Source: an uncultured bacterium
Lineage (GTDB): Bacteria; Krumholzibacteriota; Krumholzibacteriia; LZORAL124-64-63
Direction of reading: 5' to 3'
Length of the DNA stretch: 36,375 nt
Assembly: GCA_903912525.1 (NCBI GenBank)
Contig: CAIWHK010000023.1
Span: 1-36,375, forward strand
This document shows positions 1 through 36,375 of this stretch, in pieces; within the stretch, counting starts at the first letter, position 1; the number at the start of each line of letters is the position of its first letter. The notes under the pieces were generated by a model. That model saw nothing but the letters and a program-made list of their open reading frames with translations. It was not told where the DNA came from and did not search any database. A program made the translations under genes and the position numbers.

Positions 1-46
1 GCATCGTGCCGCGCGGCGCCTTTGTTCTTCCCCCGGTGATCCGCGC

Positions 47-1054
47 CTAGAAGGCGGTGACCAGCTGCGCCAGCCAGGTATCGTCACCGGCGTCGGTGTC
101 GCCCTGCCAGGAGCGGTACTCCACGCGCAGTTCCGCCGGCGATGCGACGCCCACGCCGAACCCGAAGCCCAGGTACTCGAGGTCCGCCGTCCCCGTCGTC
201 TCAGCATCGAGCTTGTCCCAGCGGCCGAACAGGTACCAGCGGTCGAAGTCGCGCGTGGCCTGCGCGTACCAGCCGTCGTCGGTCAGGTCGGCGCCGCCGC
301 CGAAGTCCAGGCGGCGCGCGACATATTCGCCCTTCAGGCCCCACGGTCCGCGGGTCGCCTGCACGTCGAAACCGACCAGCGACATCGACTGCGCGTCATC
401 GGTCGTGTTGAACGTGGCCGCCGAGGCGCCCAGTTCGACGCCTTCGACCGGCAGCACGCTGGCGCGCGCGCCCACGGCCCCGTCGGTCGCCAGCACCAGG
501 GGATCGCCGTCAGGCAGCTCGACGTCGGCGCCGTTGACCAGCCACGCGCGCAGCGTGTACTTCCGGGCTTCGATGAAGGCCATGGCACCGACGTCGTTCC
601 AGCTGTCGTGGGTGGCCGCGACCGCGACGGGCGCGGTGATCGTGCGCCGGTCCACGGACGCGTACGTCAGCCAGTCGATGCCGAACGGGACGTCGAACAT
701 GCCGACCGTCACGCCGGATCGTTCCCATTTCTTGTAGTGGTGCCGGCAGTCCGAGCCCGATCCCGCGAGCAGGAACGTCACGGTCGCGGTCCCGAGGCCG
801 AAGGTGCCCGTCTCCGGGTCGTAGGCCACCGCCACGCAGGTGCAGGAGTGGCTGGCCAGGCAGGCGGCGATGTCGAGCTCGGCCTGTCCCAGGTGGAAGT
901 TGCGTTCGCCGGGCGCCGGATTGTCCGTGCTGAACAGCACATCCATGAAGCCCGTGATCTCGAGCGGCGTGTACCTGACTTCGACGGCCGTGGCGCCCGA
1001 GGCCGCCAGCAGCAGGAATGCACAGGCCCAGCCCGACCGGATGATCTTCCGCAT
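47..1054 (-). CDS. Porin-like outer-membrane beta-barrel protein
   Basis: The product is 335 residues. The ATG at 1054 was chosen because a GAGGTGG ribosome-binding site lies just upstream and the protein then begins with a clear signal peptide (MRKIIRSGWACAFLLLAASG, cleavage after ATA-V or nearby). The mature part has alternating polar/hydrophobic beta-strand texture, a VGMFDVPFGIDW segment like that of phosphate-selective or short-chain porins, and ends in a C-terminal phenylalanine (LVTAF), the usual outer-membrane barrel signature. Four cysteines sit in residues of the first third (a CLASHSCTC cluster and a later C), which is odd for a barrel. I infer an outer-membrane channel; substrate unknown. 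It follows the TSUP permease gene on the same strand, but an AT-rich 175-nt gap with a possible promoter suggests its own transcript. A longer frame upstream lacks a signal peptide and was not used. Confidence 0.7.
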   Translation of the reverse strand: MRKIIRSGWACAFLLLAASGATAVEVRYTPLEITGFMDVLFSTDNPAPGERNFHLGQAELDIAACLASHSCTCVAVAYDPETGTFGLGTATVTFLLAGSGSDCRHHYKKWERSGVTVGMFDVPFGIDWLTYASVDRRTITAPVAVAATHDSWNDVGAMAFIEARKYTLRAWLVNGADVELPDGDPLVLATDGAVGARASVLPVEGVELGASAATFNTTDDAQSMSLVGFDVQATRGPWGLKGEYVARRLDFGGGADLTDDGWYAQATRDFDRWYLFGRWDKLDAETTGTADLEYLGFGFGVGVASPAELRVEYRSWQGDTDAGDDTWLAQLVTAF

Positions 1055-1170
1055 CAGCCACCTCGAAATGCCGTCGGCGCGTCTGCGCCGGTTGCCGGTT
1101 GCGGGGCGCACAGCGGCGTCCCCGGTCGTGGATCGGCCCGGGAGGGGGAAATCTTTAGACAATGTGCGTA

Positions 1171-1198
1171 ATATTAAGGAATTGTCATAAATTGCTAA
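1171..1198 (-). promoter_or_regulatory. Candidate promoter of the porin-like gene
   Basis: The 1150-1230 stretch is strikingly AT-rich against its surroundings. On the minus strand it holds TTAGCA (plus 1193-1198), a 16-nt spacer and TAATAT (plus 1171-1176), which would give a leader of about 110 nt before the ATG at 1054. Other -35 hexamers can be drawn here, so the exact boxes are uncertain. Confidence 0.35.
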
Positions 1199-1229
1199 AA
1201 TTGAGACGCAAAATCGGAATGGATCGTGG

Positions 1230-1994
1230 TCAACTACGGATGAAATAGACGGCCGCCACCACAACGCCGATGCCGACAATCGTCCAGCGCAGGGTCGCCG
1301 GCCCGATGCGCCCGGCCAGCTTCCCGCCGAGGGCCCCGCCGCACAGGGCGCCCACGGCCATCACGGCAGCCACGGGCCAGACGACCTGGCCGCTGAACAG
1401 GAAGAAGATCGCCGCCGCCACGTTCACGCTCAGCGAGATGACCTGCTTGAGCGCATTCAGGCGCGTGAGCGAGTCGTTCATTGTCAGGCCCAGCGCGGCC
1501 AGGACGATCACGCTCAGTCCGGCGCCGAAATAGCCGCCGTAGACGGCGGCGACCGTCACGGGCAGCCAGGCGGACCGTTCGAGGCCAGCACCGTGCGCAT
1601 CGCCCAGGCGCCGCACCAGCCACGCGCGCACGGGCCCCTGCACCGCCAGCAACAGCGAGGCGGCCAGGATCAGGAACGGCACCAACTCGCGGAAGACCTT
1701 CTCGCCGGTCACCAGCAGCAGCCAGCCGCCGGCGACGCCGCCCACAGCGCCGGCCGGGATGACACGCCACAGGCGCGCGCGCTGCCCGCGCAGGTCGTTG
1801 CGTTGCGCGAGGGCGCCGCCGACATAGCCGGGACAGAGGGCGACGGTGTTGGTGACGTTGGCGGCGACGGCCGGCAGGCCGAGGCCGAGCAGGGCGGGAA
1901 AGGTCAGCAGCGTGCCGCCGCCGGCCAGCGCGTTGACGGCGCCGGCAACCATGGCCGCCAGGCCGGCCAGCAGCAGGTGCGGGACGCTGAACAC
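1230..1994 (-). CDS. TauE/SafE (TSUP) family membrane permease
   Basis: This 254-residue protein is almost entirely hydrophobic, with about seven to eight membrane segments. It shows the family's features: an N-terminal AGxxNALAGGGTLLTFPALLGLGLPAVAANVTN-like stretch (residues about 17-47), a Y-GGYFGAG loop near residue 155, and a second-half repeat including LNALKQV. The TSUP family exports or imports sulfite, sulfoacetate and other small organic or sulfur anions across the inner membrane. Translation appears to start at a GTG (1992-1994) with a GAGG about 10 nt upstream. It lies 35 nt downstream of the threonine-synthase-like gene and is probably the last gene of the ygeW transcript, so a role in moving a purine-breakdown product is possible but is inference only. 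Length is typical of the family. Confidence 0.85.
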   Translation of the reverse strand: MFSVPHLLLAGLAAMVAGAVNALAGGGTLLTFPALLGLGLPAVAANVTNTVALCPGYVGGALAQRNDLRGQRARLWRVIPAGAVGGVAGGWLLLVTGEKVFRELVPFLILAASLLLAVQGPVRAWLVRRLGDAHGAGLERSAWLPVTVAAVYGGYFGAGLSVIVLAALGLTMNDSLTRLNALKQVISLSVNVAAAIFFLFSGQVVWPVAAVMAVGALCGGALGGKLAGRIGPATLRWTIVGIGVVVAAVYFIRS

Positions 1995-2029
1995 GGGGCA
2001 GGCCTCACAGGTTGGGGGGCGTTGACGGT

Positions 2030-3346
2030 TCAGCCCAGCGGCGGCACCGGTTCGGGCATCGCACAGGCGCCGAGGGCTGCGCCGGGATCCTTCAGGCCGT
2101 GGCCGGTCACCAGAACCGCCACGCGGTCGCGGTCGCCGATAAGACCCTGTTCGCGTGCGGCCAGGGCCCCGGCCATGCCGGCCGCGCCGGAAGGTTCGGC
2201 GAACACGCCGGCGCGCGAGGCGAGGTCGACGATCGTGCGGATGATGGCTGCGTCCGGCGTCGCGATGAACGCGCCGCCGGTGGCCGCCACGTAGCGCCAG
2301 GCCTTCACGCGGTTGCGCGGCACCCCGACGCTGATCGAGTCGGCGATGGTGTCGGGCACCACGGGGGTGATCGCGTCGCGGATGGCCGGGCCGGACATGG
2401 TCGCCTGCCCGCCGCCGCAGCGCGCCCAGGCCGCGGCCAGCGGCGAGGCGCCGGCCGCCTGCACGCCGATCACGCGCGGCACGCGGTTGATCAATCCCAG
2501 CGCATGCAATTCAATGAACGCCTTGGCCGTCGACGAGACGATGCAGCCGTCGCCGACCGGCACCAGCACCACATCGGGCAGGTCCTCGTTCGAGGTGAAC
2601 CCGCGCGTCAGGTCCCAGGCCAGTTCCAGCGCCGCCGTCTTCTTGCCCTCGACCAGCAGCGGGTTGTGCCCGCAGTTGCGGCTGTACCAGTTGTTCTTCG
2701 CGATCGCGACCAGCGACAGCTCGAACGCCTGGTCATAGGTGCCGTCCACGCGGATGACGTGCGCGCCGTGCAGCAGCAGCTGCGCCAGCTTGCCGCGCGG
2801 CGCCGCCGCCGGCACGAAGATGGTGGAGCGGAAGCCGCCCCGCGACGCCAGCACGGCCAGGCTGGCCGCCGCGTTGCCCGTCGAGGCGCAGGCCAGGTGG
2901 TCGAGACCCAACTGGTGGGCGCGCGCCATGGCCACGGCCGCGGCGCGGTCCTTCAGGCTGGCCGACGGCAGCGACGTGTCGTCCTTGATGACCAGCGAAT
3001 GCAGGCCCAGGTGGCGGGCCAGGCGCGGGGCGGGCAGCGGTGCCGTGCCGCCGACCGCCCACGCCGGATGGATCGCCGCGGGCGCCACCGGCAGCAGGGA
3101 AGAGAACCGCCACAGGCCGCGGGCAATGTCGCCGCCCTCGACTTTCAAGCGCACCGCGGTATCGCCCGCGCGCTCGTACGCAGCGTCGAGGATGCCGTCG
3201 ATGCCGCAGTCGGCGCAGACGAATCCTGCGTACACCGTGTCGTACTCGCGCCCGCAGACCACGCAGCGGCAGCCGACCCACCCGGGGTTGGCCGCCACCG
3301 GCGGCAGCGCTTCGCGGATTCCTTCCCTGTTGCCGTGCGCTTCCAT
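2030..3346 (-). CDS. Threonine-synthase-like PLP enzyme (fold type II), possible YgeX substitute
   Basis: The 438-residue protein belongs to the threonine synthase/tryptophan-synthase-beta PLP family. The N-terminus carries a zinc-ribbon-like element, with C28-x2-C31 and C44-x2-C47. The PLP lysine is K132 in SASLKDRA, followed by the phosphate-binding loop STGNAAASLAVLASRGG and a GDGCIVSS glycine segment. Known: such enzymes carry out beta/gamma-elimination or replacement on amino acids; threonine synthase converts O-phosphohomoserine to threonine. The gene starts 4 nt after the ygeW stop with no clear Shine-Dalgarno of its own, suggesting translational coupling. In the known urate/purine clusters YgeW is accompanied by YgeX, another fold-II PLP enzyme (2,3-diaminopropionate ammonia-lyase). 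I therefore infer that this protein may act on diaminopropionate or a related product rather than make threonine, though ordinary threonine synthase remains possible. Confidence 0.8.
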   Translation of the reverse strand: MEAHGNREGIREALPPVAANPGWVGCRCVVCGREYDTVYAGFVCADCGIDGILDAAYERAGDTAVRLKVEGGDIARGLWRFSSLLPVAPAAIHPAWAVGGTAPLPAPRLARHLGLHSLVIKDDTSLPSASLKDRAAAVAMARAHQLGLDHLACASTGNAAASLAVLASRGGFRSTIFVPAAAPRGKLAQLLLHGAHVIRVDGTYDQAFELSLVAIAKNNWYSRNCGHNPLLVEGKKTAALELAWDLTRGFTSNEDLPDVVLVPVGDGCIVSSTAKAFIELHALGLINRVPRVIGVQAAGASPLAAAWARCGGGQATMSGPAIRDAITPVVPDTIADSISVGVPRNRVKAWRYVAATGGAFIATPDAAIIRTIVDLASRAGVFAEPSGAAGMAGALAAREQGLIGDRDRVAVLVTGHGLKDPGAALGACAMPEPVPPLG

Positions 3347-3350
3347 GCCG

Positions 3351-4328
3351 CTACATCGTCAGGGCCATGAGGGCCTTGGCGGTGTGCAGCCGGTTCTCGG
3401 CCTCGTCCCAGACCACCGAGTGCGGGCCGTCGATGACCGCGTCGGTGACTTCCTGGCCGCGGCTGGCCGGCAGCGGGTGCATGTAGATGCTGTCCTTGGC
3501 GGCCAGCGCCATGCGCTTCTCGTTGGCGATCCAGTCGGGGTACCTGCTGATGTGCTGCACCGCGGCCTGCCGGTCGGGCTCGGTCACCAGGCAGCCCCAG
3601 CTTTTCGGGTAGACGATGTGCGCGCCCTCGAAGGCGGCGTCCATGTCGTCGACCATCTCGAACTTCGTGCCGTTGGCCGCCGCGTTGGCCTGGGCCTGCG
3701 CGATGATCTCCGGCATCAGCTTGAATTCCTTCGGGTGCGCCAGCGTCACGTCCAGGCCGAAGCGCGACATCATCAGGATGGTCGACTGCGGCACCGAGAT
3801 GGGGCGCACGTACGACGGCGCGTAGGTCCAGCTGACGGCGATCTTGCGACCGCGCAGGCCGTCGGGAAACTTCTCGCGGATCGTCATCAGGTCGGCGACG
3901 GCCTGGCAGGGATGGTAGATGTCGCACTGCATGTTCAGCACCGGCACGCGGCTGAGCGAGGCGACGCTGCGGATGAAGGCGTTGCCCTTGCCCCAGTCGC
4001 AATTGCGGATGGCGATGCCGTGGCCCATGCGGCTGAGCACCCGCGCGGTGTCTTCGGCCGTCTCGCCGTGGCTGACCTGCAGCTTCTCGGGGCTCAGGTC
4101 GTGGGCGTGGCCGCCCAGTTGCGTCATGCCGGCCTCGAACGAGTTGCGCGTGCGCGTGCTCTGCTCCCAGAACAGCATGAACAGGGTGCGGTCGCGCAGC
4201 AGTGCGTGGGGTTCGTCACGGTAGAACTTCCGCTTCAGGTCGGAACTGGTCTCGAGGACGAGTTCCAACTCGTCGCGCGTCCATTCCTGCGTATCGATGA
4301 AGTGGCGTCCCTGCAGCGGCTTGCTCAT
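3351..4328 (-). CDS. ygeW: Knotted carbamoyltransferase, YgeW family
   Basis: The protein (325 residues) has the aspartate/ornithine transcarbamylase fold signatures. The carbamoyl-phosphate loop is S57-T-R-T-R61 in EQSTRTRNSFE. HPCQ is at 139-142 and a HPLP motif (usually HCLP) at 284-287. The SWTYAPSYVRPISVPQST stretch (166-183) corresponds to the loop that makes the topological knot in YgeW and acetyl-/succinylornithine transcarbamylases. Known: YgeW is an orphan transcarbamylase of the E. coli purine region and of anaerobic urate-degradation clusters, thought to phosphorolyse a ureido intermediate to carbamoyl phosphate. E. coli YgeW is longer (about 400 residues). The ATG has an AAGGAGAG ribosome-binding site. 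It leads a minus-strand unit with the threonine-synthase-like gene and probably the TSUP gene. No carbamate kinase is visible in the window. Confidence 0.9.
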   Translation of the reverse strand: MSKPLQGRHFIDTQEWTRDELELVLETSSDLKRKFYRDEPHALLRDRTLFMLFWEQSTRTRNSFEAGMTQLGGHAHDLSPEKLQVSHGETAEDTARVLSRMGHGIAIRNCDWGKGNAFIRSVASLSRVPVLNMQCDIYHPCQAVADLMTIREKFPDGLRGRKIAVSWTYAPSYVRPISVPQSTILMMSRFGLDVTLAHPKEFKLMPEIIAQAQANAAANGTKFEMVDDMDAAFEGAHIVYPKSWGCLVTEPDRQAAVQHISRYPDWIANEKRMALAAKDSIYMHPLPASRGQEVTDAVIDGPHSVVWDEAENRLHTAKALMALTM

Positions 4329-4426
4329 GGTCTCTCCTTGGTCTGTCCGGCGGCCGCAGCACGTGTGGTGCGGCCGTGTTCACAGTTCCTGGTTCGTGGT
4401 TCTGCCCGTTCTTGCGCCAATCCCGC

Positions 4427-4456
4427 AAAATACTACGCGCCGGGCATGATTGGCAA
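4427..4456 (-). promoter_or_regulatory. Candidate ygeW promoter
   Basis: In the 251-nt gap upstream of ygeW the minus strand reads TTGCCA (plus 4451-4456), an 18-nt spacer and TATTTT (plus 4427-4432), about 100 nt before the ATG. The match is moderate. It is the best pair I can find in this gap, which otherwise holds only the terminator of the next gene. Confidence 0.35.
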
Positions 4457-4517
4457 CGTGAAGGGCGACCGGCGACCGGGAATCGGCGGGGTGGGTGCCT
4501 GCTGTCGCCAAATTGAA

Positions 4518-4545
4518 GGCGCCCGCCCCAGTCGGGACGGGCGCC
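4518..4545 (-). terminator. Intrinsic terminator after the lamin-tail protein gene
   Basis: Two 12-nt arms (4518-4529 and 4534-4545) separated by the 4-nt loop agtc form a GC-rich hairpin. The one DNA mismatch becomes a G-U pair in the minus-strand RNA. The minus strand then continues TTCAATTTGG, a short U-containing tail. It sits about 35 nt beyond the stop codon at 4580. Confidence 0.7.
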
Positions 4546-4579
4546 GGATCGGTGCCTCCAGCCGGTCGAATCGCCCCGA

Positions 4580-5221
4580 CTAGCGGAACGTGGCTTTCAG
4601 GCCGCCCCACGACGTGCCTTCGTCGGGCACGGCGCCGCAGTCGGTCACGTGGTTGCCCAGGCCGCTGAAGATGTCGATGGCGAAGAAAACCCAGCCGGCG
4701 CAGGGGTTGAAGGCGTCGGCCGGGTTGGTGTCGCCCGTGCAGACGCTGCTGATGCGCCGCATCGTCAGGTTCGCCGTGCTGCCGCCGCTGCAGGTCCAGG
4801 CCGTACCCGGGTCCTCGCCGACGCGGCCGATGCTGTCGATCACGGTGCTGCCGCCGTAGACCAGCACCAGTGCATCGTTGCCGTTGAAGTTCAGGTTCGT
4901 GTCGACCTGGTTGGCGTGCGCCAGCAGCGCCGCGTCGGCCAGGTTGTAGACGATGACGTGGGCCGCGCCCGGCGCAAGGTTGGTCGCGGGCAAACTGATC
5001 GCGAAGCCCGTCGTCGAGCCGTTCGAGTAGCGGTCCAGCCGGTAGCTGCCCAGGTTCACGACGTCCTGGGTGCCGTTGAAGATCTCGATGGCCTTGTTGT
5101 TGCCCGAGCCCTCGATGTACTCGCTGATGATGAGGTTCGAGGTCTGGGCCTGCGCTCCGGCAGCCCACAGGACGGCCAGCGTGACCGTAGCCAGCGCGCG
5201 CTTCAGGATCCTGGTGCTCAT
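4580..5221 (-). CDS. Secreted lamin-tail-domain (LTD) protein with short C-terminal SWGGLKATFR motif
   Basis: The 213-residue protein has a signal peptide (MSTRILKRALATVTLAVLWAAGAQA, cleavage near residue 25) followed by one lamin-tail domain. The domain begins LIISEYIEGSGNNKAIEIFN and holds the typical YRLDRYSNGS and IDSIGRVGEDPGTAW elements. Cysteines in AWTCSGG, SVCTGD, FNPCAGW and TDCGA could form disulfides outside the cytoplasm. LTDs in bacteria are found in secreted and surface proteins and nucleases; no catalytic domain is seen here. The last residues, TSWGGLKATFR, closely match the end of the beta-helix protein at 30827-31990 (TSWGDLKASFR), suggesting a shared export or anchoring signal. 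The gene stands alone between a consensus promoter (5296-5325) and a terminator (4518-4545), so it is a monocistronic unit inserted between the ygeW and ssnA units. Function unknown. Confidence 0.82.
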   Translation of the reverse strand: MSTRILKRALATVTLAVLWAAGAQAQTSNLIISEYIEGSGNNKAIEIFNGTQDVVNLGSYRLDRYSNGSTTGFAISLPATNLAPGAAHVIVYNLADAALLAHANQVDTNLNFNGNDALVLVYGGSTVIDSIGRVGEDPGTAWTCSGGSTANLTMRRISSVCTGDTNPADAFNPCAGWVFFAIDIFSGLGNHVTDCGAVPDEGTSWGGLKATFR

Positions 5222-5295
5222 GGCACTCCTCGGGGACAGACAGTTGGGCGATGCCTGGACTGCGCACCCCGGGATACGGGGGGCGCAACCCTGAG

Positions 5296-5325
5296 ATTAT
5301 ATCAAATGAAAGGCGTTGTTGTCAA
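5296..5325 (-). promoter_or_regulatory. Perfect consensus sigma-70 promoter for the LTD protein gene
   Basis: On the minus strand TTGACA (plus 5320-5325) and TATAAT (plus 5296-5301) are separated by 18 nt. Both hexamers match the consensus exactly, which is rare in sequence this GC-rich. The predicted start of transcription lies near 5289, giving a leader of about 65 nt to the ATG at 5221. Confidence 0.8.
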
Positions 5326-5386
5326 ACCCGGAGGTGGGGGGCCAACCCCGGACGGGGCGGGCCTTTAGCGCTCCAGGGTGGGCCCC

Positions 5387-6592
5387 TCAGCCGTTCATCA
5401 ATTCGTGCGGTAGCGCGGCGTAGAAGGCGCAGGCCGCCACCACGTCGTCGATGGGCACGTATTCGTCGGCCATGTGCGCGATTTCCTCGCGCCCCGGCCC
5501 GAATCCCAGGCACGACACCCCGTGCAGGCCCATGATGGCCACGCCGTTGGTGCTGAAGTTCCAGCGCGAGATCTCGGCCGGGCGGTTCGCGGTGGTCGCG
5601 AACGCCCGCTGGGCCGCCTGCAGCGCCGGGTGGTTCTCGTCCAGGACCCAGGTCGGGTAGTACTTGTCCATCGGGTACTCGAGCCCGGTCCAGGCCTTCT
5701 CACGGTAGGTCAGCGTGAAGACCTCGGCCTCGACGCCGGCGTCCTTCATCGCGGCCTCGACTTCGGCCAGCGCCGACTCGCGCGTCTCGCCGACGGTCAG
5801 GCGCCGGTCGATGTGGAACTCGGCCTCGGCGGGCACCGCGCACAGGCTGGGGGTCTTGCAGCCGATCCAGCTGATCGTGCAGGTGCCCTTGCCCAGGAAG
5901 GCATCGTCCTTCAGGCGCTCGTTCAGCTTCTCGATGGCGCCGATGGCCGGGGCGATCTTGTAGATCGCGTTGTCGCCCAGGTGCGGCATGCTGCCGTGGC
6001 ACGAGCGGCCCTTGACCCGCACGCGGATCTCCATGCGCCCGCGCTGCCCGCGGTTGATGCGCAGGTTGGTCGGCTCGGTCGAGACGACCAGTTCCGGCGC
6101 CAGCCGCTTCTCGTTCAGGATGTAGTGCCAGCACAGGCCGTCGCAGTCCTCTTCCATGACGGTGCCCGTCATCCAGACCTGGCAGCCGTCGAGCAGGCCC
6201 ATTTCCTTCATGATCTTGCCGGCGTAGACCATGCCGGCCATGCCGGCCTTCTGGTCGACCGAACCGCGCCCGAAGACCTTGCCGTCCTCGACCTTGCCCA
6301 CGAAGGGGTCGCAGTGCCACTGCGTGAGGTCGCCGACATCGACCGTGTCCATGTGGGCGTCGAAAGCGAAGACGCGCGGTCCGTTGCCGATCCGGCCGAG
6401 CACGTTGCCCAGCGGGTCAATCTGCACCTCGTCGAAGCCGACCGCTTCCATCTCGCGCGCCACGCGGCGCACGCACGCCTCTTCCTGCCCGGACAGTCCG
6501 CGCGCGGCGACGATGTCGCGCAGGAACGCGATCATCGGGTCCTGGAGTTCCTTTGCCCGCGCGGCGATGCGGTTGCCGATGTTGTCGCTCAT
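5387..6592 (-). CDS. ygeY: YgeY-family M20 metallohydrolase
   Basis: The 401-residue protein matches YgeY (about 403 residues in E. coli), an M20 zinc hydrolase class annotated as selenium-metabolism-linked. Metal ligands and catalytic residues are visible: H80 and D82 in FDAHMDTVD, the bridging D113 in GRGSVDQKAG, and E147/E148 in VMEEDCDG. A further acidic ligand lies in VVSTEPTN and a dimerisation-domain histidine in GRSCHGSMPH. The C-terminal histidine is probably in EEIAHMADEYVP. Known: YgeY is one of the genes required for anaerobic urate breakdown in gut bacteria and acts as a deacylase/amidase-type enzyme of uncertain substrate. It lies 63 nt downstream of ssnA on the same strand, as expected for the conserved pair. 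An AAGGA lies 12 nt before the ATG. No in-frame TGA or selenocysteine is apparent. Confidence 0.9.
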   Translation of the reverse strand: MSDNIGNRIAARAKELQDPMIAFLRDIVAARGLSGQEEACVRRVAREMEAVGFDEVQIDPLGNVLGRIGNGPRVFAFDAHMDTVDVGDLTQWHCDPFVGKVEDGKVFGRGSVDQKAGMAGMVYAGKIMKEMGLLDGCQVWMTGTVMEEDCDGLCWHYILNEKRLAPELVVSTEPTNLRINRGQRGRMEIRVRVKGRSCHGSMPHLGDNAIYKIAPAIGAIEKLNERLKDDAFLGKGTCTISWIGCKTPSLCAVPAEAEFHIDRRLTVGETRESALAEVEAAMKDAGVEAEVFTLTYREKAWTGLEYPMDKYYPTWVLDENHPALQAAQRAFATTANRPAEISRWNFSTNGVAIMGLHGVSCLGFGPGREEIAHMADEYVPIDDVVAACAFYAALPHELMNG

Positions 6593-6655
6593 CTGTGTGT
6601 TTCGTCCTTTGCGTTTCTTTGTCCCGGCGCCGGGCGTTTCCGTTGACCGGACAAG

Positions 6656-7996
6656 CTACGACTGCCAGCCCATGGCCCGCCACAGCTTGGCGGCGGCCGC
6701 CTGCAGCCGGGCCGATTCCACCGGCGGCTTCATGCCGGCCGCATAGACCCGGGCCCCGCCGACATAGACGGCGTCGATGTCCCAGGGGTGGAAGTCGAAC
6801 AGCAGGTGGCTGAGCCAGGTGTCGGTGGTCAGCGGGGTCTTCTGGAAATTGTTGAGGATGATGAAATCGGCGGGGGCGCCGGCATCGAGGGAGCCGAACG
6901 GTTCGCCGAAGATCTCGCGGGCCAGCCGGTAGTTGCCCAGCCACAGGCGCGCGGCGCCGGCATGGCCGAGCGGGCCGCGGCCGCCCTCGTTGCCGCGGAA
7001 GAAGGTGGTGCGCAGTTCGCCCCACATGTTGTCGTCCAGGCCGTCGGTCCCGACGCCGCTGCGCGCGGGGAACCGGTCGACGGGCGCGCGGCCGACGCCG
7101 TTGTTCATGTTCGAGCGGCCGCAATGGATCAGCCAGGCGCCGTTCTCCTCGAGCGTCTGCATGTCCAGCGGCGAGAGGTCCACGCCGTGCGCGAAGATGC
7201 TGCCCGGGCGCACCAGGCCGTTGTCCAGCAGGCGTTGCAGCGGGTCGCGCCAGCCGCGGTCGCGGCTGACCTCGCGGTCGGTCGTGCCCTCGGCCAGGTG
7301 GATGTGCAGGCCGGCGCCCTGGCGGCTGCAGATGCCCTCAAGCAACTGAAGCGTGCGGTCCTCGAGTGTGAACGACGCGTGCGCGCCGACCAGGCCGCGG
7401 AAGCGCGGCACATCGCCGCCGGCGGGCTTGTCGCGCAGCTTCTGGAGGTAGCGCTCGTTCTCCTCGAGCGTGATGTCGCGCTGGCCCTTGCCGCCGCGGT
7501 CGGTGACCTCGTAGCACAGGCAGCCGCGCAGGCCGACCTCGGTCAGCGCCTGCTCGATGCGGTCGAGCGAGCCGCCGACGCTCGAGAGGCTGGCGTGGTG
7601 GTCGAAGATGAGTGTGGTGCCGCAGCGCACGGCGCCCCAGGCCCCGGCCATCGCGCTCAGGTACACGGCCTCGGCGTCGAGGGCGCGGTCGAGCGGCCAC
7701 CAGACCTCGGTCAGGATGTCGGTGAAGGTCGACAGCGGCACGCGCGGCGCGGGCATGCCCGCGGCCAGCGACGCGTAGAGATGGCCGTGCGCATTGATGT
7801 TGCCGGGCATGACCGTGCGGCCCTTGAGGTCGATGACCTCGTCGCCGGCGCGCGCCTCCAGCGACGGCCCGCGCTCGACGACGCGTTCGCCGTCCATGCG
7901 CAGGTCCACCCGCTCGACGAGGGGGCGGGGAGCCCCTGCCAGGTCGGAGGGGAAGTAGTCCAGAACGTTGCCGTTCTTCAGCAGCAGACCGCCCAC
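6656..7996 (-). CDS. ssnA: SsnA-type amidohydrolase (chlorohydrolase family)
   Basis: The 446-residue protein starts at GTG 7994-7996, chosen because AGGAGG lies 7 nt upstream and the length then matches SsnA (about 442). An open frame extends further upstream but encodes no domain. Amidohydrolase-superfamily metal sites are visible: H70-x-H72 in MPGNINAHGHLY, a histidine in LHIHLAEG, the FAHGVDLS histidine, and the aspartate of GVGTDGLDDNMW. Known: SsnA belongs to the guanine deaminase/atrazine chlorohydrolase branch and is one of the genes tied to urate and purine use (with YgeY, YgeW, YgfK and XdhD) in Enterobacteriaceae and anaerobes. Its exact substrate is unsettled; a cyclic C-N bond hydrolysis of a purine-derived ring is likely. 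It heads an ssnA-ygeY transcript from the promoter at 8061-8089. Confidence 0.85.
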   Translation of the reverse strand: MGGLLLKNGNVLDYFPSDLAGAPRPLVERVDLRMDGERVVERGPSLEARAGDEVIDLKGRTVMPGNINAHGHLYASLAAGMPAPRVPLSTFTDILTEVWWPLDRALDAEAVYLSAMAGAWGAVRCGTTLIFDHHASLSSVGGSLDRIEQALTEVGLRGCLCYEVTDRGGKGQRDITLEENERYLQKLRDKPAGGDVPRFRGLVGAHASFTLEDRTLQLLEGICSRQGAGLHIHLAEGTTDREVSRDRGWRDPLQRLLDNGLVRPGSIFAHGVDLSPLDMQTLEENGAWLIHCGRSNMNNGVGRAPVDRFPARSGVGTDGLDDNMWGELRTTFFRGNEGGRGPLGHAGAARLWLGNYRLAREIFGEPFGSLDAGAPADFIILNNFQKTPLTTDTWLSHLLFDFHPWDIDAVYVGGARVYAAGMKPPVESARLQAAAAKLWRAMGWQS

Positions 7997-8060
7997 GGTA
8001 TCGCCTCCTGCACGGATGGACCAATGCGCACCGCTGCGCGGGACGCGGCACGCTGGCTCA

Positions 8061-8089
8061 ATGATAGAGCCGCGGCGCGGATTTTCCAA
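8061..8089 (-). promoter_or_regulatory. Candidate ssnA promoter
   Basis: Minus-strand TTGGAA (plus 8084-8089), a 17-nt spacer and TATCAT (plus 8061-8066) lie about 65 nt before the GTG start of ssnA. The spacing is optimal, and the pair sits between the upstream operon's terminator and the gene. Confidence 0.55.
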
Positions 8090-8146
8090 CGCCAGGCTGC
8101 GCCGAAACCCGCCCTTTCCGCTCCTTATCACGATCCTGGCCAGGAG

Positions 8147-8173
8147 AAAGGGACCGCCAGCGGCGGTCCCTTT
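8147..8173 (-). terminator. Intrinsic terminator of the Gld-like ABC operon
   Basis: A perfect 12-bp inverted repeat (arms 8147-8158 and 8162-8173, loop agc) lies 28 nt beyond the stop codon of the DUF4340 gene. On the minus strand the stem closes with CCCTTT followed by CTCC, a short T-rich end. It separates the ABC operon from ssnA. Confidence 0.75.
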
Positions 8174-8200
8174 TCGCACACAGGTCCCTGGGAGACCGGT

Positions 8201-9280
8201 CTAGTCCGGTTTGAGCTCCGCGACCGGTTTGAAGACGTTCTTCAGCATGTACTCGGTCACGACCCAGATCTCCGGCTGCCCGCGCACGCGCATCCAGGTG
8301 CCGCCCGGCTTGTCACCGACGGCAGGCCGGTCGTTCCCGAACTCCAGCGCCAGTTGCCGGCCGTCGGCCATGACCAGCACCGCCTCGCGCGACGGCGTGT
8401 CCAGGCCATAAGCGGCCGCCGGCGCGCCCGGGTTGTCCAGGTCGTTGGCATGGACGCTGACCAGGGCGTTCAACACCGGGTCGACCTTGGCCTTGGCCAG
8501 GTTCGGTGACTTGCCGTTGGGTGCCTTGCCGTTGGGTGACTTGCCGTTGGGTGACTTGCCGCCGCCCGTCTTCCACTCCCAGGTCGCGCGTGCCGAGGCC
8601 ACCGTGGCCGAGTCGGCGCCCGCCGGCACCTCGGCCGAAAGGACTTTCACCAGTTCGCGCGTCCCGTCCTTGTCCCGCAGCCGGATCACATCGACCTGGG
8701 CGCGGTCCTCATGCACCGCCATCAGGTCCAGGAACGCCCGCGGGAGCGGCGTCTCCGGCGCGCCGTAGATGCCCAACTGGGATAGCACGCCCGACGGCGT
8801 GATGTAGACCTCGTCCTTGCCGGGCAGCTTCACGAAGTTGCCGGCGGCGCCCTCCGGACGGTTACCCACCTCGAGGGCGAGGACTTCGCGCCCGTCCTTG
8901 CCGAACGCGCGGATGGTCACCGCTGCGTCGGCGGCCAGCCCGTAGTCCGCGAGGACCTCGCGATTGTCCGAACGGTATTCGCCGGTCAGGTCGGCCAGCG
9001 CCTTCAGCAGTCCGTCGATGCGCTCACGGCTCGCGCGCGCGTTCCAGGCCGACCGGACGCGCCAGCCGTCAGGGCCCGCCTCGAGCACCACCGCTTCCGG
9101 CTCCGCGCCGCGCCCCAGGACGATGCGGCCGAGATCGTCGGCCTTGTATTCCCCTGCCACCAGCACGGCCGTCGCGTCCCGGGACGTCGCGCGACGGTGC
9201 CCGACGGACTGCAGGACGCTGATCACGATGAGCGCGGCGACGACCGCCGCAAGGATCGCCAGGGTCTTCCTGCTCAACAT
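8201..9280 (-). CDS. DUF4340-domain membrane-anchored protein
   Basis: The protein (359 residues) starts at ATG 9278-9280, chosen for the GAGGAGG 8 nt upstream. One N-terminal membrane segment (about residues 4-24) is followed by an extracytoplasmic domain of the DUF4340 type. DUF4340 proteins are regularly encoded directly after GldG-like proteins and their ABC transporters, but their role is unknown. Near residues 240-260 there are four tandem copies of a five-residue unit (GKSPN, one reading GKAPN and the last truncated at SPN-L), which look like a flexible linker inserted in the domain. The underlying DNA repeat is listed separately. The gene starts 13 nt after the GldG-like stop and is the last of a four-gene unit ended by the hairpin at 8147-8173. 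Confidence 0.8.
   Translation of the reverse strand: MLSRKTLAILAAVVAALIVISVLQSVGHRRATSRDATAVLVAGEYKADDLGRIVLGRGAEPEAVVLEAGPDGWRVRSAWNARASRERIDGLLKALADLTGEYRSDNREVLADYGLAADAAVTIRAFGKDGREVLALEVGNRPEGAAGNFVKLPGKDEVYITPSGVLSQLGIYGAPETPLPRAFLDLMAVHEDRAQVDVIRLRDKDGTRELVKVLSAEVPAGADSATVASARATWEWKTGGGKSPNGKSPNGKAPNGKSPNLAKAKVDPVLNALVSVHANDLDNPGAPAAAYGLDTPSREAVLVMADGRQLALEFGNDRPAVGDKPGGTWMRVRGQPEIWVVTEYMLKNVFKPVAELKPD
8501..8560. repeat. Four tandem 15-bp repeats inside the DUF4340 gene
   Basis: Four consecutive 15-bp units occupy 8501-8515, 8516-8530, 8531-8545 and 8546-8560. The last two are identical (gttgggtgacttgcc), the second differs at one base and the first at one base. Being a multiple of three, copy-number changes would keep the frame and only lengthen or shorten the GKSPN linker. 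Confidence 0.92.
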
Positions 9281-9293
9281 GGCGGCGACCTCC

Positions 9294-11027
9294 TCAATGC
9301 CCGGCGGCATCACGCCGCAGGCTGTCGCGATAGCGGGCCGCTTCCTTGCGGCGCATGCCGCTGCGGGTGATGCCGTACCCGGCCAGGACCGCCGGCACCA
9401 GAAGTACCGTGAACAGGCGCCAGAACATCTTGGCCTGCGCGTCGACCGGCTTGATGACCCGGCTGGTCAGCGCCTTGGCGCGGATGCTCAGCAGCGCCTG
9501 CGAACCGGCCAGGTAATCAACGCCGTTCATCATCAACAGGCCGTTCTGCATGGCGCCGATGAGGTTGTCGTCGAACATGCGGGCGCAGCCGACGACCAGC
9601 AGGCGTCCTTCCTGCGGCGACACCGGACCCGGCTCGCCCATGGCCGCGCCGGTTGCCTGGGGCCACGCCGGCGCGGCGCGTCCGGCCCAGGTGTCCGGGA
9701 AGATGCCCTCGACCATCACGGCCAGCGGCTGCTCGCCGAGCATCTTCTTGCCCGCCGGCGTGATCATCGGCGTGGTGACCGGGCCGGCGCTCCAGGGCTC
9801 CTGCCAGCAGTCGGGACTGCTGCTCATCAGCGTCGTGGCCTTCAGGTGCGCCGCCGACAACTGTGCGGGGTCGGTCACGACCGAAGTGCCCCACAGGTAG
9901 AACAGCTGGCCGATGCGGTTGACCACCGGCGAGGCCGCGTTCATCTGCGTCCCGGCCACGCGGATCTGCATCGGCACGCGCACGGGCTCGCGCGTCTGCA
10001 CGCGCAGGCCGCCGAGGTTGACCTCGCGCGGCAGCTCGATGACCTCCATCGCCGAGTCCATGAAGTGGTCCTCGGTCACGGTGACGCCGAAGGCGGCGAG
10101 CATCGGCTCGAGCCCGGTCGTCACATCCTGGCCGTTGATGGACCAGCCGCCGGCCGGCGACGGCGCGTAGCCGTACTCGTGCGCCTGCAACGCCAGCACC
10201 ACCGGCGTGCCGCGGGTCAGCACGCGGTTGATCTCCCAAACCTGCCGTTCGTTCAGCGGGGTGTTGGCCATGACCACCATCAGGTCGATGTCCGCCGGCG
10301 GCGTCGACATCGGCGTCAGGTCGACGGGCACGACCTCGTAGTGCTCCTGCTGCAGCATGTCGCGCAGCTTGGAGAACTGCTCCTGCGGTTCGGGCGGCTG
10401 CATGCCCTGCTGCAGGTACATCATGGCCACCTGGCGGTCGATCTCCTTCTTCGGCCCGAACACGGCCACCCGCGGGGCTTTCGCGCGCGTCAGGCGGTAG
10501 ACGGGGCCGATGATGTCCTGTTCCAGCGAGGCCAGGCTCTGCGGAAGGATCTGCGGCAGCACCTCTTCGGGCTTGTCCTTGTAGGCGATCGTCATCGCGC
10601 TCCAGATGAGCTTGATGCCCATCTCGTCCTTCTCGATGGACTGCACCTGGAACGGGCGGATGCCCTTGCCGCCAAGGGTCTTCTGCAGGTCCTCGTCGTC
10701 CTGCGGGTTGTAGACCGTGAAGACGAGCTTGCCCTTGGCCACCTGCTCGAAGTTCCGCATCTGCTCGGTGACGTCGCGCTCGAGCGTCCGCAGTTGCGTG
10801 GGCATCTTGTCCGACGGCGTGATATACAGCTTCACCTGCACCGGCACGTCGAGGCCCTTGAGCACCGTCGCCGCCGCCGGCGACATCGTGAACAGCCGGT
10901 CGCGCGTCAGGTCCAGTCGCGCGCCGGGCAGGTTGCCCAGCACCGAGACCAGGAAGAAGACGATCACGGACAGCAGGACGGCCGCCACGCCGAAGGTCAG
11001 GCGGAAGTTGCGTCGCTTGTTGTTCAT
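9294..11027 (-). CDS. GldG-like ABC-system accessory protein (ABC-type_uncharacterised domain)
   Basis: This 577-residue protein starts at ATG 11025-11027, which overlaps the permease stop by one base (TGATG); GGAGG lies 8 nt upstream. It has a membrane segment at about residues 10-34 (FRLTFGVAAVLLSVIVFFLV), a long extracytoplasmic region beginning LDLTRDRLFTMSPAAATVLKGLDVPVQVKLYIT-like as in GldG, and a C-terminal membrane segment (LFTVLLVPAVLAGYGI) before a charged tail. Known: GldG pairs with GldA and GldF in Bacteroidota gliding; homologues are widespread outside gliding bacteria, where they accompany ABC-2 exporters of unknown cargo. Motility is not implied here, since no other gld or spr genes are present. 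Confidence 0.85.
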   Translation of the reverse strand: MNNKRRNFRLTFGVAAVLLSVIVFFLVSVLGNLPGARLDLTRDRLFTMSPAAATVLKGLDVPVQVKLYITPSDKMPTQLRTLERDVTEQMRNFEQVAKGKLVFTVYNPQDDEDLQKTLGGKGIRPFQVQSIEKDEMGIKLIWSAMTIAYKDKPEEVLPQILPQSLASLEQDIIGPVYRLTRAKAPRVAVFGPKKEIDRQVAMMYLQQGMQPPEPQEQFSKLRDMLQQEHYEVVPVDLTPMSTPPADIDLMVVMANTPLNERQVWEINRVLTRGTPVVLALQAHEYGYAPSPAGGWSINGQDVTTGLEPMLAAFGVTVTEDHFMDSAMEVIELPREVNLGGLRVQTREPVRVPMQIRVAGTQMNAASPVVNRIGQLFYLWGTSVVTDPAQLSAAHLKATTLMSSSPDCWQEPWSAGPVTTPMITPAGKKMLGEQPLAVMVEGIFPDTWAGRAAPAWPQATGAAMGEPGPVSPQEGRLLVVGCARMFDDNLIGAMQNGLLMMNGVDYLAGSQALLSIRAKALTSRVIKPVDAQAKMFWRLFTVLLVPAVLAGYGITRSGMRRKEAARYRDSLRRDAAGH

Positions 11028-11770
11028 CAGAACTTCCTCCCTTCCAGCCACAGGGCGTTGAGCACCAGGAACACGGCGGTCAGGCCCAGGAAATAGGCCA
11101 GGTCGGCGGCGCCGACCACGCCGCGCAGCATCATCTCGTAGTGGCTCGACAGGCCCAGGTAGTTCTGCAGCAGCGAGCCCAGCCCGGGCACCCAGCCGTC
11201 GATGGTCGCGGCCACCGCCGGGATGCCGAGCACGAACAGGAGGAAGCAGGCCATGATGCCGAGGATCACGGCGGAGATCTGGTCACGCATCAGGCCGCTG
11301 GTGAACGTCCCGATGCCCAGGTACAGCGCGCCCAGCAGCGCCGCGCCGAGGTAACTGCTGAAGATGGCGCCCCCGTCGGGGTTCCCCAGGGCGCCGACCA
11401 TGATCGGCAGGGTCAGCGTGCCGGCCAGCGCCACCAGGTAGAAGGCCAGCGCGGCCAGGTACTTGCCCAGCATGACGTCGGCGGTGCGCATCGGCAGCGT
11501 CATCAGCAGTTCAAAGGTGCCCAGGCGCTTGTCCTCGGCCCACAGGCGCATGCTGACGGCGGGAATGAAGAAGATCAGGAAGAAGGGCAGGTTCCCGAAG
11601 AAGCCGCGCAGGTCGGCCGCCCCGCTCAGGAAGAAGCCCGTCATGAACAGCCCCGCGTTCAGCACCAGGAAGGCGATGATGAAGATGTACGCGATGGGGC
11701 TGTTGAAGTACGCGGCGAACTCGCGCCGGAAGATGGTCAGGCTGCCCCGCATGTTCAGGTCGTTGTGCAT
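11027..11770 (-). CDS. ABC-2 type transporter permease (GldF-like)
   Basis: The 247-residue protein has six predicted membrane segments. It begins with a cytoplasmic RREFAAYFNSPIAYIFI segment that is typical of GldF/NosY-type permeases. The motif LWAEDKRLGTFELLMTLP, characteristic of this ABC-2 subfamily, lies near residues 76-93. The ATG at 11770 sits one base after the TGA of the ATPase gene and uses an AAGGAGG inside the end of that gene, so translation of the two is coupled. Together with the ATPase and the GldG-like protein it should form an inner-membrane exporter; the cargo is unknown. Confidence 0.88.
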   Translation of the reverse strand: MHNDLNMRGSLTIFRREFAAYFNSPIAYIFIIAFLVLNAGLFMTGFFLSGAADLRGFFGNLPFFLIFFIPAVSMRLWAEDKRLGTFELLMTLPMRTADVMLGKYLAALAFYLVALAGTLTLPIMVGALGNPDGGAIFSSYLGAALLGALYLGIGTFTSGLMRDQISAVILGIMACFLLFVLGIPAVAATIDGWVPGLGSLLQNYLGLSSHYEMMLRGVVGAADLAYFLGLTAVFLVLNALWLEGRKF

Positions 11771-11771
11771 C

Positions 11772-12722
11772 TCACGCCACCTCCTTGAGCCCGCGCGCCC
11801 GGCGGGTCAGCGCGATGAAGGTGTCCTCGAGCGAGTAGGGGGCCTCGTGCAGTTCGGTCAGTTGCCAGCCGCGCTCGCGGGCCAGGCGCTCAATCGAACC
11901 GACCAGGTCGTCGCTGAACGGGCCGCGCGCCTCGAAGCGGCAGCCTTCGGTCGCGCGCAGCGGTTTCAGTTCGGTCACCACGGGCAGCGAGCGCAGCGCC
12001 GCCTCGACCGCGCCGGCCTCGGCCCGCGCGCCGATGAAGACGCGGTTGGTGCCCATCGCCCCGCGCGACAGGTCGGCCACCGTGCCGTCGGCGATGATGC
12101 TGCCTTCGTTGATGATCACCACGCGGTCGGTCACCGGGCTGACCTCCTGCAGGATGTGCGTGGAGAAGATGATTGTCTTGTGGCCGGCCAGGCTCTTGAT
12201 CAGGTCGCGGATGCCCAGGATCTGCAACGGGTCCAGTCCGCTGGTGGGTTCATCCAGGATCAGGATGTCCGGGTCGTGGATCAGGGCCTGCGCCAGTCCG
12301 GTGCGCTGCTTGTAGCCCTTGGACAGTTCGCCGATGTTCTTGCGGTACTCGGTACGGAGGCCGCAGGCCTCGACGCACCAGTCCAGACGTTCGCGCAGGC
12401 GCGCGCCCTCGAGGCCGCGGGCCCGGCCGACGAAGGTCAGGTACTCATGGATGTTCATGTCCAGGTACAGGGGGACGTTCTCGGGCAGGTAGCCGATCCG
12501 CCGCCGCACTTCGAGGGGTCGCTCCAGGACGTCGATCCCATCGACCGTCACCGCGCCGCTGTCGGGCGCCAGGAAGGTCGTGATGATCTTCATGGTCGTG
12601 CTCTTGCCGGCGCCGTTGGGACCGAGGAAGCCGAGGATCTCTCCCCGGTTGATCCGGAACGATACGTCGTCGAGCGCTTTCATGGTCCCGAAGCTCTTGG
12701 ACAGGCCGCGAACTTCGATCAT
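11772..12722 (-). CDS. ABC transporter ATP-binding protein (GldA-like)
   Basis: The 316-residue protein is a standard ABC ATPase. Walker A GPNGAGKST is at residues 34-42, the signature LSKGYKQR (in place of LSGGQ) near 137, and Walker B ILILDEPTSGLD just beyond. A C-terminal extension of about 90 residues follows, as in drug/lipid-type ABC-2 ATPases. It is the first gene of the exporter operon (ATPase, permease, GldG-like, DUF4340). A GAGGAG precedes the ATG, and a TAAAAT hexamer lies about 35 nt upstream, but I see no convincing -35. The gene order is the usual one for this exporter type. Confidence 0.9.
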   Translation of the reverse strand: MIEVRGLSKSFGTMKALDDVSFRINRGEILGFLGPNGAGKSTTMKIITTFLAPDSGAVTVDGIDVLERPLEVRRRIGYLPENVPLYLDMNIHEYLTFVGRARGLEGARLRERLDWCVEACGLRTEYRKNIGELSKGYKQRTGLAQALIHDPDILILDEPTSGLDPLQILGIRDLIKSLAGHKTIIFSTHILQEVSPVTDRVVIINEGSIIADGTVADLSRGAMGTNRVFIGARAEAGAVEAALRSLPVVTELKPLRATEGCRFEARGPFSDDLVGSIERLARERGWQLTELHEAPYSLEDTFIALTRRARGLKEVA

Positions 12723-12882
12723 CGCGCAAGCTCCTCAGGGGTTTGGGTTTGCGGGATTTTACCAGTGCCGCGCCACCGCCCGCGATGAGGACCAGGGGCG
12801 GGGCCGACCACGGTAGCGCAAGCCCGGCATAACATCAACCGGCGCGCCCGAGTTCCCGGCGCCGCGCGTTCGGCAATACCCG

Positions 12883-12911
12883 TTGCCTCGGCAGGGTTTC
12901 GCCGCTAGCAT
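12883..12911 (+). promoter_or_regulatory. Candidate promoter of the hybrid histidine kinase
   Basis: TTGCCT (12883-12888), a 17-nt spacer and TAGCAT (12906-12911) lie in the 267-nt gap between the divergent ABC operon and the kinase. Transcription would begin near 12918, which rules against start codons at or before 12921 and favours the start at 12990 (or 12951). Confidence 0.5.
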
Positions 12912-12989
12912 GCCCTTGGGTTGGCGGCCGGTGGGCCGTCGGCGACACGGATGTTCAGGCAACGGATCCGACAGCCGGAGGCACCGACA

Positions 12990-14528
12990 TTGACCGACGT
13001 GGCCTGCCCGGGCGGCGATCTCTACCACCGGTACTTTGAGCGGACCGGCGACGCGTTCCTCATCATCGAGGGTGACCGTTTCGTCGACTGCAACGATGCT
13101 ACCGTGCGGATGCTGCGCTACAGCACGCGGGATGCACTCCTGCAGGTGCACCCGGCGGACCTGTCCCCCGAGTTCCAGCCCGACGGACGCCCCTCCCGCG
13201 AGAAAGCCGACGAGATGATGGCGGTCGCGCGTGAGCACGGCAGCCACCGCTTCGAGTGGGACCACCAGCGCGCCGATGGTGAGGTCTTCCCGGTCGAGGT
13301 CCTGCTGACGGCTGTCCCGCGCGAGGACAGCGTGATGCTGCACGTCGTCTGGCGCGACCTGACCGAGCGCCGACGCCTCGAATCGGACCTGCGTCAGGCC
13401 CAGAAGATGGAGGCCCTCGGGCGCCTCTCGAGCGGCATTGCCCACGACTTCAACAACCTGCTCGTGGCGATCAACGGCCATGCCGAGCTGCTCGTGTCCG
13501 ATCTTTCCGACCGCCCGGAAGAACAATCCTGTGCCGAGGAGATCCTGCGCGCGGGCAACCGGGCCGCCGACCTGGTGGGACAGCTGCTGGCGTTCAGCCG
13601 CAAGCAGGTGCTGCGGCCGCGCACGCTCGACCTTGGCGACATCGTGGCCGACATGGCCGGCATGATGCGGCGCCTGCTCGGCGAGGGCGTGGCCACCGAC
13701 GTCGAGGTTGTCGACCGGCCGCTGTGGGTTACGGTCGACCCGGGGCAGGTCTCGCAGGTCGTTCTCAACCTGGCGGCCAATGCGCGCGACGCAATGGGCG
13801 GGCGCGGGCGCTTCCGCCTGCACGCAGGGTGTGCGGACGTCGACGCCGCCACGCCCGGGCTGCGCGATCCTCTGCCGCCAGGGACGTACGCCGCGCTGAC
13901 GGCCACTGACGACGGCCAGGGCATCGACACGGTCGATCTGCCGCGCATTTTCGAGCCTTTCTTCACGACCAAGGCCGCCGGCCGCGGCACCGGGCTGGGC
14001 CTGGCCACGGCCTACGGGATCGTGCGCCAGTCGGGCGGCTCGATCGGCGTGATCAGCACCCCGGGCGCGGGCACGTGCTTCACGATCTACCTTCCCCTGG
14101 CGGCAGCGCCCGAGCCTGAGGTGGTCGAGGAGCTGGCGGTGCCGGTGCCGTCCATGCAGCCGGCATCGATCCTCCTGGTCGAGGACGAGGCGGCCACCGG
14201 ACGACTGGTGCGCGTGATGCTCGAACGGGCGGGATTCACGGTGCACGTGGTGCCGGGCGGCGAACAGGCCCTGGCTGTGCTCGCGGCGCCGGGCGCGCGG
14301 TTCGACCTGCTGCTGACGGATATCGTGATGCCCGGGATCGACGGGCTCGAACTGGTGCGGCGCGTGCGCGAGAGCGACACCGGTTTGCCCGTGCTCCTGA
14401 CGTCGGGCTATCCGGCCGATTTTCTGGCCCAGCAGGGCGGGGTGCCCGCGGATTTCGACCTCATCCAGAAACCTTTCTCCTCGCACGACCTGGTGCGCCG
14501 CGTGCGCGAGGCGCTGGCCCGCGGCTGA
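12990..14528 (+). CDS. PAS-containing hybrid histidine kinase with C-terminal receiver domain
   Basis: With the TTG start at 12990 (GGAGG 8 nt upstream) the protein is 512 residues. ATG 12951 and TTG 12921 are in-frame alternatives with weaker ribosome-binding sites. The order is PAS domain (about 12-125, with the FDxND-like VDCNDATVRMLRYS segment and a C-terminal VVWRDLTERRRLE linker), then HisKA with phospho-acceptor H152 in GRLSSGIAHDFNNLL. The HATPase domain has an N box NLAANARDAMGG, G1 DDGQGID, the F box FEPFFTTK and G2 GTGLGLATAYGIV. The receiver at about 395-510 has acidic LLVEDE, phospho-acceptor D444 in LLLTDIVMPG and a QKPFS lysine. No membrane segment is visible, so it is probably a cytosolic sensor. 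No separate response regulator or output gene adjoins it, and the signal is unknown. Confidence 0.9.
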   Translation: MTDVACPGGDLYHRYFERTGDAFLIIEGDRFVDCNDATVRMLRYSTRDALLQVHPADLSPEFQPDGRPSREKADEMMAVAREHGSHRFEWDHQRADGEVFPVEVLLTAVPREDSVMLHVVWRDLTERRRLESDLRQAQKMEALGRLSSGIAHDFNNLLVAINGHAELLVSDLSDRPEEQSCAEEILRAGNRAADLVGQLLAFSRKQVLRPRTLDLGDIVADMAGMMRRLLGEGVATDVEVVDRPLWVTVDPGQVSQVVLNLAANARDAMGGRGRFRLHAGCADVDAATPGLRDPLPPGTYAALTATDDGQGIDTVDLPRIFEPFFTTKAAGRGTGLGLATAYGIVRQSGGSIGVISTPGAGTCFTIYLPLAAAPEPEVVEELAVPVPSMQPASILLVEDEAATGRLVRVMLERAGFTVHVVPGGEQALAVLAAPGARFDLLLTDIVMPGIDGLELVRRVRESDTGLPVLLTSGYPADFLAQQGGVPADFDLIQKPFSSHDLVRRVREALARG

Positions 14529-14569
14529 GTGGCCGCCGTCTGCGGCCGCTCATCGGACCTTTGTTCACC

Positions 14570-17500
14570 CTACCGCAGCAACGTGAGCTTGCGCGTCACC
14601 GGTGCGTCGTCGCCGGTGCGCAGGCGCGCCACGTACTGCCCGCTGGCCACCGAGCGGCCCGCATCATCCAGTCCGTCCCACAGCACGGCATGGTCGCCGG
14701 CGGGCAACGGCCCGCTGACCAGGCGGCGCACCAGGCGCCCGGCCAGGTCGTGGATGTCCAGGCCCACGTCCTGCCGGCTCGCCAGCGAGAAGCGCAGCGT
14801 CGTGCGCGGGTTGAACGGGTTGGGATACCCGGCAAGCGCCGCGGCCGCGACTGCCGGCACCTCCGGGTCCACGCCGGTCGCGTAGTCGCCGTAGATCAGT
14901 TGCACGTCCAGGCGCTGCGGCGACTGCGGCGCGCTGCTGGCGAACGTCACGTACGAGTTGTGGACGCCTTCGAGCAGGCCGGCCGGGTCGATGCGCGCGT
15001 TCAGCCGCGCGCTGGCGCCGGGGTTCAGGTAGGCCGGGGGCTGGTCGACGGCGATCCAGCCGACCGCCGGCAACGCGCCCGCCAGGACGAGCGGCAGGTT
15101 GCCGGCGTTCTGGATCGTGAACTCGAGTGACGCGCCCATCGGCACGTTGGCCAGGGCAGCCGGGATGTTGATGCGGCCGGCGCCCGTATAGCGGTCGCGC
15201 CCGGGCGTGGCCGGGCTGGCGCTGATGTCCGTGGCGCTGGTCTCGAGCGCCTCGGCCAGCTGCGCCGGGGTCAGGCCCGGCGAGGCGCCGAGCAGGATCG
15301 CGACAGCGCCCGCCACCTGCGGCGCCGCCATGCTGGTGCCCGTGTAGGCCACGTATCCGGAAGCGCCGGCCAGGCTGGTCACGTTGTTGCCCGGGGCCGC
15401 GAGGTCCGGCTTCATCAGGCCGGGCGCGTACGGGTAGTCGTGGTAGTCGGTCGCCCCGAGGGGGTTCGCCATGTTCCAGGCGGTCGGGCCGTAGCTCGAC
15501 GACGTCTCGACCGCGCCCGCCTGCGTCAGCCCGCCGACGGTGATGACGGCCGTGCGCCCGCCGTTCGGCGCGTACCACGGGCTCGGGCAGTCGCCCGGCG
15601 TGGCGATGTCGCCCGGCACCGCGTAGTGGCCGGTCGGGCTGCCGTTGCCGGCGGCGGCGACCCAGGGGATGTCGATCGCGAGCATGAGTTCGGCGTTGTA
15701 GCGGTTCGCCGAGCGGATGTCGTTCGTCGCCTGCGCCCAGCCGGCGCTCATCGAGAACATCTGCGCGCCGTGGTCGATGCCGAACTGCAGGCCCTCGACC
15801 AGGTCGACCAGGTAGCCGGGCACCACGCGCAGCGCCATCAACGTGGCGCCCGGCGCCGCGCCGGTCTTCGTGCCCGAGGTGCCGTCGCCGGCGATCAGGC
15901 CGGCCGTGTGCGAGCCGTGGTGCCACGACGTGTCGCCGTCGTAGGGGTCGTTGTCGTTATCGACCGTATCGAAGCCGTGGTGGGGGAACGACGCGCCGCC
16001 GTCCCACATGTGGGCGGCGATGTCCGGGTGGTCATAGGCGATGCCGCTGTCGAGGTGGCCGACCAGCACGCCGGCGCCGGTGTTGCCGCCGGCCCACGCC
16101 GTCGGCGCGCCGATCGCGGTCAGGTGCCAGGCGATGGCCTTGTCGGCGCCCGCCTTGTCCACGACGCCCGCGTCGGGCGTGGCCGTGATCGCCTCGCCAT
16201 CCGGTCCGCCGAACGTGCGGCTCGGCTGGTCGTCCAGCCAGATGCGGGCCACGCCGGGGTCGGCCGCCAGCGTCGCCACCGCGGCCGGGGTCAGTTCGGC
16301 AGCGATCATCCCCGGCAGCCACAGCGCCTGCGCGGGTCCCGCCTGGCCCTGCTTCGCCAGCGCATCGAGGGCCGGTTGCAGCGCCGCCAGGCTGCGGTCG
16401 GTCTGGGTGCGCGCGGCCGCCATGACGACCTCGCGGCGGGTGGCGCGCGTCGCGTCCTTCAGGGCTTCGCCGATTGCCGTCGGATCCAGCCGTTCGGCCG
16501 GGATGATGAGCACCGGCAGCTTCGCGTCGCCGGCCGCCTTGGCCATCGCCGCCTGCAGGCGCTCGTCGATCGGTTCCAGCCATGCCTCGCGCTGCAGCGG
16601 CGGGTGGTCGGCCAGCTTCAGCGCATCGGCCCGCTTGAGGTACGGGTTGATGATCGTGACCAGCGCCGACGGCCGGAAGCGAAGCAGCGGATCGCCGTCG
16701 ATGAAGTCGTACCGGCTACCGAAATCGTTGTCCGCCTCGTTGTCCTCGGCGACCAGCAGGTCGGGATCCAGCCGCACGGAGACGGTGTGCTGGCCGTGGG
16801 GGCTGAGCAGCGGGTAGTCCTCCAGCGGCACATAGGTGCCGGCCGGCAGGCCGCCGTCCAGGCGCCACGAGGCGGCCGCTTGTCCATCGACCTCGAGGTC
16901 GATGGTGAAGGAGGCAGTGATGTCGCGCAGGCCGTTGTTCAGGAAGGCGAAGCTGACGTAGTTCGTGTCGCCGGCCGACGTGTAGCCGCGGGCGCGTTGG
17001 CCCCTGATCATGTTCACGACCAGCGAGCTGTCCCACGCCGAGGGCGTGAACGCCGCCAGGTTGGCCTTGAGGTCGCGTCGGCTCGTGTAGATGTTGCGGC
17101 CCTGGGTCGGGAAGTCGCGCCGGTCGCTCCACGCCGCGTGCGCGCGGGCGCCGGTGAAGATGCCGTCGGCGGCATGAAACACGGGCTCGACGCGCGGGGC
17201 GTCGGTGATCGTCTCGACATCGCCGAAGAACTCGACGGCCCCATGGCCCGAGGCCAGGCGTGTGGCCAGTTGGTACTCGTCGCCTCCGGCCGGTGCGTCC
17301 AGCCACAGGCAGCCGACGACGCCTCCGCGCACGAAGATGCTGGGGCCCACGCTGTCGTACTCGTCGGCCACCAGGCCGTAGGGGCCGTAGAAGGACGAGC
17401 CGCTGTCGGAGCTGTACGTGTAGATGATGTCGCCGTCGCTGGTGATGCCGTTGGTGTAGTCGAGCTGGTAGGCGACGAAGACGTCGGTGCCTTCGCAGGC

Positions 17501-18646
17501 CACGCGCGGGTAGCCGCCGTTGCTCGCGGTCCAGCCGGTGAAGTTGGCGGGGCTGCCGAAGCTGCCGGTGTAGGCGTCGGTGGCGATCAGGATTTCCATC
17601 TCGCCGGTGTCGATGTCCTGTTCGGCGTTGACGAAGTGCACGGTGCCCGCGTTCATCGCGACGTCCGGCCAGTAGTCGGCGTAGCCGTCGGGCAGGAAGT
17701 AGTCGTAGGTGACCGTGTTGCCGCCGTTGGACGAGTACATGAAGATCAGCGTCCACTCGTACTGGTAGTAGTCGTAGTTGACCGTCAGCCAGTTGGCGGC
17801 GATGAAGACCTTCGCGAAGTCACCGGCGCCGGTCACGGCGATCGACGGCACGGCGCAGGGCTCGCCGACGGCGAGGCCCTTGGCCCAGGCCCACGAGGTG
17901 TTGTCGCCCGGGTTCGTACTGCGCGCGCGCATGATGTAGCCGTCGTCGCGGATCCACACCACGTGCAGGTAGCCGCCGCCGTCGACGGCGAGCTCGGGCT
18001 GGTACTCGTCGGTCGTGAATGAAGGCAGCTTCGACACCGTCCATGTCACGCCCTGGTTCAGCGAGCGCGCCACGTAGATGTCGCGGTCGGTGGCGCCGAG
18101 GTCGACGGCCGAGAACGCGGCGAACAGGACCGCGCCGTCGGGACTGACGGCCAGGGTGACGTGGTCGTCGTTCATGCTGGTCGGGTTGGCGGCCAGGGTG
18201 TTGGCGCTCCAGGGCGCGTTCTTGTCGGCGGACGTCAGCGGGCGGCGCGCACCGGTGGTCGCCAACGGCGCCGATCCGGTCGGGCGCAGGAACGACGGGT
18301 CGGTCAGGCGGTCGAGCATGGCGCGCATCTCGGGGGTCCAGGTCGCCAGCGCCGTATCGGGCACGGCCGAGGATTTCGTCCGGTCGGTCAGGTCCACCTC
18401 GGCGAACACGCGCCGGGGGGCCTTGTTGCCGCTTGCGAAGCTGGAGGTGCGGGGGTGTGCGGCGGCCGGCCGAGCGACGGTGGCTTCAGGCAAGCGACCG
18501 GGAACCGCCAGGACGGGGTTGGCCCCGGTTCTTGGGATCGGCAACGGCTTGGCCGTCAGCGTGTTGCGGGGGGTGGCGCCACCCAGGACGGCCCAGGCCA
18601 GGGCCAGGATCGCGGTGTGGCTTGCCATGCGATTGAACCGGTTCAT
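14570..18646 (-). CDS. Large secreted subtilisin-family (S8) protease with sialidase-like, CARDB-like and FlgD-like regions
   Basis: The protein is 1358 residues. A signal peptide lies near the N-terminus (ASHTAILALAWAVLGGATP). Residues about 130-500 have repeated SxDxGxT-like texture typical of BNR/sialidase beta-propellers. Residues about 540-640 resemble a CARDB adhesion domain, ending HTVSVRLDPDLLVAEDNEAD. A possible protease prodomain follows (about 650-840). The S8 catalytic domain has the triad Asp near 865 (GHLDSGIAYDHPD), His near 912 (HHGSHTAG) and Ser near 1104 (GTSMAAPQVAG). Then come a BACON-like stretch and a C-terminal FlgD-Ig/type-IX-like sorting domain starting YPNPFNPRTTLRFSL. 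Known: this C-terminal domain is widespread on secreted proteins of FCB-group bacteria. It is monocistronic and divergent from arsR. The start at 18646 has only a G-rich ribosome-binding site; M7 is an alternative. Confidence 0.9.
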   Translation of the reverse strand: MNRFNRMASHTAILALAWAVLGGATPRNTLTAKPLPIPRTGANPVLAVPGRLPEATVARPAAAHPRTSSFASGNKAPRRVFAEVDLTDRTKSSAVPDTALATWTPEMRAMLDRLTDPSFLRPTGSAPLATTGARRPLTSADKNAPWSANTLAANPTSMNDDHVTLAVSPDGAVLFAAFSAVDLGATDRDIYVARSLNQGVTWTVSKLPSFTTDEYQPELAVDGGGYLHVVWIRDDGYIMRARSTNPGDNTSWAWAKGLAVGEPCAVPSIAVTGAGDFAKVFIAANWLTVNYDYYQYEWTLIFMYSSNGGNTVTYDYFLPDGYADYWPDVAMNAGTVHFVNAEQDIDTGEMEILIATDAYTGSFGSPANFTGWTASNGGYPRVACEGTDVFVAYQLDYTNGITSDGDIIYTYSSDSGSSFYGPYGLVADEYDSVGPSIFVRGGVVGCLWLDAPAGGDEYQLATRLASGHGAVEFFGDVETITDAPRVEPVFHAADGIFTGARAHAAWSDRRDFPTQGRNIYTSRRDLKANLAAFTPSAWDSSLVVNMIRGQRARGYTSAGDTNYVSFAFLNNGLRDITASFTIDLEVDGQAAASWRLDGGLPAGTYVPLEDYPLLSPHGQHTVSVRLDPDLLVAEDNEADNDFGSRYDFIDGDPLLRFRPSALVTIINPYLKRADALKLADHPPLQREAWLEPIDERLQAAMAKAAGDAKLPVLIIPAERLDPTAIGEALKDATRATRREVVMAAARTQTDRSLAALQPALDALAKQGQAGPAQALWLPGMIAAELTPAAVATLAADPGVARIWLDDQPSRTFGGPDGEAITATPDAGVVDKAGADKAIAWHLTAIGAPTAWAGGNTGAGVLVGHLDSGIAYDHPDIAAHMWDGGASFPHHGFDTVDNDNDPYDGDTSWHHGSHTAGLIAGDGTSGTKTGAAPGATLMALRVVPGYLVDLVEGLQFGIDHGAQMFSMSAGWAQATNDIRSANRYNAELMLAIDIPWVAAAGNGSPTGHYAVPGDIATPGDCPSPWYAPNGGRTAVITVGGLTQAGAVETSSSYGPTAWNMANPLGATDYHDYPYAPGLMKPDLAAPGNNVTSLAGASGYVAYTGTSMAAPQVAGAVAILLGASPGLTPAQLAEALETSATDISASPATPGRDRYTGAGRINIPAALANVPMGASLEFTIQNAGNLPLVLAGALPAVGWIAVDQPPAYLNPGASARLNARIDPAGLLEGVHNSYVTFASSAPQSPQRLDVQLIYGDYATGVDPEVPAVAAAALAGYPNPFNPRTTLRFSLASRQDVGLDIHDLAGRLVRRLVSGPLPAGDHAVLWDGLDDAGRSVASGQYVARLRTGDDAPVTRKLTLLR

Positions 18647-18708
18647 CGGTACCCCCGGCCGGCGATGCGCGGCGTCGGCTGGTTGAGAGGCCCCCGTTGT
18701 GTTCCTAT

Positions 18709-18737
18709 ATTTTACCTATTGAGCGATTTTTTGTCTA
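18709..18737 (-). promoter_or_regulatory. Candidate promoter of the subtilase gene
   Basis: Minus-strand TAGACA (plus 18732-18737), a 17-nt spacer and TAAAAT (plus 18709-18714) lie in the AT-rich divergent gap before arsR. They predict a leader of about 55 nt to the ATG at 18646. Confidence 0.55.
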
Positions 18738-18771
18738 TCAGATTGTGTTGGCGTTGGGTCATTGGGGTATT

Positions 18772-18787
18772 ATCGTATATCTACGAT
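18772..18787 (+). promoter_or_regulatory. Likely ArsR operator upstream of arsR
   Basis: ATCGTA (18772-18777) and TACGAT (18782-18787) form a perfect 6-4-6 inverted repeat, followed at 18790 by another partial copy (ACGAT). ArsR/SmtB repressors bind AT-rich palindromes of this kind. A TATTAT hexamer at 18768-18773 overlaps the left arm and may be the -10 box, so a bound repressor would block polymerase. The -35 is unclear. Confidence 0.6.
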
Positions 18788-18823
18788 TTACGATCAAGCG
18801 AGCCCGATTGCGAGGTGGAGGGC

Positions 18824-19168
18824 ATGCCGCGGACGCGGAGTGAGACCTACCCGGACGACCTGGTGGCGTTGGCCGCGGTGGCGCGCGCACTGGCCCATCC
18901 GGGGCGGCTGCAACTGCTGGAGGCGATCGCCGCGCGGCGGTCGTGCGTGTGCGGCGAGCTCGTCGAACTGATGCCCCTGGCGCAGTCGACGGTGTCCCAG
19001 CACCTGAAGGAACTAAAGGAGGCGGGGCTGGTCCACGGCGTCGTGGACGGGCCGCGGACCTGCTACTGCGTGGACGCCGGGAAGCTGGCGGCTGTCGGGG
19101 CGGCATTCGCCGGCCTGTTTGCTCGTTTGGGCTGCTGCGAGCGGCCGAAGGAGGAGGACCATGGCTGA
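18824..19168 (+). CDS. arsR: ArsR/SmtB-family metalloid-responsive repressor
   Basis: The 114-residue protein is a winged-helix ArsR-family regulator. The N-terminal HPGRLQLLEAI segment and the recognition helix AQSTVSQHLKELKEAGLV are typical. C41-x-C43 in SCVCGELVE matches the E. coli ArsR arsenite site (CVCDL), and further cysteines occur in RTCYC and in LGCCERP near the C-terminus. The ATG at 18824 follows GAGGTG at 18812-18817. It overlaps the start of the arsenite methyltransferase gene by 8 nt and lies behind the palindrome at 18772-18787, which it probably binds. Known: arsenite binding to such cysteines releases the operator. I infer autoregulation of an arsR-arsM-NFACT-R-transporter unit. 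Confidence 0.92.
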   Translation: MPRTRSETYPDDLVALAAVARALAHPGRLQLLEAIAARRSCVCGELVELMPLAQSTVSQHLKELKEAGLVHGVVDGPRTCYCVDAGKLAAVGAAFAGLFARLGCCERPKEEDHG

Positions 19169-19955
19169 CGACATCAAGCAGGTGGTGCGGCAGAAGTACG
19201 GCGAACTGGCACGGGCACGGGACGGCGGCGGTTGCGGGTGCTGCGGCGGCGACCCGATCGGCGGCGAGAACTTCGCCGACGACTACACGCAACTGGACGG
19301 GTACCTGCCCGCGGCCGACCTGGGCCTCGGCTGCGGGCTGCCGACGCGTGACGCCTTCGTCAGGCCGGGTGACACGGTGCTCGATCTCGGCAGCGGCGCC
19401 GGCAACGACGTCTTCGTGGCGCGGGCGCTGACCGGGCCTACCGGGCAGGTCATCGGCGTGGATATGGTGCCGGAGATGGTGGCGCGGGCGCGGGCGAACG
19501 CCGAGCGGCTCGGCGCGACCAATGTCACGTTCCACCTCGGCGAGATCGAGGCGCTGCCGCTGGACGAAGCCACCGTCGATGTGGTCATCTCCAACTGCGT
19601 GCTCAACCTGGTGCCGGACAAGGCGCGTGCGTTCGCCGAGATCCGCCGCGTGCTGCGGCCGGGCGGGCACTTCTCGGTCTCGGACATCGTGCTTGTCGGC
19701 GAACTGCCTGCGGGCGTACGCGAGAGCGCCGTCATGTACGCCGGCTGCGTGGCCGGCGCGCTGCAGGAACAGGAGTACCTCGACGTGATCGCGGCAACCG
19801 GCTTCGTCGATGTCGAGGTGCGCAAGCGCAAGCGCATCGAGCTGCCCGACGAACTCCTGGCGCAGGCCCTGCCTCCGGCCGAGGCGGCGGCGTTCCGCGC
19901 CTCGGGGGCCGGCATCTGGAGCCTGACCGTGTTCGGTCGCCGGGCGGAAGGGTAG
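19161..19955 (+). CDS. arsM: Arsenite S-adenosylmethionine methyltransferase
   Basis: The 264-residue class-I methyltransferase carries the ArsM signatures. The SAM motif is LDLGSGAGND (74-83), the acidic GVDM follows near 99-102, and ISNCVLNLVPDK (143-154) and YAGCVAGAL (193-201) are present. Cysteines C58, C146 and C196 correspond to the three arsenite ligands of characterised ArsM enzymes, and an N-terminal GCGCCGG (25-28 cysteines) is common in bacterial members. Known: the enzyme methylates As(III) to mono-, di- and trimethyl forms in the cytosol. The ATG at 19161 follows GGAGGAGG and overlaps the arsR stop, so the two are translationally coupled. It is complete and of normal length. A generic UbiE-type methyltransferase is unlikely given the cysteine set. 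Confidence 0.92.
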   Translation: MADDIKQVVRQKYGELARARDGGGCGCCGGDPIGGENFADDYTQLDGYLPAADLGLGCGLPTRDAFVRPGDTVLDLGSGAGNDVFVARALTGPTGQVIGVDMVPEMVARARANAERLGATNVTFHLGEIEALPLDEATVDVVISNCVLNLVPDKARAFAEIRRVLRPGGHFSVSDIVLVGELPAGVRESAVMYAGCVAGALQEQEYLDVIAATGFVDVEVRKRKRIELPDELLAQALPPAEAAAFRASGAGIWSLTVFGRRAEG

Positions 19956-19960
19956 GCGGC

Positions 19961-20380
19961 GTGCCCCGTCCCGAGAAACCCGAGAAGGTGGCGGTCAAGG
20001 TCTGGCGCTACGAGCTGCCCGGCGGCTGGGTGGTCCTGGCCGGGCGCACCGACCTGGACAACGACCGCCTGTCGATCAAGATCGCCAAGGCGAACGACTG
20101 GTGGTTCCACGTGCGCGGCCTGCCGGGCAGCCACGTCGTGCTGCAGGTGCCCGCCGGCGAGGAGCCCGACAACGAGACGGTGAAGGCGGCCGCGGCGATC
20201 GCCGCCTGGCACAGCAAGAAGCGCGAATCGAACCAGGTGTCGGTCAGCGGCACGCGCGCGCGTTTCGTCACCAAGCCGAAAGGCGCGAAGCCCGGCACCG
20301 TCGAGATCCGCAAGGAAAAGACGTTCGTGGTGCGGCCGGCCGTGCCTTCGCCCCACGTCGACGAACAGGTCGAGGAGTAG
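19961..20380 (+). CDS. Stand-alone NFACT-R (DUF814) domain protein
   Basis: The 139-residue protein starts at GTG 19961, 5 nt after the arsM stop. It is made of one NFACT-R/DUF814 domain. The signature DWWFHVRGLPGSHVVLQ lies at residues 46-62, followed by the helix with AAAIAAWHSKKRESNQVSV-like residues and a strand KPGTVEIRKEKTF. Known: this domain binds RNA in RqcH/NEMF-type proteins of ribosome-associated quality control, where it is preceded by NFACT-N and coiled-coil regions; those are absent here, so it cannot be a full RqcH. Stand-alone or ThiI-fused versions have been proposed to act in tRNA/RNA modification. Its tight linkage to arsRM and a transporter is unexplained. The C-terminus is acidic (DEQVEE). 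Confidence 0.85.
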   Translation: MPRPEKPEKVAVKVWRYELPGGWVVLAGRTDLDNDRLSIKIAKANDWWFHVRGLPGSHVVLQVPAGEEPDNETVKAAAAIAAWHSKKRESNQVSVSGTRARFVTKPKGAKPGTVEIRKEKTFVVRPAVPSPHVDEQVEE

Positions 20381-20384
20381 CCCG

Positions 20385-21362
20385 TTGACCAAGCGTTCCG
20401 CGCACCCGTCACACCTGTCGCGCCCGCCCCGCTTCCCGACGCTGACCATGCTGCTGATCGGCGCGTTCTGCATCTCGTGGGCGCCGATCTTCGTGAAGAT
20501 CGCCGGGCGCCAGGAACTCGGGCCGACCTCGATCGCGTTCTGGCGCCTGCTGATCGGCGCCATCACGCTCTTCGCCGCCGCCGCCGCCATGCGCCGGCCG
20601 CTGCGCCTGCCGCCCCGGGCCACGGCGCTGGCACTGCTGGGCGGGGTCATCTTCATGGCCGACCTCTTCCTGTGGCACCGTTCGATCAAGCTGGTCGGCG
20701 CCGGCCTGGCCACGATCTTCGCCGCCACGCAGGTCTTCAACACGGCCGGGCTCAACTGGCTGTTCCTGGGCGAGCGCCCGCGTGGGCGTTTCTTCGTCGC
20801 GGCGGCCGCGGGCCTGGTGGGCGTGGCGCTGGTGGCGGGCGTGGGCAGCGGCATCGCCATCGCGGGCGACTATGGGCGCGGCGTGGCGATGGGCCTGGGC
20901 ACCGGCCTGTGCTACGGCGGCTACCTGCTCAGCACGCGGCAGCTGGGCCGGCACGAACCGCGGCTGTCGCCGATCACCATCGTCGCCTGGCTCTCGCTGG
21001 GCGGCGCCGTCGCCAGCGGGCTGGTCTGCCTGGCCGAGCACGATGCGTTCATGCCGCGCACGCCGCTGGCGTGGTGGATGCTGGTCGCGCTGGGGGCGGG
21101 AATTCAGGGCGGCGGCTGGTGGGCCATCGCCACGGCGCTGCCGCGTGTCAGCGGCGCCACGGGCGGGCTGGTGCTGCTGCTGCAGCCGGTGCTGGCCACC
21201 GTGTGGGGCTGGCTGCTGTTCGGCGAACGGCTGACGCCGATCCAGATGGCCGGCGCGGCATTGACGCTCGGGGCCATCTACGCAGGCACGCTGGGGCTCG
21301 GGTCGCTGGCGCGGGGGCCTCAGCGGCCCAGCCAGCCGATGCCGCCGCCGTCGCGGTCGTAG
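20385..21362 (+). CDS. EamA-type DMT-superfamily transporter
   Basis: The 325-residue protein has ten predicted membrane segments in two EamA repeats. The first holds FVKIAGRQELGPTSIAFWRLL and FLGERPRGRFF; the second ends with LLLQPVLATVWGWLLFGERLTP. Both GER-type motifs are hallmarks of EamA permeases, which export metabolites or amino acids across the inner membrane. A TTG start at 20385 lies 4 nt after the NFACT-R gene with GGAG 8 nt upstream, so it is the fourth gene of the arsR unit. Whether it moves an arsenic compound is unknown. Its last 43 nt overlap the end of the convergent deaminase gene. Confidence 0.88.
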   Translation: MTKRSAHPSHLSRPPRFPTLTMLLIGAFCISWAPIFVKIAGRQELGPTSIAFWRLLIGAITLFAAAAAMRRPLRLPPRATALALLGGVIFMADLFLWHRSIKLVGAGLATIFAATQVFNTAGLNWLFLGERPRGRFFVAAAAGLVGVALVAGVGSGIAIAGDYGRGVAMGLGTGLCYGGYLLSTRQLGRHEPRLSPITIVAWLSLGGAVASGLVCLAEHDAFMPRTPLAWWMLVALGAGIQGGGWWAIATALPRVSGATGGLVLLLQPVLATVWGWLLFGERLTPIQMAGAALTLGAIYAGTLGLGSLARGPQRPSQPMPPPSRS

Positions 21363-22660
21363 GCGACGCACCCGCCGACGATCGTCGCGCGCGCCGGCTC
21401 GGGATGGCACAACACAAGCGCGGCCACCGGGTCGTCCGCGCCGTCGTAGCCGATCGCCTCGAGGTCGAACACCGCCAGGTCGCAGGCCTTCCCCGGCTCG
21501 ATGGCGCCGACATCGTCCCGGCCGAGGCAGCGCGCGCCGTCCAGCGTCGCCATCTCCAGCACTTCCTGCACCGTCATCGCCGCCGCGCCGCCCAGCACGC
21601 GGTGCAGCAGCAGCGCCTGCCGCAGTTCGGCCAGCAGGTTCGAGCTGTCGTTGCTGGCCGAGCCGTCGACGGCCAGGCCCACCGGGCAGCCTGCCCGGCG
21701 CAGGTCGCGCACGCGGCAGATGCCCGAGCCCAGGCGCATGTTCGAGGTGGGGCAGTGGGCGATGCCCGTGCCCGCCCGGCCCAGCCGCGCGATCTCGTCG
21801 TCATCGAACCAGATGCCGTGCGCCAGCCACACGTCCGGTCCCGTCCAGCCCACCGATTCGAGGAAGTCCAGGGGCCGCGAACCGTAGATCTGCCGGCAGT
21901 AGTCGTTCTCGTCGCGCGTCTCGGCCAGGTGCGTGTGCAGGCGCACGCCGTGATGGCGCGCCAGTTCGGCCGTGCGGCGCATCAGGTCCGGGTCGACCGA
22001 GAACGGCGAGCACGGGGCCAGCGCGATGCGCACGAGCGCGCCCGGTTGCGGATCGTGCCATTTGCCGATGACGCGTTCGCAGTCGGCCAGGATGGTATCG
22101 GCGTCCTGCACGACATCGTCGGGCGGCAGGCCGCCGTCCTTCTGCGAGCGGCTCATCGAGCCGCGCGTGGGATGGAAGCGGATGCCGGTCTTCCGGGCGG
22201 CCTCGATCGTGATGTCCAGCAGTTCAGGCGACGCGGCGCGCGGAAACAGGTAGTGGTGGTCGGTGGTCAACGTGCAACCGGAGCGCAGCAGCTCCTGGCA
22301 GCCGACGACGGCCGCGCGGTGGAAATCCTCGTTGTCCAATTGCGCCCACACCGGATACAGCGTGCGCAGCCAGGGAAACAGTTCGCTGTCGACCGCGCCC
22401 CGCCAGGCGCGCGTGCGCGTCTGGTACAGGTGATGGTGCGTGTTCACCAGGCCGGGCAGGACGACGCAGCCGGTGGCGTCGAAGCGCTGGTGGTCCTGCG
22501 CCAGGATCCCGTCCACGAACACCGGCACCGGGCCGTGTCCCACGGCGGTGACCAGTCCGTCCCGGGCGGCCACCCAGCCGTCCCGGAGGACCTCGCGCGC
22601 GCCGTTCATGGTGACCAGCGTCGTCGCATTCTCGAGCAGGAATCTCTTGTTGTCGGCCAT
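21320..22660 (-). CDS. 8-oxoguanine-deaminase-like amidohydrolase
   Basis: This 446-residue member of the guanine deaminase/chlorohydrolase branch starts at ATG 22658-22660 (GGGGAG just upstream). Metal-site elements are H75-x-H77 in LVNTHHHLYQT, LHTHLAET, the WLAHGIWF histidine and GLAVDGSASNDSSNLLAE with its catalytic aspartate. The NTHHHLYQT-TRA and SASNDSxxLLAExRQALLL patterns are those I associate with bacterial 8-oxoguanine deaminases (EC 3.5.4.32), which convert 8-oxoguanine to urate. An N-terminal 65-residue extension is open but has no domain. It shares a divergent promoter region with the molybdenum hydroxylase operon, which supports a joint role in making or consuming urate. A hydroxyatrazine hydrolase or another aminohydrolase cannot be excluded from sequence alone. 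Confidence 0.8.
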   Translation of the reverse strand: MADNKRFLLENATTLVTMNGAREVLRDGWVAARDGLVTAVGHGPVPVFVDGILAQDHQRFDATGCVVLPGLVNTHHHLYQTRTRAWRGAVDSELFPWLRTLYPVWAQLDNEDFHRAAVVGCQELLRSGCTLTTDHHYLFPRAASPELLDITIEAARKTGIRFHPTRGSMSRSQKDGGLPPDDVVQDADTILADCERVIGKWHDPQPGALVRIALAPCSPFSVDPDLMRRTAELARHHGVRLHTHLAETRDENDYCRQIYGSRPLDFLESVGWTGPDVWLAHGIWFDDDEIARLGRAGTGIAHCPTSNMRLGSGICRVRDLRRAGCPVGLAVDGSASNDSSNLLAELRQALLLHRVLGGAAAMTVQEVLEMATLDGARCLGRDDVGAIEPGKACDLAVFDLEAIGYDGADDPVAALVLCHPEPARATIVGGCVAYDRDGGGIGWLGR

Positions 22661-22688
22661 GTCTCTCCCCGGCGTGGAGGGTGCGAAG

Positions 22689-22716
22689 TTGATCGCCCGG
22701 CAGGTTACATTATACT
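22689..22716 (+). promoter_or_regulatory. Promoter of the molybdenum-hydroxylase operon
   Basis: TTGATC (22689-22694), a 16-nt spacer and TATACT (22711-22716) lie about 40 nt before the ATG at 22755. The -10 box overlaps the -10 of the divergent deaminase promoter. Confidence 0.65.
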
Positions 22717-22737
22717 GGTCCGGTGAGCCCGACCCAA
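22709..22737 (-). promoter_or_regulatory. Divergent promoter of the 8-oxoguanine-deaminase-like gene
   Basis: Minus-strand TTGGGT (plus 22732-22737), a 17-nt spacer and a perfect TATAAT (plus 22709-22714) predict a start near 22702 and a leader of about 42 nt. Its -10 shares six of eight bases with the opposite promoter, so polymerase cannot occupy both at once. Confidence 0.65.
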
Positions 22738-22754
22738 GGCCAAGGGGGAACGTG

Positions 22755-23651
22755 ATGTGGGAACTCAAGGAATACCGTATCGCCGGCAGCGTCGGCGAGG
22801 CGGTGGCGATGATGCGGCGCGGCCCTGGCAAGGGCGTGTACATCGCGGGGGGCACGGACCTGTTCCTGTTCCCGCCGGCCTGTGACTATGTCGTGGACGT
22901 CAACCACGCGGGCATGTCGAGCATCGCGCGCACGCCGGACGGCGACCTGTTCATCGGGGCCGCGGCCACGCTGCACGACATCGCCACCAGCCCCCTGGTG
23001 ACCGGCTTCGCGGGCGGCCTCGTCTCCGCCGCGGCCGCGCACTGCGGCAACCGCCCGGTGCGCACGACCGCGACCATCGGCGGCAACCTCTGCAATGCGC
23101 TTCCTTCGGCCGATCTGGCGCCCGCGCTGCTGGCGCTGGACGCCGTCTGCTACATCGCCGACGAGGACAGCCAGGAAAGCCTGCCGCTGGAGGATTTCTT
23201 CACTGGCCCGCGCCGCACCGTGTTGGACGGCCGGTTGCTGGTGGGGATCGCCCTGTCGGCCGCGGCCGGCGAGCGGCGCGCGCAGGCGCGGCGCCTGACA
23301 CGCTCGGCCGAGGACATCGCCCTGGTGCAGGTGGCCGTGGCGCTGGAGATCGAAGGGGACCGCGTGGGTGCCGCGCGCATCGCCTTGGGTTCGGTGGCGC
23401 CGGTGCCGATGCGGGCGATGCTGGCCGAAGCGCTGGTCGAGGGCGAACTGATCGCCAACCTGGATCCCGACCGCCTGGCCGACGCCGCGGCCATCGCCGC
23501 CGCGGAATGCGATCCCATCGACGACCACCGCGCGAGCGCCGAGTACCGGCGCGAGATGGTGGGCGTGCTCACCCGCCGGCTGCTGGCGAGTGCGCTGGCT
23601 GCGGCGACGGACATGTCGCCGGACTCCGGCAACGAGGGAGGCGCCGCGTGA
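22755..23651 (+). CDS. Xanthine-dehydrogenase-family FAD-binding subunit
   Basis: The 298-residue protein is the FAD subunit of a three-subunit molybdenum hydroxylase (XdhB/CoxM/YgfM type). The FAD-binding motifs are YIAGGTDLFLF near residues 33-43 and RTTATIGGNLCNALPSADLAPAL near 105-127, followed by the C-terminal CO_deh_flav_C domain. Known: this subunit passes electrons from the iron-sulfur clusters to NAD+ or another acceptor in the cytosol. ATG 22755 follows an AGGGGGAA ribosome-binding site; GTG 22752 is in frame and also possible. It is first in its operon and its stop overlaps the next start (GTGA). The order FAD, 2Fe-2S, Mo is common for XDH-type hydroxylases. Confidence 0.93.
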   Translation: MWELKEYRIAGSVGEAVAMMRRGPGKGVYIAGGTDLFLFPPACDYVVDVNHAGMSSIARTPDGDLFIGAAATLHDIATSPLVTGFAGGLVSAAAAHCGNRPVRTTATIGGNLCNALPSADLAPALLALDAVCYIADEDSQESLPLEDFFTGPRRTVLDGRLLVGIALSAAAGERRAQARRLTRSAEDIALVQVAVALEIEGDRVGAARIALGSVAPVPMRAMLAEALVEGELIANLDPDRLADAAAIAAAECDPIDDHRASAEYRREMVGVLTRRLLASALAAATDMSPDSGNEGGAA

Positions 23652-24160
23652 AGATCGCCGTGAAGCTCAACGGGCGGAACCGGGAGTGGGAGGCGGCTCC
23701 GGGAGCCACGCTCCTGTCGGTGCTGCGCGACGGCCCGCAGGAACCGCGCATGACGTCGGTCAAGCGCGGTTGCGAGACCGGCGACTGCGGCGCCTGCACG
23801 GTGCTGCTGGACGGGCAGCCGGTGAACAGCTGCGTCGTGGCTGCCGCGCGCGCGCATGGCCATGCCGTCACCACGATCGAGGGCCTGCTCGGCGACCCGC
23901 TGATGACCATGCTGCAGGCGGCACTGGTCGAGCACGCGGCCGTGCAGTGCGGCTACTGCTCGCCGGGCATGCTGGTCAGCCTCTACCACCTGCTCAGGGA
24001 GTGCCGTGCCGCCGGCACGACCCCGGACGACCACGCCATCCGCGAGGCGCTGACCGGCAACCTCTGCCGCTGCACCGGCTACGTGAAGCCGGTCGCCGCC
24101 GCCGCCGCCGTGGCCGCGGCGCTGGCCGCCATGCGCAGCACGGAAGCGGGGGCGCGATGA
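23648..24160 (+). CDS. Xanthine-dehydrogenase-family 2Fe-2S subunit
   Basis: The 170-residue protein has the two expected cluster domains. A plant-ferredoxin-like N-terminal domain contains CETGDCGACTVLLDG and a later C in VNSCVV. A C-terminal helical domain has CGYCSPGM and NLCRCTGY. All eight cysteines are present. It starts at GTG 23648, overlapping the FAD-subunit stop by 4 nt, and its own stop overlaps the ATG of the molybdenum subunit (ATGA). It relays electrons between the molybdenum centre and FAD. An alanine-rich tail near the C-terminus is longer than usual. Confidence 0.95.
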   Translation: MKIAVKLNGRNREWEAAPGATLLSVLRDGPQEPRMTSVKRGCETGDCGACTVLLDGQPVNSCVVAAARAHGHAVTTIEGLLGDPLMTMLQAALVEHAAVQCGYCSPGMLVSLYHLLRECRAAGTTPDDHAIREALTGNLCRCTGYVKPVAAAAAVAAALAAMRSTEAGAR

Positions 24161-26478
24161 CCGACTTCGTGAACAACCGCGCCGGCGGCCCGCAGGTCGG
24201 CCGCAACGTCGCCAAGATCGACGCCTTCAAGCTGGCCCGCGGCGAGCCCGTCTACACCGACGACGTGCACCCGGCCGGCATGCTCTGGGCCAAGGTGCTC
24301 GGTTCGCCGCACGCGCACGCGCGCATCCTCGACGTCGACGCCGCGCGCGCGCTGGCGCTGCCGGGCGTCGTGGACGTCGCCTGGCACAGGCAGGTCAAGC
24401 CGATCCTGCACACCCGCGCCGGCCAGAGCCATCCCGAGCCTTCCCCGTACGACACGGTCATCATGCCGGACAAGGCGCGGCACATCGGCGACCGCGTGGC
24501 CGTCGTCGTGGCCGAGTCGCTGGCGATCGCCGAGCAGGCGCTCGGCCTGATCGACGTGAAGTACGAGGTGCTGCCGGCCCTGACCGACATGGACGAGGCG
24601 CTGGCGCGCACCGACGTGCTGGTGCACGAGGTCGCCGACCCGCGCGGCATCGCCGAGGGCGGCCGCAGCAACGTGGCCGCGCGCATCGACAAGCAGGTGG
24701 GCGACGTCAGTGCCGCGCTGAAGACGTGCGACCACGTCGTCGAGCGCACCTACTGGCTGCCGCGCGTGCAGGCCAGCCACATCGAGCCGCATGTTGCCAT
24801 CGCCTGGCTGGACGAGGATGGCCGCCTGGTCGTGCGCACCAGCACGCAGGTGCCGTTCCACCTGCGGAGGATCCTGGCGCGCATCCTCGAGCTCAAGGAA
24901 GCGGATGTCCGCGTGATCAAGCCGCGCGTGGGCGGCGGCTTCGGCGACAAGCAGGAAATGGTGATGGAGGACCTGGTCGCCCTGATGGCGTTGCGCACGA
25001 AGCGCCCGGTGCGGCTCGAGTTCACGCGGGTCGAGGAACTGACCAGCGCCCGCTGCCGCCACCCGCAGCGCATCGTGATGACGACCGGCGTGATGAACGA
25101 CGGCACGATCATCGCCAACCGCATGAACGTGACGGCGGACACCGGCGCCTACGGCAGCCACGCGCTGACCGTGCAGGGCAACACGGGGCAGAAGGTGCTG
25201 CCGATGTACCCGTGCGCGAACATCCACTTCCAGGTCACGTGCCTGTACACGAACAACCCGATCAGCGGCGCCTTCCGCGGCTACGGCGCGCCGCAGGGCT
25301 GCTTCGCGCTGGAAAGCCACATCGACGAGGTGGCGAAGGTCCTGGGCATGGACCGGCTCGAACTGCGCAGGAAGAACCACATCCGGCTCGGCGACACCGA
25401 CCCGCTGTCGGCCAAGCTGGGCGAGGGGCGCGAAGGCCTGTCCCGCGTGATCCGCAGCACTGGCCTGGAAACGGCCATCGAACTCGGCTGTGAGGCCATC
25501 GGCTGGACGAAGAAGCGCCCGCCGTCGGCGCCGCACCTGAAGCGGGGGCTGGGCATGGCGCTGGCCATGCAGGGATCGGGCATCGCGGGCGTGGACTGGG
25601 GCGCGGCCACCGTCAAGTTGAACGAGGACGGCTCGGTGAACCTGCTGGTCGGCGCGACCGACATCGGACAGGGTTCCGATACGGTGTTGGCGCAGATGTG
25701 CGCGCAGGAGCTGGGTATCAGCTACGAGAAGGTGCGCGTACTCAGCTCGGACACCGACCTGACGCCGTTCGACGTGGGCGCCTATGCGTCGAGCACGACT
25801 TACGTCTCCGGGGGCGCGGTGGTCAAGGCGACGCAGCAGATGCGCGACCAGTTGGCGGCCGTGTTCGCCGAGAAGTGGGCGTGCGCGGCCGGGGAGGTCG
25901 TGTTCGGCGACGACAACGTCAGCTGCGGCCCGGGCAAGGCCATGACGATGGCGGAGTTGGCCAGCCATGCGCTCTACGCGGCCAAGATGCAGCCGGCGGC
26001 TACGGCCAGCCACATGTCCAACGAGTCGCCGCCGCCGTTCGCGGCCCAATTCGCCGATGTCGAGGTGGACTCGGGAACCGGCGAGGTCTTTTTGCGTAGA
26101 TTCGTCTCTGCGGTCGACTGCGGGACGCCCATCCACCCCGACCTGGTCGAGGGCCAGATCGAGGGGGCCGTCTCCCAGGCGATCGGCTACGCCCTGTTCG
26201 AGGAAGTCATCGTCGATGGGGCCGGCAAGGTGAAGAACCCGAACTTCCTGGACTACAAGATCGCTTCGGCGCTCGACATGCCGGAGATGGTCACGATCCT
26301 GGTTCCCACCGTGGAACCGAGCGGCCCCTACGGGGTCAAGGCGGCAGGCGAGGTGCCCATCGACGGGCCCGCGCCGGCCATCGTCAATGCCATCTGCGAC
26401 GCGGTGGGCGTCCGGCTCTGCCGGATCCCTGCCACCCCTGAACGCGTGTGGCGCCAGATCAAGGAGGCAGGCGAATGA
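24157..26478 (+). CDS. Xanthine-dehydrogenase-family molybdopterin-binding (catalytic) subunit
   Basis: The 773-residue protein contains the aldehyde oxidase/XDH a/b hammerhead domain (about 20-130) and both molybdopterin-binding domains. RVGGGFGDKQE lies near 258, SGAFRGYGAPQG near 371, GATDIGQGSDTV in the second half, and the catalytic glutamate is E732 in VKAAGEVPIDGPA. Known: the family hydroxylates purines or N-heterocycles using water; in the purine clusters the homologue is XdhD. The operon position opposite an 8-oxoguanine deaminase and the presence of ssnA, ygeY and ygeW in the window make a purine substrate likely (xanthine/hypoxanthine or a urate-pathway intermediate), but this cannot be fixed from sequence. 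The ATG overlaps the previous stop, and its stop overlaps the start of the LpoB-like gene. Confidence 0.93.
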   Translation: MTDFVNNRAGGPQVGRNVAKIDAFKLARGEPVYTDDVHPAGMLWAKVLGSPHAHARILDVDAARALALPGVVDVAWHRQVKPILHTRAGQSHPEPSPYDTVIMPDKARHIGDRVAVVVAESLAIAEQALGLIDVKYEVLPALTDMDEALARTDVLVHEVADPRGIAEGGRSNVAARIDKQVGDVSAALKTCDHVVERTYWLPRVQASHIEPHVAIAWLDEDGRLVVRTSTQVPFHLRRILARILELKEADVRVIKPRVGGGFGDKQEMVMEDLVALMALRTKRPVRLEFTRVEELTSARCRHPQRIVMTTGVMNDGTIIANRMNVTADTGAYGSHALTVQGNTGQKVLPMYPCANIHFQVTCLYTNNPISGAFRGYGAPQGCFALESHIDEVAKVLGMDRLELRRKNHIRLGDTDPLSAKLGEGREGLSRVIRSTGLETAIELGCEAIGWTKKRPPSAPHLKRGLGMALAMQGSGIAGVDWGAATVKLNEDGSVNLLVGATDIGQGSDTVLAQMCAQELGISYEKVRVLSSDTDLTPFDVGAYASSTTYVSGGAVVKATQQMRDQLAAVFAEKWACAAGEVVFGDDNVSCGPGKAMTMAELASHALYAAKMQPAATASHMSNESPPPFAAQFADVEVDSGTGEVFLRRFVSAVDCGTPIHPDLVEGQIEGAVSQAIGYALFEEVIVDGAGKVKNPNFLDYKIASALDMPEMVTILVPTVEPSGPYGVKAAGEVPIDGPAPAIVNAICDAVGVRLCRIPATPERVWRQIKEAGE

Positions 26479-27068
26479 CCGGATACATCGCGCGAATCAT
26501 GCTGGTAGTGGCGGCCGTGGCGGCCCTGGGCGGCTGCGCGTCCCAGAAGGAAGTCATCCGGACCGATGCCGGCGAGCGCATCGACCTTTCGGGCAACTGG
26601 AACGACACCGACGCCCAGCAGGTGTCGGCGGCCCTGGCCGACCAGATCACGCTCGGGCCGTGGATCGAGAACTTCCTGGCCGAGAAGGGCAAGAAGCCGA
26701 CCCTGATCATCGCCCCGGTACGGAACAAGACGGCCGAGCACATCGCCACCAAGACACTGGTGGACGAGCTCGAGCGCGACTTCATCAACGGCGGGCGCGT
26801 GCGCATCGTGGCTTCGTCCGAGGAACGCGAGCAGGTCCGCGAGGAACGCGCCGACCAGCAGGAGTTCTCCTCGCCCGAGACGATGAAGAAGTGGGGCCGC
26901 GAGAAGGGCGCCGACGTCATGCTGATCGGCGAGATCAACCAGATCGTCGACAGCGAGGGCAAGCAGTCGGTCCGCTACTACCAGGTCGATTGCTACCTGG
27001 TCGACCTCCAGGACAATACGAAGCTCTGGGCGGGCTTCGAGAAGATCAAGAAGTTCATCAAGGGCTGA
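26475..27068 (+). CDS. LpoB-like lipoprotein (penicillin-binding-protein activator family)
   Basis: The 197-residue protein has a lipoprotein signal peptide with lipobox ALGGC, lipidation at C21. The remainder fits the LpoB/PF13036 family: DLSGNWNDTDAQQVSAALADQI, PTLIIAPVRNKTAEHIATKTL and GADVMLIGEINQI. Known: LpoB is an outer-membrane lipoprotein that activates the peptidoglycan synthase PBP1b in enterobacteria; broader homologues are of unproven role. AAGGAGG lies 7 nt before the ATG, which itself overlaps the stop of the molybdenum subunit (ATGA). The next gene is a COG3014-like lipoprotein, a frequent partner of LpoB-type genes. The pair therefore looks like a cell-envelope unit transcribed with the hydroxylase, an odd association. 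Confidence 0.85.
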   Translation: MTGYIARIMLVVAAVAALGGCASQKEVIRTDAGERIDLSGNWNDTDAQQVSAALADQITLGPWIENFLAEKGKKPTLIIAPVRNKTAEHIATKTLVDELERDFINGGRVRIVASSEEREQVREERADQQEFSSPETMKKWGREKGADVMLIGEINQIVDSEGKQSVRYYQVDCYLVDLQDNTKLWAGFEKIKKFIKG

Positions 27069-27072
27069 CGAC

Positions 27073-28587
27073 ATGGCCCTCGACATCCGCACGCCGGGCC
27101 GGCGGTCCCCCGGGATCGCCGGCCGGTTCCCGGGCATCCGCGCCCGCGTCGCCGCGTGCCTCGCGGGCGCGGTCATGCTGGCCGCCCTGGCCGGCTGCGC
27201 CGGCTATTCCGCGAAGATGGTCGACCTCAGGCCCCAGTTGGCGACCGGCGACTACGTCGGCGCGCTCAAGACGATCGACGACGGCGCCGGCGGCCATGAT
27301 GTGCTGTTGACGTGGCTCGAGCGCGGGCTGGTGCTGCGCCACGCCGGGCGCTTCGCCGAGAGCAACGAGGCCTTCGCGGCCGCCGAGCGCACGGCCGACT
27401 CCCTGTTCGGCCGCTCGCTTGCCGAGGGCGCCGTTGCGCTGCTGACTTCCGACGCCAACGTCGCCTACCGCGCGCGACCCTACGAGATGGCGCTCGTGCC
27501 CTATTACAAGGCCCTGAACTACGAGGATCTCGGCCAGCCGGCAGAGGCCGTCGTCGAGGCGCGTCGTGCCAGCCAGGTCCTGGCGAAGTACGTCGACGCC
27601 ACGCTGGGCGCGGTGCGCGAGCAGGACCGCGGCGACCTGCAGAAGGTGCGCAACGACGCGTTCCTGCTGTGGTTGAGCGGCATGCTCTACGAGGCTGACG
27701 GCGAACTGAACGACGCCTTCATCGCCTATCGCAACGCGGCGGTCGCCTTCGAGCAGAACGCCGGGCTGCTGGGGCTCGAGGCCCCGGCCGCGCTGGCGGG
27801 CGACCTGGCCCGCACCGCCGACCGGCTGGGGTTCGTTCCCGAACTGCGCGACGCCGCGGTGGCCAGCCCCTCGGTGTTTGCCGATTGCGGCGACACCACC
27901 GCCGACCTGCGGATCGTGCGCGCTGCCGGGCGCGGACCCGCGGGCACCGGCGAACTGGTTTTGATGGTGGAGACCGGCTACGTGCCGCCCTTCGCGCAGG
28001 AGCGCATCGACTTCCCGGTCTTCAAGGGACAGGACGACGAGGATCGCGAGCGCTGGGGCTGGTCGCTCTGGGACGGCCGCGACCGGTGGCACGCCGCCGG
28101 CGCCGGTCGCGAGGTGGAGTACTGGGTCTCGGTTGCGGCCCCGGCATTGCAGGACGCATCGGTGGCGCCGTACGCAGGTGTCCGCGTCAGTGCGGGCACG
28201 GCGAGGGGCTATGCCGTCGGCACGCGGGCGGTTGACCTGGGCCGGGCGGCGCGCGTGACCTTCGACGCCGAGAAGCCGGCGATCATGGTGCGCACGATTG
28301 CGCGCGGGCTGACCAAGTACCTGGCGACGCGCAGCGCCGGGAAATTGGGCAAGGGCGCGGGGTTCCTGGCCAACCTGCTGGGCGCGGCCACCGAAGCCGC
28401 CGACACGCGCAGCTGGCTGACGCTGCCGCGGCAGGTGCACGTCGTGCGCCTGGCGCTGCCGCCGGGCCGACACGACCTGCGCCTCGAGTTGCTGGGCGCC
28501 GATGGGCGCGTGGCCCGTGAGGTGAACCTGGACGGCGTCGTGGTCAGGCCAGGGGCCTGGACCTTCGCATCACAACGCATCTTCTGA
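27073..28587 (+). CDS. COG3014-like TPR-containing lipoprotein
   Basis: The 504-residue protein has a late signal sequence with lipobox LAALAGC, lipidation at C42; the first 20 residues are basic and may be an over-long start. Residues about 50-250 form alpha-helical repeats of TPR texture (ALNYEDLGQPAEAVVEARRA, MLYEADGELNDAFIAYRNA). The C-terminal half is beta-rich with VLMVETGYVPPFAQERIDFP and LPPGRHDLRLEL. I recognise it as similar to COG3014 proteins, which are envelope-associated and often adjacent to lpoB. It starts 4 nt after the LpoB-like stop. Function unknown; no catalytic motif. Confidence 0.75.
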   Translation: MALDIRTPGRRSPGIAGRFPGIRARVAACLAGAVMLAALAGCAGYSAKMVDLRPQLATGDYVGALKTIDDGAGGHDVLLTWLERGLVLRHAGRFAESNEAFAAAERTADSLFGRSLAEGAVALLTSDANVAYRARPYEMALVPYYKALNYEDLGQPAEAVVEARRASQVLAKYVDATLGAVREQDRGDLQKVRNDAFLLWLSGMLYEADGELNDAFIAYRNAAVAFEQNAGLLGLEAPAALAGDLARTADRLGFVPELRDAAVASPSVFADCGDTTADLRIVRAAGRGPAGTGELVLMVETGYVPPFAQERIDFPVFKGQDDEDRERWGWSLWDGRDRWHAAGAGREVEYWVSVAAPALQDASVAPYAGVRVSAGTARGYAVGTRAVDLGRAARVTFDAEKPAIMVRTIARGLTKYLATRSAGKLGKGAGFLANLLGAATEAADTRSWLTLPRQVHVVRLALPPGRHDLRLELLGADGRVAREVNLDGVVVRPGAWTFASQRIF

Positions 28588-28604
28588 CGAACGGGGAGGC
28601 AGAC

Positions 28605-28970
28605 ATGGCAAGCCTGATCGCCGGTCCGACCATCATCGAAGCCGCGGGCAACCTGCCCAAGAAGATCGAGGAGTTCTTCGGGCACGTGAACTCCGGCACC
28701 GGCGCGGTGAGCATCGCCCGCATGACCAGCCCCCCGGGCTGGGTCGAGCCGGGGCAGACGCCGGCATTCGACGAGTACACCGTCGTGCTGGCTGGCGTGC
28801 TGCGCGTGGAAACCCGGCGGGGCGCGCTGGACGTCGGCGCCGGCCAGGCCGTCCTGTGCCCGGCCGGCGAGTGGGTTCGTTACGGTTCGCCGGACCCGGC
28901 GGGCGCCCACTACATCGCGGTCTGCCTGCCGGCATTCTCGCCCGCCACCGTCCACCGCGACGCTGACTGA
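28605..28970 (+). CDS. Single-domain cupin protein
   Basis: The 121-residue protein is a small beta-barrel cupin. FDEYTVVLAGVLRVETRRG and LDVGAGQAVLCPAGEWVRYG correspond to the two cupin motifs. Only part of the usual His/Glu metal set is present (E57 in FDEYT and no HxH), so metal binding is uncertain. GGGGAGG precedes the ATG. It is 17 nt downstream of the COG3014-like gene and 27 nt upstream of a class-V aminotransferase-fold gene, so it probably belongs to the same transcript. It could bind a small polar ligand or act as an isomerase; no known function is recognised. Confidence 0.75.
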   Translation: MASLIAGPTIIEAAGNLPKKIEEFFGHVNSGTGAVSIARMTSPPGWVEPGQTPAFDEYTVVLAGVLRVETRRGALDVGAGQAVLCPAGEWVRYGSPDPAGAHYIAVCLPAFSPATVHRDAD

Positions 28971-28997
28971 GGCGTCGCCCACCACGAGGTCACGCAT

Positions 28998-30701
28998 TTG
29001 GAGCCCCACGTGAACGCCCAGGTGAACGCCCTCGTCGAGCGCATCCGCGAGGGCATCATCGGCGACGACCGTTCGCTGGACGGGCCCTACGGACCGCGGC
29101 GGTTGACCTATGCCGACTACACCGCCAGCGGCCGCTCGCTGGCGTTCATCGAGGATTTCCTGCGCCAGGAAGTGCTGCCCCTCTACGCGAACACGCACAC
29201 CGAGACGTCGAGCACCGGCCTGTGGACGACACGCTTTCGTGAGGATGCCCGCCGGGTGATCCTCGACGCGGTCGGCGGCACGGACGACGACGTGGTCATC
29301 TTCTGCGGCGCGGGCGCCACCGGCGCCATCAACAAGCTGGTCGACATCCTGAACCTGCGGCTGCCGCGGGACCTCGACGAGCGCTTCGGGCTGTCGGCGC
29401 ACATCCCGGCCGGTGCGCGGCCGGTGGTCTTCATCGGTCCCTACGAGCACCACTCGAACGAACTGCCCTGGCGCGAGACCATCGCCGATGTGGTGACGAT
29501 CGCCGAGGACCTGGACGGGCGCATCGACCAGGCGCACCTCGCGCGCGAGTTGGCACGGTATGCGGCGCGGCCGCTGAAGATCGGCAGCTTCTCGGCGGCC
29601 AGCAACGTGACGGGTATCGTCTCGGACACGGCCGGGATCTCGACCCTGCTGCATGCGCACGGCGCCCTGGCGCTGTGGGATTTCGCGGCGGCGGCGCCGT
29701 ACGTCAAGATCGAGATGAACCTGCGGGGGGCCGGGCCCGACGGCGCGCTGGCGTACAAGGACGCCGTCTTCATCTCGCCCCACAAGTTCATCGGCGGCCC
29801 GGGCACGCCGGGCGTGCTGGTGGTCAAGCGCCGCCTGGTCGCCAACACGGTGCCCACGGTGCCGGGCGGCGGCACCGTCTCGTACGTCAGCCCCGACGGG
29901 CACACCTACCTGACCGACCATGCGCATCGCGAAGAGGGCGGCACGCCGGCGATCATCGAGGCGATCCGGGCCGGGCTCGTCTTCCACCTGAAGGAGGCCG
30001 TCGGCGCTGCGAACATCGAGGAACTCGAAAGGGGATTCGTGCAGCGCGCGATCGCGGCGTGGGCGGCCAACCCGGACATCCGTATCCTGGGCAACCTGAC
30101 CGCGCAGCGGCTGTCGATCGTCTCGTTCGTCGTTCGTCGCGGCGAGCGCCTTTTGCACCACAACTTCGTCGTGGCGCTGCTCAACGACCTGTTCGGGATC
30201 CAGGCGCGCGGCGGTTGCTCGTGCGCCGGTCCGTACGGCCACCGTTTGCTGGGCATCGACCCGGCCCACAGCCACCGCTTCGAGGCGGCGATCAACGCCG
30301 GCAGCGAGGGCATCAAGCCCGGCTGGGTGCGTGTGAACTTCAACTACTTCATCAGCGAGCCGGTGTTCACCTTCATCATCGAGGCGGTGGACTTCATCGC
30401 GCGCGAAGGTTGGCGATTCCTGCCTGACTACGCCTTCGACCCCGTCAGTGGCGTGTGGCGCCACCGGAACGCCGCCGTGGCGACGGCCGACGGGCTCGGC
30501 GCCATCAGCTATGTCGACGGGCGCCTGACCTGGCGGACCGACCGCCGGACAGAGCCCCAGTCGGCCCTCGCCGGCTACCTGGACGAAGCGCGACGCCTGG
30601 CCGCCGCCCACGGGGACAGGGGCGGGCGACCGGACGATCCTGCGCCGTCGGCGGAGTGGGAGAGCCTGCGCTGGTTCCCCCTGCCCGGCGACGTGGGCTG
30701 A
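28998..30701 (+). CDS. Class-V aminotransferase-fold PLP protein (cysteine-desulfurase-like)
   Basis: The 567-residue protein begins at TTG 28998 with GAGGT 7 nt upstream; a GTG four codons later is the alternative. The PLP lysine is in DAVFISPHKFIGGPGTPG, preceded by the WDFAAAAPY aspartate that pairs with the PLP ring. ADYTASGRSL and YANTHTETSSTG mark the N-terminal substrate loop. The RGGCSCAGPYGHRLLGI segment near residue 410 carries two cysteines at the place of the catalytic cysteine of NifS/SufS enzymes. Known: class-V enzymes include cysteine desulfurases, kynureninase and ureidoglycine-glyoxylate aminotransferase. The protein is longer than SufS (about 410) because of a C-terminal extension of about 90 residues. 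No scaffold (SufU, IscU) or SufBCD gene adjoins it. Substrate unknown. Confidence 0.8.
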   Translation: MEPHVNAQVNALVERIREGIIGDDRSLDGPYGPRRLTYADYTASGRSLAFIEDFLRQEVLPLYANTHTETSSTGLWTTRFREDARRVILDAVGGTDDDVVIFCGAGATGAINKLVDILNLRLPRDLDERFGLSAHIPAGARPVVFIGPYEHHSNELPWRETIADVVTIAEDLDGRIDQAHLARELARYAARPLKIGSFSAASNVTGIVSDTAGISTLLHAHGALALWDFAAAAPYVKIEMNLRGAGPDGALAYKDAVFISPHKFIGGPGTPGVLVVKRRLVANTVPTVPGGGTVSYVSPDGHTYLTDHAHREEGGTPAIIEAIRAGLVFHLKEAVGAANIEELERGFVQRAIAAWAANPDIRILGNLTAQRLSIVSFVVRRGERLLHHNFVVALLNDLFGIQARGGCSCAGPYGHRLLGIDPAHSHRFEAAINAGSEGIKPGWVRVNFNYFISEPVFTFIIEAVDFIAREGWRFLPDYAFDPVSGVWRHRNAAVATADGLGAISYVDGRLTWRTDRRTEPQSALAGYLDEARRLAAAHGDRGGRPDDPAPSAEWESLRWFPLPGDVG

Positions 30702-30826
30702 GCACCGGCCGTCCCCGGACCCGTCGCCGTGAAATGCCCGTTCCCCGGCGCGCCGCCGCCGTGTTAGCGTGCCCGCACATCGCATGCATGACAGCGGGGC
30801 CTGGTCACCAACCCGGGGGGGGGACG

Positions 30827-31990
30827 ATGGCGCGCCCGCGCATCCTGTTCCAAATGATCATCTGCCTTCTGGCCGCGGGAGCCGGTCGCGCGGGCGCCAC
30901 CACCTGGCGCGTGGAACTCGACGGCTCCGGGGATTTCACCGACATCCAGCCGGCGGTCGACGCCGCCGCGGCCGGCGACACCATCCTGGTCGGTCCCGGG
31001 CGTTTCGACACGCTGCGGCCGGCGCCAGGCAAGGCGGACCTCCCGCAGGCGATCGTCGCCGTCGCGCAGGCCGACCTGACGATCATCGGCGCGGGCCGCG
31101 ACCTGACACTGATCGGGCCCGAGAACTGGTACGCCCCGGCCGGCGCCTGGCCGACCGGCATTCGCGGCAATGGTGATCAGGTGCTGCGCCTGCGCTCATT
31201 GACGGTCGAGCACCTGCCGCGCGCCGTGGACTGGGCCGCCGGGTCGGTGGACCTCGGCGACTGCCTGCTGCGCGGCGGCGGCTCCGGTTTCTACGGCCTG
31301 TTCAGCGGGGCCGCCCAGGGCGTGGTGCAGGACTGCGCCTTCGAGACGACCGAGGAGGACGGCTTTGCCGTCTGGCTGGAACAGTCGACGTCGTTCACCA
31401 TCGCCGATTCGCGATTCGACGGGATCGGCGTGGGCGTGGCCGTCGCCGGCTCAGCGCAGGGCGTGTCGATCGCCGGCTGCGCATTCGCCGGCTCGTTCGC
31501 CGCGATCACGTTTGGTGACGCCGCGTCCGGTTCGGTTTCCGACTGCACGGTCGCCGGTGCGGCCGTGATGTCCCTGTCCGTCAGCGGCGGCGCGCACGTC
31601 ACCGTGGACGGGTTCTCGGTCGACGGCGGCGACAACGGGATCACCGCCGGCAGCGGCGCGGTCGTCACGGTGCACGCGTCCGCCATCGAACACACGCTCG
31701 TCGCGGGCGTGAGTGTCATTGGCGATGCCGTCGTCACCGTGCACGGCAGCCACCTGCTGCCGAACTCGGGCTACGCCGTCAGCAGCTTCCTGTATCCGGG
31801 CGTGCCCGTGGTCCTCGATTTCACGGGCAATTTCTGGGGCACGACCGACGTCGCGGCCATCGCCGCGCTCATCCACGACAGCGTCGACGACGCGTCGATC
31901 CACTGCACGGTGGACTTCGCGGGCGCGTCGGCGACCCCGCTGGGCGAGACCCCGACCTCGTGGGGCGACCTGAAGGCCAGCTTCCGCTGA
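30827..31990 (+). CDS. Secreted right-handed beta-helix (pectate-lyase-like) protein with C-terminal SWGDLKASFR motif
   Basis: The 387-residue protein has a signal peptide (MARPRILFQMIICLLAAGAG, cleavage near residue 25) and a pectin-lyase-like beta-helix. It opens with DGSGDFTDIQPAVDAAAAGD and LVGPGRF, then repeats of about 22 residues with the texture VSIAGCAFAGSFAAITFGDAASG. No catalytic residues of polysaccharide lyases are evident, and it may be a surface or matrix protein. The end, TSWGDLKASFR, matches the lamin-tail protein at 4580-5221. The start ATG 30827 follows a run of nine G (30815-30823). A 125-nt gap separates it from the aminotransferase-fold gene; no clear promoter is seen there. 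Confidence 0.75.
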   Translation: MARPRILFQMIICLLAAGAGRAGATTWRVELDGSGDFTDIQPAVDAAAAGDTILVGPGRFDTLRPAPGKADLPQAIVAVAQADLTIIGAGRDLTLIGPENWYAPAGAWPTGIRGNGDQVLRLRSLTVEHLPRAVDWAAGSVDLGDCLLRGGGSGFYGLFSGAAQGVVQDCAFETTEEDGFAVWLEQSTSFTIADSRFDGIGVGVAVAGSAQGVSIAGCAFAGSFAAITFGDAASGSVSDCTVAGAAVMSLSVSGGAHVTVDGFSVDGGDNGITAGSGAVVTVHASAIEHTLVAGVSVIGDAVVTVHGSHLLPNSGYAVSSFLYPGVPVVLDFTGNFWGTTDVAAIAALIHDSVDDASIHCTVDFAGASATPLGETPTSWGDLKASFR

Positions 31991-32016
31991 CGCGGACGGC
32001 CTGCTGAAGGAGAGCG

Positions 32017-32568
32017 ATGAACGCCTATGCCGCCTGGGTGGCGCAGAACCCCTGGCTGTCAGCCGCGCTGCAGTTCGCCGTGCTCGGCACGCTGGGCGAG
32101 ATCGTGGCCGCGAGCGCCCGCAACCGTGTGTTCGCGCTGCCCTGCTCGCCGGGACGACTGTCGTTGAAGGTCGTCGCCTGGGCCGTGCTGGGCCTGGTGA
32201 TCAAGGCAGGCTTCGTCGGCATGAAGGGGTTCACCGAGGCGCTGCTCGCGCGCGGGGTCCTGCCGGCGTGGTGTGCCGCGGGCCTCGGCCATGCGTTTGC
32301 GTTGTCGGTGCTCACGAACGTGTTCTTCGGACCGCAGATGATGGCCTTCCACCGCTGGGAGGACAACCTCATCCTCGGGCGCCGCGACTGGTCAGGGATG
32401 GCCACCGCCTGGCGAACGCTCATCTGGTTCTGGATCCCGGCGCACACCATCACGTTCAGCCTGCCGCGTGACTACCAGATCGGCCTTGCCGCCGTGTGGG
32501 GGCTGGTGCTGGGGATCATCCTGGGCTGGTCGGTCGGCGAGCGCCGCGTCAGTCGCCGAGTATCCTGA
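32017..32568 (+). CDS. Small integral membrane protein, Mpv17/PMP22-like
   Basis: The 183-residue protein has about four to five membrane segments. A region from about 105 to 175 (FGPQMMAFHRWEDNLI, WRTLIWFWIPAHTITFSLP, VWGLVLGIILGW) resembles the conserved C-terminal part of Mpv17/PMP22 family proteins. These are mostly eukaryotic organelle membrane channels, though bacterial relatives exist. AAGGAG lies just before the ATG. Its last 20 nt overlap the end of the convergent GT9 gene. The similarity is short and I rate the family assignment as moderate; the membrane nature is clear. Confidence 0.6.
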   Translation: MNAYAAWVAQNPWLSAALQFAVLGTLGEIVAASARNRVFALPCSPGRLSLKVVAWAVLGLVIKAGFVGMKGFTEALLARGVLPAWCAAGLGHAFALSVLTNVFFGPQMMAFHRWEDNLILGRRDWSGMATAWRTLIWFWIPAHTITFSLPRDYQIGLAAVWGLVLGIILGWSVGERRVSRRVS

Positions 32569-33571
32569 GCGCTGCTGCCTGGGCCTCGGCCGCCGACGGC
32601 TGCGCGCGCCCCGCGCAGAACAGCGCTTGGTGGCGACCGAAGCGCGGCAGGTAGCGGAACGGCGGCGAGTCGAAGAACAGGCCCACCGTGGGGACGCCGG
32701 CCGCGATCGCCAGGTTGCGCGCGCCCGTATCGTTGGAGACCACCAGGGCCGCCGAGCCGATCCACGCGAACAGGTCCGCCTCGGGCCCCGCCACACGGGC
32801 GCGCGGAACGCCGGCCAGGGCGGCCGTCAATTGCGCCGCCGTCGCCAGTTCCCAATCCGCCAGCCCCGCCAGCACCACGTGGTCCAGATCGGGACGCGCC
32901 GCCGCCATCGAGGTCACCAGCGCCACGAAGCGGTCAACGGACCAGCACTTTCCCGGCGTCGAGGCGGTGGTGAAGTAGGCCACGTACGCTGCCGGCTGCG
33001 GGCGCGGCACGGCCGGCAGCGCGAAGTCGGGCGGCCAGGCCGTTTCGAGCCCCACCGCGCCCAACAGGTCAAGAAACGACTCGGCCTCGTATTTGAAGCC
33101 GGTGCGCGGTACGGCAATGTCGTAGAGCCGTCCGTCCAGCCGACTGCCCGCCAGCCCGACGGCCAGGCCCGGCCTGTTCAGCAGCACCAGCCAGCGCGAG
33201 CGCGCGGTCGCCGTGAGGTCGAAGATGATGTCCTGCGCACCCAGCTCGCGGAAGTTGGCCAGCGCCGCACGCCAGGGCAGTCCCCGTTGCACGACATGCG
33301 CGCCGTCGACAAGGTCGAGCGGCGCCCCGCGCTGGTAGTTGCTTGAGAGGCCGAGGGTCAGCCGCGCCGCCGGGAAGTGGCGGCGAACTTCGCGCAGGAA
33401 GGGGCGGCAAAGAACGAGGTCGCCCAGGGCGGCGTGCTTGATGACGGCGACGCTGCCCACTTTCGCCGGGTCGATGGCAGCCAGCTTCGCAGCGGCGCCC
33501 GGCTTCGTGCGCAGGAAGACGTCGTTCCAGAGCGTCAGTGTGCCCGTACGCGTCATCACCCGTGTCCTCAT
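32549..33571 (-). CDS. GT9-family glycosyltransferase (ADP-heptose:LPS heptosyltransferase-like)
   Basis: The 340-residue protein has the GT-B fold elements of GT9. The N-terminal AVIKHAALGDLVLCRPFLREVRRHFPAARLTLG is as in WaaC/WaaF/RfaQ. The C-terminal donor-site signature is LVVSNDTGARNLAIAAGVPTVGLFF, in place of the SxDTGxxHxAAA form. Known: GT9 enzymes add heptose to the lipopolysaccharide inner core at the inner membrane. ATG 33569-33571 overlaps the stop of the MsrC gene (ATGA). It is the last gene of a minus-strand unit headed by the hydantoinase. A longer open frame exists upstream but is the MsrC region read out of phase. No other LPS genes adjoin. Confidence 0.85.
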   Translation of the reverse strand: MRTRVMTRTGTLTLWNDVFLRTKPGAAAKLAAIDPAKVGSVAVIKHAALGDLVLCRPFLREVRRHFPAARLTLGLSSNYQRGAPLDLVDGAHVVQRGLPWRAALANFRELGAQDIIFDLTATARSRWLVLLNRPGLAVGLAGSRLDGRLYDIAVPRTGFKYEAESFLDLLGAVGLETAWPPDFALPAVPRPQPAAYVAYFTTASTPGKCWSVDRFVALVTSMAAARPDLDHVVLAGLADWELATAAQLTAALAGVPRARVAGPEADLFAWIGSAALVVSNDTGARNLAIAAGVPTVGLFFDSPPFRYLPRFGRHQALFCAGRAQPSAAEAQAAALRILGD

Positions 33572-34092
33572 CCCCGCCCGGCGTCCCCGAAGATCAGCGC
33601 CGTGATCGCCTCGAGGCCCTCGCGGTCGATATCGCTGAAGGCCGCCGGCCGATCCGAGTCGACGTCCAGTACGGCGAAAATGTTCCCGTCGCGGTCCCGC
33701 ACGGGCACGACGATCTCGCTCTGCGACCGCGCATCGCACGCGACGTGGCCGGCGAATGCGTGCACATCCGCCACCACCAGCGACTCGCCGCGCCGCGCCG
33801 CCGCCCAGCACACGCCCTCGGGCCCCGGCAGCACCGCGCAGGCCAGGGGGCCCTGGTACGGCCCGACCACCAGGGCGCCGTCCTGCAGGCGATAGAATCC
33901 GGTCCAGAAATAGTGCGGCATCTTGTGGTGCAGCAACGCGCAGGCGGTGGCCATGCGGGCCACCGGGTCGGTCGTCTTTACGTAGAGGTCGGCCAGTTGG
34001 TCGCGCAGGCGCTCGTAACGGCCGGCCAGACCGGTGGCGCCGTTGCGCGCGCGATCCTCGGCCGGGCCTTCGTGGGGACGCTCGTTGCTCAT
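33568..34092 (-). CDS. msrC: Free methionine-(R)-sulfoxide reductase (GAF-type fRMsr)
   Basis: The 174-residue protein is a single GAF domain with the exact fRMsr signature. GPYQGPLAC (C85), GVCWAA (C95) and VADVHAFAGHVACD (C119) are followed by SQSEIVVPV. The three cysteines correspond to C84, C94 and C118 of E. coli MsrC, one of which is catalytic while the others resolve the sulfenate. It reduces free methionine-(R)-sulfoxide in the cytosol using thioredoxin. The extra N-terminal 20 residues are polar. It starts 3 nt after the hydantoinase stop and overlaps the GT9 start by 4 nt. Confidence 0.93.
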   Translation of the reverse strand: MSNERPHEGPAEDRARNGATGLAGRYERLRDQLADLYVKTTDPVARMATACALLHHKMPHYFWTGFYRLQDGALVVGPYQGPLACAVLPGPEGVCWAAARRGESLVVADVHAFAGHVACDARSQSEIVVPVRDRDGNIFAVLDVDSDRPAAFSDIDREGLEAITALIFGDAGRG

Positions 34093-34095
34093 CGC

Positions 34096-35499
34096 TCAGT
34101 TGTCCTTCGTCTGCGAAACGGGGTCCAGGGAGCGCGGCAGGAACATGCCGCCCGGTTGTGTGGCGCACAGCGCGCCGTCCTCGACGACGCGCACGCCGCG
34201 CAGCCAGACATCGGTCACGCGACCGACCGCCGGCCGCCCGTCCCACAGCGACCCGGCGACGTCGCTGTCGCCCAGCGGGCGCCAGGTGTACCGGGCCTCG
34301 GGATCGAACAGGATGACATCGGCATCCAGGCCCGGCGCGAGCCGGCCCTTGCGCCCGGCCAGGCCCATCAGGGCCGCTGGTCGCTCGGCGAACGCCTCCT
34401 GCCAGCGCCACGGCTCGAGCTTGCCCTCGGCCACGGCCAACGTGTGGCTGAACACCAGGCGCTCGCCGACGCCGCCGCAGCCGTTGGGCACCTTTGGGAA
34501 GCCGGCCCCTGCGGCCCGCTGCTTGGCCGCCAGCGTGAACTCGCAGTGGTCGGTCGACAGGATGTCGATGGCGCCCTCGGCCAGGCCGGCCAGGAGCGCG
34601 GCGCCATGTCCGGCCGGACGCAGCGGGGGCGAGCAGATGGCCGCCAGCGCGGCGTCCTCACCCGTGCGGTAGCAGGCATCGTCGGCGAACAGGTGGTGGA
34701 TGCAGACCTCGCCGAAGGCCGCAGGGCCGGTGTCGCCGCGATCGGCCCGCGCGCGCCGCAGCGTCGCCAGCGTGCCGGCCGCGCTCATGTGCACCACCAG
34801 CAGGGGACAGCCCGCCTGCCGGGCAAGGTCCAGGGCCAGCGAGGCGGCCTGCACCTCGGAATCGAGCGGATGCGCATCCGGGTGCCAGCGCGGCGCCGTG
34901 CGGCCGGCGGCCAGCAGTTCGGCCTCGACGGTGGCGTTCATCTCGCCGTCCTCGGCGTGCACCAGCAGCAACCCGCCGGCGGCAGCGACGGCCGTCATCA
35001 GGTCGGACATCCGCTCGGGCATCAGCATCAACCGGCCCTTATAGGCCAGGAAGCCCTTGAAGGTCGGGACGCCGGCGGCCAGCAGCGCCGGGATCTCGGC
35101 CAGGCGCGCCGGCAGGGCCTCGACGACGGTCACGTGCAGGCCGTAGTCGCAGAGCACGCGACCGTCGGCCATCGTGCGCCAGCGGGCCACCGCCGACGGC
35201 AGGGACTCGCCGAAATCCGGGTTGGCGAAGTCGATCACCGTGGTCGTGCCGCCCAGGAGCGCCGCCGCCGAACTCTCGCGCCAGCCCAGGCTCGCCAGCC
35301 CGCCGCCCAGCGGCATGCCGAAGTGGGTGTGGGCGTCGATGCCGCCCGGCAGGACCCACCGGCCGGTCGCGTCGATGTCGCCGTCGGCGACCGGACCGGG
35401 GGCGGGGGGCTCGATCGCCGCGATACGCCCGCCCTCGATGACCAGGTCCGCCGCCTCGGGGCCGACGGTGGTAAGGATTTTGCCGCCTTGAATTCTCAT
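34096..35499 (-). CDS. hyuA: Dihydropyrimidinase/hydantoinase-family amidohydrolase
   Basis: The 467-residue protein starts at ATG 35497-35499; longer in-frame starts add no domain. The cyclic-amidase metal site is complete. H57-x-H59 lies in GIDAHTHFGMP and the carbamylated lysine is K148 in GVPTFKGFLAYKG. Histidines lie in LLLVHAEDGE and LLVVHMSAAG, and the final aspartate in ILSTDHCEF. Known: dihydropyrimidinases, D-hydantoinases and allantoinases share this arrangement. The homologue in the E. coli purine region is HyuA/YgeZ, one of the genes used in anaerobic urate breakdown, which hydrolyses a five-membered hydantoin ring. The substrate here cannot be fixed. The ribosome-binding site is weak (GAGAG 13 nt upstream). 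It heads a unit with MsrC and GT9, away from the ssnA, ygeW and XDH units. Confidence 0.88.
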   Translation of the reverse strand: MRIQGGKILTTVGPEAADLVIEGGRIAAIEPPAPGPVADGDIDATGRWVLPGGIDAHTHFGMPLGGGLASLGWRESSAAALLGGTTTVIDFANPDFGESLPSAVARWRTMADGRVLCDYGLHVTVVEALPARLAEIPALLAAGVPTFKGFLAYKGRLMLMPERMSDLMTAVAAAGGLLLVHAEDGEMNATVEAELLAAGRTAPRWHPDAHPLDSEVQAASLALDLARQAGCPLLVVHMSAAGTLATLRRARADRGDTGPAAFGEVCIHHLFADDACYRTGEDAALAAICSPPLRPAGHGAALLAGLAEGAIDILSTDHCEFTLAAKQRAAGAGFPKVPNGCGGVGERLVFSHTLAVAEGKLEPWRWQEAFAERPAALMGLAGRKGRLAPGLDADVILFDPEARYTWRPLGDSDVAGSLWDGRPAVGRVTDVWLRGVRVVEDGALCATQPGGMFLPRSLDPVSQTKDN

Positions 35500-35585
35500 A
35501 GGTTCATGAATACTCTCTGTTTGCCTGATCGACCACCTAATTCCCCCGCTCACCCCTGGCCGGCCTTTACAGGAGAGGACCCGTC

Positions 35586-36254
35586 ATGAAGAGGATAATT
35601 TCGCTCGTTCTCGTATTCGCGCTGCTGGTGGCCGCCGCCGGTTGCGCCAGCATGAGCCGCAAGGAAAAGGGCGCCGTCATCGGCGCGGGCTCGGGCGCCG
35701 TCCTGGGCGCCGTCATCGGCAAGCAGGCCGGCAACACCGCGCTCGGGGCCATCCTCGGCGCCGCGGTCGGCGGGGCGGCCGGCGCCTACATCGGCAACTA
35801 CATGGACAAGCAGGCCGCCGAGATCGAGCGCGATCTCGAGGGCGCCACCGTCGAGCGCGTCGGCGAGGGCATCAAGATCACGTTCGATTCCGGCATCCTG
35901 TTCGCGGTCGGCAAGAGCGACCTGCAATCGGCGGCCCGGACGAACCTGACCAACCTTGCGGCGATCCTCAACAAGTACCCCGACACCGAGGTGCTGATCG
36001 AGGGCCACACCGACGCGACCGGCAGCGACGAGTCCAACCTCACGCTGTCGCGCAACCGCGCGCAGTCGGTGGCGAACTACCTCGAGTCGTTGCAGGTGAT
36101 GCCGACCCGGTTCACGATCATGGGCTACGGCGAGTCGCAGCCGGTCGCCGACAACGGCACCGAGGCCGGCCGCCAGGCCAACCGTCGCGTCGAACTGGCC
36201 ATCATGGCCAACGACAAGCTCAAGGGTGTCGCACAGCAGAAGGCCGGCCAGTAG
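35586..36254 (+). CDS. OmpA-family lipoprotein with glycine-zipper domain
   Basis: The 222-residue protein has a lipobox AAGC with lipidation at C20. Residues about 30-75 are a glycine-zipper stretch (IGAGSGAVLGAVIGKQAGN). Residues about 95-210 are an OmpA-like peptidoglycan-binding domain with IKITFDSGILFAVGKSDL, VLIEGHTDATGSDESNLTLS and RQANRRVELAI. It anchors the outer membrane to peptidoglycan, as Pal and YiaD-type proteins do. AGGAGAGG precedes the ATG, 86 nt from the divergent hydantoinase start. Confidence 0.93.
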   Translation: MKRIISLVLVFALLVAAAGCASMSRKEKGAVIGAGSGAVLGAVIGKQAGNTALGAILGAAVGGAAGAYIGNYMDKQAAEIERDLEGATVERVGEGIKITFDSGILFAVGKSDLQSAARTNLTNLAAILNKYPDTEVLIEGHTDATGSDESNLTLSRNRAQSVANYLESLQVMPTRFTIMGYGESQPVADNGTEAGRQANRRVELAIMANDKLKGVAQQKAGQ

Positions 36255-36284
36255 GTCGGCCGGACTGCATTCCAGGGGGGGCGG

Positions 36285-36375
36285 ATGAAGCGGATCGCCA
36301 GCCGGATCAGCAGGAACGACGCGGCGTTCCGCGAGAACGACCGCATCAACCGCCAGCGCGCCGCCGACCTGGCCA
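36285..36375 (+). CDS. Partial CDS, probable acyl-CoA carboxylase carboxyltransferase N-terminus
   Basis: The ATG at 36285 follows a run of seven G and a CGG, and the frame stays open to the window end, giving 30 residues (start MKRIASRISRNDAAFREN). The SRISRNDAAFREND stretch resembles the opening of beta/carboxyltransferase subunits of acyl-CoA carboxylases (typically RISxxSxEFxxN), but this is too short for certainty. The rest lies beyond the window. Confidence 0.45.
   Translation, partial: MKRIASRISRNDAAFRENDRINRQRAADLA

Follow-up and report, generated by a model that had tools for sequence, protein, structure and literature searches.

The biochemistry of the reductive pathway of urate (purine) degradation has been resolved only in recent work, and a survey of its distribution counted any PF00291 protein as YgeX (PMC12507026). 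Threonine is not mentioned in that survey and, given the PF00291 definition, a replacement of YgeX by a threonine synthase-like (ThrC-like) protein was not separated there. Non-orthologous enzymes are known to fill other steps of the pathway in different lineages, namely UacX, UacY and an F420-dependent reductase (PMC12507026). Two groups of PLP enzymes are the closest described counterparts of the protein considered here. YgeX of Escherichia coli (NF006058; PDB 4D9G), a PLP enzyme of fold type II, has the same place in the cluster and the same proposed reaction, whereas threonine synthase (TS) of the Thermus thermophilus, Bacillus subtilis and Mycobacterium tuberculosis type (PDB 1V7C, 6NMX and 2D1F; TIGR00260) is the nearest in fold and, among PDB entries, in sequence. 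The T. thermophilus and Microcystis TSs have been reported to deaminate threonine (PMC12172450), so that an ammonia-lyase built on a TS scaffold would be a short step. We found no paper linking threonine synthase to the reductive urate pathway; most subscription journals were not covered, and a description elsewhere is not excluded. Here, we describe a ‘threonine synthase’ gene of about twenty bacterial phyla and of haloarchaea that, as inferred from sequence and gene neighbourhoods, very probably encodes the last enzyme of this pathway.

The window, by which we mean the whole stretch of 36,375 nucleotides analysed, belongs to a metagenome-assembled genome (MAG) that is 97.75% complete (G000; our handles G, C and L stand for genomes, contigs and loci). 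On its minus strand, the order of transcription is an SsnA-like amidohydrolase (8179-6656; best family NF005540, 332 bits, cut-off 444), YgeY, the M20 hydrolase of the urate pathway (6592-5387; NF009555, 520 bits, cut-off 321), a lamin-tail-domain protein (5221-4580), a YgeW-like catabolic carbamoyltransferase of 325 aa (4328-3351) and the PLP protein (3346-2030). The true start of the SsnA-like gene is probably internal to the ORF, the profile match running from residue 65-83 on. Directly after this gene lie GldA/GldF/GldG-like ABC transporter genes and a DUF4340 gene (8201-12722, minus strand), and in two relatives of the window’s locus (L068 and L069, from G046 and G072) YgeY directly abuts the carbamoyltransferase, in contrast to the window with its intervening lamin-tail gene. 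Elsewhere in the window are an 8-oxoguanine deaminase, the product of which is urate (21320-22855, minus strand; NF006055, 632 bits, cut-off 532), an XdhB/YgfM-like FAD subunit (22440-23651, plus strand; NF043083, 163 bits, cut-off 310; PF00941), whose start is internal with a profile match from residue 106 on, an XdhA/XdhD-like molybdenum hydroxylase subunit (23590-26478, plus strand; NF043082, 665 bits, cut-off 780; Pfam MoCoBD_1 and MoCoBD_2) and a HyuA/dihydropyrimidinase-like amidohydrolase (34096-35553, minus strand; TIGR02033, 349 bits, cut-off 393; 34% identity to E. coli HyuA).

A YgfK-like reductase of 617 aa is encoded on another contig of G000, unlinked to the window (C72, L243:9205-11058; 430 bits, cut-off 835), and matches positions 1-399 of the YgfK profile and, in addition, a C-terminal piece; its arrangement recalls clostridial UacX/PydA, both of which lack the FAD domain. 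A carbamate kinase homologue is found on a third contig (C32). The window thus meets the criterion for a urate cluster, which is co-location with ssnA, ygeY, ygeW, hyuA, xdhD and ygfK homologues, the ygfK-like gene being elsewhere in the genome. With these genes, G000 has a candidate for every step of the pathway described in PMC12507026 except that of YgeX, of which none was found in this genome. Several steps score below the family cut-offs and are candidates only, and, as this includes the window’s SsnA-, HyuA- and Xdh-like genes, the upstream steps in G000 are themselves inferred.

The carbamoyltransferase and PLP genes are separated by 4 nt (‘TAG cggc ATG’) without a Shine-Dalgarno-like sequence, in agreement with the preliminary description, which had not given the strand. 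Its naming of the neighbour as ygeW stands in part: identity to E. coli YgeW is 35%, its motifs ‘SWxYxPSYxxPxSVPQ’ and ‘IVYPKSW’ recur and the YgeW-type Pro-rich loop (knot-loop motif) is present, but the protein is short and stays well under the cut-off of the NCBIfam YgeW family (217 versus 453 bits). The top NCBIfam family is ornithine carbamoyltransferase (OTC), again below cut-off, and the putative enzyme is best called a short YgeW-like relative. That it might be the sole OTC of the genome was rejected, as separate OTC and aspartate carbamoyltransferase (ATC) genes, identified from their sequences, are present elsewhere in G000. The same carbamoyltransferase sits beside the PLP gene in 18 of 30 loci in our first set (the window’s own included), covering several genera and two families, a pairing that is far from chance. 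Relatives of it adjoin carbamate kinase in L071, L089, L098 and L134, as expected for a catabolic carbamoyltransferase producing carbamoyl phosphate. A second, divergent carbamoyltransferase (24-33% identical to that of the window) occurs in L096, L098, L099, L106, L109, L112, L113, L123, L125 and L152, where its neighbour is carbamate kinase, the first carbamoyltransferase or the ThrC-like gene; this second enzyme may be one of the ‘pseudo-ATCases’ of PMC4016543. No YgeY was seen near several of these loci, in which both carbamoyl groups are perhaps removed phosphorolytically.

The PLP protein itself (438 aa, ATG start) was correctly recognised in the preliminary description as a fold-II protein with a Cys2-Cys2 N-terminus: its PALP domain scores 216 bits, the PLP lysine is K132 and the two CxxC pairs are C28/C31 and C44/C47. 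An AF2 model, built from an alignment of 50 locus relatives without the Haloarcula row, has a pLDDT of 93.8, and every one of its best structural matches is a threonine synthase (TM of about 0.87 on the target at some 30% identity). YgeX of E. coli comes only at rank 43 with 16% identity; it lacks a zinc-ribbon-like N-terminus of this kind and, with a score of 36 bits for the window protein against the NF006058 cut-off of 276, is non-orthologous to it. The protein also fails the threonine synthase family TIGR00260 (136 bits, cut-off 167.1), a cut-off that wider members of its clade can pass. Two further assignments were rejected, namely cysteate synthase (61 bits, cut-off 325) and IlvA-type threonine deaminase (at most 76 bits, cut-offs of at least 378), G000 having an IlvA of its own.

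Where the protein departs from threonine synthase can be read directly from an alignment of 49 clade members, 17 true TSs and 10 paralogues. T88, S155, R160, Q164 and N188 (Thermus numbering) are invariant in all 17 true TSs, and E. coli ThrC, although a distant type of TS, likewise has all five. We take these positions to include the substrate phosphate site seen in the T. thermophilus inhibitor complex (1V7C), a tentative label that is backed here by conservation only. In the clade, T88 is replaced by A and N188 by D in every one of the 49 members and Q164 by K in 48; R160 is kept in none of the 49, being mostly T, L or M, and S155 is kept once and is otherwise T, C or A. The clade has invariants of its own: Y204, R223, D266, D336 and S337 (window numbering). 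Judged from these residues, a TS-like site without R160 and with an acid in the place of N188 would seem to bind O-phosphohomoserine poorly; by inference, it might accommodate a substrate that carries an additional ammonium group. Two other proteins, from Symploca (L210) and Nitriliruptoraceae (L222), score as thrC without T88, R160 and N188 and also without the clade residues, so that TIGR00260 seems to mix several families.

A tree of zinc-ribbon TS-like proteins, the test suggested by the preliminary description together with a count of the ygeW neighbours given above, places the 49 clade members, Haloarcula included, on one side of a branch with support of 100/94, separate from the true TSs (100/99). 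The R160-bearing zinc-ribbon paralogues (L040-L059) form another separate clade (100/100) and served as controls. The phenomenon is far wider than the window to which that description was confined. A scan of genome contigs yielded 80 clade loci from about twenty phyla as labelled, among them Chloroflexota, Planctomycetota, Myxococcota, Bipolaricaulota, Acidobacteriota, Elusimicrobiota, Bacteroidota, Spirochaetota, Actinomycetota, Cyanobacteriota and Bacillota. Counting homologues of ygeW, ygeY, ssnA, ygfK, hyuA, xdhD, yqeA or guaD within 10 kb, at least one pathway gene is found near 65 of the 80 loci and at least two near 48. The remaining 15 loci, several of them on short contigs, have no such gene nearby. 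The corresponding figure (at least one) is 19 of 20 for loci of relatives and 0 of 20 for control neighbourhoods, which contain true TSs or R160-bearing paralogues. These counts are not corrected for phylogeny, though they span about 20 phyla. The gene of the clade thus sits with urate genes and not with thr genes.

The proposed replacement of YgeX can be followed within the window’s own family, where 22 genomes carry only the ThrC-like gene, 5 only YgeX, 1 (G064) both and 8 neither (Fisher p=0.016, an optimistic value because of the close kinship of the genomes). Clusters of like composition carry either one protein or the other: xdhD-ygeY-ygeW-ygfK-ygeX in G044, with G042 and G040 similar, and ygeY-ygeW-xdhD-ygfK followed by the ThrC-like gene in G060 (L077). 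Of 50 carrier genomes, most of which belong to other phyla, 46 lack a YgeX match at E<=1e-20 and 4 have one, three above cut-off and one weak. YgeX was never found beside the ThrC-like gene in the loci examined. Some loci (L149 and L156) hold most of the E. coli gene set with the ThrC-like gene and no YgeX; in the genome of L156, YgeX is present on another contig.

We therefore propose, without an assay and with good confidence, that this PLP protein is the lyase that ends reductive urate (purine) degradation, making pyruvate from 2,3-diaminopropionate and standing in for the non-orthologous YgeX. The preliminary description had put forward such a replacement, and the signature residues, the separate clade, the gene context, the near-exclusivity with YgeX, the swap and the separate TSs of many carriers all speak for it. 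Support is strong for the role in the pathway, whereas diaminopropionate (L or D) as the exact substrate and the beta-elimination chemistry are inferred. In the proposed model, XdhD-like and YgfK-like enzymes would reduce urate, SsnA- and HyuA-like amidohydrolases would open the rings, the YgeW-like carbamoyltransferase and YgeY would take off the two carbamoyl groups, and the ThrC-like enzyme would convert 2,3-diaminopropionate to pyruvate and ammonia in the stead of YgeX. Diaminopropionate is the expected substrate because both carbamoyl groups would already be gone, removed by a carbamoyltransferase with YgeY or by a pair of carbamoyltransferases. Conversion from a TS would have removed phosphate-binding residues, and the charged R223, D266 and D336 may help to hold the substrate.

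The lyase could instead act one step earlier in the same pathway, on a mono-ureido intermediate (albizziin or 3-amino-2-ureidopropionate), and eliminate the ureido or carbamoylated amino group rather than ammonia. Some clusters without a recognisable YgeY near the gene (e.g. L098, L109 and L134) would fit this, but many others have YgeY, another N-carbamoyl hydrolase or a second carbamoyltransferase, which would yield diaminopropionate, and YgeX itself acts on diaminopropionate after YgeY (PMC12507026); we regard the earlier step as unlikely. More doubtful still is an enzyme that, in genomes such as G000, serves both as pathway lyase and as threonine synthase. The preliminary description had named two findings that together would refute a replacement, the absence of another TS from the genome and full conservation of the phosphate site, of which only the first applies. 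No other recognisable TS was found in G000, where the window protein is the sole TS-like one among six PALP proteins (the other five read as IlvA, three cysteine-synthase or CBS-like proteins and TrpB), so that genome content does not exclude a second, TS function; G000 also has a homoserine dehydrogenase match, and 10 of the 50 carriers have only one TIGR00260 match. Against this, the TS signature residues are lost in G000 as elsewhere, no homoserine kinase (ThrB) scores above cut-off in this genome (a non-GHMP kinase was outside the search) and no homoserine dehydrogenase match was obtained in 12 of 23 carriers of the window’s family, which indicates that the ThrC-like gene is kept where no TS precursor is apparent; absences in MAGs are soft evidence. 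Three members of the same family (G046, G060 and G061) carry an E. coli-type ThrC elsewhere in the genome, and 15 carriers from other phyla possess a separate TS of the T. thermophilus type. In 14 of these the NSxNxxRxEGQK motif is intact; for the 15th (L215), the assignment rests on the residue table and on 63% identity to the TS of Thermus. That the protein is an ordinary housekeeping threonine synthase placed in the cluster by chance, as its fold, its best database name and the NCBI name thrC of the Haloarcula member might suggest, is scarcely tenable and was rejected, given a urate neighbourhood that recurs in about 20 phyla and in none of the controls, the lost signature residues, a score below the TS cut-off and the separate TS of many carriers.

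Relatives of the proposed diaminopropionate lyase are also encoded on haloarchaeal plasmids, where they are annotated as thrC (L231-L234: Haloarcula marismortui pNG700, H. hispanica pHH400 and Haloterrigena turkmenica pHTUR01). The haloarchaeal relative is about 43% identical to a Bdellovibrionales clade member, and the clade residues were confirmed in the H. marismortui protein; the H. hispanica member is HAH_RS18750 (WP_023843016). The Haloarcula protein scores 231 bits with TIGR00260, above the cut-off of 167, which explains its name. Neighbours on these plasmids include SsnA-like and HyuA/allantoinase-like amidohydrolases, an F420-dependent LLM reductase, a D-aminoacylase (as UacY), an N-carbamoyl amidohydrolase and molybdenum hydroxylases. 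A nucleobase symporter, selD, yqeB and yqeC are further present in H. marismortui, and an F420 reductase (npdG) in H. turkmenica; family identities of the neighbours were tested in H. marismortui only. The plasmids would thus apparently hold a complete F420-type reductive urate cluster. The selenium/Mo-hydroxylase region of H. marismortui pNG700 was described by Haft and Self in 2008, who listed counterparts of hyuA (ygeZ), yqeB, yqeC and the Mo-hydroxylase for it and left the ygeX row empty for this organism, the ‘thrC’ of the region not being recognised as the counterpart (PMC2276186).

Taken as a whole, the ThrC-like clade of about 20 phyla and haloarchaea is probably a second, separately evolved diaminopropionate lyase, and the haloarchaeal plasmids would then encode a full reductive urate pathway with an F420-dependent reductase and a UacY-type hydrolase. 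If so, many proteins annotated as threonine synthase would be the last enzyme of urate breakdown, and predictions of threonine pathways that rest on them would be wrong. The pathway itself would extend to many more lineages, including haloarchaea, for which tractable laboratory strains exist, and the clade, with its distinct signature residues, would be a clear example of a biosynthetic enzyme converted into a catabolic lyase.
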